Shown here piece by piece: positions 1 to 64,000 of a stretch of 64,000 nt of DNA. The DNA comes from Pirellulaceae bacterium (GTDB lineage: Bacteria > Planctomycetota > Planctomycetia > Pirellulales > Pirellulaceae), in assembly GCA_019636385.1 (NCBI GenBank), contig JAHBXT010000002.1, forward strand, positions 744,001-808,000, given 5' to 3'. Every line of letters begins with the position of its first letter. Within the stretch, counting starts at the first letter, position 1. Both the position numbers and the translations under genes were made by a program. Under the pieces are notes generated by a model. The model was not told the DNA's origin, searched no databases, and saw nothing but the letters and a program-made list of their open reading frames with translations.

Positions 1-740
1 ACGTCACGCCTTTGACCCTTGGCATTGAAACCGAGCATGGTGTGTTGACGCCGCTCATCGAGCGAAACACGACCATCCCGGCCGAGCGCAAGAATACCTT
101 TTCGACCGCCTCGGACAATCAGACGGCCGTCACCATTCGCGTCTTCCAAGGTGAACGGAAGATGGCCAATCACAATCGGTTGCTAGGCGAATTCAATCTC
201 GAGGGGATTCCACCAGCACCACGCGGCGTGCCACAGATCGAAGTCAAATTCGACATCGACCAAAACGGCATTTTGAATGTCTCCGCGCGTGACGTCAGCA
301 CCGGCAAGCAGGCCTCAGTCCGCCTGGAAGAGACATCAGCACTTTCCAAGGACGAAATCGATCGCATGAAGAAAGATGCAGAAGAACACGCCGAAGAAGA
401 TCGACGTCAGTTTGAATTGGCTGAAGCTCGCAACAAGGCGCAGCATCTTGTCTACCAGCTCGAAAAGCAAATGTCCGAAAACGCAGATAAGCTGGCCGAT
501 GCCGACCGAGAGCCACTCAAGGCGGCCATCGAGAAACTCAAGAAAACCACTGAAGGCAGCGACGTCGAGGTAATTCGAGCGGCAACCACCGAACTGGAAC
601 AGGCGGCTCAAGCGTTCAGCAAGATCCTTTACGAAAGATCTTCAGCAGGACCTGCCGGCGGTGCAACGAGTGCTGAGCCCAAACCGGCTGCTAGCGGCTC
701 AGACGATGATGCCATCGACGCAGAATTTGAAGTGAAGTAA
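1..740 (+). CDS. dnaK: Chaperone DnaK (Hsp70), C-terminal part, cut by the window edge
   Basis: ATP-dependent cytoplasmic chaperone working with DnaJ and GrpE. The frame is open from base 3 and reads [10 protein letters not shown], the classic linker between the nucleotide-binding and substrate-binding domains, so the gene starts left of the window and the TTG at 12 is not a start. The visible part carries the beta-sandwich substrate-binding domain ([35 protein letters not shown]), then a charged helical lid and a Gly/Ala-rich tail ending in DAEFEVK, the usual acidic DnaK terminus. It is convergent with the TPR gene at 966-2987. Confidence 0.97.
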
Positions 741-850
741 CTACTAATGTTCAGCGGCGGGTACCAAACCTAGACGTGACATGCAATTAATGGACAGGTT
801 CTGTTACTGGCCTCTTGATTAGTAGCCCTTGCAATCGAGTGCAAATTTTC

Positions 851-879
851 AATAGGGCAGCTCGCTGAGCTGCCCTATT
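851..879. terminator. Bidirectional hairpin terminator between dnaK and the TPR array
   Basis: A perfect 13-bp inverted repeat (AATAGGGCAGCTC at 851-863, its exact reverse complement at 867-879) with a 3-base loop. T-rich sequence follows on the plus strand, and the minus-strand exit reads AATTG/AAAATTT-like sequence. It lies between two convergent genes, so it can end both dnaK transcription and transcription of the minus-strand array. Confidence 0.8.
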
Positions 880-965
880 TCGATGCATTAGAGCTAGGAC
901 GGCGTTGACCAAGACTCTAAATTCCGCAGGCGTGATACGTTTTAGTGTCAAAAGCCAATATTTGC

Positions 966-2987
966 TTACGGAACATCTGCCGATGTCTCAGAAGCAGATT
1001 CCTCAGTTGAGTCATCTTGAGAAGGTGCTGAGTCATCTTGAGAAGGTGCTGAGTCATCTTGAGAAGGTGTGTCTGGAGAAGCGTCCGAGGGGGCTGCCGC
1101 GACTGATTGGCTTGCAGCTTGCTTGGCATTTTCTTCTGCTTCCATCTGGGCCTTCTTGATGGCCTCAATTGCTTGTTCGTGGGCTACGGCCACACCTTCA
1201 TTGCCTCGCTTACGATAGAGTGCTGCCAACCTCTCGCGACTGTCTGTCCGATTAGGATTGTAGCGTAGCGCTAGTTCAAACAGCGAGATGGCATCGGTAT
1301 CCTTACCTTGGGCCTGGTAAACCATACCCAATGTGTCTAACAATTCATCGATGAACTGCGCGCCTTGCAATCCATTTTGTTGCAGCAATTCCAGCGTTCT
1401 CTTCCCTACTTCCATTGCCTCGTCGATACGCTTCTCTTCCAGGTACAGCCACGCCAAATTGTTGGCGTACTTAACCGCGAGAGGTGCTGCCTTGTGTACT
1501 TTCTCTAGGTGGCGGATTGCATCCGCATACCTTCCCTCGTTGAGAAAGTGCTCTGACAATACGGCATGGGTACCGACCGATGCAGTGTCTGAATCCAACA
1601 TCTCCTTTAATGCGGCAGTCAATTTGGGACTACGATTAATTTTGTCGCGAATCAGGATGGCTGTTTGCTCAGACACTAAGGGATTGGTAGGATCGATTTC
1701 CAATGCTCGCTCAAGCAACGATAGGTCGACAGTCAGTCGATCCATGGCTTTGATTTGCTCAACCGTCTTCCCCATCAACCGCTGCTCCAATAGTGGCCTA
1801 AGAAAGTTTCCAAATCGGACGCGGTACAAATCTGATTTTGCGCGGCGAATTACATTATAGGAGTCATCTTCCGGAGCCTGATTCAGAAGTTCTTCACCTT
1901 CATCCAAAGCTTCTGGACTGGCACCTAACAATTGAACAATCTGAATACGAATGCCGTGATTACTCGGCTCCTTTGCCAATTCGTTCTTGTAATATTCAAT
2001 GGCATGCTTGATCGCATTGTCAGCCAATTCGTCGCGTTTAGCCGCCCTGGCCCGTTGTGCCAGCAAGTGGTAATGTTCCGGAAAGCGCTGAGTGAGAGTC
2101 TCGAAAATCTGCAGAGAGCGGTCAAAATCGCGTTTTTGCCAGTTGATGTCGCTGGCGACAAACAGAACCTCCTTAGGGGTGTACTCCCAAGGCAGTGATT
2201 CTTGGGCGTGGTGCAGTAAGACAGGCACTAAGTCATTGTTGGGATTCTTGGCATATTGCGCCATGTAGCCCATAGCCATGATAGCATGTGCCTTAGGTAG
2301 ACCCGCCTTGTCGTCCGGTGCCAGGCTTCGCAACACTTTCTGACCTTGCACGATGTTACCGCGCTGCATCAGCGTAGTTCCAACCACAAATTGACTCTCT
2401 GGCGTAGGTCGCAATAATTGAGCTCGCTTGTACAACATCTCGCCATATGGCGAGACAACGTACTTCTGCATTTCGGTGGAGTCGGTTTGATCATTACTGC
2501 CTGCTAAGTCGGCTTGGTCATCCTGCTCGATTTGATCCTTGGCAGGCGCAACATTCGTTGTTTTGCCCGCCGAACTTGGTGTCGCATCAATCGAAGCCCT
2601 GGAGGTATCAATTGCGACAGGCGACGAGCCATCGGCCTGTGGTTGATCGGAATTTAGATCAACACTTTCCATGGCCGCTGTCGCTGCATTTGATTTGTCG
2701 CCGGTCGGAGACTTGTCGGCTTGGTCCGCTTCTTGTGGCTTGATGCTAAAGCTGTCGATCAGCCGAGCTTCCCAATCACCGATTTCTGTTCGCCCTAATT
2801 CAAGGTAGCGGTTGACGAGTGTATCCTTGTCTAGTCGACCACCGATCCAAACAGTCAGCGCCAGCAGCACAAGCGCAACGCAGGGTATCCCGCCCAATAG
2901 AACTTTCATCCAGGCTCTGGAGAGCGCCCAATCGTAGCACGCGCCGAGAAATGAAACGGTCCAATTTAGTGGGTCAAAGCCTGCCAT
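966..2987 (-). CDS. T7: membrane-anchored TPR-like protein, last gene of the seven-paralogue array (short form)
   Basis: 673 residues, function unknown. The N-terminus (MAGFDPLNW) carries the family signature: P6, W20, S23-R24, W26. A single membrane segment follows at about 31-48, then RYLELGRTEI, a feature shared by the paralogues. Residues 75-170 are a low-complexity Asp/Ser/Ala/Gln-rich linker absent from most sisters. From about 175 the family blocks resume (GEMLYKRAQLLRP, TTLMQRG, LRSLAP) and lead into TPR-like helical pairs. The most typical are near 480-545 (SVGTHAVLSEHF, AIRHLEKVHKAAP) and 570-625 (DELLDTLGMVYQAQG, ALRYNPNRTDSRERL). The acidic tail has three SQDDSAP-type repeats. By the positive-inside rule the repeat domain should face the periplasm. 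There is a 227-bp gap after T6; the hairpin at 851-879 lies downstream. Confidence 0.9.
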   Translation of the reverse strand: MAGFDPLNWTVSFLGACYDWALSRAWMKVLLGGIPCVALVLLALTVWIGGRLDKDTLVNRYLELGRTEIGDWEARLIDSFSIKPQEADQADKSPTGDKSNAATAAMESVDLNSDQPQADGSSPVAIDTSRASIDATPSSAGKTTNVAPAKDQIEQDDQADLAGSNDQTDSTEMQKYVVSPYGEMLYKRAQLLRPTPESQFVVGTTLMQRGNIVQGQKVLRSLAPDDKAGLPKAHAIMAMGYMAQYAKNPNNDLVPVLLHHAQESLPWEYTPKEVLFVASDINWQKRDFDRSLQIFETLTQRFPEHYHLLAQRARAAKRDELADNAIKHAIEYYKNELAKEPSNHGIRIQIVQLLGASPEALDEGEELLNQAPEDDSYNVIRRAKSDLYRVRFGNFLRPLLEQRLMGKTVEQIKAMDRLTVDLSLLERALEIDPTNPLVSEQTAILIRDKINRSPKLTAALKEMLDSDTASVGTHAVLSEHFLNEGRYADAIRHLEKVHKAAPLAVKYANNLAWLYLEEKRIDEAMEVGKRTLELLQQNGLQGAQFIDELLDTLGMVYQAQGKDTDAISLFELALRYNPNRTDSRERLAALYRKRGNEGVAVAHEQAIEAIKKAQMEAEENAKQAASQSVAAAPSDASPDTPSQDDSAPSQDDSAPSQDDSTEESASETSADVP
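1009..1071 (-). repeat. Three 21-bp in-frame tandem repeats in the tail of T7
   Basis: Three consecutive copies of a 21-bp unit (1009-1029, 1030-1050, 1051-1071), the third differing only at its end. On the minus strand they encode the heptad SQDDSAP three times in the acidic C-terminal tail. The near identity suggests recent slippage expansion. Confidence 0.9.
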
Positions 2988-3214
2988 AACCGAAAAGTCC
3001 TAAGGGAATGAAGCTACGAAAGAACGCAACCTGCCAAGCCGGGGTGAACTCAATCAAAGATGGTGGATCAAAACATCATTATTCTAAGGTGCCGCACAGA
3101 TTTCAGCCGTGAGAATGCAAGAACCTCGCCTTCCGGGCACATTCGTAACAGAGACACTTCATTATATGCGGGCGTTGACGTTTGTAGTAGCTCCGGAGTA
3201 TCCATGGCAACAGC

Positions 3215-5227
3215 TTAGCCCGCTTCCTGGACATCTGCTGGATCTCCCAATTGTTCCTGACCGGCTGCATCGGCATTTTGGGGTGTTGAATCGGTAGCTT
3301 TGGCATCATCACGTTCCATTTCCGCCAATAGCTGGATATGTCGTTCTGAAGCTGCTACATCGCCTTGCTCCTGATATAGTGCGATCAACTTACGGCGAGT
3401 TTCTAGCCGGTTCGGTCTGGACTCCAGACTACGCTCGTAGGATACAACGGCGTCTGCCGGTTCCTTCTTGGCCGCTTGGATGTCCCCTAAGGTGTCCAAC
3501 AGATCATCCGCATATCGTTCTTTGAGCATTGCCGACCGCTCCAAGAGCTTGACCGCTTCAGAAGCAACCAAAAAGGCGTCGTCCAATCTGCCCAAAGCAG
3601 CAAGCGACGAGGCAAACAGGTGAGCATAACGAATCGCTGTTGGTGCAAGTGCATATACCTGTTCAAGATGGATAATGGCTTGCGATAGATTGTCTTGCCG
3701 TAGATTCAATTCTGCCAATATCGCATGAGTTCCAACGGTCGCCGCGCCGGAAATAAGAATTTTGTATAGGTCCCGCGTCAGGTCGGCAATTGGCCTAAGA
3801 TCTGAAGCCGCGAACGCTTGAATTTCTTCTGCCACTTTGGCATTCGTAGGATCGGCCTGCAGCGCAATATCCAGCATGTTCAGGTCGATGTTCGTTTTTT
3901 GCGAGCTAACCAACGTATGTTTGTAGCGCAAACGGTAGACCTCCGAGATAGCTCGGCTGAGTAGGGCGCTCTGTCCATACTCAAAGCCTTCGTTCAATAT
4001 TTGCGCAGCTTCTTCCAATCCATTGGGGTTCCTGGCAAGTAGATCAGCAATCTCAACTCGTGCGACTTCATTCTGTGGGTTTGCAGCCAAGACGGCTCGC
4101 AAATGAATCATCATCGCTTGTAGTGACTTGTTGGCCAAACGCAGATCACCAGCCTGCGCAGCACGGGTCGCCAGCAGTTTATTCAACTCTGGAAACCGCT
4201 TAACCGCCTGCTCCAACGGCCGAAGCGCTGCTTCAAATTCTTGTCTCTGCCATCGCAAGTCGCTCAAGAATTGCAACACGCTGTAGCTAACATCAGGCCA
4301 ATTCATGGCCATCTGGGCGTGATGTTCAAATGCGGGCAAAAGCTCAAGCTCATTGTGCCCTTGAATGCGATAGCGGTAGACTTCCGCCAGAACACCATGA
4401 GCAGCCACATGCCCCTCGGCGTTGTCCGGGGCAATTTGCCTCAAGATATCCTGGCCCTCTCGGAATGCTCCTAGCTGGATCATATACGTGCCAACCAAGT
4501 ACTGACTACGCAAACTAGGATCCAGGACCCGCACGCGATTCAACAGCATTTTTCCGTAATACGGCAATTGCTCGTCTTCCGCAGAAAAGTTTTCAAAGTT
4601 CGCGAGATACTGCGACACAGGCAATTCAGATTTTGTGCCCTCCGATTTGCTAATTGCAGGGGTGATTTTCCTATTCCGTACATTAAGTTCGTCAGTGGCC
4701 CAAGTTAAGTACTTGCGCGACAAAATGCTTCGTTCAATTTGACCACCGCGGGAAACCAAAACCCCCGCCAAAAGCATGATGGCGCCAGGAATCCCAGTCA
4801 ATGCAATGCGCGGCCAATCACGCGACAGCAGCCAAGCGTAGATAGCTCCTGCAAAAGTAGCTGCAACTTTCGCAGGTTCTACAACTAATACGTTGAGCAC
4901 TACAAACAGATAGTCGGCGATGGTGCCCCAGAAGCCGGTTTGATCGTCGGGCCGTACATCGGTCTTCAATATCGACTGAAACGGTCGCCGAATCGTTTCC
5001 AAGACCGTGTCCGTTAACTCAGTTAGTCGGGATGGACCACCGCCAGCTTCGTCCTCTCGTCGTCCACGTAGATTCTGTAGCTTTTCAAGATTTCGATCGA
5101 AAATCGAAAACACAAACGAGGCGATAGTGTGATAGATGAAGACGAACGGGGCGGAAAGCACCCGCGCTAACTTCAACAACAAGTCTAGCAAAGCATACAG
5201 ATTTTCGATCGGATCAAATGGTCTCAT
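3215..5227 (-). CDS. T6: membrane-anchored TPR-like protein (long form), translationally coupled to T5
   Basis: 670 residues, function unknown. It starts MRPFDPIEN with D5-P6, then has about 110 residues with hydrophobic/amphipathic helices (10-42, 103-117) and a basic/acidic stretch. The core signature comes next: E117-P118, W132, S135-R136, W138. The membrane segment is at about 141-158. The family blocks follow (YYGKMLLNRVRVLDP, LRQIAPDNAEG, AAHGVLAEVY), then TPR-like pairs, among them VGTHAILAELNLRQ, HLEQVYALAPTAIRYA and DDLLDTLGDIQ. The charged tail is rich in Asp, Ala and Gln. Its ATG overlaps the T5 stop as ATGA (5224-5227), which implies co-translation of T5 and T6. Confidence 0.9.
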   Translation of the reverse strand: MRPFDPIENLYALLDLLLKLARVLSAPFVFIYHTIASFVFSIFDRNLEKLQNLRGRREDEAGGGPSRLTELTDTVLETIRRPFQSILKTDVRPDDQTGFWGTIADYLFVVLNVLVVEPAKVAATFAGAIYAWLLSRDWPRIALTGIPGAIMLLAGVLVSRGGQIERSILSRKYLTWATDELNVRNRKITPAISKSEGTKSELPVSQYLANFENFSAEDEQLPYYGKMLLNRVRVLDPSLRSQYLVGTYMIQLGAFREGQDILRQIAPDNAEGHVAAHGVLAEVYRYRIQGHNELELLPAFEHHAQMAMNWPDVSYSVLQFLSDLRWQRQEFEAALRPLEQAVKRFPELNKLLATRAAQAGDLRLANKSLQAMMIHLRAVLAANPQNEVARVEIADLLARNPNGLEEAAQILNEGFEYGQSALLSRAISEVYRLRYKHTLVSSQKTNIDLNMLDIALQADPTNAKVAEEIQAFAASDLRPIADLTRDLYKILISGAATVGTHAILAELNLRQDNLSQAIIHLEQVYALAPTAIRYAHLFASSLAALGRLDDAFLVASEAVKLLERSAMLKERYADDLLDTLGDIQAAKKEPADAVVSYERSLESRPNRLETRRKLIALYQEQGDVAASERHIQLLAEMERDDAKATDSTPQNADAAGQEQLGDPADVQEAG

Positions 5228-7110
5228 GGTAACTGTACGGTATCAGAACTAGCTGAGGTCAAACCTGCGGGTGACTGAAGCGGCGCTTCAGATGACGATT
5301 GACTTTCCTCGGACTGCAATGGCTCCGTGTCGACCAGCGACCTCGATAGGCCGCCCGATGTTTGCGATGCATCTGCTGGAAGTGGCGAAGTCTCCTCCGG
5401 AGCTATGTCCGGCTCTGCACGCATCTGGAGGTCAGTTTCTGGGGACGATTCAATCTGACTGGGCGGGGTTAACGTTTGGGCCGCTTCTGCATCCGCTGCC
5501 CGTTGGGACTCTAATTCAGCCAGTTCGATGCGTGCGATGGCGCGCTCCTGGTGCTCAGCTTCGGCAATATCGCCAGTCTGGCGATACAGAAGTGCTAGTT
5601 TGTATCGCGCCGACTTGCGCGATGGATCTAGTTTTACGCACTGCAGCAACACATCTATGGCGTCCGAAAAACGCACAAGCGTGCTGTGGACATCCGCTAG
5701 CGACTCCAGCAACTCGTAGCTGTAACGCTCACCCATTAGGCCTTCACTTTCCAGAGCGGCCACCGACCGCTGGGCAGTTTCTAGGGCTAAGTCGGCCTGA
5801 CTGTTCTGCAGATAATGCTGCACTAACAAGTGCGCGTACTTAATTGCGGTAGGGGCCGTCCGCACAACCTGCTCCAAATGCAATTGTATGCTTTGGTTCT
5901 CACCCACCTTGATCGCATGCTCAGCCAGCACTGCGTGTACGGCAACTGCGGCGGCTCCCTGTGCTAAGATGCGGTCTAACTCCTTTCGTAGCGCTGAGCC
6001 ATCCTGGAAGTCATACTCACGCAAACGTTCGATCTGCCCGGTAACCAGAGGGTTCGAGGGATCAAGCATAAACGCCGTGTCCAGGACACTGAAGTCGGCG
6101 TTCATTCCCCTGGATTCTTCCCAAATCTGGGTGAATCGAATTCGGTATATTTCTGATAGTGCCCGAGAGATCAACTTGCTTGGTCCTAATGCTAGTCCAT
6201 CCAGCAGCAATTGCTCGGCATGTGCCAGACCCTCCACACGATCGGTGTTTATCAGCCGGACAATAGCCACTCGAACCGTATCGCGCGAGGGGTCTCGCGC
6301 CAGCAATTGACTCAAGTAGCGCAGTCCAGCATCTCGCGCCTCTTCGGCGATACGACCATACCCAGCCTCCTGGGCGCGTTCGTACAACAAAGTGTTGAGA
6401 TCTGGGGCGCGTTTGCTTGCCAATTGCAGGACTTCGATCGAGCGCTCATGGTTCTTGCGCTGCCAATGCAAGTTACTTGCGGCTACTAAAACATCTATTG
6501 GTGCTGACGGCCAGGCGGCCGCCATGTCGGCATGGTGCAGCAGTTCGTCGACCATACTAGTATCGTCAGTCTCACGCAACTCCTCCAAGATACTGCTGGC
6601 CAAAACGGAATGAGCGCGCATATCTCCTCGGCGATAATCCGGCGCAATCCCGCGCAACATCCGACGACCGTCAGTGACGGCCCCGCGCTCGATCATGGTT
6701 GCACCAATCATGAGCTTATGCTCATTATTGGGACGCAGCAGTTCCGCTCGTCGATACAACATTTCACCGTAACGCGAAAGGCTGAACTGTCGATGGTCGT
6801 TTGGCCGCTCCTGGTCGCTCAAGACGGTTAAGTCATCCTTGAGTAATCCGCGAGGCTGTACCGTCGTCGACCGCGTCGCCTTGAGCTTACGCTGCCAGCT
6901 GACCGTCTCAGCCTCAGCCATACGCAGGTATTTGTTGGACAGAACGCGATGGTCCAGCTGAGCTCCATACCAGATGAAGCCTAGCGTGGCCATCAACAAA
7001 ATTAAGGGCGCCATCCCTCGCAAAATCCTCAGCCAGGGACGCGACAGCAACCAGTCGACAACTAAACCAGTCACTGACACAAGCCAATTGACAGGATCAA
7101 TAGACGACAT
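5224..7110 (-). CDS. T5: membrane-anchored TPR-like protein (short form)
   Basis: 628 residues, function unknown. The N-terminus MSSIDPVNW matches T7 in spacing: D5-P6, W9, W20, S23-R24, W26. The membrane segment is at about 33-49, followed by NKYLRMAEAETVSWQRKL. Family blocks: YGEMLYRRAELLRP, MIERGAVTDGRRML, RGIAPDYRRG. Later TPR-like pairs include AVAVHAVLAEHAIKVG, HLEQVVRTAPTAIKYAHLL, YELLESLADVHS and CVKLDPSRKSARYKLALLYR. The last ~80 residues are a Ser/Glu/Pro/Gln-rich tail that looks unstructured. It ends in a 4-bp overlap with T6 and follows T4 after a 111-bp gap. Confidence 0.9.
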   Translation of the reverse strand: MSSIDPVNWLVSVTGLVVDWLLSRPWLRILRGMAPLILLMATLGFIWYGAQLDHRVLSNKYLRMAEAETVSWQRKLKATRSTTVQPRGLLKDDLTVLSDQERPNDHRQFSLSRYGEMLYRRAELLRPNNEHKLMIGATMIERGAVTDGRRMLRGIAPDYRRGDMRAHSVLASSILEELRETDDTSMVDELLHHADMAAAWPSAPIDVLVAASNLHWQRKNHERSIEVLQLASKRAPDLNTLLYERAQEAGYGRIAEEARDAGLRYLSQLLARDPSRDTVRVAIVRLINTDRVEGLAHAEQLLLDGLALGPSKLISRALSEIYRIRFTQIWEESRGMNADFSVLDTAFMLDPSNPLVTGQIERLREYDFQDGSALRKELDRILAQGAAAVAVHAVLAEHAIKVGENQSIQLHLEQVVRTAPTAIKYAHLLVQHYLQNSQADLALETAQRSVAALESEGLMGERYSYELLESLADVHSTLVRFSDAIDVLLQCVKLDPSRKSARYKLALLYRQTGDIAEAEHQERAIARIELAELESQRAADAEAAQTLTPPSQIESSPETDLQMRAEPDIAPEETSPLPADASQTSGGLSRSLVDTEPLQSEESQSSSEAPLQSPAGLTSASSDTVQLP

Positions 7111-7221
7111 GCATACTCAGTCCGTAAGAATTTAATTGCGGCAAAATAATTCAATCTCGCGTCAAGGTTGGCGATATTTTAGTGCTAACCACGCCGGTCT
7201 GTATATTCAACTTGATGATGC

Positions 7222-9177
7222 TTAATTGGTCGCTGCGTTACTAACGCGGTTTGTGGCTGCGCCTCCAGTCACCGACACATTGGCCTTGCTGGCCACTTCA
7301 TGTGAACTTTTGTCGTCTGAGCTGTGTTTTTCAAGCAACTCGTGTAGTTTGCGATTTGATTCCGTATGGTTGGGATAAATCTGAATGCAGCGTCGATAGG
7401 CAGCCATTGCCTGGCTGGTCTCGCCGCGCAGTTGATAGATGTCGCCCAAGGTATCCAGCAGTTCGTCACCGTAACGATCGGATAGCGCATCCGCTTGATC
7501 GAGGATGCTCAGGCAGGTCTGAAGCGTCTCCAGCGCAATATCCAAGTTACCCGAATTGGCATGTAGTCGCGCTAACATGCTGGAGTACCTGGGTGAGTGG
7601 GGGATGTTTTGATAGACCTGCTCTAGATGCATTTTCGCTTGAGCCTGGCGATTGCGATACGTGTTGTATTCTGCAAGCACGGCGTGCGCGCCAACATTAG
7701 CCTCGCCACTGGCTAAGATACGATTCATTTCTTCAATCAGTGAGTTGCTCTCGCTATCGTCAATCTGACCTATCTTTGCAATTAAGTCAATCAAGTTGGG
7801 ATTGGAGGGATCCAAACGCAGTCCCGCGTCTATGAGTTTCATGTCTACGGATATACCCTCCGAAGCTGCAAAATGCCTCATGAATTTTACCCACTGAATG
7901 TTGGACAGTTCGCGAGTCAATGCCTTGTCCGGTTTTAGGTGCATTCCTTCAATCAGTATAGCTTCAGCCTGCTGAATACCTTGATCCGTGTTCGTCATGG
8001 ATTGCGCCAGCAGGACTCGAAGCTGAGAATTCGTAGGGCTATAGGAAATCTGTTTTTGCAGGTATTCCATGGCTTTCTGGCCGGCCGAGGCAGCCAATCG
8101 TGAATCGCCGACAATTGTGGCTAGTCGCTGCAATTCCACATTTAGATTGGGAAACCGTTCGGCAGCAATCTGATGAACCTGCAATGCACGGTCATATTCT
8201 TGGCGCTGCCAAAGCAAGGAAGAGAACGTCATCAAGACGTTAGGATGTGTAAACGTCGAAGATAAGGCTCCCTGTGCATGATGTTCAAATAGCGCCTGGA
8301 ACTGAGCATCTTTGGTCTTATTAAACTGATTCCAGTAGATGACCGCTAACACCGAATGTGCATCGGGATCGCCATGTCGGCCATTCGGGGCAATCTTAAG
8401 CAGCAGCTTTCTAGCGCGTTCGGTCAATCCGCGCTCGTACAGCGATATGCCGGCGATAAACTGGCAATGTTTCTGCGGATACAACAACTGGGCGCGATGA
8501 AACAGCATTTCACAGTACCGGGATACTGTTGCCTGGCCGCCCACCAAATCGATCTGGCCGTCGAATTGTGTGAGCTCACCGTCCGCATTTGGTGAAGCCG
8601 TCGATGCCGCCACCTGCTGTGCACTTTTCTCAAGTTTCTTTTGCCAGCTCTCAATTTCAGCACGTCCCATATCTAGATAGTGGTAGGCGAGGCGTGCATT
8701 GTCAAAGGTACTCGCCCACCAGACCAGGCCACCAACCAGCATTAGAGGTACGGATGGAGTAGCGGCAAGAAAGATACGGCCCCAGCGGCGTGATACCACC
8801 CAGCTTAATAACGCACCAGCGATGTTGGCCAACCACCTGGCAGGATGCACAAACGAAAGGTGAAAGATTACTGACAGGTGACGTGCAATGTCGACAGCCA
8901 GCTTGCTGCGGCGAATCTTCTTGAAACTGGGGCGCTCTATCAACTGCTTGGGAAGCGTGGCCAACACTAGGAAGTAGCCGTACAACTTCTTGAAGGCGGT
9001 GGAATTGGTTGTGGGCTTCGTGGAGTTGACCTTATGAAGCACATGATCCGCCGGCTTGAATACCAGCGAGATTAGCCAGTGTTGGAGGCGACTGACGCGA
9101 TTACCCAGCCTTTTGGCCCAATGCTGAATTCGGCCAAAGATCGCAAACAATCCTCCAATCGGATCTAAAGGGCGCAT
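7222..9177 (-). CDS. T4: membrane-anchored TPR-like protein (long form)
   Basis: 651 residues, function unknown. It begins MRPLDPIGG (D5-P6) and has a strongly basic N-terminal region of about 105 residues with many Lys/Arg and amphipathic stretches. The core signature is H111-P112-A-R-W, W126, S129-R130, W132. The membrane segment is at about 135-154. The blocks YCEMLFHRAQLLYP, LYERGLTERARKLLLKIAP and DAHSVLAVIYWNQ follow. C-terminal TPR-like pairs include VGAHAVLAEYNTY, HLEQVYQNIP, DELLDTLGDIYQLRGE and YPNHTESNRKLHELL. The tail is short compared with its sisters. A 309-bp gap separates it from T3, the largest in the array, so a separate promoter is possible. Confidence 0.9.
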   Translation of the reverse strand: MRPLDPIGGLFAIFGRIQHWAKRLGNRVSRLQHWLISLVFKPADHVLHKVNSTKPTTNSTAFKKLYGYFLVLATLPKQLIERPSFKKIRRSKLAVDIARHLSVIFHLSFVHPARWLANIAGALLSWVVSRRWGRIFLAATPSVPLMLVGGLVWWASTFDNARLAYHYLDMGRAEIESWQKKLEKSAQQVAASTASPNADGELTQFDGQIDLVGGQATVSRYCEMLFHRAQLLYPQKHCQFIAGISLYERGLTERARKLLLKIAPNGRHGDPDAHSVLAVIYWNQFNKTKDAQFQALFEHHAQGALSSTFTHPNVLMTFSSLLWQRQEYDRALQVHQIAAERFPNLNVELQRLATIVGDSRLAASAGQKAMEYLQKQISYSPTNSQLRVLLAQSMTNTDQGIQQAEAILIEGMHLKPDKALTRELSNIQWVKFMRHFAASEGISVDMKLIDAGLRLDPSNPNLIDLIAKIGQIDDSESNSLIEEMNRILASGEANVGAHAVLAEYNTYRNRQAQAKMHLEQVYQNIPHSPRYSSMLARLHANSGNLDIALETLQTCLSILDQADALSDRYGDELLDTLGDIYQLRGETSQAMAAYRRCIQIYPNHTESNRKLHELLEKHSSDDKSSHEVASKANVSVTGGAATNRVSNAATN

Positions 9178-9486
9178 ATTGAATGCTGTTCTCGCTAAAA
9201 ACGCCTTGGGGAGCCAGACGGCAACCGTCCACTGCTGAACCCGCGGCAGGTCAAAAAGGATTAGACCATTATCTACCGACCTGGGTTAGACGCCCAGTCT
9301 CTGGATTGACATTGGCAAAATAAGCGCACCCTCCACAACTTGGGGGGGCGGTAACTACAATCGTGCGGATTTTAGCGAGTCTCGTTCGCCAGGCCGGCCA
9401 AGTGAAACTTTATAGCAAAATTGGAGACTATTCATGAGACGGCTGGGGGCGCTCGTCCCGCTGTAGGGGAATCACAATGGAAAATG
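9178..9486. other. 309-bp intergenic gap inside the TPR array
   Basis: No coding frame of note. It holds a weak inverted repeat (CTGGG at 9281-9285, CCCAG at 9293-9297) and, on the minus strand, a CTATAAAG sequence that could be a -10-like element for T4. I see no convincing -35 partner, so no promoter is called. It may be where the array splits into two transcripts. Confidence 0.4.
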
Positions 9487-11556
9487 CTACTGAAACGGCG
9501 GTTGCGGGAAGTGACCCGTGCTGCTTTTCGCCGGTGTCGATGATGCTCCGAAGGGTGCTGCGATACCACGCGTTTGATCGCCTAACACCGACTCCGAATT
9601 CGCCTGCCGGTTCATAGCATCGATCTCCATTTCCAGGGAATTCGCCCGTTCCAGGTTGCCCAGACTGCGGTATAGTTCGGCTAATCGAGTTCGTGTTTCA
9701 ACTCGATTTGGATTCGTGCGGATCGCCAACTCGTAGGCGTTGACGGCCTCGGCTGTATTTCCCAGTTGAGTGTGGGCCATCCCTAACGAATCCATGAGGT
9801 CGTCGACATACCGCTCAGCAAGTGCTTGTTGGTTTTGCAGCTTTATCAGGGCATTGTTGGCGACCCGCCGCGCGCTTTCTGCATCCTGTAATTCCAAATA
9901 CATCCTGGCTAACAGACTGGCGTAACGCGCAGCACCCGCGACACGCTGCACCACCTGTTCCAAATGCATTTGAACCTGTTGCATTTCGTTTTGCAGCAGA
10001 TGGTGCTCGGCCAACAAGGCGTGCGCGCCAAGTACCGAGTAGCCATCCGCCAGGATATCATTCAAGTCGGCGGTTAAGTCATTTGACTCAAGCACATCAC
10101 CAGCAGGCGTTTGAAGGCCGATACGTGCAAGTTCCATAAACTTTTCAGCTACGCGCCAGCTACTGGGGTCAGCAGCTAAGGCGGCATCCAAGTACCTTAA
10201 GGCGGCACGCAACGTTTCACCTTGATTCATCCGCACGGTGAATTTTGCCAGATATACATCCGAAAGTGCGCGAGTCAAAATTGGGCTGGCGGCCACTCGA
10301 ACTCGGTCTGCAAGTAACTTCTGCGCCTCAACAATTTCGCGTTCGTTGTGGCTCAAAAGTTCAGCCAACTGAGCAACTACGAATTCGTTGGCTGGTTGCG
10401 ACTCGAGCAGCTTCTTGAAGGCGGCAACCCCTTTCTTGCGAACTCTCTCGGCCTCTGCATGCTGATGGATCGACTTCGCACGCTGGACAATCATACAATA
10501 CACGCTAGGTTCGCGAAGCGCAGCGTATTCCAATAACTCCAATGCGGCGGTAAAACTCTGGTTTGACCAGTACAACTCAGCCAAAGTCAGCAGCAAAGAT
10601 ATCGGCGCCTCACTCCAGCGAATGCCAATTTCCGCGTGGTGTTGAAACTCGGCAACGCGAAGTGATTCTGGCGTTTGAGTATGACCACTCATTTCAAGCA
10701 TGGCCAGGAGCGCGTGTGCTCTGATGTTGCCTATTCGATCGCGGGGAGCCAGTCGCGATAGAATCCGCTGCGCATCCTCCACCACACCGCTTCGTATTAA
10801 AGCATCACTAACGACGATTTGACCAAAATCTCCCGGGTATATTTGACAGATACGCCGAAACGCCAGCTCACCGTAATTGGTCAAGGACTTGCTGAACTGG
10901 ACCGCCGAAGTTTGCGTATCGGTTGTTGAAGCCACTGCCTCTGCAGTCCCAATATCCAAATAGCGCTTGGCCAGAATGGAACGATCGAGGATACTCCCCC
11001 ACCAAACAAGCATACTAACCGCACTCAAGAGAAATGTCGGCATAGACAGCTTCAGGATCTGGCGCCATTTTCGCGACCTGGCCCAACGGTAACTCAATTC
11101 CGCGATATGGACGGTCCAGCGAGCTGGCTCAACGACCAAGAAGTGAGCAAATAGATTCCAACCGCCTAGCAATAGTTTGAACCAAGTTGACTTATTCAGA
11201 GACCGATAAGCTCGCTGAAAATGTTTCTTGGGGACATCCAGCACATGTTGATACAGGACGTGTATTGCCCCGAGCCACCTACCGCCCGTCTTACCGGCTA
11301 ACTGTAATACTTGGACGATTACATTCCACAAGCCAAAGATGCTTGCGAGCAGCGTCTGCAGAACTAGCGCCTGGCGAATCCGTGCCGCGAAACGAGCAGT
11401 GGAAACGAATGCGGAAGCGAATTTCATGCCGCCTACAAACAGCATTTCGTAGGCCGCCATAAAGGGCCTGGCCAGTAATTCCCCGAGTCGTTGCATGCGA
11501 CTCAGGAACCAATAGAACCAGCCTAGTGGGTCAATGGAACTCACGACGGTTCCCAT
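9487..11556 (-). CDS. T3: membrane-anchored TPR-like protein (long form)
   Basis: 689 residues from the ATG, function unknown. A GTG four codons in would give VSSIDPLGW, aligning residue for residue with MSSIDP of T5, so the true start may be at 11544. The N-terminal extension is the longest of the family, with hydrophobic stretches near 35-52 and 63-88. The core signature is E143-P144-A-R-W, W158, S161-R162, W164. The membrane segment is at about 167-187 and is followed by AKRYLDIGTAEA. The GEMLF block is degenerate (YGELAFRRICQIYP). Late TPR-like pairs include LGAHALLAEHHLLQ, HLEQVVQRVAGAARYASLL, DDLMDSLGMAHTQLGN and NPNRVETRTRLAELYR. It ends in a Ser/Thr/Pro tail. Confidence 0.9.
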   Translation of the reverse strand: MGTVVSSIDPLGWFYWFLSRMQRLGELLARPFMAAYEMLFVGGMKFASAFVSTARFAARIRQALVLQTLLASIFGLWNVIVQVLQLAGKTGGRWLGAIHVLYQHVLDVPKKHFQRAYRSLNKSTWFKLLLGGWNLFAHFLVVEPARWTVHIAELSYRWARSRKWRQILKLSMPTFLLSAVSMLVWWGSILDRSILAKRYLDIGTAEAVASTTDTQTSAVQFSKSLTNYGELAFRRICQIYPGDFGQIVVSDALIRSGVVEDAQRILSRLAPRDRIGNIRAHALLAMLEMSGHTQTPESLRVAEFQHHAEIGIRWSEAPISLLLTLAELYWSNQSFTAALELLEYAALREPSVYCMIVQRAKSIHQHAEAERVRKKGVAAFKKLLESQPANEFVVAQLAELLSHNEREIVEAQKLLADRVRVAASPILTRALSDVYLAKFTVRMNQGETLRAALRYLDAALAADPSSWRVAEKFMELARIGLQTPAGDVLESNDLTADLNDILADGYSVLGAHALLAEHHLLQNEMQQVQMHLEQVVQRVAGAARYASLLARMYLELQDAESARRVANNALIKLQNQQALAERYVDDLMDSLGMAHTQLGNTAEAVNAYELAIRTNPNRVETRTRLAELYRSLGNLERANSLEMEIDAMNRQANSESVLGDQTRGIAAPFGASSTPAKSSTGHFPQPPFQ

Positions 11557-11677
11557 CCGCTAGGGCCGCGTGAGTTTCAACAGCGGAGCGGCAATCCGCC
11601 CAGCGACTGAATTCTTTGCTCGATCGTGGTAGTGCGTTCATCACGGCGATGTCTGTGTCCATCAAGAATTCGAGCAT

Positions 11678-13747
11678 TTATCGGTCAAGTTTAGCGTTAT
11701 CGCTTTCGCGCGCACCGGTTAGCAATTCAGAAGACTCCATAGCCGTCTTCAATTCTTCCGACGACTCCCTGAGAAACTCCACCGCATCCTCCTGGGCGCG
11801 CGCATTCTGTTCATCACCCAGCCTTCTGTAAAGCTTAGCTAGAAGAATTCTAGTTTCCACTCGTGAAGGGTTGGCTTCCAACGCCAATTGGTAGGAACCA
11901 ATGGCATCGGGGTAGCGTTTCAGTCGCTGAAGGACCATTGCCTGAGTCTCCAGGAGTTCATCGACATGTTTTTCATTCATGAGATCACGCTGCCTGATAA
12001 TCTCACGGCAATTCTCAGCCACTTTCAGAGCATCCTCAAAACGCTCTAGTTTGGCGTAGGCGGTCATTAATTGCTGCGCATTCTTAATTGCTGCTGGAGC
12101 CACTTGATAGACCTGCTCTAGGTGCGGAACTGCCTGAGTCACATGATCCTGGTGCATATGAAGCGTGGCTAACATAGCGTGAGTTCCCGTCGTCGCACCG
12201 CCAGTTACCAAAATGCGATTGAGCACACTCACTAAATCGTCCAACCTGCGAGTAGCCTCTTCTGCATCGGCATCAGGTTGAACTTGAATGAGATTGCCGA
12301 TACTCTCGGCTACACTCGGATTCGTCGGGTCCACAACCATTGCCCGATCCAGATAACGAAAACTAGTTAACGGATTCTTGTCACGAGCTGACACCAGGAG
12401 GAAGCGAATGCGATAAACTTCCGAAAGTGCACGCGTGAGTGCTGGGCTAGGTCGAAGCGATTGGCCTTCTTTTAGTATGGCCTCAGCTTGATTAAGTCCG
12501 GCTTCGCTGCTGCTCAAAAGCTGTGCGATTTGAATACGAGCCTTCTCGGCCGACGGCAACTTGATTAAGACTTGTTGAAAGTACTCAATGGCTTGCCTGC
12601 GAACCGAATCGGACAACTCGTCGTACCCGGCCGCAGCCAGTCGCTGAACCAAGACGGGATACACCTCCGGGGAACGCGCGGCGGCTTGTCGGTAAAACAA
12701 AAGCGCGCGGTCAATGTCCTTGCCGCGCCAGCACAGATCGGCAGCCGCCAGCCATACTTCGATGGGAGTACTCTCCCAAGCCATGGCGGCGGTTGCATGA
12801 TGAATAAACACCGGTAGCTGTTCAATGTCGCGCGCGCGCTGAAGCTCGGTCAGCAGACTCATGGCCATCAGGGCGTGGGCCTTAGCATTGCCAACTTGTC
12901 GTGCGGGAGCCATGGACTGCAGCATTCGCTGGCTCTGGCCCACAGCACCGCGCTGCAGCAGCGACGCAGCAATCATAATCCGATTTTCACTGGTTGGCTT
13001 TAGCAACTCGATACGACGAAACAACATTTCGGCATAGCTGGAAAGCGTTGTAGGCAACTTAGGTACCCCGAACACGTCCTGTCCAGTGCCCACATGCGGC
13101 GGCCTCTTGGTCGACACATCGCCACTGGCTAGCAACCCCTGTTCCCACGCCGAGATTTCTTCTTGGCCTAACTTAAAATACATTTCGGCCAGTTGATTGC
13201 GATCGATTTTTCCACTGCCCCAAACGGTGGCAATCATCACGAACAATAAACTGGTTGGAAGTGAAGCGACAAGCAGTCGCTTCCATTTCCTGGTGCGAGC
13301 CCACCCAAACATCACCCCCGCACATTGAATCAGCCATTTTGCCGGTTGCAATAGTGAGATGTGATAGATAGTTCGCAAAAGTCGGCGTCCGAGGCGATTT
13401 TTTCCTGCTTTGCGTAGCGCTGGATTCCTCCGCATGGCTGCGGGTAGCCCAGCTAGCGCCAGCAAATGTTTTTGCGCTATGGGGAAGATACCTGACTTGG
13501 CGACCGGTCGCAGAAATATCAGCTTCCGCTGAATACGCTGGCCCATGGCTACCAACAGATAACTGACAACCAGAAACAGCCAAGCCAACGGATTGGGTAA
13601 CTTACGGCCGAACCGTTGACGCGAAGTTAAAACACCAGCACTTGTCCGTTTGAAAACGCGACGAAAGGGTGCCGCCAGCTTTCGACGCAACGTTTGCAAA
13701 TAGCCGATTGACGCGAATAGCCTACCAAGAAGATCGGACTTGGGCAT
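11678..13747 (-). CDS. T2: membrane-anchored TPR-like protein (long form)
   Basis: 689 residues from the ATG at 13747, function unknown. I prefer this start over an in-frame TTG four codons upstream because it places D5 and G8 (MPKSDLLG) where the sisters have D5-P6-I-G; here the proline is replaced by leucine. A very basic N-terminal region follows, with a hydrophobic stretch at about 56-68. The core signature is Q134-P135-A-K-W, W149, T152-R153, W155, with Ser replaced by Thr. The membrane segment is at about 158-177. Blocks: YAEMLFRRIELLKP, LLQRGAVGQSQRMLQSMAP, AHALMAMSLL. TPR-like pairs include GTHAMLATLHMHQD, HLEQVYQVAPAAIKNA, DELLETQAMVLQRLKR and NPSRVETRILLAKLYRRLGD. Confidence 0.9.
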   Translation of the reverse strand: MPKSDLLGRLFASIGYLQTLRRKLAAPFRRVFKRTSAGVLTSRQRFGRKLPNPLAWLFLVVSYLLVAMGQRIQRKLIFLRPVAKSGIFPIAQKHLLALAGLPAAMRRNPALRKAGKNRLGRRLLRTIYHISLLQPAKWLIQCAGVMFGWARTRKWKRLLVASLPTSLLFVMIATVWGSGKIDRNQLAEMYFKLGQEEISAWEQGLLASGDVSTKRPPHVGTGQDVFGVPKLPTTLSSYAEMLFRRIELLKPTSENRIMIAASLLQRGAVGQSQRMLQSMAPARQVGNAKAHALMAMSLLTELQRARDIEQLPVFIHHATAAMAWESTPIEVWLAAADLCWRGKDIDRALLFYRQAAARSPEVYPVLVQRLAAAGYDELSDSVRRQAIEYFQQVLIKLPSAEKARIQIAQLLSSSEAGLNQAEAILKEGQSLRPSPALTRALSEVYRIRFLLVSARDKNPLTSFRYLDRAMVVDPTNPSVAESIGNLIQVQPDADAEEATRRLDDLVSVLNRILVTGGATTGTHAMLATLHMHQDHVTQAVPHLEQVYQVAPAAIKNAQQLMTAYAKLERFEDALKVAENCREIIRQRDLMNEKHVDELLETQAMVLQRLKRYPDAIGSYQLALEANPSRVETRILLAKLYRRLGDEQNARAQEDAVEFLRESSEELKTAMESSELLTGARESDNAKLDR

Positions 13748-13814
13748 CTTGAATGTCAAACCTTGTAATACTGAATACGAGCCTTCAGCTTAACCTGCAT
13801 TCGACAAACTTCGG

Positions 13815-15902
13815 TCACGACTCGTCCGGCGGAGAACCACTCGATACTGGCTTAGAATAGCCTGAACTTACCGCTGGCGAATGGGGCGTGCGAGACTCTG
13901 CGGAAGTAGCGGGAGTGGATACGCGGGTCAATTCAGACAACCACGTATTGAACCGCTGATTTTGCTGCGTTTCTTGTTCCAACAATTTCCCGGCATCCTC
14001 TTCGGCAGTCGCCCTCTGCTGATCACCAGTCTCGCGCAACAGTTTTACAAGTCGCTGGCGAGTCTGGCCACGAAATGGATTGAGTTGTAAAGTCACGCTG
14101 TACAAGCGAATTGCATCAGGAAGGTTTTCCTGCTTTTGATAGACTTTGCCCAGCGAATCTGCTAAATCGTCTACAAAGGACTCGTGCAGCGATTTTCGCT
14201 GCTCAAGCAGAGATAACGAATGGTTGGCAACCTCTCGTGCGTTATCCAAACGCCCCATGCTTCCATATGCAAGAGTTAACATATTGGCATACTTGACAGC
14301 GGTCGGCGCAATTCTAAAGACCTGCTCCAGGTGCATCAGCGCCTTATCTCGCTGGTCATTACTCCAGTAGTACTCTGCCAGAATTGCATGTGTTCCGGTA
14401 GTAGCTTTACCCGATGCCAAGACCCTATTCATGATTGCCCCAAGGCTTTGCTCCTCCGATGCCGCTGGATTGTTGGCATCATCTTGAACTACCTGAGCGA
14501 TCTCTTGAGCCACATGAGGATTGGTGGGATCTAATCCCATTGCACGGTCCAAAATAGCCAGACCCGCTTTGCGGTCCGGGTTATGCCTACCAAAATAGTT
14601 ATATCGCATCCGACAAACTTCTGACGCTGCGCGCGCGTAGACAGTGCCTGGTTTGGCAAGTGGAGCAAAGTCCTTTAACAATTCCTCAGCCTGCTCTATT
14701 CCTTCCTGGTCCATGCTCAAGAGTTCGATCAATAGAATTTTCGCCTGATGATCGGTGGGTTGATTCGCTAGATGCTTTCTGAAATGATCAATACCCATAG
14801 TTCGAACAAAACTGGCCAAGGCAAGTTGATCGGCTTCCTGCGCCCGGCTAGCAAATAGCCGGTACAGACTAGGTTCACGCAGAGCGGCTATCTGAAAAAT
14901 GTTAAGCGCCCGCTCGACTTGGCCAGCCTTCATCAACAACTCACCTGAAGCCTCAAGGATAGCTATCGGCGCTGATTCCCAAAGTGCACCTGCTTGAGCA
15001 TGATGCTGAAACAGCGGGATCAGTTGGGAATCTGGATTGGTCCGCAATTGCTCCATGTAGATACCAGCTATCATCGAATGGGCTCGCACATCACCAATGC
15101 GATCGTCTGGCGCAATTTTTCCCAGCATACTACGCGCTTCAGATATTGCACCTCGACGCAGCAATGTATGTCCAATTATCAAGCGAACGCGCTCACTGGG
15201 TTCTAGCAAGTAGATGCGCCGGAATAGCATCTCATGAAAGCGAGCTTCGGTCTCTTTTTGCTCGCTAACCGCACTCGCCACCGGTGACTTTTTCTCCAGC
15301 ACAGCTGCGGGCGTGCGAGAGTCTTGATCCCCATTGCTGATTCTGGTCAGCGCGGCATCGAAATTGTCGAAGCTTTCTTCACTAACTGCAAAATAGCGTT
15401 GAATCAACAGCACTCGATCAATTCTGTCGCCAGACCAAACAGCCACAGTGAACGCCAGCAGACCCATCGTTGGAAGTAACCAAGCCATGGCCGGCAGCCA
15501 CGCCCGCGACTTCGCCCAGCTGTGGACGGCTCCCGCGATTTGAATAAACCATCGGATCGGCTCCACCATCGTGCTGCGATAGGCATAACCCATTGCCTTA
15601 GTGAAGGCTTGAGCGGCTCGCGTCTTACTTAAACGCGCATATGTAGACGAGCGAAACGTGCGCCGAGGAATCGAAATTATCCAGAAATTTATGGATCGCA
15701 ACGTTCCCATCACGAACTGATCCCACAGCGCCCCCACAAACGCCATCTTTAGCGAAAGTCGCCGACCAATTCTCGACAGGCCGAACATGAGCTTCAGTGG
15801 ACCAGTAACTAGGCGGTTGCTCCACTTACGACAAAATCCGTTGACTCTGTAGAACCACCCGATGGGGTCGAGAGTCGGCAGACGCGTCCTACGATTCGAC
15901 AT
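13815..15902 (-). CDS. T1: membrane-anchored TPR-like protein, first gene of the array (long form)
   Basis: 695 residues from the ATG at 15902, function unknown. The frame stays open upstream to 15983, but only this start puts the D-P motif (TLDPIGW, D12-P13) near the N-terminus as in the sisters. A basic extension with aromatic stretches follows, then the core signature: E114-P115, W129, S132-R133, W135. The membrane segment is at about 136-156. Blocks: FHEMLFRRIYLLEP, TLLRRGAISEARSMLGKIAP, RAHSMIAGIY. Late TPR-like pairs include TGTHAILAEYYWSNDQ, HLEQVFRIAPTAVKYANML, DDLADSLGKVYQKQ and NPFRGQTRQRLVKLLR. It ends in a Ser/Pro tail. The gap to T2 is 67 bp. Confidence 0.9.
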   Translation of the reverse strand: MSNRRTRLPTLDPIGWFYRVNGFCRKWSNRLVTGPLKLMFGLSRIGRRLSLKMAFVGALWDQFVMGTLRSINFWIISIPRRTFRSSTYARLSKTRAAQAFTKAMGYAYRSTMVEPIRWFIQIAGAVHSWAKSRAWLPAMAWLLPTMGLLAFTVAVWSGDRIDRVLLIQRYFAVSEESFDNFDAALTRISNGDQDSRTPAAVLEKKSPVASAVSEQKETEARFHEMLFRRIYLLEPSERVRLIIGHTLLRRGAISEARSMLGKIAPDDRIGDVRAHSMIAGIYMEQLRTNPDSQLIPLFQHHAQAGALWESAPIAILEASGELLMKAGQVERALNIFQIAALREPSLYRLFASRAQEADQLALASFVRTMGIDHFRKHLANQPTDHQAKILLIELLSMDQEGIEQAEELLKDFAPLAKPGTVYARAASEVCRMRYNYFGRHNPDRKAGLAILDRAMGLDPTNPHVAQEIAQVVQDDANNPAASEEQSLGAIMNRVLASGKATTGTHAILAEYYWSNDQRDKALMHLEQVFRIAPTAVKYANMLTLAYGSMGRLDNAREVANHSLSLLEQRKSLHESFVDDLADSLGKVYQKQENLPDAIRLYSVTLQLNPFRGQTRQRLVKLLRETGDQQRATAEEDAGKLLEQETQQNQRFNTWLSELTRVSTPATSAESRTPHSPAVSSGYSKPVSSGSPPDES

Positions 15903-16138
15903 GAGCAGTCGCCAGTAACGGAAAGACAGGCCACAAAGATTAGTACGGTAAAGGCGATGAAGGCGGTCACAAACCACCTTCATCGAATCTCCTCTATTAT
16001 TTCCGCGCTGCGAAACGCTGCCACCCCCCGTACGAGCGGCTCAACCGGAACTGGAGCGAAAATAGCTTTCCAATGCCCATCACACGGAAAGCAACGATTA
16101 TGCCAGCAAGCCAAGGCCTCTTGCTGCTTGCGGAAGCT

Positions 16139-17134
16139 CTACGCGTCTAACGGATTTAACGGCAGCTCGAAGACCATGCCTTCTTCAATCGCTTTAAATC
16201 CCAGTCTCCGTAAAATAGCGTGCTGCTGATTGTCTAAGGCAGATGTAACAACCCGCACACGATCGTACTTCTCGTTGTTCAGCTCACGGAAAGTCTCGCC
16301 CAATAAGAAAAGATGCTGGTCTGCAGCCGCAAACCCACCACCAGCCGTCTGAGCTAACCAAGATTCAGGGGGAGGAGGCCACAGCCAGGCAACTTTCGGG
16401 CGATTCCCGCTGATAGTTGAAGCTAGACTCCAAATGAACAGCTCCTGTACCGTCCGACCAGTAGCACGATCGGCCAGTTGAAACGAAGACACTTCGGCAT
16501 GGCCCAAAACGCAAGATAGCCACCACGGCAACCTGGGTTCATCTAACTGCCGCTGGACACAGGTGCCTCGTCTAACCTGCATCTGCAACCGGTCGGATGG
16601 CGCTCGAAATTCATCCAACGTCAATTCCCAAACTGAGGTAGGTTGCATTGGCTGGTATCCGGCATCGGCCAACCAGCCATTGAGCCGCGTCTCATACGAA
16701 AGCGTACCTGCCAATCCATCGCCTGGTCCCAGCCCCAGATAAAAGGCGCTTTCCGGTACGGCGGGACGAAATATGCTGCGCTCAATTCGCTGCTCCACAC
16801 AGCGACTCTTTGCAGCATCCAGTAGAAGTTGAGCCACTTCGTCTGCCGCAGCATGATCTTGAACACACATTGCAGCAACATCCAGTCGCTTACGAACTTC
16901 GCCGGACTGCCAAATCCAGGCAGGACAGGTCAAGTGAATGAACCCAAGCGGCCGGTCGTGCAGGCAAGCAAGCAGCAATTGACCAGCTTCAAAGTAAGGC
17001 TTGGCGGTGACGAACAGCTCAAACTGTTCGGCCGAAACAAACAAATGCTGCGAATACTGACCATAGTGGGCGTTCCATATCTCACTGAGGCCGCGTAAAT
17101 CGGTATTGCGGAAGCTACGAATCGACAAAGCCAC
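16139..17134 (-). CDS. GNAT-family N-acetyltransferase, probably two GNAT-like halves
   Basis: 331 residues. The first ~150 residues look like a GNAT fold (opening LSIRSFRNTDLRGLSEIWN, then RPLGFIHLT and the acetyl-CoA loop region). The second half ends with ALDNQQHAILRRLGFKAIEEGMVFEL, the typical last strands of a GNAT domain. The V/I-x-x-Q/R-G-x-G/A pyrophosphate loop is not clear, so the N-terminal half may be degenerate. The substrate is unknown. It sits 28 bp downstream of proC on the same strand and 236 bp upstream of T1, so proC and this gene are probably one transcript. Confidence 0.7.
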   Translation of the reverse strand: MALSIRSFRNTDLRGLSEIWNAHYGQYSQHLFVSAEQFELFVTAKPYFEAGQLLLACLHDRPLGFIHLTCPAWIWQSGEVRKRLDVAAMCVQDHAAADEVAQLLLDAAKSRCVEQRIERSIFRPAVPESAFYLGLGPGDGLAGTLSYETRLNGWLADAGYQPMQPTSVWELTLDEFRAPSDRLQMQVRRGTCVQRQLDEPRLPWWLSCVLGHAEVSSFQLADRATGRTVQELFIWSLASTISGNRPKVAWLWPPPPESWLAQTAGGGFAAADQHLFLLGETFRELNNEKYDRVRVVTSALDNQQHAILRRLGFKAIEEGMVFELPLNPLDA

Positions 17135-17162
17135 AATAAATGCCAGGCGTTAGCGGCAAAGA

Positions 17163-17978
17163 TCAAGCGGAAAACTGTTCCAACTGACGACTACGTTCGA
17201 CACAGGCGGCCACCGCTTCAATAACCGCACTCCGCAATCCTGCGGCTTCCAGCTTGCGCAACGCGGCGATCGTGGTGCCGCCAGGGCTGGTTACCTGGTC
17301 TTTTAGCTGCCCAGGATGCTGCCCCGTCGCCAGCACCATCTTGGCCGAACCCAAGACGGCCTGTGCCGCCAATTGCAGAGCTACCTCACGTGCCAGTCCA
17401 GCCGAAACACCAGCATCGGCAAGCGCTTCAATAAAAATGTACACATAGGCCGGGCTGGACCCGGCAATTCCCGTAACACCATGCAGTTGCCATTCCGGCA
17501 CTGTTACGCATGTTCCTACCGATTCCATCAATTGCCGAGCCCAAGCGATGTCCCGATCCTCGACGTCCGTGCAGGCCGACAATGCCGCCGCTCCAGCCCC
17601 CACCTGTGCCGGGGTATTAGGCATGATGCGGATCACGCGAGTCGCATTGAGCATATCTTGCAATTCAGCGATGCTAACTCCAGCAGCAATCGAAACCCAA
17701 AGTCGATTGCCAGGTAAGACCTGTCCCAGCGACGAACCGATCTCGCGCAGCACTCCCGGCTTAACCGCCACAACAACGGGATCACATTCCGCTGCGGCTG
17801 TGGCCGCTGCATGTACCGACACTTTAGGAAACAGCCTTCCCAGCTGTTCACGCCGAAGCTGCGCACTTTCGACGATCAGCAGGTCACTCGGTTCTAGGAA
17901 ACCGCGCTCAAGCGCTCCCGTAATCAGCGCGGCAGCCATTTGACCACCGCCGATAAACCCCACTTTTCTCTTGTGCAT
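17163..17978 (-). CDS. proC: Pyrroline-5-carboxylate reductase
   Basis: 271 residues, a normal length. It catalyses NAD(P)H-dependent reduction of 1-pyrroline-5-carboxylate to L-proline, the last step of proline synthesis, in the cytoplasm. The Rossmann loop VGFIGGGQMAAALI lies at the N-terminus. VVAVKPGVL and RIMPNTPAQVGAGAAAL are family hallmarks. The C-terminal dimerisation region has TGIAGSSPAYVYIFIEALADAG and DQVTSPGGTTIAALRKLE, of which the SPGGTT segment is strongly diagnostic. Confidence 0.96.
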   Translation of the reverse strand: MHKRKVGFIGGGQMAAALITGALERGFLEPSDLLIVESAQLRREQLGRLFPKVSVHAAATAAAECDPVVVAVKPGVLREIGSSLGQVLPGNRLWVSIAAGVSIAELQDMLNATRVIRIMPNTPAQVGAGAAALSACTDVEDRDIAWARQLMESVGTCVTVPEWQLHGVTGIAGSSPAYVYIFIEALADAGVSAGLAREVALQLAAQAVLGSAKMVLATGQHPGQLKDQVTSPGGTTIAALRKLEAAGLRSAVIEAVAACVERSRQLEQFSA

Positions 17979-18074
17979 AGGCTAAATCCCTGGCTGCCTA
18001 ATAAAGGAGTCTTGCCGTGGACCGACGAATTGCGCCCAAACTGTGGTGCGCATTGTATCGTATCCGACACCCGT

Positions 18075-18425
18075 CTACGAGACGCATTCTTCGTGAACAG
18101 AAGGCTGCAACGCGCAGACCATGTCCGCCAACCTATCCAGCGCCAACATCAATTGGTGCCAGTGCGTTACCAGCTCGAAGGTGTCCCAGCTCACAGTAGC
18201 GCTACTGTCAAACCCCAATTCGCTAACACAGATCGAATTCCCCAAGACCATCAAGCCTTCCGCCACAGCCGTATGGCCCTTTTCATCGGGAGTCAGCTCA
18301 TTGTCGTCGTACACTGGTACGACTTGCCTCATCGCCTGGTGGACAACCCACAGTGCTGCCTTCTCCGCATCCGCAGCCGTTAATGTAGTACGAAAATTGC
18401 CACTTTGAACATAAAACTTGGCCAT
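18075..18425 (-). CDS. Small conserved planctomycete protein of unknown function
   Basis: 116 residues, starting MAKFYVQSGNFRTTLTA at an ATG with a good GGAGG ribosome-binding site (plus-strand complement at 18432-18436). No signal peptide or membrane segment. The fold looks alpha/beta, with a short opening beta-hairpin, an amphipathic helix (DAEKAALWVVHQAMRQ) and acidic middle segments. I recognise the MAKFYVQSG opening as recurring in planctomycete proteins but know no function. Confidence 0.75.
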   Translation of the reverse strand: MAKFYVQSGNFRTTLTAADAEKAALWVVHQAMRQVVPVYDDNELTPDEKGHTAVAEGLMVLGNSICVSELGFDSSATVSWDTFELVTHWHQLMLALDRLADMVCALQPSVHEECVS

Positions 18426-18683
18426 CGTAAACCTCCATGAAATTGGTGACTGAGCGAAAAATCGTCGCTTCGTGTCCCAGCCAATGCAAACTGCTAACGC
18501 ACTCGAATCAGCTCAGCACACTTCCCCTCGACAGCACTCTAAATCGCAGCCGGCCGGACAACTTCGGTCCCTGTCAGTTGAGAATGCGACAAAAAGGCCA
18601 CGAATTGTTGCCAGACCAACGGCCAATGCGGCAGCTTTACGTCGCGCAGGCCTCAGGTTCTCAATGCAAGCGTTCGCCCCGAA

Positions 18684-19772
18684 CTAGCGCTGGACACGGG
18701 CTGAACCACCAGCAGCTAGGGCCTCAACTTCGGCTAGCTTGGCCATGGAGACGTCGCCAACAAAGGTTGTTATGAGCGCACCGTGAGCCCAACCCAACTG
18801 TAAGGCTTGCTGCGGCGACCGTCCGTCCAGCATTCCATAGATCAGGCCCGATGCAAAGCCATCGCCACCGCCGATGCGACAGATCACGTCTAGCTTCATA
18901 GTGGGACTAATGTATCGCTGGCCGTCGTACCACATTACGGCCGCCCAATCGTGACGGTTGGTCGAGTGGACCTGCCGTAATGTTGTGGCCACTAATTTGA
19001 CGTTTGGAAAACGCTCGACCACTTGGTCAATCATGGCAAAGAACGCCTTGGGATCCAATTCCGACTTGGATTCCACATCCTGTCCAGCGATACCTAAGCC
19101 TTTTTGCAAGTCCTCTTCATTGCCAATCAGTACATCGCAGTGAGATGCAATCTGTCGGCACATTTCCTGCCCTTTCGACTCGTCCCCGATCGTTTTCCAT
19201 AGCTTAGCGCGATAATTCAAATCGAACGAGGTGACTGCACCCGATGCCCGCGCCGCTTGCATGGCCTGGACGATCAACTGAGATGTCGTCGTTGATAAGG
19301 CTGCAAAGATACCTCCCGAATGAAACCATCTTACGCCTGCGGAGAAGATGGCCGACCAGTCGAAGTCTCCTGGTTTGAGTTGTGCTGCGGCTTCGTTGGC
19401 ACGATTGTAAAATACAACCGGAGCGCGCACCCCTGCGCCGCGATCGCTGTAGACAGTCGCGATGTTTGGTCCGCGCACACCATCGTGCTCAAACCATTTG
19501 AAGAACGGCCTAACCCCCGTTTCGCGAACGGCCCGCTGTACAATCTCGCCGACAGGATAGTTCACCATGGCCGTGGCGATACCCGTCCGCAGGCCAAAAC
19601 AATCCGACAAATTGGCCGCCACATTGTATTCGCCACCAGACACATGAATCTCAAAACTACGCGCCTTTCGGAATGGAATTGTGCCGGGGTCTAAGCGGTG
19701 AACCAACGCCCCCAGGGATAGTAAATCCAGTTCAGCACCATTCTTGATATTTAATTCAGCCATCGTTGCCAA
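18684..19772 (-). CDS. PfkB-family sugar kinase, probably 2-dehydro-3-deoxygluconokinase
   Basis: 362 residues. A ribokinase/PfkB fold: an N-terminal sugar-binding region (ISFG-like LDLLSLGALV, then HVSGGEYNVAANLSDCFG) and the C-terminal signature around the catalytic aspartate in RIGGGDGFASGLIYGML. The canonical GAGD anion hole is here GGGD. The 2-keto-3-deoxygluconate (KDG) assignment rests on overall similarity and on the neighbouring SDR, which resembles fructuronate/mannonate dehydrogenases; together they would fit hexuronate breakdown to KDPG. Another ketose or ketoacid substrate is possible. An alternative start lies three codons in. Confidence 0.75.
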   Translation of the reverse strand: MATMAELNIKNGAELDLLSLGALVHRLDPGTIPFRKARSFEIHVSGGEYNVAANLSDCFGLRTGIATAMVNYPVGEIVQRAVRETGVRPFFKWFEHDGVRGPNIATVYSDRGAGVRAPVVFYNRANEAAAQLKPGDFDWSAIFSAGVRWFHSGGIFAALSTTTSQLIVQAMQAARASGAVTSFDLNYRAKLWKTIGDESKGQEMCRQIASHCDVLIGNEEDLQKGLGIAGQDVESKSELDPKAFFAMIDQVVERFPNVKLVATTLRQVHSTNRHDWAAVMWYDGQRYISPTMKLDVICRIGGGDGFASGLIYGMLDGRSPQQALQLGWAHGALITTFVGDVSMAKLAEVEALAAGGSARVQR

Positions 19773-19959
19773 TCACTTTCCAAAACTCAAAATCAGAATC
19801 AATCGCTGTTGTTCGTACACTAAGCCGTTTTTGGCGAGCAGCCGTTAGGAGCTAGCGTGACCACGCGGTGGGCCAGCAGGGTTTCAGCAAATGGCGACGG
19901 TAGCAAATGGTTTATTGATAATGGCTACTCACCGTACAGCAGGCGGCACACTATTAGGG

Positions 19960-20823
19960 TCAAATCGTCGTCGAGGAAAATCCACCGTCCACCACTATAT
20001 TCTGACCGGTGACGAACGAGCTGGCGGCACTTGAGGCTAACCAACACGTGGCACCGGCCAGTTCATCCGCAGTTCCAAAGCGAGCCATCGGCGTGTGACC
20101 AATGATCTGCTGCCCGCGCTCCGACAAACTTCCGTCGGATTGGTACAGCAAGGCTCGATTCTGTTCGGCCGGAAAAAACCCGGGACTCAACGCATTGACG
20201 CGCAGGCCGCGTTGAGCCCATTCGCGCGCCAAAAAGCGTGTCAAATTGATCACGCTGGCTTTGGCCGCCGAATAGGCAACCACGCGCGACAGCGGAATCA
20301 TTCCAGCCATCGATGCAATGTTGATAATACTTCCGCGACCGGACTGCAGCATCGAACGCCCGAAAACTTGACAGGGCAACAGGACGCCACCGACCAAGTT
20401 TAGATCAAATACACCGCGCCAAGCAGCGATGGGCAGATCACAGAAATCGCTGCCCGGAGGCAATGTTGCCTCCGGGCGATTGCCTCCCGCTGCGTTGATG
20501 AGCACGCTGACTTTTCCGAATTGCGCTTCGATTGATTGTAGTGCAGTTCGCAGCGAATCCAGGTCCAGAGCGTCTGCCTCCTGGAACATCGCTTGGCCAC
20601 CCTCAGCTTCGATGGCAGCCACGCGTCGCAAGCCGCGTTCAGCATTGCGGCCCACAATGGCGACCGCAGCCCCGCAACCTGCCAATGCCTGGGCCATCGC
20701 TCCTCCCAACTCGCCGGTGCCACCCATCACTACCGCCACTTGGTCGGCAAGCGAAAATAGTTGTTCCATCCGGGAGGCTTGAGTCGTGGCGGTCTTGGGC
20801 ATCGAAGTTAATTCAGTCAGCAA
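19960..20823 (-). CDS. Short-chain dehydrogenase/reductase, possibly D-mannonate/fructuronate oxidoreductase
   Basis: 287 residues, classical SDR. The cofactor loop is GGTGELGGAMAQALAGCG. NAAGG sits at the fourth strand. The catalytic residues are Ser in NIASMAGM and Tyr-x3-Lys in YSAAKAS. The C-terminus is SSFVTGQNIVVDGGF. The first 18 residues (before MEQLFSLADQ) are probably dispensable, so the start may lie at 20769. SDRs of this subgroup include fructuronate reductases of uronate pathways; the sugar kinase 187 bp downstream on the same strand supports that reading, but the substrate is inferred. Confidence 0.8.
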   Translation of the reverse strand: MLTELTSMPKTATTQASRMEQLFSLADQVAVVMGGTGELGGAMAQALAGCGAAVAIVGRNAERGLRRVAAIEAEGGQAMFQEADALDLDSLRTALQSIEAQFGKVSVLINAAGGNRPEATLPPGSDFCDLPIAAWRGVFDLNLVGGVLLPCQVFGRSMLQSGRGSIINIASMAGMIPLSRVVAYSAAKASVINLTRFLAREWAQRGLRVNALSPGFFPAEQNRALLYQSDGSLSERGQQIIGHTPMARFGTADELAGATCWLASSAASSFVTGQNIVVDGGFSSTTI

Positions 20824-21034
20824 ATGGAAGTAGAGTTGCTACGCGCATGTGTGTGGTTCCCACAGCGCAGCCAGCGCATGCACAAACGGGCCCTCCAGCA
20901 TCGCAAGGGAAGCCGGTTTTCACAAGGGGAGCTGCACGACTAGCACGAAACGCAGGAATTGCAGACAATCAAGGGTTGTATGAAAGACTCAGAGACCAGC
21001 ATTAAGTAAACCAAATAATATAAGAGGAGCATGA

Positions 21035-21499
21035 ATGATGTCAGCCAACGAGCGTCTTGCCAAACTTGGACTGGAACTCCCTCCTGCGCCAAAGCCCGTT
21101 GGACTGTACAGGCCAATGGTTTTGGTTGGCAATTTGGGCTACCTGTCGGGTCACGGTCCGCTCAAGACAGACGGCACATTGATCGTCGGCCGGGTCGGGG
21201 ACGATATGACGCTCGAACAAGGCCAGGCTGCAGCTCGCCAAACCGGACTGGCGATGTTGGCAACACTGAAAAGCAATCTCGGCAGCTTGGACCGGGTAGT
21301 GCGATTGGTTAAAGTCTTAGGCTTGGTACGCTGCACCGACAACTTCGATCAGCAGCCTCAGGTAATTAACGGTTGCAGCCAGTTGTTTGCCGATGTTTTC
21401 GGCCCCGACCTCGGCATCGCCGCGCGCAGCGCTCTAGGTACCAACGCGCTGCCCGGCGGCATCGCGGTCGAAATCGAAGCCATCTTCGAGATTAATTAA
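21035..21499 (+). CDS. RidA/YjgF-family protein
   Basis: 154 residues, cytoplasmic. RidA-family enzymes hydrolyse reactive enamine/imine intermediates from PLP enzymes; this longer subfamily has no settled substrate. Evidence: LVGNLGYLSGHGP near the N-terminus, the helix LAMLATLKSNLGSLDRVVRLVKV, and the ending GTNALPGGIAVEIEAIFEI. The canonical active-site arginine (R in the RxAVxV-type segment) corresponds to ARSALGTNALP. An AGGAG ribosome-binding site lies at 21025-21029. It is convergent with the BshC-like gene. Confidence 0.88.
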   Translation: MMSANERLAKLGLELPPAPKPVGLYRPMVLVGNLGYLSGHGPLKTDGTLIVGRVGDDMTLEQGQAAARQTGLAMLATLKSNLGSLDRVVRLVKVLGLVRCTDNFDQQPQVINGCSQLFADVFGPDLGIAARSALGTNALPGGIAVEIEAIFEIN

Positions 21500-21566
21500 A
21501 CCGGACTGATGAGCCAACGCCAAGTAAAGCCAGACATGCATCACAACTCTAATCCGTGGCTGCCGG

Positions 21567-23207
21567 TTATGTTGCAATTCTTGGGTCGACTAACAGGTAT
21601 CGCCGAATTGTCTGTTCGTCGAACAGGCAAAAGCTGAATTCGCGTGACCGGCAAATCGACTGTTGTGTTTTCTGTTGGTTAAGCTGTTGGATATCGGCCG
21701 TTAGTCGCTCGATGTGCGGCAAAGCCAGCTGTTTCAACTGGTGATTGATGTGCTGGAGCGTGTGATGCCATTCCCATTTTTGCCCCTTATCAGGGACGGC
21801 GGCTAGAAGATTGCGTTTTTCTTGCAGTAATCGCTCGAGCTGCGAATGAAGCGCTTTGTCGTTTCCCAGTCCGTCGTGGGTCAGAACCGCTTCAGGATTG
21901 CTCTGTGCCATCCGCAACTGGCTCTGGCGTGTGGCAAGCAGCGCATCGATATCAATTAAGTCGTCTGGTTGCATAAATGGCAGGTGCAACGTGGCGGTAG
22001 CTACTGCAAACGGCGGTGCCTCGATGCGCCACAACTCTCGGATGATGCCGTCGGTCAGTTGATCGTAACGCGCACCGCCGATGCCATGGATCATTAAATC
22101 ACACAGTATTGTTCGTACGAACATCGTGGTCAACAAAGCTCGGGGCCTCAGTTTAACTCCCGTCGATTGAATCTCCAGCCATTGCTCGGCAGCACCGCTG
22201 GTTCCCGGAGTTGCGGTGAGCATGGCTTGCCAATCAGCGCGATTGCTTAGCTGGATTCCGGCAGCAGTGTGCCGCGCCCAGAGCGGCAAGCGCAGTGGGC
22301 TGGCGGTAGAATAACACCACCACGGCGTCTCAAGCCAATCGTCCTGAGATTCAAGGTCAGGTAGTGGCTGAGCACGGTTCCGGATGCGATGTTCGGCGCG
22401 AAACAGTTCAAGTTGCCGGTTGTAAACGGCGTGGAGTCGCGACAGTTGGCTCAGCAGCTCGACACTAAAGTAGGCGAATTCTGGGGTGTCAGCCAATTGG
22501 CTCAGCGGGACTTCGAGTGTCGATAGCCCGAATTCAGACTCAAGTTGATGTCTGGCTTGGGACAACATCCAAGGCAAATGGTTGGTTGCATCAGCGCGCA
22601 TTTCAGCATAGCGCCACAACCTCTCCAGCACTGGCGGCTCCGGCATCTGTGGCAGCACCGCTTGCGCCCGACGCGCGAACGATCGCCAGACTGCTTGGTC
22701 AACGAGCTGCCTTGTCTCCCACGGCACAGAAACGCCAGGGGTATCAAAATCAATCGACTGAATATGCCATTGGCCGCTCTGCTGCACGGGCACCGCGATT
22801 GCGGTGCTGCGACACAGGTCGTTGTCGACGATAAAGTGAATCCCGACTCCGCCACTGACTTGAGCTAACCGAGAAAGCAGAAAATTCTTGAACCATACGC
22901 CACAATGAAACAGTTCGGGCTGATGGCCGCTCATGATGATCGGACGATTGGACAGTTCCGACAGCGTCGCCAGTGTGGGGAGATAACTGGCGGTATATTC
23001 CCGTGCCAACGCCAACAGGGAGGCTCGTGCGGCACCACGCAGATCGGCAAGAGAGCGGCCACAATAATAAACTTCCGGCGGTGAGTTACGCCCGCGGTAG
23101 GCCTGGTTCCGTATTATCTCGGTCAGTTGTTCGACAGGCGGACTCACCAACGTACCGCCGTGTTCGCGCGGAACTACCCAACTGGCGTTTTCAGGCTCAG
23201 GAATCAT
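21567..23207 (-). CDS. BshC-like conserved protein, translationally coupled to a glycosyltransferase
   Basis: 546 residues from the ATG at 23207. The frame is open further upstream, but this ATG overlaps the stop of the GT2 gene as ATGA, which decides the start. The N-terminal GHQPELFHCGVWFKN resembles the nucleotide-binding entry loop of BshC, the cysteine-adding enzyme of bacillithiol synthesis. LRPRALLTTMFVRTILCDLMIHGIG resembles its later core segment, and a coiled-coil stretch (LLATRQSQLRMAQ to IQQLNQQ) sits near the C-terminus, as in BshC. No bacillithiol genes are in the window, so the reaction is unproven; a planctomycete BshC-fold protein with another substrate is equally possible. 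Confidence 0.7.
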   Translation of the reverse strand: MIPEPENASWVVPREHGGTLVSPPVEQLTEIIRNQAYRGRNSPPEVYYCGRSLADLRGAARASLLALAREYTASYLPTLATLSELSNRPIIMSGHQPELFHCGVWFKNFLLSRLAQVSGGVGIHFIVDNDLCRSTAIAVPVQQSGQWHIQSIDFDTPGVSVPWETRQLVDQAVWRSFARRAQAVLPQMPEPPVLERLWRYAEMRADATNHLPWMLSQARHQLESEFGLSTLEVPLSQLADTPEFAYFSVELLSQLSRLHAVYNRQLELFRAEHRIRNRAQPLPDLESQDDWLETPWWCYSTASPLRLPLWARHTAAGIQLSNRADWQAMLTATPGTSGAAEQWLEIQSTGVKLRPRALLTTMFVRTILCDLMIHGIGGARYDQLTDGIIRELWRIEAPPFAVATATLHLPFMQPDDLIDIDALLATRQSQLRMAQSNPEAVLTHDGLGNDKALHSQLERLLQEKRNLLAAVPDKGQKWEWHHTLQHINHQLKQLALPHIERLTADIQQLNQQKTQQSICRSREFSFCLFDEQTIRRYLLVDPRIAT

Positions 23208-23953
23208 TCCGAGCACTGCTGCAGCAATCGCCTGGGCTTGGGCAATTCGAAGCCGCGTTCCTGCATCGCCTGGACGCTTTGGTGAATGCACTGGCGGTAA
23301 TAATTCAATCGCTGTTGACCATTGTCTAGCGCACCGCCAAACGAGCGATTCAAATCTAGATAGATCAGCGGCACCGGAACTTCAATGACGCTCAGTCCCA
23401 GCATGGCCGCCTGAACCCACACCTCCAGCGGCATCGCGTAGCCATCATCTTGGATCTTCAATTGTTTGAGTGCCGATACGCGATAAGCTTTGAAACCGCA
23501 AAAAGCGTCGGTCAAATTACACTGCAGGAGCTCATTCAAGTCGCGCGTTACTTGGCGATTGATGAACAAACGCTCCGACGGCGGCGTACTGTCTCCCGAA
23601 TACTGTTTCAGATAACGACTACCCGACACAATGTCTGCATGCTGACTGGCAGCTACGAAACGCGGAATACGTTGTGGCTGATGCTGGCCATCACAATCAA
23701 GCGTAACCAGGCACTCGTAGTCTTGCTCGATAGCAAACTGAAAAGCCGTCTTGAGTGCCGCACCGTAACCGCGATTGTGCGGATGACGAACAACCTGCAC
23801 GTTAGGCCAAGCTTTCAGTCGCTGGGCGGTGCCGTCGCTAGAGCCATCGTCTACCACCAGCACGTTGGGGGCATACTTGAATACTTCGGCCAGCACACCG
23901 TCCAAGTATTGCTCTTCATTGTAGACCGGTAAAGCGGCTAACCAACGGCGCAT
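23204..23953 (-). CDS. Family 2 glycosyltransferase (dolichol-phosphate-mannose-synthase-like)
   Basis: 249 residues, soluble. It transfers a sugar from a nucleotide donor, probably to a lipid or polyprenyl acceptor; donor and acceptor are not readable from sequence. GT-A motifs are present: PVYNEEQYL at the start, DDGSSDGT at 35-42, the metal-binding DCDGQH at 86-91, and SGSRYLKQYSGD. C-terminal membrane helices, seen in some DPM synthases, are missing. It is followed by the BshC-like gene with a 4-bp overlap. Confidence 0.88.
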   Translation of the reverse strand: MRRWLAALPVYNEEQYLDGVLAEVFKYAPNVLVVDDGSSDGTAQRLKAWPNVQVVRHPHNRGYGAALKTAFQFAIEQDYECLVTLDCDGQHQPQRIPRFVAASQHADIVSGSRYLKQYSGDSTPPSERLFINRQVTRDLNELLQCNLTDAFCGFKAYRVSALKQLKIQDDGYAMPLEVWVQAAMLGLSVIEVPVPLIYLDLNRSFGGALDNGQQRLNYYRQCIHQSVQAMQERGFELPKPRRLLQQCSE

Positions 23954-24076
23954 CGACCGCTCCTGTATTGAAATAGGTGAATATACATGCAGGTCATTCT
24001 AAACTACGCCGGTGTCAGGTCAATCAATAACCGAGCAATAGAAATCACACCAGGCGCAGGATCGCAAACCAAGTTG

Positions 24077-24871
24077 CTATTGGAATTCCTGAATGGGATC
24101 AGATTCGCGCTGGCTAGCCCAGGCCTCGATTGCCGGAAAGTCCCTCGATAGCCGCTGTGCCAAAACTTCCAACGAGAAGCGCTCGCTGGCAAAGTGTCCC
24201 ATCAGCACCAAGGACACTTTGGCAGCCTGAGCTTCCAAGCAAGTATGAAATGACGCTTCGCCAGTTACCAGCAGATCACAACCTGCTTCGACCGCCGGCT
24301 CCAGTAGGCTGCCTCCGCTGCCGCATGCTAACGCGACCTGGGATATTGGACGTCCCGCGTCGACACCGCGTCGGCGACTGCCCGGAATCATTTGAGTCAA
24401 CTTCTGAACAATCTCACTCAGCGCCAACGGCCTAGCCAATCGGCCAATGCGGCCTGTACCCCAATCGCGGTAGTCCTCCTTCGGGGATGGAATTAAGGGC
24501 TGAACGGCAGACAGTTGAAGCATGTCGGCCAGCATGGCATTGATACCACCGGCTGCAGAATCCCATGCGGTGTGAGGGCTATAGACGGAAATCGAATGTG
24601 TTGCCAAACGCCAAAGTAGTTTCCCGGTGTGAGAGCCAGTGGTCAGGCGACTTAGCGGCTTGAACGGTAGCGGATGATGTACTATCACCATCTGAGCGTT
24701 GCACTGGAGAGCCTCATCGACACTATCGTCGGTTAGGGTGAGGCACGTCTGCAGTCGCTGAACTTCATGCGTTTCGTCACCCAGCAACAGGCCGGTGTTA
24801 TCCCATACTTCGCTTAATGCCAGCGGTGCATGTCTGGCCATCCACTGGCATACGTCACCCACGCTGGTCAT
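24077..24871 (-). CDS. Nif3-like dinuclear metal centre protein
   Basis: 264 residues, NIF3/YbgI family, cytoplasmic, molecular role uncertain. Members form toroidal hexamers with two metals per subunit. Metal-ligand motifs visible: VHHPLPFKP near residue 65, HTAWDSAAGGIN near 100, and GHFASERF near 228. ALCGSGGSLLEPA is the other family hallmark, present here as ACGSGGSLLEPA. WDNTGLLLGD near 23 is typical of the N-terminus. It lies 30 bp upstream of the small gene at 24902-25459, so the two are probably co-transcribed. Confidence 0.92.
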   Translation of the reverse strand: MTSVGDVCQWMARHAPLALSEVWDNTGLLLGDETHEVQRLQTCLTLTDDSVDEALQCNAQMVIVHHPLPFKPLSRLTTGSHTGKLLWRLATHSISVYSPHTAWDSAAGGINAMLADMLQLSAVQPLIPSPKEDYRDWGTGRIGRLARPLALSEIVQKLTQMIPGSRRRGVDAGRPISQVALACGSGGSLLEPAVEAGCDLLVTGEASFHTCLEAQAAKVSLVLMGHFASERFSLEVLAQRLSRDFPAIEAWASQRESDPIQEFQ

Positions 24872-24901
24872 GTGCGGTGCATCCCGAGTTCCGAAAAAGC
24901 G

Positions 24902-25459
24902 TTATAGTTCAGAAGCCCGTGGCAGCTTGCGCGGGTAAGGCAGTTCGGAAGGCTCCGGCAGTGGTTCCATCTGTTGTTGCAGATACTGCAAACGCTCGGT
25001 CTCGGTGGCGTAGTATCGCAGCCAATTCTCGGAGTCGGCCTCGTCTAAGCATCGCCAACACAGATAGTTGCCTGGCAAGTCGATCTTCTTTTCGCAGGCT
25101 GGCAAAATATCGCGGTAGATCAACTTGTACAATTCCCGATCTGACAGATGATCGGTCATCTCCAAAACAATACGAACGGAAAACAATCGATCGATGGTGT
25201 CGTGCAACAAATTGCGCAACAAGTCGTCATCTAGTTGACTTGGTGAAGGCAGCTTCAGCTCAGGCTCGAACCAGCGACTGATCGGTATGGCCGGTGCTCG
25301 CTCCCACGCCAACATCGACTCCAGAAAGCTATTTTCCTCGCGCAGGTTCATCTGGCGAAAATGCACCAACGAAACCGATTCGTCGATGTACGGCTCCAAC
25401 TCGTCCCGCAAGCGGGCGTTCTGGATCAAAAGTTCAACTTCGTCTGTCCAATGTGTCAT
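24902..25459 (-). CDS. Conserved hypothetical protein, charged and soluble
   Basis: 185 residues from the ATG at 25459 (MTHWTDEVELLIQNARLRDEL). The frame continues 47 codons upstream but that part is an Arg/Ser-rich string without helical pattern, so I exclude it. No signal peptide or membrane segment. Mostly helical, acidic, with two cysteines in NYLCWRCLDEADSENW and a Pro-rich C-terminus. I do not recognise a characterised family; the composition suggests a planctomycete-specific protein. Confidence 0.65.
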   Translation of the reverse strand: MTHWTDEVELLIQNARLRDELEPYIDESVSLVHFRQMNLREENSFLESMLAWERAPAIPISRWFEPELKLPSPSQLDDDLLRNLLHDTIDRLFSVRIVLEMTDHLSDRELYKLIYRDILPACEKKIDLPGNYLCWRCLDEADSENWLRYYATETERLQYLQQQMEPLPEPSELPYPRKLPRASEL

Positions 25460-25493
25460 TGGTATGAAACTACCGCGTTGAGTCCATTTTACC

Positions 25494-25634
25494 GTGGAAT
25501 ACGATCGCCTCCTCGCGGAAGGCATTCCGGATCGTTTTCTGGCCCCGACCTTGCCAACGTTTCCACGTTCCGAATTTATCGAAAACAGCCCGGGACTCAA
25601 GAACTTACTGCAGCAAATCTCGAAAGAGCCTTGA
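25494..25634 (+). CDS. Possible 46-residue small ORF (GTG start)
   Basis: An open frame with protein-like composition and third-position bias, reading LLAEGIPDRFLAP and then SEFIENSPGLKNLLQQISKEP-type sequence. It lies opposite the discarded N-terminal extension of the gene at 24902. No clear ribosome-binding site and an atypical start, so it may be a remnant of a longer gene or chance. Confidence 0.2.
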   Translation: MEYDRLLAEGIPDRFLAPTLPTFPRSEFIENSPGLKNLLQQISKEP

Positions 25635-25749
25635 AAGATATTCCGCTGGGCCCATACAGCCGGTATGACCCACAGGATTTATAGATATTTGGCTGACAGG
25701 CTCAGCCGTCGAACACCAAACAGCTTCCTGCTGGTCGGCAATTGAACGC

Positions 25750-26742
25750 CTACAAAACGAACCGCTGCACCCGAAAGTTCTCAGTATCCAGCACATGCAT
25801 CCGTCTACTATTGTCTACAACCAGCCCCCAGGGATGCAGCAGCTTTCCGGGCTCTTTGCCGTACCCTCCCCAGATTTCCAAGGGCTGACCGGACTTGGTA
25901 AAGCGCTGAATGCGATGATTTCCGTACTCGCAGACCAGCACGGTAGCATCAGTATCAAATGCCAGCCCGTACGGGGTGTGCAATTCTCCGGGTTGATCAC
26001 CCACTTGTCCCCACATATCGAGCAATTCCGGTTCAGGCCGAGACAGATCGAAAATCTGAATTCGGTGATTGCAGGCATCGGCAATCCACAATAGTCCGTC
26101 CGAGTCAATCACCAGGCACTGCGGGCGCGAAAACTGCCCAGGCAAGTTACCCTGCGAGCCCCACATACGCACGAACTGCCCAGCTGGATCAAACTCTTGT
26201 ATGCGGTCCACCAGGCCGTATTGCCCCACTAAGATGTGGCCGCGTAAGTCCTGGACCACATCCGTTACAAACTGGAATTGCCCAGGTGCATTGCCATTCT
26301 GGCCGCCGATTGTGCGCGACTGGTTCAGTTCGCCTTCAGGGCTGTAGAACAGCACGCGAAAATAGTGTGTGTCAGCCACCATTAAGTGATTGTTGTGGGA
26401 CCATCCTAGCCCAGTCGGCTTGCCCTGGGCAATTTGTGGCGTGTTCCACTCGCGCCGATAGATGCCATCTAAATCGAAGACCTGGATTCGCCCCAGCTTG
26501 TCCACGATGTACAACTCGCCGGCCGCCGATAGTGTTATCGCGCGGGCCTTTTGAAATCGCCCTGCGGAAATGCCCAGCCGTCCCCAAACCAAATCGGGTT
26601 CGTGCGGCGCTACCGACTGAGGAACGCAGCCCGCCAGGCCAGCACTAGCCATCCAGCCAAGAAAATGCCGACGACTGCTGGTGACCATCGACGATTTAAT
26701 CGGCGGCGCACTGGCGAGCTTTGTTTTGGATAGGCGGTTCAC
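25750..26742 (-). CDS. Tat-exported NHL-repeat lipoprotein
   Basis: 330 residues, function unknown. The N-terminus has a twin-arginine signal (SSRRHFLGW) and a lipobox (LAGC), so export by Tat and lipid anchoring are expected. The rest is an NHL-type six-bladed propeller. Blade signatures recur every ~45-50 residues: GELYIVDKLGRIQVFD, HLMVADTHYFRVLFY, GHILVGQYGLVDRIQEFD, GLLWIADACNHRIQIFD, TVLVCEYGNHRIQRF, RMHVLDTENFRVQRF. The interblade G-x-x-P-G-Q/E-F/L motif is also repeated. The start could be the internal Met before VTSSRRHF. Confidence 0.88.
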   Translation of the reverse strand: MNRLSKTKLASAPPIKSSMVTSSRRHFLGWMASAGLAGCVPQSVAPHEPDLVWGRLGISAGRFQKARAITLSAAGELYIVDKLGRIQVFDLDGIYRREWNTPQIAQGKPTGLGWSHNNHLMVADTHYFRVLFYSPEGELNQSRTIGGQNGNAPGQFQFVTDVVQDLRGHILVGQYGLVDRIQEFDPAGQFVRMWGSQGNLPGQFSRPQCLVIDSDGLLWIADACNHRIQIFDLSRPEPELLDMWGQVGDQPGELHTPYGLAFDTDATVLVCEYGNHRIQRFTKSGQPLEIWGGYGKEPGKLLHPWGLVVDNSRRMHVLDTENFRVQRFVL

Positions 26743-26987
26743 GACACTCAGACCCTGGCCTCACGACCGACATGGGCTTTAGCTTAGATGCGCAACTGCG
26801 CCATTAAGTAACCGGATGACAACCCTATATCACTTCAAATTCTAACTAGAAGAGGTATATTGAACACGCCTTAACGGTGGCCAATTCGGCCGCGAGAAAC
26901 GGAATTCGTGACAGCATTCAGCCAGCGTTGATGGGTGCTGCTGCCTAGAGTTGAACCTCGGCGATTTACCTGCTATAGCGAGCATCC

Positions 26988-28124
26988 ATGCACAGCATAT
27001 TGGACTGGCGAAACAGCGATGACAAGCGCGATATGGTGCATATCGTTGTTCAGGCTCTGGTGGAGGGGCGCAAGGTTGTGCTGCCGTTAGATAGCGGCTA
27101 TCACGTCCTGACCAGTGCATTGACACCGCAGGCCAGTGGGATTTTTGCAGAGTTGGACCAACTGCAGTGCATCCAGCCCCCCACGGCCCTATTGGTGCGT
27201 TCGGCAGAAGAGCTGCGCGATTTCACCCCGGACTTATCGGCCGTCGCAGCCAGGATTGCTGAGCGTGCGTGGCCGGGCCCACTGGTCATTCAGTCGCCGG
27301 TGGGCGATGTACGTAGCCTGTTCGGCCGCTTGTCTGCCAGTGTTCAGTCATTGGTCAACGGCAATGGCTTTGCAGCATTTCGCGCCGCCGAACACGATGC
27401 GGTGCGGCAAGCGCTGCGACTAATGCCAGGCCCCTTGGTTGTGGCACCAATCACGCGCGACGGCCAGTTGGTCCAGCACGCCAATGAAGCAGCCGAAGTG
27501 GCCCGCGCTGCAATTGTGATTGAAGATCGGCAAGCGCAACTGCCCGAAGTACCGAGCGTGATTCGCGTAGTAGGCAACCAGTGCTCGCTAGTTCGCCCCG
27601 GGGCATTGTCCGAAGAACACTTAGGGCGTGCATCACAGTTCGTCATCTTGCTATTGTGCACCGGCAACACCTGCCGCAGCCCAATGGCCGAAGCGATCAT
27701 GCGGGAAAAACTGGCGCGCCGATTCGGACGCAGTTCAGCCAATTTGTGCCCCTATTTTGTCACGAGCGCTGGCGTCAGCGCATTTCCAGGAGGCGCCGCG
27801 TCGCCCGAAGCGCAAACAGTCATGGCCAAACGTGGACTAGACCTAACCGATCATCAAAGCCGAAACGTAACTGAGCATGCACTGCATTTGGCCGATCTGA
27901 TTCTGACGATGACTCGGTCGCATCGTGACGCCGTCTTGCAGTTCTTGCCTGAAGTCGAATCCAAGGTTCATCTAGTCAGCGGAGGTGCGGGGGATGTCAG
28001 CGATCCTTTTGGTGGCTCTGAATCCGTCTATGCAGCCTGCGCCGATCAAATTGACGGCTATGTGCAGCGCTGGGTAGACAGTCTAGATTCCTCGCTGCTT
28101 CCTCAATGGAAAGTTGCCAGATAG
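26988..28124 (+). CDS. Sua5/YrdC-like domain fused to low-molecular-weight protein tyrosine phosphatase
   Basis: 378 residues. Residues ~14-210 resemble the YrdC/Sua5 fold that makes threonylcarbamoyl-AMP for tRNA t6A: GRKVVLPLDSGYHVLTSAL for the usual PTDTVYGL, AERAWPGPLVI for WPGPLT, and LVRPGALSEE for IRPGA. The N-terminal catalytic segment is degenerate, so activity is doubtful. Residues 219-370 are an LMW-PTP: the C-x5-R loop CTGNTCRS (C224, R230), TSAGVSAFPGGAASP and VSDPFGGS with the acid Asp. Cytoplasmic. It may couple phosphotyrosine hydrolysis to a nucleotide- or RNA-binding module. It is divergent from the NHL gene across 245 bp with no clear promoter. Confidence 0.88.
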   Translation: MHSILDWRNSDDKRDMVHIVVQALVEGRKVVLPLDSGYHVLTSALTPQASGIFAELDQLQCIQPPTALLVRSAEELRDFTPDLSAVAARIAERAWPGPLVIQSPVGDVRSLFGRLSASVQSLVNGNGFAAFRAAEHDAVRQALRLMPGPLVVAPITRDGQLVQHANEAAEVARAAIVIEDRQAQLPEVPSVIRVVGNQCSLVRPGALSEEHLGRASQFVILLLCTGNTCRSPMAEAIMREKLARRFGRSSANLCPYFVTSAGVSAFPGGAASPEAQTVMAKRGLDLTDHQSRNVTEHALHLADLILTMTRSHRDAVLQFLPEVESKVHLVSGGAGDVSDPFGGSESVYAACADQIDGYVQRWVDSLDSSLLPQWKVAR

Positions 28125-28148
28125 CCAAGATGCTTAAAGGCATGTGAA

Positions 28149-29069
28149 TCAACGACTTGACGGCACCTTAGTTACCTCAGGAGCCACTCCACCGCCTGTA
28201 ACACCGACCGTTTGTACCGGCGCAGTGTCGGTTTCGGCACCGACTAAACTGCCGAAGTGTTGCTGAAATTCCATGCTCAAGTCGCCTGAAATTGTGGACA
28301 ACTGTCGGGATAGTAGCGGCTGCGGACTGCGGCTGCGCGCTTTGATGATATACGAAGCTAGCAGCCCGCGTGTCTGTTGATTGCGGTGCAACAAAAAATG
28401 GATCCACGCCCAACTATCGCGATAATGAGTCTGCTCGAGTTCCGCGATGCTGGTCAGTTTCTCCAGTTGTAACAATGAAGGCACTAGGCCACGACTGGCT
28501 CGCTGCGCTACTTCTCGAAGATAAACACTGCCAGTGTATCGTTGATGGCGCGGGACTTCAAAGTACTCAGCTAAGCCTTCGTCCAGCCACAATGGCAATT
28601 CTATTCCGGCTTGGTTCAGAATCGCGTGCGCAGCTTCGTGGCGCAAGTCGGTCGCCAATTCCGGATGCCAGTACGTAAACAGCATTCCAGGCCCACGATC
28701 TTGGAGGAATATGGCTCTACGCTGAACGACTGACGGAAAGTAGTGCTGCATGTAGCGGCCATACTCCTTGACGTCGCGAAACAGGACAACATGCACCACG
28801 CTAGTTTGCTCAGGCAACCTCAACACACTACTGATGTCACTGCGCAGATACTGGAGCACCTCGCCTAACTCCGCCTCGACAGGAATTGGGAAGTCGCTGT
28901 GTACCTGGAAGATGTCAATCGCATGCTCATGCGGCCAGGGCTTGAGTAACCCCTGTGCCGGCGCAGCACCAGCCACGACCAGCCACAAAAAGACTATAGA
29001 CCAACTCGTGCGCGAGATCACGGATGTAAGCTTCCTTGTGAAAATGGGGCTGCGTAGCGTTCCCCTCAA
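28149..29069 (-). CDS. Exported gluzincin-type metallopeptidase (DUF1570-like)
   Basis: 306 residues. A hydrophobic signal segment lies at about 23-39, ending in a typical AxA-Q site (GAAPAQ). The zinc motif is HEAAH at 144-148, preceded by ATDLR. The third ligand lies in WLDEGLAEYFE (E164), as in gluzincins of the M1/peptidase-MA type. An upstream segment, VVHVVLFRDVKEYGRYM, fits the propeptide-like beta region of DUF1570 proteins. It acts outside the cytoplasm; the substrate is unknown. The C-terminal ~35 residues are a Gly/Val/Thr-rich tail. Confidence 0.85.
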   Translation of the reverse strand: MRGTLRSPIFTRKLTSVISRTSWSIVFLWLVVAGAAPAQGLLKPWPHEHAIDIFQVHSDFPIPVEAELGEVLQYLRSDISSVLRLPEQTSVVHVVLFRDVKEYGRYMQHYFPSVVQRRAIFLQDRGPGMLFTYWHPELATDLRHEAAHAILNQAGIELPLWLDEGLAEYFEVPRHQRYTGSVYLREVAQRASRGLVPSLLQLEKLTSIAELEQTHYRDSWAWIHFLLHRNQQTRGLLASYIIKARSRSPQPLLSRQLSTISGDLSMEFQQHFGSLVGAETDTAPVQTVGVTGGGVAPEVTKVPSSR

Positions 29070-29207
29070 ACAAACTAGCCTGCAATTTCAGCTGTCCATG
29101 AGCGGTTTACGGCTTTTTCCGTGGACCGGCCTGCCTCGCTTGCATTAGCCTGGAGTCTACAAGACATAACCACAACGGGAAAGAGCGATTGTCGTGCTGA
29201 TCAAGGA

Positions 29208-31409
29208 TTAGGTGGGCGTCTGAGTGCCCAGCGACACTTGAGTGTCGGGTCCGGATACCATCAGCGCTTGTGCCCTGGCCGCATTTTCGCGCCACCAAAG
29301 TTCCGCGTCGTTGCGAGTCCATTCCGCCTGCGGCGTAATGCGTTCTAATTCCCCCAGCAGCTCCAACGCCGACTGCGGACGCTTGCCAGGCGACTTTTCC
29401 AGACACTTCATGATGATGGCGGCCAGCGACTCGGCCACTGGCAGCTTGGCAACTTCAGCCAGCGAGACGGGCAGTTGGCGAACATGTTTAAGGCAAACTT
29501 CCAGCGGATGGTTGCCGGTAAATGGTGGTTGGGTGGTCAGCAAGTAGTAGGCCAGGCACCCTAGAGAGTACAGGTCGCTACGTGGATCAACCTCATCGGG
29601 ACTTTGCGTGGATTCAGGCGACATATACTGCGGTGTCCCTGCGATGCTGCCATCGATCGTCAGTGTTTCCTCTCCGTTGGCGACGATACTTCGCACCAGT
29701 CCGAAATCCAGTACCTTAACATAGTCCGCCCGACCTCCACGCCGACTGATGATCACATTGGATGGCTTAATGTCGCGATGAACCAACCCCAAACCGTGAG
29801 CTTCTGCCAATGACTCGCAAATCTGCTTCAGCACAACGATGGTGCGGCCATCGCCGAGCGGTCCGAACTGACGGACTAAGTTTGACAAATTCAATCCATG
29901 CAACAGCTCCATCGCATAGTAGAATGTTCCATCATCCGACTGGCCATAGTCAAAGATTCGTACAGTGTGAGGATTGCTGAGCTGACTGGCGGCCTGCACT
30001 TCGCGTTGAAAGCGAATGGTGGTGCGCGCACTGTTGTTGTCGTTGCGGCAGATTTTGACCGCAGTCTCCCGACGCAACAGGGCATGATGAGCGCGATAGA
30101 CTTCCCCCATGCCACCCTGCCCGATTTTTTCAAGCAATTCGTACTGCCCCAGCTTCTCAAGTTTCATTGGCTGGCCGGCAGTTCGTCGCGTGCCCAAGCG
30201 CGCCCAATTGGTATAGGTCCACAATCCAACACTGATCAATCCCAATACACCAGTGAGTGCCCCGATGCCAATTTGCAATCGACTAGCGGCATCGTAGGCT
30301 TGGTCATAGCCCAACTCAGTGATAATTCCCAATTGTTGTTCGGGCATCCATTGCCAGCTTCCCACGACGGCAACTCCGCGATAATTGCGATAAGCCGACA
30401 GGTGATAGCCCACCGCTCCATCACCCCGTTCAGAGGCAGCCGCAAGGCTGGCTGCAGCCACGGTCAACGGACAACCTTGCAACACGACGGTGGTCTTGCG
30501 ATTGAGGGTTAAGTCCAATCCCGGATCACGTACCTGGAGCCTGGCTGGAGACGATTGACCGGGCATCAACAATCCGGCTGTTGTCAATTGATCCTCGAAC
30601 CTGCTGGCCGTTAGCATCAGCCCCTGAGCGTTTACCAGGTACGTCTCTCCGGAGAGGCCGCTACGTCCTGCAGCTAATAAACGCTCCAGCTTTTGGGGTG
30701 GTATTGCGAAAACGATCACCCCCAGAATCTTCTCTCGATGATCCCTGGCGGCAGTCATGACCAACCAGGCAGCAGGGTTCAATCCACACTGACTATCCGC
30801 AGGGTCCACCAGACTAACCGTCCGGCCCGGTGAAACGACCAAGGTCTGGCCTTTCAGTAGTCGCTGGTAACAATCGCTGAACTGCCCCGAAAATCGTGAT
30901 GCTATGGCTGACGGATTTGACGCGGTGACGCACTGCCCGGTGCGATCTGTCATTAGATAATCATCAGCCCCCAACGCTTCAACGATCGGCGCAAGGACCT
31001 GTTCCAGCGATCTTCGACTGTCGGCACCAACGCCAGGATCGTCAGCATTCCAATCCAACAATACGGCAGCCACAGCGTCTCGTACTGGCGGCTGACTGAC
31101 GGCTTGTTGAGCAATGACCCTCTGGGCCCTCAACCAGACGTGCAGTGAAGTGCTGGTGGATTGAAGAATCGCAGTCAATGAGTCTTTAGTCTGTGACCGT
31201 ACCGAATCATGTACGATTCGCCGCGTTCCATACGCTACAACCAACGGCATCAGGCACCATCCCAATGGTACCAACCACAGCGCCCGCAAGCGCAACCAAT
31301 GCAATCCTCTGGCTGGTTGGCCATCTAGAGGTTTCTGTGATTGCGGCAACATATCCAACATGGAGCATAAAATCCGATCGCAACGTACTCGCTCAGCCCT
31401 GCAACCCAT
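29208..31409 (-). CDS. Membrane Ser/Thr protein kinase with extracytoplasmic Cache-like sensor
   Basis: 733 residues from the first ATG (a start at residue 17 or 20 is equally likely). Order: membrane helix ~42-62, a sensor of about 310 residues with dCache-like features (DDYLMTDRTGQCVTAS, SGETYLVNAQGLMLTASRF, GSWQWMPEQQLGIITEL), a second helix ~379-399, then the kinase domain 423-690. Kinase motifs are complete: GQGGMGEV (430-437), VKI lysine at 452, HRDIKPSN (HRD 544-546), DFG (568-570), GTPQYMSPE. It probably phosphorylates cytoplasmic targets in response to an external ligand. No target is evident nearby. Confidence 0.93.
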   Translation of the reverse strand: MGCRAERVRCDRILCSMLDMLPQSQKPLDGQPARGLHWLRLRALWLVPLGWCLMPLVVAYGTRRIVHDSVRSQTKDSLTAILQSTSTSLHVWLRAQRVIAQQAVSQPPVRDAVAAVLLDWNADDPGVGADSRRSLEQVLAPIVEALGADDYLMTDRTGQCVTASNPSAIASRFSGQFSDCYQRLLKGQTLVVSPGRTVSLVDPADSQCGLNPAAWLVMTAARDHREKILGVIVFAIPPQKLERLLAAGRSGLSGETYLVNAQGLMLTASRFEDQLTTAGLLMPGQSSPARLQVRDPGLDLTLNRKTTVVLQGCPLTVAAASLAAASERGDGAVGYHLSAYRNYRGVAVVGSWQWMPEQQLGIITELGYDQAYDAASRLQIGIGALTGVLGLISVGLWTYTNWARLGTRRTAGQPMKLEKLGQYELLEKIGQGGMGEVYRAHHALLRRETAVKICRNDNNSARTTIRFQREVQAASQLSNPHTVRIFDYGQSDDGTFYYAMELLHGLNLSNLVRQFGPLGDGRTIVVLKQICESLAEAHGLGLVHRDIKPSNVIISRRGGRADYVKVLDFGLVRSIVANGEETLTIDGSIAGTPQYMSPESTQSPDEVDPRSDLYSLGCLAYYLLTTQPPFTGNHPLEVCLKHVRQLPVSLAEVAKLPVAESLAAIIMKCLEKSPGKRPQSALELLGELERITPQAEWTRNDAELWWRENAARAQALMVSGPDTQVSLGTQTPT

Positions 31410-31562
31410 TGTACTATAAGCGGACCTTGAGCTGCATTGGCCAATGAGGAGCTTCGCTCGCCAGAGCGTGGAGTTGTTAGCGGTCGCTTCACTTTGCGGG
31501 CGAGCTTAGGTACCCAAGTTGATTCTGTTCATCAATTACACCCACGCTTGCGCTTCCGTTCG

Positions 31563-32600
31563 ATGCAGTTGTCATCCTTGATTGGCGGCCTGTTAATACT
31601 GATCCTGGTTTGGCTGGCATGCCGACTGCAATACTCGCAAAAGTGGCAGCCGTTTGCCTTTTCGGTGTGGGTTCTGGCCACCGTTGTTCTTGCGCTCACG
31701 TTTCCCAGTGTCTTTGATGGTGGCGATGGAAAGCCAGCAGCCTTCCTGGTTTTTCCCTTGATTCAGATAATTATGTTCGGCATGGGAACCACCCTCAGTT
31801 GGCGAGATTTCTGCCGAGTCGGCTCACGCTGGCCATCGGTTCTGATCGGGCTCGGTTCGCAATTTACCATCATGCCGTTGGTAGGTTGGGGACTGGCGCG
31901 CACGCTCCATGTTTCTCCAGAACTCACGCTGGGCATCGTACTGATTGGCAGTTGTCCTGGCGGTGTGGCATCCAATGTAATCACCTTTCTTGCTAGAGGC
32001 GATGTTGCTCTGTCGGTCACACTCACCGCCTGCTCGACGCTAATGGCCCCATTGATGACGCCGCTGGCGGTCAGCCTGCTGCTTGGGACAAACCTGGAAA
32101 TTCCGTTTCTGGAGATGGCTCGACAAATTGCCTGGATGGTGTTTGTGCCAACCATCGCTGGCTTGGTGTTGGGCAGCCTGCTCGACTGGCTAAAGTATCC
32201 TGGGGCGACGCTCAATCGCTGGATGTCCTCGATTGCCATGATCGCGATCTGCATCGTGATCGGCATTATTGTCGCGCAAACCAGGGACAACCTGCTACAG
32301 GTCGGATGGCTGGTGCTGATGGCCGCCGCCATGCACAACGCAGTTGGGCTGCTGTTGGGATATTGGTTAGCACGCATATTTCGTTTGACCGAATCGGAAT
32401 GCCGTACGATTTCCATTGAAGTGGGCATGCAAAATGGTGGCATGGGCACGGCGCTGGCCTTGAATGTCCTGAAAAGCCCGACCGCTGCGCTCGTGCCCGC
32501 CGTGTTCGCGCCGTGGATGAGCGTGACTGGAGCCATATTGGCCTCGTACTGGCGGAAAAAGGACCGTAGCGACTCGCCGACCTCAGCAGATGGAGTATGA
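31563..32600 (+). CDS. Bile acid:sodium symporter (BASS/SBF) family transporter
   Basis: 345 residues from the ATG at 31563. The frame is open 42 codons upstream, but that stretch is hydrophilic and overlaps the divergent promoter region. About nine or ten membrane helices. Family features: GMGTTLSWRDFCRV, CPGGVASNVITFLARGDVALSVTLTACST and the second crossover EVGMQNGGMGTALAL. Members import organic anions with Na+; the substrate here is unknown. It precedes a LUD-domain gene with no overlap. Confidence 0.88.
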   Translation: MQLSSLIGGLLILILVWLACRLQYSQKWQPFAFSVWVLATVVLALTFPSVFDGGDGKPAAFLVFPLIQIIMFGMGTTLSWRDFCRVGSRWPSVLIGLGSQFTIMPLVGWGLARTLHVSPELTLGIVLIGSCPGGVASNVITFLARGDVALSVTLTACSTLMAPLMTPLAVSLLLGTNLEIPFLEMARQIAWMVFVPTIAGLVLGSLLDWLKYPGATLNRWMSSIAMIAICIVIGIIVAQTRDNLLQVGWLVLMAAAMHNAVGLLLGYWLARIFRLTESECRTISIEVGMQNGGMGTALALNVLKSPTAALVPAVFAPWMSVTGAILASYWRKKDRSDSPTSADGV

Positions 32601-32628
32601 TGTCACTGCCCATAGGGAAACCAGACTT

Positions 32629-33216
32629 ATGAATACACGCGATACTATTCTGCAACAACTACGAAGACAGATCACTCCGTCGGTGGCCTATCCCAATGTG
32701 ATCGATGGTCCGTGGATTACCTACCACGATCCGGTCGCCAAGTTTTCGGAGATGGTTCGGACCGCCGGTGGAGAATGTCAGTCAGTTGCGAATGTTGCTG
32801 AGATATGCATGATATTGGACGCTCAAGAGCAGTACCGAGCTGCACAGCAGGTTTATTCGGGCGTCCCGGGAATCTCCGGTAACATGAACATGGCTTCTGT
32901 CGATCAGCCGCATGAACTGGAGCGGTTGGATTTCGTCATTCTGCCAGGACAACTTGGCGTGGCAGAGAATGGTGCGATCTGGGTTACGGACCAAGACCTG
33001 CGACATCGCGTTTGCCTGTTTATCACACAGTTTCTGGTGTTGGTTGTGTCTGCCGAGCATATTGTGCATAACATGCATCAGGCCTACCAGTTGGCCCGAC
33101 CCGGTTCTCCAGGCTTTGGATTGTTTGTGGCCGGTCCAAGTAAGACAGCAGACATTGAACAGTCGCTGGTAATTGGTGCACACGGTTGCCGGCAGTTACA
33201 AGTATTTGTCATTTAA
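32629..33216 (+). CDS. LUD-domain protein (LutC/YkgG-like)
   Basis: 195 residues from ATG 32629 (MNTRDTILQQLRRQ). An in-frame ATG at 32590 lies inside the BASS stop and is unlikely. LUD proteins occur with lactate oxidation complexes (LutABC); LutC itself has no cofactor motif. Diagnostic C-terminal segment: FVAGPSKTADIEQSLVIGAHG, with LGVAENGAIWVTDQD in the middle. No lutA or lutB neighbour is visible, so a lactate role is only inferred. The ubiE gene starts 52 bp downstream. Confidence 0.85.
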   Translation: MNTRDTILQQLRRQITPSVAYPNVIDGPWITYHDPVAKFSEMVRTAGGECQSVANVAEICMILDAQEQYRAAQQVYSGVPGISGNMNMASVDQPHELERLDFVILPGQLGVAENGAIWVTDQDLRHRVCLFITQFLVLVVSAEHIVHNMHQAYQLARPGSPGFGLFVAGPSKTADIEQSLVIGAHGCRQLQVFVI

Positions 33217-33268
33217 TTGCTCTCCGACTCTCAAGGCAGGTGTAGACTTGACAGATATAGCCGATTCG

Positions 33269-34006
33269 ATGAATAGACCTTCAACCTCCGCCGCTGTGGA
33301 CAAGAGCGGCCAGCGTGTTCGCAAAATGTTTGCGCAAATCGCGCCGCGTTACGATTTGATGAACCACTTGTTGTCGCTAGGCATCGATATTCGGTGGCGC
33401 AAGCGAGTCGTCCGCGAGTTGCGGTTAGACCAAGATCGACCCATCCTGGACTGTTGTACCGGTACTGGTGACCTGGCGCTGATGCTAGCGGACAAAGTTC
33501 GCGGTCGAGTGGACGTGATTGGAACCGATTTCTGCCTAGAAATGTTGGCGGTCGCAGAACGCAAACGGCTTGCTCGCAAGGACAAACGGCCCGTTCGATT
33601 CATGGAAGCTGATTCGCAGAAGCTGCCGTTTCCAGAGAATAACTTTCAGGCCGTCACTGTCGCTTTCGGCTTGCGGAACGTACAGGATACCGATCTGGGC
33701 ATACAAGAAATGTACCGCGTGTGTGCTCCAGGCGGACAAGTCGCAATTCTGGAGTTTTCCACGCCCAGCCTGGTTGGCTTCAAGCAGTTGTACCAGTTCT
33801 ATTTCAAGCACATATTGCCGCGCGTCGGCCAGCAGATGGCCAAGAACAACCATGCTGCCTACCAGTACCTACCCGAAAGCGTATTGGAATTTCCCAGCGG
33901 TCGCCAACTTGCCGATCGACTGGAAGCCTGCGGTCTGCGACAAGTATGCTTTTGGCCATTGACCTTCGGCATCGCCACGCTTTACATCGGCAATAAACCG
34001 CAATAA
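33269..34006 (+). CDS. ubiE: UbiE/MenG demethylmenaquinone (ubiquinone) C-methyltransferase
   Basis: 245 residues from ATG 33269. SAM-dependent methylation of the quinone ring, the last step of menaquinone synthesis, at the membrane surface; planctomycetes use menaquinone. Motifs: VRKMFAQIAPRYDLMNHLLSLG at the start, SAM motif I LDCCTGTGDLALML, a DFCLEML acid loop, FGLRNVQD and ILEFSTP. The C-terminal YQYLPESVLEFP is a classic UbiE segment. The codons 33173-33268 are also open but do not resemble the family. Confidence 0.95.
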   Translation: MNRPSTSAAVDKSGQRVRKMFAQIAPRYDLMNHLLSLGIDIRWRKRVVRELRLDQDRPILDCCTGTGDLALMLADKVRGRVDVIGTDFCLEMLAVAERKRLARKDKRPVRFMEADSQKLPFPENNFQAVTVAFGLRNVQDTDLGIQEMYRVCAPGGQVAILEFSTPSLVGFKQLYQFYFKHILPRVGQQMAKNNHAAYQYLPESVLEFPSGRQLADRLEACGLRQVCFWPLTFGIATLYIGNKPQ

Positions 34007-34070
34007 TGTCGGGTAGCCGTCCACTGGAGTTATTGTCGTTGTCTTCCAATTTCCCGCTCCGAGGTGTTCC

Positions 34071-36245
34071 ATGATATCCAACCAGCGTATCGGTCAGGTG
34101 ATGCTCTGCGTGTACGTTAGCTTCTGTCACTGCCGTGACATGCGAGCACAAGACACGCTGGATGCTGCCGAGTTGGCCAGGCAAGTCACGATTCACCGCG
34201 ACCAATGGGGAGTGCCGCACATTGATGGTCCTACTGATGCGGCGGTGGTGTTTGGGATGGGCTATTGCCAGTCTGAAGACTATTTCTGGCAGGTCGAGGA
34301 AAACTTGTTGCGGGCTCTGGGGCGCTGCGCAGAAGCGGTTGGGAGTAAAATGCTGCCCTCGGATATGCTCTCGCGTAACTTCAATATCGCGAAACTGGCA
34401 CAGGCCGAGTATCCTTCGCTGGGCGATACTGACAAACGTATCTGCAGCGCTTATGCGGCTGGCATCAACTACTATCTGCAATCCCACCCCGAAGTCAAAC
34501 CACGCCTGCTGGAAAAAATCGAGCCCTGGTACATCTTGGCTCACCGTCGTCAGACACTGTTGGATTGGACATTCACCAAGGCACATTTGCCGGAGAAGGA
34601 ACACGAAGAGTACGCGCTGTCCCGGATTCAAGCTTCCAACGGTTGGGCGATTGATCGCAGCAAGACAAAAAACGGCTCGACGATGCTGTTTATCAATCCT
34701 CATCAACCATGGTTTGGGCCTGGGTCTTGGTATGAGGCGCATTTGAAAAGTGGCGAAGGACTGAACTTCAGCGGTGCCGCCTTCTACGGCTTTCCGCTAC
34801 CATGTCTAGGCCGAAACGAACATCTGGGTTGGGGGCATACCGCCAATCGTCCGGACGTCGCTGATGCCTATCGCTTGACGTTCGATGATCCAGCCAATCC
34901 ACTGAACTACCGTACCGCTGCAGGTTACCAGACCGCTGTTGAACGTACAGAGGTGATTCGCGTTCAATCGTCTTCAGGTATGGAAGACAAGAAGTTTGTG
35001 TTCCTGGACACTCAATTTGGTCCAGTCTGCAAACGCGAAGACGCACAATCGGCAATCGCCGTACGCATCGCTCGTTTTGACGAAGCGGTGGGTTTCGGGC
35101 AAATGCTGAAAATGCTCAAGGCAACCAGCTTTCAGCAGTGGCAGGATGCGCTCAGCCATTTGGATCTGGTGATTTTCAACTGCATCTATGCTGACCGCGA
35201 AGGCAACATCGCCTACATCTACAACGGCGCTATTCCTCGTCGTCATCCCAACCTGGACTGGAAAAAACCAGTTAATGCTGCCGACCCTGATGCGACCTGG
35301 AAGGGATACCATTCGCTGGCTGAACTGCCGGCCGTGATCAATCCTGCCACCGGCTACGTGCAGAACTGCAATCAGTCGCCCTTTGAAACAACAGACGATG
35401 GCAATCCCAGCAAGTTGGATTTTCCAGCCTACTTGGCTGAAGAGGCGGATTTGGACACGACGCGTGCGCAGGTATCGCGAATGCTGCTCCGCGACATGCG
35501 CGAGGTAACCTTAGAGCAGTTTACCAACTTTGGCATGGACCAGCGACTTTATTGGGCCCTGGTCAACCTGCCCATGTACCAGCGTCAATTTCAAGTATTG
35601 AAATCAAAGAATCCAGAATTGGCGGCCCGCGTTCAGCCTTATTTGGACCACTTGACCGATTGGGACTGTGTGTGCGGAATCCAGTCCACTCAAGCGACTC
35701 TGTGCTTCTATTGGTATCAGGAGCTGTATGGTCGCACGCTGCTCAAGCCGCTAAGGCCAATGTTACCGCAGTACATGTCCGATCCTGATGCGCGATTGGA
35801 AGCCCTGGCTGTCGCTGCGGTTAAATTGGAAAAGTCGCACGGAAACTGGAAGACTCCATGGGGCAACGTCTTCCGCATGGTCCGCAAGCCGGAGCTGAGT
35901 GCGCTACCCGATGTGATTTCGCTGGTCAGCCATCCAGGCAGTTTGCCTTGCCCAGGAATTCCGGAAGAACTGGGCGGGGTGTTGAACACCAGCTATTTCA
36001 ACATGCCACTTTCCAATAAGCAGATCGGCATTGCCGGCCATTCCTATGTAGCCTGCATTGAATTCGGCAAAGACTTTGTGCGCGCCAATTCGATCAACAC
36101 CTTTGGCCAGACCGGCGGCGATCCCGAGTCGAAACATTTTGCCGATCAAGCGCAGCTGTTCTCGCAAGGACAGATGAAAACCTCGTGGTTTGAGTGGAAA
36201 GACGTCCTCGCCAACGCCCAGCGCAGCTACCATCCAGGAAAGTAA
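34071..36245 (+). CDS. Penicillin-acylase-family (Ntn-hydrolase) amidase, exported
   Basis: 724 residues, with a short hydrophobic leader (about 9-20). Penicillin G acylases, cephalosporin acylases and AHL acylases are made as one chain and self-cleave before a catalytic Ser. Here the Ser is S189 in QASNGWAIDRSKT; the residue before it is Ala rather than the usual Gly. Other family segments: RDQWGVPHIDG, GYCQSEDYFWQ (proline-free), INPHQPWFGP, CNQSPFETTDDGNPS. Substrate not predictable; acyl-homoserine lactone or an aliphatic acyl amide is likely. It sits downstream of ubiE with a 64-bp gap. Confidence 0.88.
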   Translation: MISNQRIGQVMLCVYVSFCHCRDMRAQDTLDAAELARQVTIHRDQWGVPHIDGPTDAAVVFGMGYCQSEDYFWQVEENLLRALGRCAEAVGSKMLPSDMLSRNFNIAKLAQAEYPSLGDTDKRICSAYAAGINYYLQSHPEVKPRLLEKIEPWYILAHRRQTLLDWTFTKAHLPEKEHEEYALSRIQASNGWAIDRSKTKNGSTMLFINPHQPWFGPGSWYEAHLKSGEGLNFSGAAFYGFPLPCLGRNEHLGWGHTANRPDVADAYRLTFDDPANPLNYRTAAGYQTAVERTEVIRVQSSSGMEDKKFVFLDTQFGPVCKREDAQSAIAVRIARFDEAVGFGQMLKMLKATSFQQWQDALSHLDLVIFNCIYADREGNIAYIYNGAIPRRHPNLDWKKPVNAADPDATWKGYHSLAELPAVINPATGYVQNCNQSPFETTDDGNPSKLDFPAYLAEEADLDTTRAQVSRMLLRDMREVTLEQFTNFGMDQRLYWALVNLPMYQRQFQVLKSKNPELAARVQPYLDHLTDWDCVCGIQSTQATLCFYWYQELYGRTLLKPLRPMLPQYMSDPDARLEALAVAAVKLEKSHGNWKTPWGNVFRMVRKPELSALPDVISLVSHPGSLPCPGIPEELGGVLNTSYFNMPLSNKQIGIAGHSYVACIEFGKDFVRANSINTFGQTGGDPESKHFADQAQLFSQGQMKTSWFEWKDVLANAQRSYHPGK

Positions 36246-36829
36246 GGTTACGCGCTTTATCGCCATACTCGAACTGAGCGTTCCTGAGCAGATCAACGAT
36301 CCCACGCTGTTATGAATGGACTGCCGATCGCGCAATCCATTTTGGAGCTGGCCTGTGAAGTCCTGTTTACAGCTGTTGATTGCAGGCATTGGCTGCAGCG
36401 GACTGTGGCCGAATGCCTATGGCCGAAAAATACACCTTGCATTTCAAGATATCTGCCATGACCTTGACTCAAGGCCGCTGGATGCCGCTGGCCCGCGTTG
36501 GCAATGCTAAACTTGGCATTCATTTGTGGTTATGGCATGTCACATTGGCTGCCGCCAGCGGAACTGTCGATGGGAGTTTTATTGTTGAACGGGGAATTGT
36601 CGCCTACTCTCAAGTTTGACAAGTAATCTATCGAACAATTAGTTAAGACCTCCGACGAGACTTGCTGCGGTAAGTCTGCCTAGACTGAATACTCGCCTTG
36701 ACGCCATCTGCTGTGACCAGTAAAGGTCGCATATTAGAACGCAAGCGTTCTTCCAATCCACAGATCACAGAGTCGCGTTGCGCGATTCTGCCGCTTTCAT
36801 CCACGGCCCCAGATTTTAGGATATTTGCT
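36246..36829. other. 584-bp intergenic region, no supported gene
   Basis: Several short frames are open, for example an ATG at 36422 giving about 66 residues (MAEKYTLHFKISAM), but none has a convincing ribosome-binding site or family pattern. No hairpin terminator was recognised. The downstream end is the upstream region of the lipoprotein gene at 36830. Confidence 0.4.
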
Positions 36830-37537
36830 ATGAATTGGATTCGACAATCGCTCTGCCCTGTTGCCGCGGCTTTTTTGCTGGTAGTTGTGACCGGTTGCGG
36901 CGGCGACTCGAAACCAGCCGATGGCACGCAAGGGGCGGACGAGTCGACTAGTGATACGCAGGCCAGAATTAGCAAAGAGAGAAATACACCTCAGCAACAG
37001 ACAGTGGGGATCTTTATGGACTCGCTGCGACGTGGTGATGAGCAGACCGCTAACTCAATGTTAACCAGTAAAGCTCGCGAAGAATTGGCCAAGACAGCCT
37101 ATGTCGTTCAGCCGTTGGGAACGCCCGAAGGGCGTTTCGAGATAGGTGATGTAGGCTATCCATATCCCGACAAGACCACAGCTTTGGTCGAGTGTCTGTG
37201 GCATGAACCCGCTACCGCATCCGACCCGGCTTTGGTGATGGAAATCGTCTGCGAACTGTATCAAGAATCCGCTGGCTGGCGGATCGCTGGCATGGCCATT
37301 ACCGTTCAAGGTGATCAAGAGCCGCTGGTCATCGACTTCGAGAATGGTCAATATCTTCAGCAGATGCTGGATATGGCTAACGGGCAGGCACCAGCGGCAG
37401 GCACAAATCAAGTTGCTCAGCCAACCCAACAGACCAGTCAGTACAACAACAATTTGCCGGCTCTGCCCAATTTTCAAAACGGCAACAACGACTTTCAGAC
37501 TGCACAGCCTCCGGCTGCCTTGCCAGTTCTGCGATAG
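36830..37537 (+). CDS. Lipoprotein of unknown function
   Basis: 235 residues from ATG 36830; upstream in-frame codons lack signal character. A signal peptide (VAAAFLLVVVTGC) ends in a lipobox VTGC, so it is anchored in a membrane by lipid. Residues 50-165 form an alpha/beta domain (TPQQQTVGIFMDSLRRGDE, EFEIGDVGYPYPDKTTALVECLW, WRIAGMAITVQGDQEPLVIDFEN) resembling NTF2-like/cone folds. The remaining residues are Gln/Asn/Pro-rich. I recognise no specific family beyond this general shape. Confidence 0.8.
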   Translation: MNWIRQSLCPVAAAFLLVVVTGCGGDSKPADGTQGADESTSDTQARISKERNTPQQQTVGIFMDSLRRGDEQTANSMLTSKAREELAKTAYVVQPLGTPEGRFEIGDVGYPYPDKTTALVECLWHEPATASDPALVMEIVCELYQESAGWRIAGMAITVQGDQEPLVIDFENGQYLQQMLDMANGQAPAAGTNQVAQPTQQTSQYNNNLPALPNFQNGNNDFQTAQPPAALPVLR

Positions 37538-37672
37538 CTCCCTGAGTTTGGCGCCTTGCCTGGAACCTGCAGTCCGCTTAGGCTGTTGCTGCGTGATTTG
37601 TGAAGCGGCTGCAATCTGAAAAATGGATTGCGCTATTCATAACGCTCTGGCGAGCGTAGCTACGGGGGGGTA

Positions 37673-37900
37673 ATGAAATCAACTTTCTGGTCAGGTCTCA
37701 TCGTACTGTTTGTCCTGCATCACGATTTTTGGTTATGGAGTGATGATCGGCTGCTGCTGGGTGTTATGCCGGTAGGACTGGCTTGGCATGTCGGGTACTC
37801 CTTAGTCACGGGCGCATTCTGGTGGTTGGCGGTGCGGTATTGTTGGCCCAATCAGCTTGAGAGTTGGGCGGGGCAGGCCGACCAGTCACCGTCGTCCTAA
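37673..37900 (+). CDS. DUF3311 small membrane protein
   Basis: 75 residues with two membrane helices (about 5-20 and 40-57). The DUF3311 pattern is visible: VLHHDFWLWSDDRLLLGVMPVGLAWHVGYS. DUF3311 proteins precede sodium:solute symporters and are thought to be small partner subunits; that arrangement holds here, with the symporter starting about 108 bp downstream. A G-run precedes the ATG. Confidence 0.85.
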   Translation: MKSTFWSGLIVLFVLHHDFWLWSDDRLLLGVMPVGLAWHVGYSLVTGAFWWLAVRYCWPNQLESWAGQADQSPSS

Positions 37901-38008
37901 TGTGCCGTAACGGTTCGCGCTAAATTCTGTGTGTGGAGTTTAGTGGGCCATCGCGGGGGGAACTGAACGCACAGAAAGTTGCAAGATGTTTTCAATGGGC
38001 CAGCGTTT

Positions 38009-39574
38009 ATGCCGTTGACAGCACTGTGGATTATCGTCGCTTATCTAGGCTTGCTGATTGTAATCGGCATTGCCAGTCGATATTTTTCGCGCGGAACAAG
38101 CACTGATTTTTTTGTGATTAGCCGCAATGTCGGACCCGTGTTGTTGCTGCTGTCGATTTTTGGCACAACCATGACCGGCTTCGCGCTGGTTGGCTCAACC
38201 GGCAAGGCCTATACAACGGGAATCGCCGTCTATGGTTTGATGGCTTCGTGGTCCGGTCTGGTTCACAGCGCCGTGTTTTTTCTGATTGGTGTTCCGTTGT
38301 GGGCGATTGGCAAGCGTTTTGGCTATGTGACGCAGTGTCAATATTTCCGCGAGCGATTCGATTCGCCGCTGCTGGCCTACACACTGTTCCCTGTCTTAGT
38401 GCTGCTGGTTATACCCTATCTGCTGGTGGGGGTCATCTCGGCCGGGAATTTTCTACAGGGCACGACGGCAGGCATGTTGCCGGAATTGTTTCCCATGCCC
38501 GAACTGGAGCTCGCCGACGGGTCGCGTTCACCACACCCGCTCAACGGCAGCGTGCCAGCCGCGTGGGGCGGATTGATCATCTGTCTGGTGGTACTGTTCT
38601 ACGTTTTCGCAGGTGGTTTACGGGGAGCTGTATGGGCTAACGCACTCCAAACTGTGATTTTTGTGACTAGCGGTGCTGTCGCCTTCTATCTCATTAGCCA
38701 ACGACTGGGCGGCATGACAGAAGCGGCTCGCATGGTCGCCGACAGCGAAACGGCTCACCGCCGACTAGTGCGCGAAGGTGCCGTCGGGCATTTGGAGTTT
38801 CTGACTTACTGCCTAGTGCCGCTTTCTGTGGCGATGTTTCCGCACATTTTTCAGCACTGGCTGACAGCGCGCTCAGCCAAGAGTTTTCGACTGACCGTGG
38901 TTGCGCATCCAGTTTTTATACTGCTGCTGTGGTTGCCGTGCGTCATGATCGGCATCTGGGCCGCAGGCTATCTTGGCCCTGGCCAGAATCCGAATTTGAT
39001 CTTGGGTACCATGGTCCGCGAACTGGTGGGTTCGCAGGTGTTGACAGGCCTGTTGGCTGCCGGTGTCTTGGCGGCGATTATGTCAAGTCTCGATTCGCAG
39101 TTCGTCTGCCTAGGTACTATGTTTACCAGCGATATTGTCGTGCCGCTAAGCAACAAGAAATTCTCGGACCAGCAAAAGATTCTGATCGCGCGCAGCTTCA
39201 TTCTTCTGGTCGTGGCATTGGCTTATGGCTTGTCGGTGTGGTTCAAGGACCGCAAAGAGGTTTTTGACCTGGGTGTCTGGTGTTTCTCTGGGTTCTCCGG
39301 TTTGTTTCCCGTTGCCGCCGCAGCTATCTATTGGCGACGAGCTACAGCGGCTGGAGCGATTAGCGCTGTGGTCGCCACCGCCGCTACCTGGATACTACTG
39401 TTTACACGCAATGTCGCCATAGCCACTCCGGGATCGGGCGAATCACTGGTCGGCGGCATGATGCCCGTTACCTATATCTTTGCCGCTTCAGCTAGCAGTT
39501 TGGTCATTGCATCGCTGCTCACCCAGCCTCCCCAACCCGCAGTCGTAGACCGTTTCTTTGTAGACCGAGCCTAA
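38009..39574 (+). CDS. Sodium:solute symporter (SSS/SLC5 family)
   Basis: 521 residues from ATG 38009; a TTG at 37979 would add ten residues. About 13 membrane helices. Family features: SRYFSRGTSTDFFVISRNVGPV near the N-terminus, FGTTMTGFALVGSTG, the long helix-5 segment around GGLRGAVWANALQTVIF, and LDSQFVCLGTMFTSDIV in helix 8 (the Na2-site region). It imports a small solute with Na+; substrate unknown. Paired with DUF3311. Convergent with the FGGY kinase gene across 44 bp. Confidence 0.9.
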   Translation: MPLTALWIIVAYLGLLIVIGIASRYFSRGTSTDFFVISRNVGPVLLLLSIFGTTMTGFALVGSTGKAYTTGIAVYGLMASWSGLVHSAVFFLIGVPLWAIGKRFGYVTQCQYFRERFDSPLLAYTLFPVLVLLVIPYLLVGVISAGNFLQGTTAGMLPELFPMPELELADGSRSPHPLNGSVPAAWGGLIICLVVLFYVFAGGLRGAVWANALQTVIFVTSGAVAFYLISQRLGGMTEAARMVADSETAHRRLVREGAVGHLEFLTYCLVPLSVAMFPHIFQHWLTARSAKSFRLTVVAHPVFILLLWLPCVMIGIWAAGYLGPGQNPNLILGTMVRELVGSQVLTGLLAAGVLAAIMSSLDSQFVCLGTMFTSDIVVPLSNKKFSDQQKILIARSFILLVVALAYGLSVWFKDRKEVFDLGVWCFSGFSGLFPVAAAAIYWRRATAAGAISAVVATAATWILLFTRNVAIATPGSGESLVGGMMPVTYIFAASASSLVIASLLTQPPQPAVVDRFFVDRA

Positions 39575-39618
39575 CACACCAGCAGTCGGTGGTTCTTGAT
39601 TAACGCGCTGGAAGCTGC

Positions 39619-41217
39619 TCATCCCAGATGCTTGTTCAGCCGCTGGTAGACTCTCTTAAGTTGCTTGTACGTCAATTGAAATGCTTCAAATCGATCGTCG
39701 TACAATTGTCGAACCGACGGATCAGGATAATAGTGGCGACGAAATTGAACCAGCCTTGGAATCTCTGCAAACGACGTGAGCCCTAAGCCTACGGCGGCGA
39801 TCCACGCTGCACCACGTGCGTTGGCACCAATCGGATCGGTCACTTGTTTAATTTCAATGTTCATCACGTCGGCAAAGATTTGGCACCACACATCGGACTG
39901 TGCACCGCCACCGACCAGATGAATGGCAGGTACCGGACGCTTCAAAAACCTTTCGACCGGGCTCAAGAGCCATCTCGAATTCATCGCCACGCCCTCTAGG
40001 ACCGAACGGATGATGTCCGCCCGCGTATTGTGAAGCGACAAATTGAACAGCCCGGCCCGCACATGGCGGTCTTCGATGGGGGCTCGTTCACCCCATACCC
40101 ATGGCGTGTACAGAACGCCGTTGGCCCCTGGTGGCACACGGCCTGCCATCTGATCCAGCACTTTGAAAATATCGGGTTGATCCGCCTCTTGCAACAATTC
40201 GTCGTGATGGTAAATGATGTTGTCGCGCAGATAAGTCAGATTGCCACCGGCGGTGGCTTGCAGGGCAATCAACAGATAGCGCTCAGGAACTGCGCATGGA
40301 ATCGACGCCAGCTTGTGCGTCAAGTCGGTCTTCTTGAACGGTACATGCGCGGCAATCCACGACGATGTGCCAATATAAAGATGCGGCACATAGTCTTGTA
40401 CCGCCCCCGAACCGACAGCGGCCGCCGTATTGTCGATCGAGCCGGCCACAACTTGCACGCTCGGTTTCAGTCCCAGTGACTCAGCCACTTGGCCACGCAA
40501 TGGGCCGATGACATCCGTGCACTGCACCAAGTCGGGTAACTTGTCGCGGTCCACACCTAGCGTGTCGATCAGCCCGGGGTGGTAACGCACTTGGCCCGCG
40601 CGACGATTATCTGTGACCCACGATGTGACGATCGAATCAAAGCTGGCAACCATCTGGCCGGTCAGCCGCAGGTTCATGTAATCCAGCACGTTGAGGAACT
40701 TGTGAGTTTTCCGATAGATATCCGGCTGACAATCGCGAATGTACAGCATGTGTCCAGCCGGGTCTTTGCCAGTCATCGACGGTGCGCCACCGGTCAAGCG
40801 CACATAGTTCAGCAGCTTGATTGCACTAGCGCCATCGATGTTGATCCAACCGCGAAGCTGCCGCTGCAAGCAGGGGGCTCCGCGCATGTCCATCCACAGA
40901 ATCGCGTTGCCCAGAGCATTCCCCTGGCGATCAACAGCAATGGTACCTTCCCCTTGGGTTGAGCAGCACACCGCCACCACTCGTTCTCGTGCCGAAGGCG
41001 AACGGTCCAGCAATCGTCCGCTGGCCTGGAGAAAGGCTTGCCACCAATCCGCCGGTGATTGCTCGGATCCGCCGTTGGGAGTGACAATCAATTTGACAGG
41101 CTGACTCTCCCAGCCAACTACTGTACCGTCGACGCCCACCAACGCCGCCTTAAGGCCCGATGTCCCCAGGTCGATCGCTAGAATCAACGGGTGTTGCGTC
41201 AAGCTGTGCGGGTTCAT
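39619..41217 (-). CDS. FGGY-family carbohydrate kinase (xylulokinase-like)
   Basis: 532 residues. ATP-dependent phosphorylation of a sugar or polyol. Both FGGY domains are present: N-terminal phosphate loop DLGTSGLKAALVGVDG, hinge/substrate region WMDMRGAP, the central GTSSWIAAHVPF, and the C-terminal adenosine motif VGGGAQSDVWCQIFADV. It is the last gene of a four-gene minus-strand group and overlaps the aminotransferase by ATGA (41214-41217). The substrate is probably the product made by the upstream aldolase and aminotransferase pathway, but the order of reactions cannot be read. Confidence 0.9.
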   Translation of the reverse strand: MNPHSLTQHPLILAIDLGTSGLKAALVGVDGTVVGWESQPVKLIVTPNGGSEQSPADWWQAFLQASGRLLDRSPSARERVVAVCCSTQGEGTIAVDRQGNALGNAILWMDMRGAPCLQRQLRGWINIDGASAIKLLNYVRLTGGAPSMTGKDPAGHMLYIRDCQPDIYRKTHKFLNVLDYMNLRLTGQMVASFDSIVTSWVTDNRRAGQVRYHPGLIDTLGVDRDKLPDLVQCTDVIGPLRGQVAESLGLKPSVQVVAGSIDNTAAAVGSGAVQDYVPHLYIGTSSWIAAHVPFKKTDLTHKLASIPCAVPERYLLIALQATAGGNLTYLRDNIIYHHDELLQEADQPDIFKVLDQMAGRVPPGANGVLYTPWVWGERAPIEDRHVRAGLFNLSLHNTRADIIRSVLEGVAMNSRWLLSPVERFLKRPVPAIHLVGGGAQSDVWCQIFADVMNIEIKQVTDPIGANARGAAWIAAVGLGLTSFAEIPRLVQFRRHYYPDPSVRQLYDDRFEAFQLTYKQLKRVYQRLNKHLG

Positions 41218-42674
41218 GCGCAGGCCGCCAGCACAATTTCGAAGCGATTCAGAGCTTCGTCGATCACTTCGTCGGTATCGGCCATCGACGTATACATGCG
41301 CGAACCGGCCAACGTCACCAGCCCTTGCGACATGTAGGCGGCCCCCATCTCCTCCATCATGTGCTTGCGCGGCTTCAGCTCGCGAAACAGTCGCAGTGGA
41401 TTGCGCAAATCCATCAACAAGGTTCCCGAGGTCTCCAGATGCACGATCGAACCCTGATTGTAGGCCACGAACGGCAGCGCATACTTGTCGATGATGGTTT
41501 GTAATCCAGCGGTCAGTCGATCACCGGCCCGACCGGCAATCACTGCAGCACCGGTGCGTTCCATTTCCAACAATGCGTGATAGCCAGCCACGCACGACAG
41601 TGGGTTTGCAGTCAAGGTTCCGCCAACCAGCGCGCGAGGTCCCAGTCCACCGATCCCAGCCGCAAAACGCATGATGACTTCGGCCTTGCCGCCCACTCCA
41701 CCGGCCATCGGATAGCCGCCGGTGATGCACTTGCCAAAAATTGTCAAATCAGGAGTAACTCCGAAATAACCTTGGGCTCCACCCAAGCCCAAACGAAAAC
41801 CAGTTACCACTTCGTCAAATATCAGCAGAGCCCCAAACTCGTCACACAAATCCCGAACTTGTTGATTGAATTCGAAGGGCACCGGTCGTGTACCTGACTC
41901 TGGACCTAGCGGTTCGACAATTACCGCCGCAGTGCCTCCGCGCAGGCGATTGAGAAGCAGCTTCCGCTTCAGCGCTGGTATGCTGTTTGGAAAGAACTCT
42001 GAAGTCGCTTTAGTGGTCGCACGCGGAATGCCGGTTGCCTCGCGACGCCGAGTGCCTGGAATGCGCAGTCCGTAGACCATTTGATCGCTCCAGCCATGAT
42101 AAGCGCCGCCGACCTTGATCACCTGTCTCTTGCGGGTATGCGTTCGCGCGGCACGCACCGCCGCCATGGCAGCTTCGGTTCCAGAACCCAACATGCGAAA
42201 CATTTCGACGCCGGGCATCAAGCGATTGATAAGTTGTGCCAGCTTCAGCTCGTATTCGTGAAACAATCCGGTTACCGGACCACAATGCTGTAACAGTTCG
42301 ATCACCTTGTCGCGCACCGGAGCATAATTGCTACCCAGCAGCGTAGGCCCACCGGCCTGTAGGAAGTCGATATAGCGATTGCCGTCTACGTCCCACAGGT
42401 GGGCACCTTCGGCGCGCTCGATGGCGATAGGAAATGGATAATTAAAAGCCAAATTATGTTGGACACCACCTGGGATCAGCTTTTTGGCCTCGTCGGTTAA
42501 GGCTTTCGATCTTCCGCAGCGCTGATCGAAGAAGCCTAGAAACTCCTTCATTTTCTCGGGCCGTACCGGTCTCACGGGCTGGCGAAGCAAGGCCTCCAGC
42601 TTGGCGTAAATCGCCTGCGTGTCATGATAGCGGCTGATGGCGTATTGCGGCTTGGCCGCGATGGGTTGATTCAC
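41214..42674 (-). CDS. Class III aminotransferase (glutamate-1-semialdehyde aminomutase-like)
   Basis: 486 residues from the GTG at 42674; the frame is open upstream but that part is aldolase antisense. A strong GGAGGAG ribosome-binding site lies 5-11 bases before the GTG, and the upstream stop and this start share a base (TAGTG). PLP enzyme, cytoplasmic: GSGTEAAMAAVRAAR for phosphate binding, GGAYHGW, IVEPLGPE, DEVVTGFR with the PLP aspartate, and the Schiff-base lysine in FGKCITGGYPMAGG. In a sugar-acid operon it is more likely an amino-acid or aminosugar step than tetrapyrrole synthesis. Confidence 0.9.
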   Translation of the reverse strand: MNQPIAAKPQYAISRYHDTQAIYAKLEALLRQPVRPVRPEKMKEFLGFFDQRCGRSKALTDEAKKLIPGGVQHNLAFNYPFPIAIERAEGAHLWDVDGNRYIDFLQAGGPTLLGSNYAPVRDKVIELLQHCGPVTGLFHEYELKLAQLINRLMPGVEMFRMLGSGTEAAMAAVRAARTHTRKRQVIKVGGAYHGWSDQMVYGLRIPGTRRREATGIPRATTKATSEFFPNSIPALKRKLLLNRLRGGTAAVIVEPLGPESGTRPVPFEFNQQVRDLCDEFGALLIFDEVVTGFRLGLGGAQGYFGVTPDLTIFGKCITGGYPMAGGVGGKAEVIMRFAAGIGGLGPRALVGGTLTANPLSCVAGYHALLEMERTGAAVIAGRAGDRLTAGLQTIIDKYALPFVAYNQGSIVHLETSGTLLMDLRNPLRLFRELKPRKHMMEEMGAAYMSQGLVTLAGSRMYTSMADTDEVIDEALNRFEIVLAACA

Positions 42675-43360
42675 TATTCTCCTCCGGTAACAGCCAGTCC
42701 TTGAGATGATTTTTTGTGGTCGCTGCGCAGCTTGGCCACGGCGATCTCGCGGACCACCAACGGGATTTTGGTGATCTTGCGTTCGGTGCACAACGCCAGC
42801 AAATAGGCCTGAGCGCACTTCTCTAAGATTTCTAAGTTGTGAACGGCCCGCTGCATGTCGTGTCCAAGCACCAGTGCTCCATGATTCTGCATCATGAAGG
42901 CGTTATTGCTATTGTTGACGTGTTTGGCGACAGTGCGCTTTAGAAATCCCGTGCCCGAAGGTGCGTAGGGAATGATTGGGACGCTGCGCCCAAGATATCG
43001 AGCTTGTTCGTCAAACAGCGCCGGTATCGGTGCCTTGATCAGCGTCAAGGCGCTAGTGAAGACTTGATGAGTATGCACGATGGCCTTGGCGTCGGGACGG
43101 ACTTGATAGACTGCCCCATGCATCGCAGATTCGACAGATGGCTTGCGCTCACCGGCGATGACATTCAGATCGAAATCCAGAATACAGACATCGTCGGGCT
43201 TCATCAGCATATAGTCGTAGTTAGACGGCGTGATGGCAAACAGCGGCTGTCCCTCGATGCGCACCGACAGATTTCCACCTGTAGCCATCAAATAGCCTTT
43301 GGCCACCAGTTCCTGCGCCGTACGGACAATCAGCGTTTTTTCAGACAAATAATCGGCCAT
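42674..43360 (-). CDS. Class II aldolase/adducin-family protein (fuculose-phosphate-aldolase-like)
   Basis: 228 residues from ATG 43360 (MADYLSEKTL); a TTG eight codons earlier is less likely. Zn-dependent aldol cleavage of a sugar phosphate or a decarboxylation of a similar acid, cytoplasmic. Ligand motifs: GGNLSVR, IVHTHQVF (two His) and MMQNHGALVLGHD (third His). Substrate not readable. The downstream GTG of the aminotransferase shares the last base of its stop codon (TAGTG), so the two genes are translationally coupled. Confidence 0.9.
   Translation of the reverse strand: MADYLSEKTLIVRTAQELVAKGYLMATGGNLSVRIEGQPLFAITPSNYDYMLMKPDDVCILDFDLNVIAGERKPSVESAMHGAVYQVRPDAKAIVHTHQVFTSALTLIKAPIPALFDEQARYLGRSVPIIPYAPSGTGFLKRTVAKHVNNSNNAFMMQNHGALVLGHDMQRAVHNLEILEKCAQAYLLALCTERKITKIPLVVREIAVAKLRSDHKKSSQGLAVTGGE
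42679..42685 (-). promoter_or_regulatory. Ribosome-binding site GGAGGAG deciding the aminotransferase start
   Basis: Minus-strand GGAGGAG, four bases upstream of the GTG at 42674-42672 and inside the end of the aldolase gene. It supports the GTG start and translational coupling. Confidence 0.85.
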
Positions 43361-43504
43361 TGCTAATGTCTTACACTCCAACAAGACCCAAACAAGTCTC
43401 TGCCGTCACCAAGCCTGCGGCTAACGAAGACCTCCATCACCACACGGTGGAAACCCAGTTCGCGCGCCGTCAGAACGACAGTAGCTACAATTGCACCGCT
43501 CATG

Positions 43505-45019
43505 CTAACGCCCCGCTGCAGAAAACAGCAGGCAACAAATGGACACAATGATAGCCAGAGAGGTCAGATTCAGCCACAGTCCAGCCCACATCATTTGCCG
43601 AACAGTGACTTGCCCCGTCGCAAAAACAATAGCGTTAGGTGGCGTAGACATCGGCAACATGAACGCGCAGCTACTGGCCAGGGTAGCAGGCATCGCGAAA
43701 TACAGCGGATCCACTCCCAAACTGATGGCCAGGCCACACACGATCGGAACAAATACCTGGACTAACGCTACATTGCTCATCATTTCAGTAAGCAGCAGCG
43801 ATAACCCGGTCAGTAACACCATCAGCAGTACCGGTTGCTCAGACGCAGCGCTCTGGATGACTTCGCTGAGCGTCAGAATAACGCCCGTCTTCTCCATTCC
43901 GCTGGCCAGCGACAATCCGCCACCGAACAATAGTAAGATTCCCCAAGGCAGACGCCGAGTCGCTTCCCAGTCCAGCAGGGCTCCGCCCTTGGATCGCTCA
44001 CCCGGAACAACAAACAGGGCGATAGCTGCGGTAATAGCGATGATCTCGTCGCTCAGCGGAATGGGCTGACCGGTCAGCGGCAACGTTGGCAGCAAGGGCT
44101 TGATCCAACCGCTGAACATCCACAAACCAGCGGTGGTGATGAAGACGCTCAACATCCTCCATTGTGCCGCTGTGACTGGACCAAGTCGCTCACGCTGGTT
44201 ATGAAACATCGCCTGCGCGCCACTCAGCGACAATCCACGAGATGGAAAAAGTACAAAGGTCAGCAGAAGATAGGCTGCCCCCAAGATCAACAGCACAATC
44301 GGGATGGTCCAGGCCATCCACGAAAAGAACGAAATTTCAGTGTTCAGGCTGTTCTCAAAATACCCTCGCATCACCAAATTGGGCGGCGTACCAATTAGTG
44401 TCCCCATGCCTCCAATGCTGGAGCCATACGCAATAGCCAGAATCAGCGCAATCGAGAAATTTCGGTGCAGGCGCTCATTCCCTTGGGTCTGCACAGCGGA
44501 GTTCACCGACTGATCGCTCAACAGCGTCAAACACGACAGCGCCATGGGCAGCATCATCACAGCCGTGGCGGTATTGCTAATCCACATGCTGAGTGCTGCG
44601 GTGGCCAGTAAAAAACCCAAGACGATCCTCGGCGGTGACAAGCCCACCGCACCGATAATTATCAGCGCGATCCGCTTGTGCAGCTCGTGAGCCTCCAGAC
44701 CAAGTGCCAGTACAAATCCGCCAAAAAACAGATAGACAATGCGACTACTGTACGGTTGCAGTGCCTCGTCGAGCGTCATCACTCCCGTCAAGCTGAAAAG
44801 CACAATTGGCAACAGCGCCGTAACGGCCAATGGCACCGATTCGGAAATCCACCAACACAACATCCAGGCCGCCACAGCCACGACATGATTACCGCCGGCG
44901 GCCAGTGGTAAGGGCTGTGCATACGCCAACCACGAGAAAAGCAGCGGCCCCAACCACAATCCAATTCGCCGCCCTGCGCCGGGTCGAACGAAGCCAGAAA
45001 AGTTCCAACGTCCCACCAC
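43505..45019 (-). CDS. Divalent anion:sodium symporter (DASS/SLC13 family)
   Basis: 504 residues, about 11-12 membrane helices. Imports di- or tricarboxylates or sulfate with Na+. Family motifs: two SNT-type hairpins, WISNTATAVMMLP and EMMSNVALVQVFVPIV, plus IGTPPNLVMRGYF and MLPMSTPPNAIVFATG. It lies 144 bp upstream of the class II aldolase gene on the same strand and is probably the uptake system for the same pathway. It is transcribed from the 45020-45386 region. Confidence 0.92.
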   Translation of the reverse strand: MVGRWNFSGFVRPGAGRRIGLWLGPLLFSWLAYAQPLPLAAGGNHVVAVAAWMLCWWISESVPLAVTALLPIVLFSLTGVMTLDEALQPYSSRIVYLFFGGFVLALGLEAHELHKRIALIIIGAVGLSPPRIVLGFLLATAALSMWISNTATAVMMLPMALSCLTLLSDQSVNSAVQTQGNERLHRNFSIALILAIAYGSSIGGMGTLIGTPPNLVMRGYFENSLNTEISFFSWMAWTIPIVLLILGAAYLLLTFVLFPSRGLSLSGAQAMFHNQRERLGPVTAAQWRMLSVFITTAGLWMFSGWIKPLLPTLPLTGQPIPLSDEIIAITAAIALFVVPGERSKGGALLDWEATRRLPWGILLLFGGGLSLASGMEKTGVILTLSEVIQSAASEQPVLLMVLLTGLSLLLTEMMSNVALVQVFVPIVCGLAISLGVDPLYFAMPATLASSCAFMLPMSTPPNAIVFATGQVTVRQMMWAGLWLNLTSLAIIVSICCLLFSAAGR

Positions 45020-45386
45020 AGTTCGCCTCTTCTCGTTATAAAAGTTTGCATATTATCCTATCGTAAGTGCACTCGCTCCACGACTGCATTCGTTCGAGAC
45101 TCGCCAACTCACGATCCTAAACCAAGGATTTGCCTGCACGGCACAGGCCGGAACTGTGAGGAGGCGTTTGGAGACGACTTGCGTTTCTTACGGGCGATGC
45201 ACGCGGTAAGCGGACGGTGTGTGTCGTTGTAAACTGCTACCGGTCGGAATTTGTAGCGCCAAGCAACGATCTGTGGTGAAGCTTTGGCAGCCCGGTAGGT
45301 GCGGTGAATCGAACATGCCAGGCGAGCGTGCATTTCAAGGTATGATGGCGCCGCTCGACTGAGTTGCAGCGGCTGATCAACCGAGT
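45020..45386. other. 367-bp intergenic region between two minus-strand genes
   Basis: No supported gene. On the minus strand it must hold the promoter of the DASS gene; AT-rich sequence near 45036-45065 (ATAATATGC on the minus strand) is a candidate -10-like region, but no -35 match is clear. It also contains the region after the WxPGYW gene stop. Confidence 0.4.
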
Positions 45387-47651
45387 CTACCGCCGCGAAC
45401 GTGATGAACCGGATGAGGATTGGCCAGCGGACCCTGACGAACCACGCGGTCCAGACGGGCCGCGCAGGCTGGACGCCCCACCCAGCGATGAACGTGAAGA
45501 AGGCGATAAACCGTTACCACCCACTCCCGAGGATCTTAGTGAAGGGGAACTCAAGTTCGACGGCCCCGACGAGCTTCGTGGGCCACCGAAGAACGATTGC
45601 GGCGGGCCGCCTGACGCGCTTGGCATAGACCGCAGCTGCGATGTACCACCGGACGATTGAGTCGATCCCGGTGTCAACAGCCGCGCGCCGCTAGGAGCAC
45701 TCATAGAGGATCGCGATGGACGACCCGATATGCTAGGCAGCAACCGAGGTTGCGATGCGCCGCTGGATGATTGGTCGATACTTGATTGCGATGATCGCCC
45801 TGCGCCAGTAGGACCGCCGAAGGCAGAGCGCTGTTGACGTTCTAGTGTGCTGGGTAGTGATCGCCACGGAGCTTCGTTGCTCGACTCTGAATTGGAGCCA
45901 ATGGGTAACTTGAAGGTCGATCGTGGTACGCTCGATGGTAAATTGGATCCAAGATTACGCGGCGACAGTCCGCTTGCCGGCAAGCGACCGGTATTACCCA
46001 ATTGCGATTCCGGTTGCTCGGTGGCTCGCTCGGTCTGCGACAAGGCCGACCGCGTGCCTCTCGGCCGAGATGGCGAGATCAAATCCGACTGCAGCGGATT
46101 CTGCAGCGGATTCTGAAGCGCATGTCGAGCCGCACTGGCAGCATTGGCCTGCAACCTTTGTCCACTGGCAGGTGATACACCGCTGGATGCAGACTCGGCT
46201 AGTGGCCCCCTGGTGGATCGTGATCGGGAGCTAGTGGGAAGCGGTAGCGACTCGACACTTTGGCTGGAATTTGGCTTGGCGGACTCCAGGTTACGGCGCA
46301 TTAATGCCAACTCGGGAAATTGTTCGGACCGCTGACGCGACTGAGATAGTTGATCGCCTGGCAGCGCTCGATAGCGCGAGGCGTCGCGCCGCGCGAGTTC
46401 GCTGATCGGTGCTGCCAATTGCTCAGCACTGCGTGCCGATACCGCATCCCCGATACTTTGCCTACCGGAGTTATTTGACCCACCGGACGTGGCTCGCCAA
46501 GAAACCTGCTCGTGAAAGGTTCTGGGAGGGCGCAGATTCGGTTGATTGACAAACAGATTGAACTGATTGTTCATTTGTATTACCGACGGCGTTCCGCCGC
46601 CCTGGAAACGGCTGTAGTGCTCAAATAACGGATCGTAGCCCCGCCGACCACCCACCAGGTTCAAACCGGTGTGATAACCAAACCAAGGATAGATGCCTTG
46701 CTGACGATAGTTGAGCGCATAGAAGTCGCCAAAGTAGTAGTGTCGGAATCCGGGCCTAACCCACAAATGCGTTCGCAGTACCGTGGACAACAACGCGGCT
46801 CGTGGATGGAAAAAGAAGCCGGGCGCTGCATAGATGGGTTGATTAAACCAAATCGGGGCAAAGAGAGTGCCGCGAGCATCAAACGGATAGTCCCAATAGC
46901 CGGCGCAGTGGACGTACCCGCGCGGTGTCCACAAATAACGTGCAGGTACCCATACCCAGTTAGCGTAGCCGACGGACCAATAGCCGGGACGCCACACATA
47001 GTTGGTATTATTCCACTGCCAGCATCCCGGCACCCAGAAATGATTGGCCGATTGAGCCTCACCCACCGGTCCAAAATCCAGTGTCTCAGGTGGCACTTGG
47101 GCGATGTACTCCAACTCACGCTGCCCCGATCCGACCCAGGTACCTGCGACCCATTGATGGCGTCCGTCACCCAGATCGACCCAGTAGCCGGGCATCCACC
47201 GCACGCCGGGCGGGATGGCTCGCCATGTGCCACTGATCCAGATAAAGTCGTCGCGTTCATCATCCCAAAACCAGTAGCCAGGCAGCCACTCCACGTTCTT
47301 CCCATCCGGACGAATCTCCGGAGGCATCTCAGGTACCAACGGTGGAGGCTGACGATCGGCGATGACACCTTCGACCGGTTGCGGACTGTACTGCTCGGCA
47401 AATGCTTCATGCAGCGGACCTCGCAACAGTTCTTCGAACTCGCTGGCGGTTTCGTTCAACACCGATTCGGGACGTGGGGGCACCGCTTCGCCGGGTTGCG
47501 GTGGCGCCAAAGTGGGCGTCCCAGTAGCGACCACCTCTGCGGCAGTCGCGGACAGCTCCTGGTTGCCGCGGCTCTGGCCAATACCCAGTATCAACAAACC
47601 GAGTATGAAAGGACTACCGATGCTGATCCGGTTGCGATAAAGTGCGTTCAT
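45387..47651 (-). CDS. Exported protein with WxPGYW repeats and a long Ser-rich tail
   Basis: 754 residues from the ATG at 47651, preferred over a TTG because an AAGGGG site lies upstream. A signal-like hydrophobic segment (SPFILGLLILGIG) is near the N-terminus. Residues ~120-270 contain repeated aromatic units: WLPGYWFWD, WMPGYWVD, WVPGCWQW and WRPGYWSV, with intervening W-rich strands, resembling the YxWGxW repeat proteins of planctomycetes. After about 430 comes a low-complexity Ser/Gln/Arg/Gly-rich region with near-repeats (QNPLQNPLQS). Probably a secreted or cell-envelope protein; no enzyme motif seen. Confidence 0.85.
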   Translation of the reverse strand: MNALYRNRISIGSPFILGLLILGIGQSRGNQELSATAAEVVATGTPTLAPPQPGEAVPPRPESVLNETASEFEELLRGPLHEAFAEQYSPQPVEGVIADRQPPPLVPEMPPEIRPDGKNVEWLPGYWFWDDERDDFIWISGTWRAIPPGVRWMPGYWVDLGDGRHQWVAGTWVGSGQRELEYIAQVPPETLDFGPVGEAQSANHFWVPGCWQWNNTNYVWRPGYWSVGYANWVWVPARYLWTPRGYVHCAGYWDYPFDARGTLFAPIWFNQPIYAAPGFFFHPRAALLSTVLRTHLWVRPGFRHYYFGDFYALNYRQQGIYPWFGYHTGLNLVGGRRGYDPLFEHYSRFQGGGTPSVIQMNNQFNLFVNQPNLRPPRTFHEQVSWRATSGGSNNSGRQSIGDAVSARSAEQLAAPISELARRDASRYRALPGDQLSQSRQRSEQFPELALMRRNLESAKPNSSQSVESLPLPTSSRSRSTRGPLAESASSGVSPASGQRLQANAASAARHALQNPLQNPLQSDLISPSRPRGTRSALSQTERATEQPESQLGNTGRLPASGLSPRNLGSNLPSSVPRSTFKLPIGSNSESSNEAPWRSLPSTLERQQRSAFGGPTGAGRSSQSSIDQSSSGASQPRLLPSISGRPSRSSMSAPSGARLLTPGSTQSSGGTSQLRSMPSASGGPPQSFFGGPRSSSGPSNLSSPSLRSSGVGGNGLSPSSRSSLGGASSLRGPSGPRGSSGSAGQSSSGSSRSRR

Positions 47652-48031
47652 TGCCAAGTTCCCCTTACTCAAGTTCTGTCGGTTGACAGGTGCGCAATGC
47701 TGGCTGAGTCACGCTCGAGACACCGCCGAGATAACTGTGTGCAGTCGACGTTCCAAACGCTCGCAAAAAGCTGATCCACTCGTCGCTCTATCCTGATTTC
47801 TTAAAACCCTTGTCAATGGGCCGCCTAGTTCGATGTCGCCAGCACATGCATCGTTATAGCCGCAAGCCTTGTAACGTCCCGTCGAGGTCACATTGACATC
47901 ACAACGTGTCAGTTACACGACCGCTGGTGTCGGAATAATCGAGCTGGGAAAGGCTTTTCAAGCAGGCGAGGTGACACGATTAGGAAAGCTGAGACGCCAG
48001 TTAACCTGTCTATCCTTGACTGTGTAATTGT
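47652..48031. other. 380-bp intergenic region, nothing supported
   Basis: Contains the upstream region of the WxPGYW gene and the 3' side of the Tat-protein gene. A short minus frame (60 residues) at 47709-47891 has no ribosome-binding site. I see no terminator hairpin. Confidence 0.4.
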
Positions 48032-49573
48032 CTACGTCAGCGAGGTCCGGATGCGTTCGATCAACCCGTTATCCGGTTCTTGACTACCCCGCAGGCTGTA
48101 GGTGCTGGCTGCCAAAAACTGGTTGCGCCACGCTGGACTGACCAGACTGAAATCCTCGAGTACCGCAGAGCTGAACTTGTAGTCGTGCGAATCATTGCCC
48201 TTCAGAAAAATCAAGCGACGTGTAGCATCGAGCAGTTGCTGAGGATCGTTGCCGGCAGCCAACCAGCCTGCGGTTCGTTTGGCCGCCACCGAAGGCTCGC
48301 GCCGAATCGAGGACAGAATCGCGGGCAAGTCAGCATGACCACTAGCGTCGTCTGTCGAGACCAGCGCCTGGCCGATCTGCAGGTCGGCAACCTCACCCCG
48401 CTTCCGCATGGCCTCTCGGAACTGGGGCAAGAAGGCCGCCGCTTGCAACAGTAGCAGTCGACGCGTGTGGTCGTCCCCCACGTGATCGAACAGAAACCGC
48501 ATTGCATTGGTGGTTGTGGCCGCGTGCAACGCCACGATTCCGTTTTGCCGCATCAGCAATTCTGCTGCCCCGGTATGCAGCGCATCGAAGATCGACTGTG
48601 GGCTGATCTGACGATTGAGCAGATCGACAGACAACTGAGCTGCTTCCTGGGCTGAGCCCACACGCAGAGCATCCAGCAACTGGCCAGTGGCGGCGGCATC
48701 CACGCTGCCACCGTTCCAATCCGGGCGGATCGTCTCCGCCAACCGCTGATTATCTCGCCACGAGCGATCCGGCTCCAGGTCCGACGTAGCCGGATTCGGT
48801 TCGCCCACATGGTTCAGTGTGGCATAGGCCAACGAACGCAACACCGGCTCGGCATGCTGCCAACCGATCGTCTGTAACGTCCGCCAACTGTTTGCCAGGT
48901 AGATCGCCTTATGGCCAATGCTGCGAAAGTCGCGGGCTACATAACGAGCGAACAGGTCAAGTGCTCGATTGGCACCCAGATGGCGAGCTACACCGGTGGC
49001 CGCAGTATCAGCGGCCGGTTCATCCCACTGCTCCATGGCCTGCGCAAAGACCGACTCGGTGTGTCGCGCGGTCGGCACCCGTGGCTCGTCGACAGCCGGC
49101 ATCGTCCAGTCACCTTCCACCTCGTCGCGGGCTTGCGATTTTTTAAATTCGTCCAACGACCAGAAGATGGGCAGCCATCGATCGGCCGGTGGTGATGCCA
49201 GACTGGCTAAATGCGCGGAGTTGACGACCAGCACGGCATGGAATTTAAAGCCTACCGCAGGCCGCGGCTGCACGTTGCGAATGCCAGCCAGAAACAGTGC
49301 CGTCAACAGATGCTGGTAGTTCAAACCATTGCGAACCCGACCACCGATCTCTTCCAGCAGTCGTTCTCGAGGAGTTGTCTCGATCAGACGCACTAGCGGC
49401 TCGATCTCCGGACGAAACTGAACAAACCTAGCATCGGTCTGCAGCTCTGTCCGGTCCAGCGGCGCTAGCTCGGCCAATATTGGCGCCGCCCCTAGCGCGG
49501 CCAGTTCCGAATAGCCGACCGCAGCGGTGGCCGTGCTGCCGAGAAATAAACGACGATTGAGTCGACTGGGCAT
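48032..49573 (-). CDS. Tat-signal exported protein of unknown function
   Basis: 513 residues. A twin-arginine leader (SRLNRRLFLGSTATA) and an AGGAGAG ribosome-binding site before the ATG. The mature part is mainly alpha-helical, with TPRERLLEEIGGRVRNGL, NYQHLLTALFLAGIRNVQP, GHADLPAILSSIRREP and repeated Leu/Ala helices. FKFHAVLVVNSAHLASLA and IFWSLDEFKKSQARDE are distinctive but match no motif I can name. I recognise it only as a planctomycete-type conserved exported protein. Confidence 0.8.
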   Translation of the reverse strand: MPSRLNRRLFLGSTATAAVGYSELAALGAAPILAELAPLDRTELQTDARFVQFRPEIEPLVRLIETTPRERLLEEIGGRVRNGLNYQHLLTALFLAGIRNVQPRPAVGFKFHAVLVVNSAHLASLASPPADRWLPIFWSLDEFKKSQARDEVEGDWTMPAVDEPRVPTARHTESVFAQAMEQWDEPAADTAATGVARHLGANRALDLFARYVARDFRSIGHKAIYLANSWRTLQTIGWQHAEPVLRSLAYATLNHVGEPNPATSDLEPDRSWRDNQRLAETIRPDWNGGSVDAAATGQLLDALRVGSAQEAAQLSVDLLNRQISPQSIFDALHTGAAELLMRQNGIVALHAATTTNAMRFLFDHVGDDHTRRLLLLQAAAFLPQFREAMRKRGEVADLQIGQALVSTDDASGHADLPAILSSIRREPSVAAKRTAGWLAAGNDPQQLLDATRRLIFLKGNDSHDYKFSSAVLEDFSLVSPAWRNQFLAASTYSLRGSQEPDNGLIERIRTSLT

Positions 49574-50157
49574 GGCAGGGCTCTCCTAGAGGTTTGTTGA
49601 CTAGCGCTCGTGAAATAAAAGAACTACTTCGGTAACTCCACCGGAAGCGTCCGAGACGGCACGATCGAAAACGATTGTCTTACCCACCTATAACTCTAAC
49701 GCCGCCCGAGATCGGATCAAGCACTCGTCTAGTGTGGACTGAGCCTCAGTCACTCCAGATATCACCGGACGTGACGTCCAGTCCAATCGCTCGAGGTACT
49801 CGGCGGCCGTTAGATGCACATGGCCGCGATCACTACAGACAAGCTCCGAATGAATAGGCCGCATCTACTGGCGTTGGCTCAAGCACATGCAGGCGTGTGT
49901 GGCTGGACGTGAAATCGCAGGCCTCCAGCGTCTGAGCCAGTGCAGGGCGAATCGGATTCAAGCCCACACAGGCTACGCAGACTAACACAGCTGATTCTAA
50001 CCGTCTGACGCATCGATTAGAAAATGCCACGCAACTTCAAGGGAATCTGCTTCAGCTTGTCAGACTCATGGCCAAAGCTGTTATGCTGCTGATACCCAGT
50101 TAGACGCACCTACCAGCTCATCACACGACTTGGCAACTGTGTCAGCATGGGAGACGA
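49574..50157. other. 584-bp intergenic region beside the integrase
   Basis: No supported gene. A minus-strand frame at 49833-50030 starts with a signal-peptide-like sequence (RRLESAVLVCVACVG) but stops after 65 residues, so it may be a remnant of an exported protein. One GTTRRRY-type sequence (GTTAGAC, 50099-50105) occurs, but that 7-mer is expected by chance at this length. Confidence 0.35.
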
Positions 50158-51204
50158 CTACAGTGAGTCCAGCGGACTCCGCACACCGCAAGCTCCGACC
50201 GTCGTGACATGCGTGTAGATCATTGTCGTCTTCACATCGGCATGACCCAGCAGTTCCTGAATAGTCCGAATGTCTTGGCCCGCCTCCAGCAAATGTGTCG
50301 CAAAGCTATGACGCAGTGTGTGACAGGTCGCCCGCTTGGTAATCTTTGAATCGCGTACGGCGCGAGCGAAACCCTGCTGCACCGTAGTTTGGTGGATATG
50401 ATGCCGACGAACCTGCTCGCGATCAGCCCGTACCACGGCCAATTCGTCAGGCGACTTTTCTCGCCCCTCGCGCGGATGGCTATCGCGACTGGTTTCGCGA
50501 GCCGGAAACAGATACTGCCACTGCAACTGGCGACCGGCCAGAGGATGCTTGACTGACAGAGCGTAAGGCAACCAAGCCCAGCCCGCCCCCTCCTGCAAAT
50601 CTTGATGATGCAGTCTCTCGACCTTCCTCAACTGCCCTTGTAGCTCAACCACCAATGTGTGCGGCAAGGGCACATAGCGATCCTTGCTGCCCTTGCCCTC
50701 ACGAACCACGATCTGCTTGCGAGCCAAGTCGATATCCTTTACGCGCAGGCGGCAGGCCTCCATAAGTCGCAAGCCCGCACCGGACCTGAGACGACAGATC
50801 AGCAAGATTGGGCCGTTGGGCGGCAGATGATCAAAGATCAAACGAATTTCGCCGGGCGTTAACACCGACGGCAGCTTTTCAGGCCGCCTGGCCCGCACCG
50901 CATCTACTCGAAACGGCTTCTCAAGTACTTTGGTGTATAAAAACAGCAGAGCCGACAAGGCCTGATTTTGCGTGCTAGCGGCCACTCGCCGATCGACTGC
51001 CAGGTGTGTCAAGTAAGATTCGATCTGCACATCGTCCAAATCGACTGGGTGTACCCACTGACCAGCCTGATCGCGAGAGTACCGAATGACATCCGAAATC
51101 TAAAAGACATAAGCCTCTTCGGTCCGCTTTGCCAGATGCAACATGCGCATCTTACCACGTACGGTGCTCAACAGCTTCGGGCCACCACTCTGCTCTTGTT
51201 TCAT
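50158..51204 (-). pseudogene. Integron-type tyrosine recombinase (IntI-like) with an amber codon at position 35
   Basis: The uninterrupted frame is 50158-51039 (293 residues, TTG). Reading upstream in the same frame gives an IntI-like N-terminus: MKQEQSGG from ATG 51204, then LLSTVRGKM and RTEEAYVF, an in-frame TAG at 51102-51100, then [11 protein letters not shown]. The stop sits where IntI proteins have Trp (AYVxWI), so a TGG to TAG change is the simplest explanation. The catalytic domain is intact: [27 protein letters not shown], the IntI-type insertion [43 protein letters not shown] with the nucleophilic Tyr, and the ending GVRSPLD. A truncated or amber-read-through protein remains possible. 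Confidence 0.82.
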
Positions 51205-51215
51205 CGAGTCAGCAC

Positions 51216-51256
51216 TCTGCCTAACACCCACCTGTATAATACTCGTCTGCCTAACA
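51216..51256. repeat. Direct repeats with integron-core-like sequence upstream of the integrase
   Basis: TCTGCCTAACA occurs at 51216-51226 and 51246-51256, exactly 30 bp apart, 12 and 42 bases beyond the integrase ATG. Each is followed by similar sequence ending in CTGTATA. The complement of the core is GTTAGGC, which fits the integron core consensus GTTRRRY. A third, degenerate copy (GCCTACCACC) lies at 51282-51291. Possible integrase-binding or attI-like sites; no cassette attC was found. Confidence 0.45.
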
Positions 51257-51415
51257 TCCCGCCAATCTGTATATTGCACCGGCCTACCACCGCGTAATGC
51301 TCTTGATTGACACAGAAAACCGTCGTTCTAAAATCTGAATCGCAGATGTCAAACCCAGACACTGATATTGTGGGCATCTGTCTAATAATAGTTATGTCGC
51401 TTCACGCTTCGACAA

Positions 51416-51835
51416 TCATACCTCTTTTGTCACCGTAAACAAAATTGGCGCACACGCAAACATCTCGTCAATTTCTGCACGTACGAGTCTGTGTAGGTCA
51501 ACGTCGCCTTCGCCAACAAAATCGACCGCTTCGCGTTTGATTGTGTCGTCAATTGAAATATCAAAAATTTCAAGTCCCTGCTTTTCTCCGTAGCCAACTG
51601 CAACGCTTCCAAAGACCAGCCGTGGCTGCTTGTTCTTCGAGACTTCGTACTCGACCCGGCCACATGCCGACACTAGATGTCTCGCCAACTCGACTAGATA
51701 CTCACCAATCGTGATTGCTTTGACGTTATTTCCATGGTGTTCTTTGAACAATTTTTGAAATTTCAATATCTCGGCGACGAAAAGGTTAGCCCTTAGCGGA
51801 ACACAAACCCATTCCGCATCCTGTGTCGTAATCAA
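51416..51835 (-). CDS. Hypothetical protein beside a nuclease-like gene
   Basis: 139 residues, soluble, no signal peptide. AT-richer than the flanks, with Phe/Ile/Lys-rich composition unlike core genes here. Helical start (FVAEILKFQKLFKEHH) followed by beta-rich sequence (RVEYEVSKNKQPRLVFGSVAVG). No recognised family. It lies 24 bp downstream of the gene at 51860, so the two form an accessory pair. I cannot say whether it is a partner, an inhibitor or an unrelated passenger. Confidence 0.6.
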   Translation of the reverse strand: MITTQDAEWVCVPLRANLFVAEILKFQKLFKEHHGNNVKAITIGEYLVELARHLVSACGRVEYEVSKNKQPRLVFGSVAVGYGEKQGLEIFDISIDDTIKREAVDFVGEGDVDLHRLVRAEIDEMFACAPILFTVTKEV

Positions 51836-51859
51836 GTAAATTTCACGGAAACTTGCATT

Positions 51860-52363
51860 TTAAATCGGCTCGATTGCTTCCGTTCGACGCACTGCACGAA
51901 TCAACTTCTCAAGATTCTCAAACCCAGCGATGGAATCTACATCTCGAATAATGAGATCGACGATGTCTGTCGAATAGCGTGCTGACTTACCAATTTTTGA
52001 CTCTATCGCAGATTTAAGACGAGACACAGCCAAATCAATCGAATGCTCCTCGCCAATAACTGCCTCTATTTCACGCTCTTCACCGGTTGTCCCGCTTCGA
52101 TAAATAACTTTTTCAACACGAATGCGTTGTTTATCGTCTTTGTGTCGATAGACCTTGTTCGTTAACAAATCCTTTGCGTAATTGGGGATGAGCCGCAATC
52201 GTGCAACGCTCTCAGAAAGATAGAAATCGGTTACCTCGATACCAAATTCCAGTTTGTCTGATACTTTGCAAATGAAGTCAGGCCGTTCGGACTCCTGAAT
52301 CACGATATGCGGCTTGCCACCGAATACCATTTCGGCGACTTTGCGTTCCTCTGATTTGTCCAC
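51860..52363 (-). CDS. Possible PD-(D/E)xK-type nuclease-like protein
   Basis: 167 residues from a GTG, with a GAGGAAGAGG stretch just upstream. The central segment RPDFICKVSDKLEFGIEVTDFY resembles the PD...ExT core of restriction-endonuclease-like folds (a P-D start and an E-V-T beta strand), which occurs in uncharacterised island genes. The lysine of the canonical ExK is replaced by Thr. The helix DLAVSRLKSAIESKIGKSARY follows. Function is unproven; nuclease activity is an inference from the motif only. AT-richer than flanking genes, consistent with transfer. Confidence 0.5.
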   Translation of the reverse strand: MDKSEERKVAEMVFGGKPHIVIQESERPDFICKVSDKLEFGIEVTDFYLSESVARLRLIPNYAKDLLTNKVYRHKDDKQRIRVEKVIYRSGTTGEEREIEAVIGEEHSIDLAVSRLKSAIESKIGKSARYSTDIVDLIIRDVDSIAGFENLEKLIRAVRRTEAIEPI

Positions 52364-52513
52364 GGAATCCTCTTCCTCAAGCCCCAGGTGCTATGCAACA
52401 ATGACAAACAAATTGTAGATTGGTTCGCTATTGTATCCCATTCCCGATCACCCGGACTGGCGCACAAATCGCGACATAAATCGGGTAAGGGCGTCCCTTT
52501 CGGGACACCCTCC

Positions 52514-52552
52514 CCACACCACCGCGGCATGCGGGTCCGCACCGGGCGGTTC
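52514..52552 (-). ncRNA. Group II intron domain V
   Basis: Minus strand GAACCGCC, then a GC-rich hairpin, then GGTGGTGTGG, the catalytic domain V pattern of bacterial group II introns. The next hairpin, at 52488-52511 (AGGGCGTCCC with its complement GGGACACCCT), is a domain VI candidate. The RT stop codon overlaps the domain's 5' edge. Confidence 0.7.
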
Positions 52553-53984
52553 AACGAATACGGGCAAGCGAGGCCCAGAGAGTCTTGAGGCTGAGTAACC
52601 CCTGTTCGGTTAGCCAAGCGCCCGTCATACCGACTCCACTGGCTATGGTTTTGGCCATATGCCAAGGGCCTTTACGACTTCGCGCATGGCGAATGGCTTG
52701 ACGAGTTGGCACGCCTGACTCAATCAGCATTTCGCGGCGACGCTTCGGTCTGCGCCACTGTTTCCAGTAGCACATGCGAATGCGGCGACGAAGCCACTGG
52801 TCTAACCGGTCGAACAGTTTCAACTGTGCTGCCAAGCCGAAGTAGCCCATCCAGCCACGCACGTAGCTTCGCAGCAGACTGAGTCGGTAGTCCATCGAGA
52901 TGCCTCGACTTCGACCGGTCAGCTCACGAATGCGGTGCTTGAATTTCTGGGTCGACTTCTCAGAGACTTGAATCGTTCCCCTGTTGCCCTTGAACGAGAA
53001 CCCGAGGTACTCGAACTGGTCGCAGGATACGATCCGACTCTTAGCTTGGTTGACGACCAATCGTAATTCTTCGGTGAGGTATCGCGTGACCGATTGCATG
53101 ATCCGTCCGGCGGCTCGCTCCGATTTGGCGAAGATCGCAAAATCGTCGGCGTAGCGCACAAACGGCAGTCCTCGTTTCTCCAATTCCTTGTCCAGGTCAT
53201 CCAGCAGGGTGTTGGCAAGTAGCGGAGAGGCTGGACCTCCTTGCGGAGTTCCTTCATCGGTCGCTTGCAGTACCCCTTCCACCATCACGCCAGCTCGCAG
53301 GCAGTTGCCAATCAGACGCAGCAGTCGATTGTCCTTCACCTTTCGGGCCACTCGCACCATGAGAACGTCATGCTGCACTCGGTCGAAAAATTTGGAAAGA
53401 TCAAGATCAGCCGAGTAGCGATAGCCACGCCGGATGATGCTGCGGACCTTCTTGGCCGCTCCGTGAGCCGAGCGTTTGGGGCGGAATCCGAAGCTCGATT
53501 CCGAGAAACTCGGATCGAAGATGGGTGTCAAGACTTGAACGATGGCTTGTTGGATCAGACGTTCCACTACGTTTGGTATGCCGAGCAAACGCTGACCGCT
53601 GCCATCGGGTTTGTCGATAGCCACTCGTCGCACGGCTTGCGGGCGATAGGTGCCATCGAGCAATTGTTGTCGGATCGTTTCCCAACGAGGGCGAAACCAT
53701 TCTGGGAATTCCGCGATCGTAATCCCGTCGGGCCCGGGGGCTTCACGGTTGGCTTTCACGTTCTTCCAAGCGGTTTCGATGTTGGAGGGTTCGACTAACG
53801 CCTCAATCAGAGACATTGGAAATAAACTCAAGGCTGGTTTCTCAAGCGACGCCGTCGCGGCATCATCCGGTCGGACTGGTGAATCTGTGGTCCGCTCGGT
53901 TGCAGAGTCCGGTAAATTCGGAGCTCCTATCGTGCGGGGATTCCCTCGCGACAAGTTGCCTGATGGCTCTTCCTTGTACTTCAT
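52551..53984 (-). CDS. ltrA: Group II intron reverse transcriptase/maturase
   Basis: 477 residues, cytoplasmic RNP protein that splices and retrotransposes the intron. RT motifs in order: APGPDGIT (RT0 region, 82-89), GSGQRLLGIPNVVERLIQQAI (128-148), SSFGFRPKRSAH (163-174), DLDLSKFFDRV, GTPQGGPASPLLAN, and the catalytic YADD (278-281). The thumb/maturase region follows (QFEYLGFSFKG, ISMDYRLSLLRSYVRGWMGYF). No HNH endonuclease domain, in keeping with a class C intron. It ends inside domain V sequence. Confidence 0.95.
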   Translation of the reverse strand: MKYKEEPSGNLSRGNPRTIGAPNLPDSATERTTDSPVRPDDAATASLEKPALSLFPMSLIEALVEPSNIETAWKNVKANREAPGPDGITIAEFPEWFRPRWETIRQQLLDGTYRPQAVRRVAIDKPDGSGQRLLGIPNVVERLIQQAIVQVLTPIFDPSFSESSFGFRPKRSAHGAAKKVRSIIRRGYRYSADLDLSKFFDRVQHDVLMVRVARKVKDNRLLRLIGNCLRAGVMVEGVLQATDEGTPQGGPASPLLANTLLDDLDKELEKRGLPFVRYADDFAIFAKSERAAGRIMQSVTRYLTEELRLVVNQAKSRIVSCDQFEYLGFSFKGNRGTIQVSEKSTQKFKHRIRELTGRSRGISMDYRLSLLRSYVRGWMGYFGLAAQLKLFDRLDQWLRRRIRMCYWKQWRRPKRRREMLIESGVPTRQAIRHARSRKGPWHMAKTIASGVGMTGAWLTEQGLLSLKTLWASLARIR

Positions 53985-54555
53985 TGTTTGGCCCTTCCCG
54001 TTTCGATTGGCATTCGAAGTTCGGTACTACGACCTCTGTTGACTCCTGCCTTGCCCGAACTGAATCTCTTCAGCCTGTTCCAACCTTTCAGCCGAGGATG
54101 CTTACTTGTTGGAGCATACGGCGGCTCGCAGGCCGCTTGGCAGGTCTCCCCCGATAAGAACATAAGTTTTCGCTGCACAGGCTCACCCTTTACCTGATCA
54201 ATCGACTGGGAACGGCTTGGTGATGTTTGGCTCACTCGCCCGACCAATCCGGCCTCGTAGGATGTTTCTGTTCGTAGCCTCGCAGGTTTGGCTCCAGCTT
54301 CCTTCCCACACCGGGTCGCACCGACGCAGTTGCTTTCGCCTAGTGCTTTGCCAATCGGAGCTTTCATTCGCTATACTGATCTCCTTGAGACTCCCAGTCT
54401 CGCACAGGGGACTGATCCAATATGCATTCCACCCCATAAACTTATGCCCATGACGGGCGTATCAAAAAGTTGGACCGGAGCCGCGATTAGGTCCTGCGGT
54501 GTGGTGAGGTTGACTCGTCGCGGCCCGGTCGACATTGTCGTTCTTCAGAAAAGTC

Positions 54556-54610
54556 GTACTCGTACTCAGTGCAACGGTACTCGTACTCAGTGCAACGGTA
54601 CTCGTACTCG
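54556..54610. repeat. 21-bp tandem repeats ahead of the four-helix-bundle gene
   Basis: Two full 21-bp copies (54556-54576, 54577-54597) plus a 13-base partial third copy, each starting GTACTCGTACTC. They end 11 bases before the ATG at 54622, with the AAGGAAC ribosome-binding site in between. Confidence 0.9.
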
Positions 54611-54621
54611 AAAGGAACGTG

Positions 54622-54969
54622 ATGGCAGAGCCGACGTTCAATCATGAACGACTGGACGTTTATCGACTGTCGATCGCGTATGTGGCATTCTCGTATCAAA
54701 TCGGTAAATTGCTCGGCGGGACGAATCGTCAAGCTCGTGATCAACGGCTGCGTGCGGTGCAGTCTATTCCACTGAATATTGACGAAGGCCACGGGAAACA
54801 AGGTCTCAAGTACAAGTACCGATGCCTTGAAATCGCTCGCGGGTCGGCTCTGGAATGTGCCGCGATGCATGATGTCCTGCGGGTTTGTGTTGCACTTGAC
54901 GATGAATCGAATTGTCGAGGAAAATCCAACTTGAAACGAATCGTATTATTGCTCACCCGGTTGATCTAA
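54622..54969 (+). CDS. Four-helix-bundle protein (S23 / 23S rRNA intervening-sequence type)
   Basis: 115 residues from ATG 54622, preferred because the family starts at this Met and an AAGGAAC site precedes it. The fold is the S23 bundle: FNHERLDVYRLSIAYVAFSYQIG, AVQSIPLNIDEGHGKQ, YRCLEIARGSALECAAMHDVL, KSNLKRIVLLLTRLI. These proteins are found in rRNA intervening sequences and as free genes; the structural relatives in diversity-generating retroelements (Avd) bind nucleic acid. The role here is unknown. Confidence 0.85.
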   Translation: MAEPTFNHERLDVYRLSIAYVAFSYQIGKLLGGTNRQARDQRLRAVQSIPLNIDEGHGKQGLKYKYRCLEIARGSALECAAMHDVLRVCVALDDESNCRGKSNLKRIVLLLTRLI

Positions 54970-55200
54970 CCAACGGAGACCGTTCGATTCGAGGAGTGGG
55001 CCGGCACCGAAGAACGAAACCCTGGACTGGCGGCTCGCGAAGCATTAGTTCGAATATCAAGCCGTGACGTTGCTGCACTTCAGCTTCCACAGCCCTTTAC
55101 TGACGAGCGCGACGGCCAACCGAACGTTCAACGATTGCCAACCGAAGATAACGCCAAGTACTGTATTCGCATTGGCTTTAAGCCAAACGAGCCATCGTAA
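54970..55200 (+). pseudogene. Possible C-terminal remnant of a gene
   Basis: An open frame of 76 codons with no start codon near its 5' end, entered only by reading past the stop of the four-helix-bundle gene. It reads FEEWAGTEERNPGLA, then ALVRISSRDVAALQLPQPF and ends in CIRIGFKPNEPS, a natural-looking coding composition. The source gene is not identified. Its last 23 bases overlap the DUF3999 3' end, which is convergent. Confidence 0.3.
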
Positions 55201-56593
55201 CCTGTGACAGATTCCAGACTACGGCTCCCAACACTAGGCAAACAGTTCCCAAGGTCAGATAGATAAACCACGGATAACGCTCCGTAAACGGCTGCGGTGG
55301 AGCAAGGTAGTCGGGGTTTGGTTCCAGCGGTCCCAGGACTGCTCGAATTGGCGTGGTCGGTAAGACTGGTGCAAGATTGCGGGCAAAATCGTAGTTCGGG
55401 CTCTCGGCATCCGGGTTGCCAAAGCGTAGCTTCAATGGAAACATTGTAGGATGCGGGCGCTGAAACACGATCTGTCGCGCGGAAATGATCCCCTTGGCGC
55501 CGGTTATGTTCAGTGGCTTGTTGCGATAGTCGGCTACGGTCAGACGTAGACGCCGAGTTTGCACTTCGCTGAAGGTCATTTCCAGGTCGGCTAGTGCATC
55601 TGTCTTTTGCCGTTGCCAAGTTCCACCTTGGCTGGGATACACCCAATCAAAACTGGGCTGACCGAGCATATTGGGCGTCTCGGCTTCCAGGCTGACATCA
55701 CGAACAAACTCTCGATCCTCAATCGAGATCTGTAGACCTTCGACAGGTATCACGGAGCCAAAGTCGATTATCCAGCGTGAACCTGTGGATCCGTATTGTC
55801 GAGTCGGCTCACGAGAACCGAGCGACGCAACGGTGACAACTCGAACGGCAGGAATTTCCAGTTGCTGCGAAACTCGAAGCGAGTCGATTTCGAAACGATC
55901 TGTCCCGGTCCCCGACGTAGTCAGTTGTGGATCTGGTGCTACTTGAACTCTCAGGAACCGGTGCCGACTGTCTTGGTACCGTAGCGTACTTCGAGTAAGC
56001 GTGTGATTTTCGTCCGACAGCTTCAAGATAAATCCTTGCACTAGCCTTTTCCAGTCTTGGCCGTCATCACTACCCTCCACCACGACCACCCGGCGAAATT
56101 CCTTACCCGACGCTTCGATCACCACTTGATTATGTGTAATCGCGTTGCCCGTAAACTCAAGCGTAACCTCCTGATCGCCGCTATCGGATTGCGCTCGATT
56201 GAATGTTGTTGAAGTAAGGTCATTGATCACGGTTTTGGCTGACAAGGTCCTGACAGCAAAGGGGATAGGGCTACCATTGGTTGCCTCCAGTCGTAGGTCC
56301 GACAAATCGTGGCGTGCATGGCCAAGAACTTCTGCAGGAACAAATAGATCAACTAAGTCGGTAGCTATGGTCAAGTCGGTGGGCGCGGCTACGTCTTGGT
56401 CTGGTAGCGAAAGAGTCGCTTGATACTGCCAATCGGCAGGATTTTCTTGTGGCAACTCCACAGTTTGTTGCACGTTTACCTGTTGGTCAGCATCTGAAGC
56501 TGGGACATCTCCTTGGGACAAGACGGGACGCGCCGGCACAAAGCAGACAAGGGCCATCGTGAACTTCACGAGAGACAGTCTTAACGGAAACAT
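55178..56593 (-). CDS. DUF3999 family exported/membrane protein
   Basis: 471 residues from ATG 56593 (MFPLRLSLVKF), with a GAAGAGG site upstream. The N-terminal signal (MALVCFVPARPVLSQ) exports a beta-rich domain built of discoidin-like jelly-roll sandwiches (LEFTGNAITHNQVVIEASG, RYQDSRHRFLRVQVAP, RRLRLTVADYRN). A C-terminal membrane helix (about 440-460, FIYLTLGTVCLVLGAVVWNL) closes it. It lies 22 bp downstream of DUF2339; the pair is a known arrangement in other bacteria, where DUF3999 is thought to be the periplasmic partner. Function unknown. Confidence 0.85.
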   Translation of the reverse strand: MFPLRLSLVKFTMALVCFVPARPVLSQGDVPASDADQQVNVQQTVELPQENPADWQYQATLSLPDQDVAAPTDLTIATDLVDLFVPAEVLGHARHDLSDLRLEATNGSPIPFAVRTLSAKTVINDLTSTTFNRAQSDSGDQEVTLEFTGNAITHNQVVIEASGKEFRRVVVVEGSDDGQDWKRLVQGFILKLSDENHTLTRSTLRYQDSRHRFLRVQVAPDPQLTTSGTGTDRFEIDSLRVSQQLEIPAVRVVTVASLGSREPTRQYGSTGSRWIIDFGSVIPVEGLQISIEDREFVRDVSLEAETPNMLGQPSFDWVYPSQGGTWQRQKTDALADLEMTFSEVQTRRLRLTVADYRNKPLNITGAKGIISARQIVFQRPHPTMFPLKLRFGNPDAESPNYDFARNLAPVLPTTPIRAVLGPLEPNPDYLAPPQPFTERYPWFIYLTLGTVCLVLGAVVWNLSQVTMARLA

Positions 56594-56615
56594 ATTACAA
56601 CCTCTTCCAGGACGC

Positions 56616-58661
56616 CTATTGTTTGAAACGCTGATATCCGCGTGCCACAAGCCCCAATACGACGGCCAGAATAAAGAACGCTACAATCCGATAAATTTGT
56701 TGCACGTTGGCCATGTCAACGACGAACAGCTTCAACACTGTTAGGCCGTATAGGGCCATCGCAAACCAGCGTAAGCGCGAGCGGTTGAGGTAGAATCCCA
56801 GCAGCAGCAAGGCAGAAGCGAATATTACCCAAAAGACGGTCAACGCCAACTGAGCCCGCCACCTCCAAAGATCAAGGTTACCACTCTCAAATGAGCGAGA
56901 GACAAAATAGCCATGACAATCCAGCGACAATACTAGCCAAACCAGGGTAATTCCACACAGTCCGGTGATGCCGATCCCCCAGTGCTCGATCGACGAGAGC
57001 CTAGGCAGGTAACTGTCGGCCTTCCAGACAGCTGTCAGAAGCAGTCCGGCCACTGCCAGTGACGGCAGCGCTTCACGATTAAAGATGGGAATAAACGGAT
57101 TGCGAACATAGACTGCCAAATCAAAACCGATCAACCGCACCAAGGCCAATCCAGCCAGGGCGGTAGCCATGATTTTGAGTAATGACGAGGAGGTTCGAAG
57201 CCCAAACAGCCACAGTGCCACCGCCATCATTGTCCACCCCAGGGCAATCCAGCGCGCGTCCGCTTGCACGGGAATGGTCCAAGCAATGAATCCAATTGAA
57301 ATTGCCAGCGCTGTCATCACCAATCGGTGATCGGTTGGCCTCCACGCCAGCACTAGGCGTGCCACCAAGGCATAAATGGTGGCAAAGATTAATGCAATGG
57401 TTCCGATCCACAGGCTCCAGTCCTCCAGAGTCAAATTCCGTATGGCCGCAAAGCCAAGCACAGCGTTGACTACCAATCGAACCAGCTCTTCGTAATCCGC
57501 CGAGCGTTCGACATATCGAGCAATTATCAGACTGTAGGCAAGATACATCGTGAATAGTAGCAACTGGAAACCTAGCGCCCAGGCGAGTTTCTCAGGATGG
57601 TAATTCCCCGCATACCAAGCCATGTAAATGAGATGCGTTCCCACAAAAGCCACTGACGCGACGGCCCTCCAGCGCTGCATAATCGAGGCGGCGAGGACTC
57701 CAAGATTCAGTGTTAACAAATACAGGAACAGCGATGAATAAAGGTCGCGATCCGAATGCATTAGCAGAGGTGTTGCTAGACCACCCACAACAGCGATCAG
57801 GCCAATCAGTGCTGACCGGCAAAAAACAGCCGCCAACATCGATTCGATAACCAAGATGACTAAGAATATTCCAGCGTGCTGTTGCGAAAGTAACTGATAA
57901 AGACCAAACGCAGAATAGGTCGCCAGGTAGATGACCACGATACCGGTGGACAACAGCATGGACGCAAATCGTCGCCACTCGGCCAACCAATAACGACAAC
58001 CAAAAACGACTAGACCCGCACCGAACAGCTCGCCAATGGCCACTCTACCAGCCGGACCAATCCAATTATTCTGATAGGAGTATCGTAGAAAAAATGTAGC
58101 CGAGAATAGAAACAGAACAGCCGCCACCCAGCCAAATGCCTTCTGGCCAATGAAAGTCTCCCAGCCCACCGGGGTTGAACGGTCGTGCGCTGCATCGCTA
58201 GTGAATTGAGGTAGAGGTGTGACAGAGTCAGAGGGGCGCTCAGAATCAGGCCGCCAGCTCTGTGGAGCCACCGGAGGTGGCGCTGGTGCCAATTCTGCGG
58301 TCACCAACGCGCTGTCGGTTTCATCTGACTGACTTCCTACGGATGCTGCCTGCGAGATACCGACCGAATGGCTCCCCGCTACGATGTTGGTATCCGAGCC
58401 TGTTCCGGAATCCGCGCCGTGGCTGTGGGGGAGTGGTGGCTGCGATTGGCTGACAGTCTCTGGGCTTACTAATGACTGTGCAGAGGCCTGGTCACGGGCC
58501 AGTTCACTGAGTCGACGTTCGATGTGATCCAGTCGACTGGTTATATCGCTTAATTTACGAGTCCTTGCAAATGCAATAATAGACATTGTGATCGTAGCCA
58601 CCGGCAGAATTAAAATCGCACCGGCCACCAGCACAATAATCAGAACATCTTCAACTCTCAT
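56616..58661 (-). CDS. DUF2339 multi-helix inner-membrane protein
   Basis: 681 residues. One N-terminal membrane helix, a coiled-coil stretch (SDITSRLDHIERRLSELARDQ), a Ser/Thr/Pro-rich low-complexity linker to ~160, and then about 18-20 membrane helices. GWETFIGQKAFGWVAAVLFLFSATFFLRYSYQNNWIGPAGRVAIGELFG is the DUF2339 entry motif (WIGPAGRVA). The C-terminus is hydrophobic and ends RGYQRFKQ. Function unknown; genes of this type sit next to DUF3999, as here. Confidence 0.9.
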   Translation of the reverse strand: MRVEDVLIIVLVAGAILILPVATITMSIIAFARTRKLSDITSRLDHIERRLSELARDQASAQSLVSPETVSQSQPPLPHSHGADSGTGSDTNIVAGSHSVGISQAASVGSQSDETDSALVTAELAPAPPPVAPQSWRPDSERPSDSVTPLPQFTSDAAHDRSTPVGWETFIGQKAFGWVAAVLFLFSATFFLRYSYQNNWIGPAGRVAIGELFGAGLVVFGCRYWLAEWRRFASMLLSTGIVVIYLATYSAFGLYQLLSQQHAGIFLVILVIESMLAAVFCRSALIGLIAVVGGLATPLLMHSDRDLYSSLFLYLLTLNLGVLAASIMQRWRAVASVAFVGTHLIYMAWYAGNYHPEKLAWALGFQLLLFTMYLAYSLIIARYVERSADYEELVRLVVNAVLGFAAIRNLTLEDWSLWIGTIALIFATIYALVARLVLAWRPTDHRLVMTALAISIGFIAWTIPVQADARWIALGWTMMAVALWLFGLRTSSSLLKIMATALAGLALVRLIGFDLAVYVRNPFIPIFNREALPSLAVAGLLLTAVWKADSYLPRLSSIEHWGIGITGLCGITLVWLVLSLDCHGYFVSRSFESGNLDLWRWRAQLALTVFWVIFASALLLLGFYLNRSRLRWFAMALYGLTVLKLFVVDMANVQQIYRIVAFFILAVVLGLVARGYQRFKQ

Positions 58662-59316
58662 CAGAGACTATCCATGGATCGATCCAGCCACAAGAATACG
58701 CGGCTACAGAACCGCCAGTCATCTCTTCGATTGGCTGGGAACGAGTATAGCAGATGACGGTCATTTATTGGAGATGGTAGCGCCCATGGACTCCTCGGTT
58801 TAGAATGCTCGGCCTCATGAATGGCTACTAAGCCACGGTTCAGATCCAGGTGTCAGGCAGTTAGGGAATTGGCAATTCCAGGGGTGAATGCCAATTGTGA
58901 CGGTGGTAGACGTTTGGACAGAGCAGCTAACAGAACTTATAGTGGTACAAGTCGATGGTGGACATGTCTCTGCCGACCGAGCAGGAGCCACTCACGGCCA
59001 CCAGCGTCACCAAAGAGCAGAGCGTGGCCCGTTTGGGCAAACTGCGAATATGGACGTGATCCAACCCATTCGCGAGTGCATTGCCCCTGATTGTTCAACC
59101 TAGTTTTGGGGCCAGCTCCAAATGGCTAAACGCCAACAGGTGCTGGGTAGCCAATCGATGGACGATAAGTCGGCAAAATTTGAAAAAAGTAGGGTCTTAA
59201 ATCATTCTGCAGCCAACCATGTTTCGTGATTTCAATAAAACGAGTCCGCATGTGCAGTAGCGTCCATATACGATATTCGCTCGAATTCTCTAAAGCCTAA
59301 ACTAAGGACTTGATGC
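58662..59316. other. 655-bp divergent intergenic region
   Basis: Lies between the DUF2339 gene (leftward) and the heme-binding propeller gene (rightward), so it must contain both promoters. Short open frames at 58821-59103 have no start context or family pattern. An AAGGA site at 59304-59308 precedes the GTG start at 59317. No hairpin or repeat found. Confidence 0.4.
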
Positions 59317-62300
59317 GTGCTGCCAATTTGTCGCTACTTGCTGCGCCTTACTCTGCTGGTTGTCACTTTTGCGGGGACTCCGCTACTTGCAGATAACCAG
59401 TTTCCTGCCCTGATAAACTCTGAGAAGTCAACCGACAGTCCAATGGCACCGGAACAGGTCGTCACAACGACAAAGCTGCCACCGGGTTTTGAGCTTTCAG
59501 TGTTTGCGGCTGAACCCGACGTTCAAAATCCTATCGCCATCACTACCGATGAGCGTGGAAGGTTGTGGGTAGCGGAGAATTACAGTTGGTCAGGAGCTGC
59601 TGTAGGCGGGTTTGACGACCAGCAGCGTGATCGAATTGTCATTTTGGAAGACATCAATGGCGATGGGAGGCATGACAAGAGAACGGTCTTTTGGGATGAC
59701 GCGCGCAAGCTGACCAGTATCGAAGTCGGCAACGGTGGAGTCTGGGCGATCAGTCTTCCGTACCTCTTGTTCCTGCCCGATGAAAATCGAGATGATATCA
59801 TGGATGGTCCACCGCGAATCAAATTAGATGGCATCGATGACGACGCGGTGGGGCATACACCAGCCAACGGATTGAAGTGGGGTAGTGACGGTTGGCTGTA
59901 TGCTCGACACGGCATTCAAGCCACGAGCAATATAGGTAGGCCAGGTGCCGGAGATTCCCAGCGTATTAGAATTAATACTGGCGTATGGCGATATCATCCC
60001 GCCTCGGAGCGCATTGAAACGGTCATGCATGGAATGACCAACTCGTGGGGATTCGATTTCGATCAATATGGCCACATGTTTGTGATCAACACCGTCATAG
60101 GGCATTTGTGGCATGTGGTTCCTGGCGCACACGTGCAGAGAATGTACGGAGTCGATTTGAACCCCCATGCCTATCAGCTGATTGAACAGACCGCCGACCA
60201 TGTTCACTGGGACACCGGCGAAGTTTGGCACGCAGTGCAAAAGGGACTGTCCGATGCGACAAGTGAAGCTGGCGGTGGGCATGCGCATATTGGCTTAATG
60301 ATCTACCAGGGAGACAACTGGCCAAGCGAATATCGCCACCGATTATTCACCCTGAATCTGCATGGCTCCAGAATGAATAGCAACTCGGTGGAGCGGCAGT
60401 CAGCTGGCTATGTTGGCAAACGAGCTCCAGACATTTGCTTTTGGCAAGATGCATGGTTTCGAGGCATGGACCTGATCACTGGTCCTGATGGTGGCGTCTT
60501 CATTGCCGATTGGAGTGATACGGGCGAGTGCCATGATCATGACGGAGTTCATCGCACCAGTGGTCGCATCTACAAACTTACCTACGGGCGCCCCCGGCCA
60601 ATTGTTTCGCTCAATTTATCAAGCAAATCGGATAGACAGTTGTTGGAGCTGCAATCCCACGCCAACGCCTGGTGGGCAAGAACTGCTAGAAGGCTTCTGA
60701 GCGAACGATACAGCTCTGGAAAATCGCAGTTGGAAATCACAGCGGTGCGCGCACAAATCGATGGTGCGATGAACCAATCAACGGATTTGGCTACCAAGAT
60801 TCGTTTGCTGGAAACCTGCTACGGAGTCGGTGCCGCAGATGAGTCCTGGCTGACTTCATTTATTGCGAGCGAACACGAGCAACTGCGAGTTGCCGCACTG
60901 AGATTGCTAGTTGATCAACAAACGCCCAGTCAATGCACGCTTACTCATCAGGCCAAGTCGCTTCTGGTCAAAATGGCCCACCATGATCGCTCAGGGTTAG
61001 TGCAGCTCTATTTGGCTTCGGCACTGCAACGATTACCGGCCAATTTGTGTTGGCAGATTGCCAAACCTCTAGCTTCGCGCTCAGAGTTCGCTGCAGATCG
61101 AATGTTTCCGTCGATGCTGTGGTTCGGTGTGGAACCGATCATGCTGGCACAACCGGCTGAGGCAATTGAATTAGCCAGGCAATCCCAGATCCCACTGCTG
61201 ACTGAGAATATTGCGCGGCGATTGACACTGGAAATTGACTCGCGGCCAGAACTGCTAGCTGGTCTATTGTCAGCCGCGCAAGAAAAGTCTTTTAGTGCGC
61301 GACCGTCGGTGCTACATGGCATGGCCAAGGCGCTCAACGGCTGGCACAAGGCTACTCCGCCAGCCAATTGGGCTGCGTTTGAAAAACACTTCGTCCAAGC
61401 GGATTCGAACGAACTTCAGCGTGATCTGCAAGCGTTGCGGCTGGTTTTCGGCGATGGTCGAGCTTTAGAAGAATTGACTCGAATCGTGGAAGATGGCCAT
61501 GTGGAGGCCGAGGTTCGGCGGCAAGCATTGCGATCACTGCTCAACAGTCGCCCACCCGAGTTTGCTACGACTCTAATACGATTGCTTGGAGACCGAGCCT
61601 TGGTAGGTGAGGCGATTCGAGGATTAGCGCTGTACGATCATCCGGGCACATCGAAAGAATTGTTAGGGCGACTCAGGGGGTTGACACCCGCCGAGCGAGC
61701 GGAAGTGATTCATACACTGGCTTCGCGACCTACAACTGCGAAGGAGTTGTTGCAAGCAGTGCGCAATCAGACGATTGCAGTCCATGAAATCTCTGCCTTT
61801 CACGCTCGACAGATACGATCGTTTGATGATGACACGATTACTCAAGAGTTGATCGAGCTGTGGGGAGATGTTCGCAATACTGCAGAAGACAAGAAACAGC
61901 AGATTGAAGACCTTAAGTCGATGTTGACTAGCGAAGTCCTGGCCAGCAGTGATCTTTCAGCTGGTCGCGCGCTGTTTCAGAAATCCTGCGCCAGTTGTCA
62001 TGTGTTGTACGGCGTGGGAGTTAAGATCGGACCAGATTTGACCGGCTCTCACCGCAGAAATCTCGACTACTTGCTTGAGAATATCGTTGATCCCAGTGCG
62101 AGTGTCGGCGCAGGCTTTCGCATGGTTATTGCCCTGACGGAGGATGGACGGGTTATCAACGGAGTGATTGTGGCCTCCACCGAACGCACGCTAACGTTGC
62201 AGACAGCTAACGAAGCGGTGACTCTGGATCGACAGAACGTTGAATCGCTGACACCATCCAATACATCTCTGATGCCCGATGGGATTTTGCAAGACTATTC

Positions 62301-62367
62301 GCCTGACCAGATTCGAGACCTGATCGGCTATTTGATGTCGACCAACCAAGTCTCGATGCCGGAATAG
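59317..62367 (+). CDS. PVC-type heme-binding CxxCH protein with N-terminal dehydrogenase-like propeller
   Basis: 1016 residues from a GTG. Signal peptide ending AxA-like (TFAGTPLLAD). Residues 45-420 are the PVC membrane-bound dehydrogenase propeller: LPPGFELSVFAAEPDVQNPIAI, GRLWVAENYSW, DGRHDKRTVFWDDARKLTS, GITGPDGG-type VFIADWSDTGECHDHDGVHR. Residues 430-860 are helical HEAT-like repeats. The C-terminal cytochrome c has the C-x2-C-H motif at 891-895 (CASCH), GPDLTGSHRRNLDYLLENIVDPSA and SLMPDGILQDYSPDQIRDL. Probably periplasmic electron transfer tied to sugar or glycan oxidation; substrate unknown. Confidence 0.94.
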   Translation: MLPICRYLLRLTLLVVTFAGTPLLADNQFPALINSEKSTDSPMAPEQVVTTTKLPPGFELSVFAAEPDVQNPIAITTDERGRLWVAENYSWSGAAVGGFDDQQRDRIVILEDINGDGRHDKRTVFWDDARKLTSIEVGNGGVWAISLPYLLFLPDENRDDIMDGPPRIKLDGIDDDAVGHTPANGLKWGSDGWLYARHGIQATSNIGRPGAGDSQRIRINTGVWRYHPASERIETVMHGMTNSWGFDFDQYGHMFVINTVIGHLWHVVPGAHVQRMYGVDLNPHAYQLIEQTADHVHWDTGEVWHAVQKGLSDATSEAGGGHAHIGLMIYQGDNWPSEYRHRLFTLNLHGSRMNSNSVERQSAGYVGKRAPDICFWQDAWFRGMDLITGPDGGVFIADWSDTGECHDHDGVHRTSGRIYKLTYGRPRPIVSLNLSSKSDRQLLELQSHANAWWARTARRLLSERYSSGKSQLEITAVRAQIDGAMNQSTDLATKIRLLETCYGVGAADESWLTSFIASEHEQLRVAALRLLVDQQTPSQCTLTHQAKSLLVKMAHHDRSGLVQLYLASALQRLPANLCWQIAKPLASRSEFAADRMFPSMLWFGVEPIMLAQPAEAIELARQSQIPLLTENIARRLTLEIDSRPELLAGLLSAAQEKSFSARPSVLHGMAKALNGWHKATPPANWAAFEKHFVQADSNELQRDLQALRLVFGDGRALEELTRIVEDGHVEAEVRRQALRSLLNSRPPEFATTLIRLLGDRALVGEAIRGLALYDHPGTSKELLGRLRGLTPAERAEVIHTLASRPTTAKELLQAVRNQTIAVHEISAFHARQIRSFDDDTITQELIELWGDVRNTAEDKKQQIEDLKSMLTSEVLASSDLSAGRALFQKSCASCHVLYGVGVKIGPDLTGSHRRNLDYLLENIVDPSASVGAGFRMVIALTEDGRVINGVIVASTERTLTLQTANEAVTLDRQNVESLTPSNTSLMPDGILQDYSPDQIRDLIGYLMSTNQVSMPE

Positions 62368-62641
62368 CACGGATTGACCTAACTACTTTCAGATTCCAAC
62401 AGCAACTCACGAGATTCTCAGACAGCGCTGCACTTCATTGTCTACTTGAGTAGTAAATAAATTCCGAGCCACATCATCCGTGAATGGCGTCTCGGCTGTG
62501 CTACAGGGATTGGCGTTAGCCCAGCTCTTTCTGGTCGAGCTCAGGGCAGCAGAATTGCTCTACCGCAATCCGCCCCAAGAGGCTCCAGGTGGCGGTGGTG
62601 CCCTGGATAGAATTATGGGACACATTTACCACAGAAGTGCG

Positions 62642-64000
62642 CTAGAGCAAATCAAGAATCACCTGACCATGTACGTCGGTCAGTCGGCGATCGACGCCGT
62701 TGTGCCGCACGGTCAGCTGTCGATGGTCGATGCCCATAAGTTGCAGGATCGTCGCATGGACATCGTAAACTTGAGTCGGTCGATCGCGCTGAAGTGGTTT
62801 GTAGCCCCACTGATCGCTGGGGCCGTACGAGATGCCGCCTTGGACACCACCGCCGCACAGCCAGTTTGTGAATGCAAATGGATTGTGATCGCGTCCGTCG
62901 CCTCCTTGGCTGGACGGCAGGCGACCAAACTCGGTAGTCCAAAACACGATCGTATCTTCCAGCATCCCGCGCTGTTTCAAATCTTTGATCAGCGCGGCCG
63001 CTCCGCGGGCCATTCCTCGCGCCAGCGGTTCGTGATCGCGAGCGACGTTTTCGTGAGAGTCCCAATTGCGTCGAGGAAATCCATTGTCATTGCCAGACCA
63101 AACCTGAACGAATCGCACTCCGCGTTCAAGCAGTCGTCGCGCAACTAGGCATTTGCGACCGAAGTGATCGGTTTCCTCTGGAGCATTAATTTCAGTAGGC
63201 CATGTCGTCCCTGGTGGCTGAATTCCGTATAAGTCCATGATGTACTTCGGTTCATGGGTTAGCTCGAGCGCTTCAGGTGCTGCCAACTGCATTCTGGCAG
63301 CGAGTTCATAGTTGCGAATACGGGCTTCCAGTCGAGTGTCGAGCGGATGCTGACGGGCAAGGTCTCGATTAAGCTTTGAAAGCAATGCTTGCGTGGCTTG
63401 CTCGCTGGCGTGATTGAGAAAGTCGTAAGTTGGGTTAGGCCACAGCGCTTCGATTGGCGGGTTGCGATTGGGGTAGATGCACGTGCCAGAGTGCTGGCCC
63501 GGCAGGAATGCAGCATCCCAGTTTTTGACGCCATTGGATGCTAGTCCTCGGTGATCTGGCAGTACGACGAAGGCGGGCAAGTTCTGGCTTTCACTGCCAA
63601 GACCATAACTCACCCAGCAGCCCATGCCTGGAAATCCCGGCAGGCTAAAGCCGGTCGATTGCAATAGCGTGGCCGTACTATGCACACCAGAGCGTCCAAC
63701 CATATTGTGGATGAAAGCCATGTCATCGACACAGTCACCTAGATCGGCAACCACGTCGCTGAGCTGTTTGCCGCATTGACCGTAGGGTTTAAATGGCCAG
63801 ATCGGCTTCTTCCATGGGCCCAGTCCGTCCTGAAAGGCCTCGATGGGCTCACCGTAATCGGCGGGTTGTCCGTGGCGGCGGATCAATTCGGGCTTGAAAT
63901 CGAATAGGTCAATATGGCTGGCGGCACCCGCCATAAATAACTGAACGACTCGCCTCGCCTTGGGAGGAAACTGTAGTCTTGATGTCTTGTTCGCATCGTC
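62642..64000 (-). CDS. DUF1501 exported sulfatase-like protein, 5' end beyond the window
   Basis: At least 452 residues; the frame stays open to the right edge, reading PPKARRVVQLFMAGAASHIDLFD, so the apparent ATG at 63934 is internal and the Tat signal lies outside. DUF1501 proteins resemble the alkaline phosphatase/sulfatase fold: FMAGAASHIDLFDFKPEL, AFIHNMVGRSGVHSTATLL, VWSGNDNGFPRRNWDSHENV, WTTEFGRLPSSQGGDGRDHNP and DVHATILQLMGID. In planctomycetes they are usually paired with cytochrome-type PSD1 genes. Exported; substrate unknown. Convergent with the heme protein across 274 bp. Confidence 0.93.
   Translation of the reverse strand, partial: DDANKTSRLQFPPKARRVVQLFMAGAASHIDLFDFKPELIRRHGQPADYGEPIEAFQDGLGPWKKPIWPFKPYGQCGKQLSDVVADLGDCVDDMAFIHNMVGRSGVHSTATLLQSTGFSLPGFPGMGCWVSYGLGSESQNLPAFVVLPDHRGLASNGVKNWDAAFLPGQHSGTCIYPNRNPPIEALWPNPTYDFLNHASEQATQALLSKLNRDLARQHPLDTRLEARIRNYELAARMQLAAPEALELTHEPKYIMDLYGIQPPGTTWPTEINAPEETDHFGRKCLVARRLLERGVRFVQVWSGNDNGFPRRNWDSHENVARDHEPLARGMARGAAALIKDLKQRGMLEDTIVFWTTEFGRLPSSQGGDGRDHNPFAFTNWLCGGGVQGGISYGPSDQWGYKPLQRDRPTQVYDVHATILQLMGIDHRQLTVRHNGVDRRLTDVHGQVILDLL

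Follow-up and report, generated by a model that had tools for sequence, protein, structure and literature searches.

The locus considered here raises the question of whether seven neighbouring and strongly divergent genes of one family make up a conserved machine of seven parts or a local expansion of something more widespread. In the window, by which we mean the whole stretch of 64,000 nucleotides analysed (contig C2 of the Pirellulaceae assembly GCA_019636385.1), positions 966-15902 hold seven consecutive minus-strand open reading frames, all of them intact and 628-695 residues long when the seventh is counted from 15902. Genes 2 to 7 align end to end with gene 1 at 30-34% identity, with 43 invariant columns among which the sequence blocks named in the first-pass annotation are included, so that its description of seven same-strand paralogues is borne out. 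Pairwise identity among the seven is about 28-37%, by which recent duplicates are ruled out; in a whole-genome search the array copies nevertheless find one another with full-length matches at E = 2e-55 or better, and chance resemblance is thereby excluded. The genes at 3215 and 5224 share 4 bp at their junction, the remaining gaps are 55-309 bp, and GC3 of the seven (0.52-0.59) is equal to or slightly lower than that of neighbouring genes (0.54-0.66). On one side the array is flanked by a dnaK gene, ending at 740, and on the other by a gene without assigned family and then proC. Upstream of the array, the protein encoded at 16139-17134 reads by eye like a GNAT acetyltransferase, and Pfam gave no match for it at E<=1e-5. 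A promoter and terminator scan of the array yielded numbers near the shuffled expectation, and therefore no operon boundary is drawn.

All seven proteins share one plan, found by motif and by model, namely an N-terminal membrane hairpin with W..[ST]RxW and a transmembrane helix, followed by a TPR superhelix. Their common N-terminus is a DPxxWxxxxxGxxxxWxxSRxW arm and then a single transmembrane helix. The hairpin motif is the best conserved part of the family proteins; across 38 members of the two classes described below, its R and W are invariant and its first W nearly so. In gene 1 (966..2987, minus strand like the other six; 673 aa), which has a short N-terminus, the motif DPLNWTVSFLGACYDWALSRAW occupies residues 5-26 (codons 2910..2975, minus strand) and scores 66.5 against the congener motif, a value reached by 0 of 1000 shuffles. 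Gene 3 (5224..7110; 628 aa) has a short N-terminus as well, and the AlphaFold2 model of its protein (mean pLDDT 84.7) consists of a helix at 6-23, a transmembrane helix at 26-51, a helix at 54-80, a disordered linker and a TPR superhelix at 113-547 which is mostly above pLDDT 90. The TPR-like part recognised earlier is thus present, though it is not limited to the C-terminal half, as the superhelix covers everything after about residue 113 in the model.

The other five genes carry a long N-terminal extension: gene 2 (3215..5227; 670 aa), gene 4 (7222..9177; 651 aa), gene 5 (9487..11556; 689 aa), gene 6 (11678..13759; 693 aa from TTG, or 689 aa from the ATG at 13747) and gene 7 (13815..15902; 695 aa, with its frame open to 15983), the last of which provided a second structure model. 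In the whole genome such an added segment occurs in seven of nine array-type copies, these five included. It is clearly basic in 7222, 13815 and 11678, most strongly in the last with 28 K+R vs 1 D+E, not basic in 3215, and acidic in two dispersed copies. Accordingly, of the basic N-terminus and single membrane helix ascribed to all seven at first, the helix holds throughout and the basic character in part. A second hairpin motif inside the long N-termini finds shuffle support only in 13815 (2/1000) and 7222 (10/1000). From charge and architecture the N-terminus is predicted to be cytoplasmic and the TPR part periplasmic, the charge bias being weak in some members. No lipobox at a cleaved signal was seen by eye in the array proteins, for which a transmembrane anchor is predicted instead. 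A fold search of the PDB returned generic TPR superhelices only (OGT, APC/C subunits) at TM-scores of 0.2-0.4, without a functional hint.

As to known families, Pfam gave generic TPR models only for the array proteins, the family is without a model in NCBIfam, and no specific model of either collection was above cut-off; a known named family is therefore ruled out, in agreement with the earlier statement that no named system has this layout. The NCBIfam model TIGR02917 (PrsT) is matched by all 38 members scanned, at best with E = 6e-26 and to the TPR repeats, but the scores (33.9 bits for 5224, 42.3 for 7222 and 76.7 for 966) all miss its cut-off of 312.2 bits, and for this reason the array proteins are not filed as PrsT. 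In fact PrsT is the nearest by concept, as a TPR protein tied to an exosortase/PEP-CTERM system, and array-family proteins may work like it; however, it is a lipoprotein with a model of about 900 aa, whereas the array family is predicted to have an uncleaved hairpin and transmembrane anchor, and the gene neighbours also differ. LapB, HemY, MamA and other bacterial TPR proteins share the TPR superhelix, some with a single membrane anchor, but are weak matches below cut-off and to the repeats alone, and we know of no W..SRxW hairpin or exosortase neighbour among them. PrsT itself has been described as belonging to the proteobacterial XrtA/PEP-CTERM system (PMC1569441), and the TPR gene prsT is required for floc formation in Aquincola (PMC9850573).

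The origin of the array can be read from the distribution of the family. The 5.69 Mb assembly holds ten copies, the seven on C2 and three further full-length ones at C1:280713, C1:27491 and C5:122514, so that the number seven, correct for the array, does not cover the genome. A tree built from 34 family members of the genus unites the array genes, all seven, with the two C1 copies in a single clade (100/100) inside a class usually represented by one copy per congener, and puts the C5 copy in a second class; a 66-row tree repeats this result, and in both trees the nine-copy clade is confined to this genome. Within this clade gene 1 branches first, 3215, 5224 and 7222 group with the C1 copies, and 9487, 11678 and 13815 form another group; the order in the tree matches the order of the genes along the array, and such grouping of contiguous genes is as expected of stepwise tandem duplication. 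Though all 14 congeners carry family members, none of the 14 has an array, and in 241 genomes of the taxonomic family, with the best five candidates per genome scored, no other array was found at E<=1e-45; tandem pairs of family genes occur in other genera. A conserved seven-gene set is ruled out by these relatives, as far as five candidates per genome show it in the wider search, and the co-conservation presumed in the first-pass annotation is contradicted; a lack of arrays in relatives was an outcome which that annotation had itself named as speaking against it. Its reading of the divergence, as that of an old set kept together, fails likewise, since the clade exists in this genome only and low identity here points to fast evolution: in the TPR region the single copies of congeners are themselves no more than about 35-44% identical, vs 30-37% among array-type copies. 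Hence it is probable that an unnamed exosortase-linked family has undergone a lineage-specific tandem expansion here, and that the array is not a conserved seven-part machine.

What such a family does is suggested by its neighbours, which the earlier reading overlooked: the frequent neighbourhood of exosortase U ties it to PEP-CTERM protein sorting. Exosortase U (XrtU; NF033780, TIGR02602) is thought to sort surface proteins in planctomycetes, and is an enzyme adjoining the TPR proteins rather than a relative of them. In this genome the C5 copy begins 30 bp behind an exosortase-like gene, with a PEP-CTERM gene nearby. Of 102 strong family matches outside the genus, at least 39, spread over 28 genomes, have a long exosortase no more than 1.6 kb away, always on their own strand and in 37 cases upstream; and when named genomes were scanned with the XrtU profile, taken because a search with profile A1 or gene 1 gave no usable result, 80 loci were kept and 76 examined; immediately downstream, 35 of these carry a family member and 38 carry none, and three end too soon, both counts (39/102 and 35/76) treating related genomes as independent. 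The junction measures -3 to +4 bp in 23 of the 35 pairs, which are found in Rhodopirellula, Stieleria, Roseiconus and Neorhodopirellula among other named genera; the XrtU loci closest to the enzyme on contig C7 of this genome, Pirellula-like ones, have no family member downstream. Across 149 genomes, both genes occur in 60, the TPR gene only in one, the exosortase only in 52 and neither in 36 (Fisher p = 4e-9, kinship ignored), and in the sole TPR-only genome, G163, an exosortase-like gene overlooked by the Pfam search adjoins the TPR gene. In other genera, two exosortase U-TPR pairs stand in tandem at L151, L154 and G096:C1:4146173-4153301, which means that the pair itself duplicates. We found no description of the XrtU-TPR pair in the literature searched, mostly outside subscription papers, so an earlier description is possible.

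The array class joins the exosortase-adjacent class in a quick tree (SH-aLRT 100), and its basal members L057 and L058 adjoin exosortases. Neither the array nor the two C1 copies lie directly downstream of one as the C5 copy does; no exosortase is adjacent to the array, and most single copies of congeners have none next door. The family is thus tied to XrtU by position, its expansion is monophyletic, and the array's subgroup has lost the link. Of the assignment of the array to this XrtU-linked TPR family we are rather confident.

The partner enzymes themselves vary. Forty exosortases were aligned in two ways, by MAFFT and with an HMM of nine mostly intact ones, and the two alignments agree on the triad almost everywhere. 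Where the TPR partner falls outside the array's lineage, 14 of 15 exosortases have an intact C-R-H triad; where it belongs to one of the two classes or to their nearest relatives, 0 of 12 do. The twelve were chosen by the position of the TPR partner and exclude a pair from G005, the TPR protein of which belongs elsewhere, and one from G013, which another gene splits. The C5 partner (L022:11073-12911) reads L-A-H in both alignments, Cys and Arg being missing, and scores below the XrtU cut-off. Exosortase homologues short of at least one triad residue are L022:11073-12911 (G000:C5), L072, L074, L076, L160-L165, L168 and L173. Some genomes bearing triad-less partners have intact exosortases elsewhere; here it is the XrtU on C7 (L143:8014-9858), which exceeds the XrtU_C cut-off as do partners in other genera. 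The tree of the exosortases has broadly the same shape as that of the TPR proteins, with most second-class partners in one clade (99/97) and with L072:7210, the partner of a second-class protein, as an exception; the intact C7 XrtU falls in one group with the exosortases beside L057 and L058 (96/93).

Of PEP-CTERM proteins this genome has 35 candidates at E<=1, and none of the listed matches falls in the window. Behind the dispersed array-type copy L020, on the same strand, come genes for a LamG protein and for a sulfatase, both with C-terminal PEP-CTERM signals; the sulfatase (L020:12689-15055), itself with a LamG domain, is a predicted exosortase-sorted enzyme. In G007 a first-class pair has a PEP-CTERM gene immediately upstream, encoded on the opposite strand. 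Copy number and PEP-CTERM candidates are uncoupled, with 10 vs 35 here and 2 vs 33 in G008. In three congeners (L077, L079 and L082, in G005, G006 and G011) an ABC-type ATPase gene lies 3' of the single array-class gene on the same strand, with no obvious permease neighbour.

Taking these lines together, we somewhat favour the view in which the array proteins serve exosortase sorting as periplasmic adaptors acting in trans, having arisen by expansion of an XrtU-partner family; the adaptor function taken by itself, judged from sequence and model, appears evenly balanced. Ancestrally, the family would be a partner of XrtU in sorting the PEP-CTERM surface proteins of planctomycetes. Through the W..SRxW hairpin and transmembrane helix the protein would be held in the cytoplasmic membrane, docked to XrtU or to an inactive XrtU paralogue, and the periplasmic TPR superhelix would bind secreted PEP-CTERM proteins or envelope polysaccharide machinery, which it would present to be cleaved and transferred. 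No longer coupled to an exosortase in cis, array members would work in trans with the intact XrtU on C7 and may have drifted toward different partners. The adaptor view is supported by the position of the C5 copy, by the linkage and co-occurrence counts, by the exosortases beside L057 and L058 with their affinity to the C7 enzyme, by the two PEP-CTERM proteins behind L020, by the clade of the expansion and the modelled hairpin and superhelix, and, by analogy, by the floc formation that depends on prsT. It is weakened by the array standing without an adjoining exosortase or a listed PEP-CTERM gene, by the copy number not following the PEP-CTERM number, by the 52 exosortase-bearing genomes without a strong family match, and by the half of scanned XrtU loci with no family member downstream.

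The same missing exosortase beside the array and most single copies would suit a co-option, in which the array-type copies quit sorting on losing the adjacent exosortase and became general periplasmic TPR scaffolds, for example in polysaccharide export or wall assembly; the lineage's triad-less partners, the independence from PEP-CTERM number and the ABC-type ATPase genes point the same way. Yet the hairpin motif, the presumed docking element, has stayed the best conserved part, L020 still precedes two PEP-CTERM proteins, and the genome retains an intact XrtU of the matching clade, so that co-option seems rather unlikely to us. The hetero-oligomeric scaffold of seven specialised subunits proposed at first would accord with intact co-directional genes, a 4-bp overlap and strong divergence with a common fold; it is improbable given that arrays are absent from the 14 congeners and from the 241 genomes (five best candidates each), that one or two copies suffice in relatives, that two array-type copies are located elsewhere in the genome, and that the order of branching agrees with that of the genes, the pattern which stepwise duplication leaves. 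Of that proposal, the envelope adaptor or scaffold remains plausible, and the seven-part set does not. Neutral or dosage-driven duplication without division of labour would also give tree order along the array, and tandem pairs do occur in other genera; but all nine array-type copies are intact and keep the invariant residues despite deep divergence, which points to selection on each copy and makes this explanation very improbable. The array is therefore real and a variant within a known type of sorting system, and a conserved seven-part machine is not supported.

Substrate recognition and hand-over by exosortases are still little understood, and the number of known accessory proteins is small. 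The XrtU-linked TPR gene across Pirellulaceae, the triad-less partners in one lineage and the nine-copy expansion offer concrete candidates for this step, as well as natural cases where enzyme and partner have separated. As a tentative extension, which we consider doubtful, inactive exosortase paralogues with their TPR partners and free-standing TPR adaptors, nine of the latter here, might all be substrate receptors feeding one active exosortase U; if true, exosortase substrates would be received through a step based on pseudoenzymes. Among the neighbourhoods of the exosortases in this genome, the genes around the intact exosortase U (L143:825-11560, G000:C7) look by eye like polysaccharide or nucleotide-sugar genes, and on C5 one 5331-aa ORF containing cadherin/Ig-like repeats (L144:1803-17798), the C-terminus of which appears dockerin-like by eye, lies beside a PEP-CTERM gene and the inactive exosortase.
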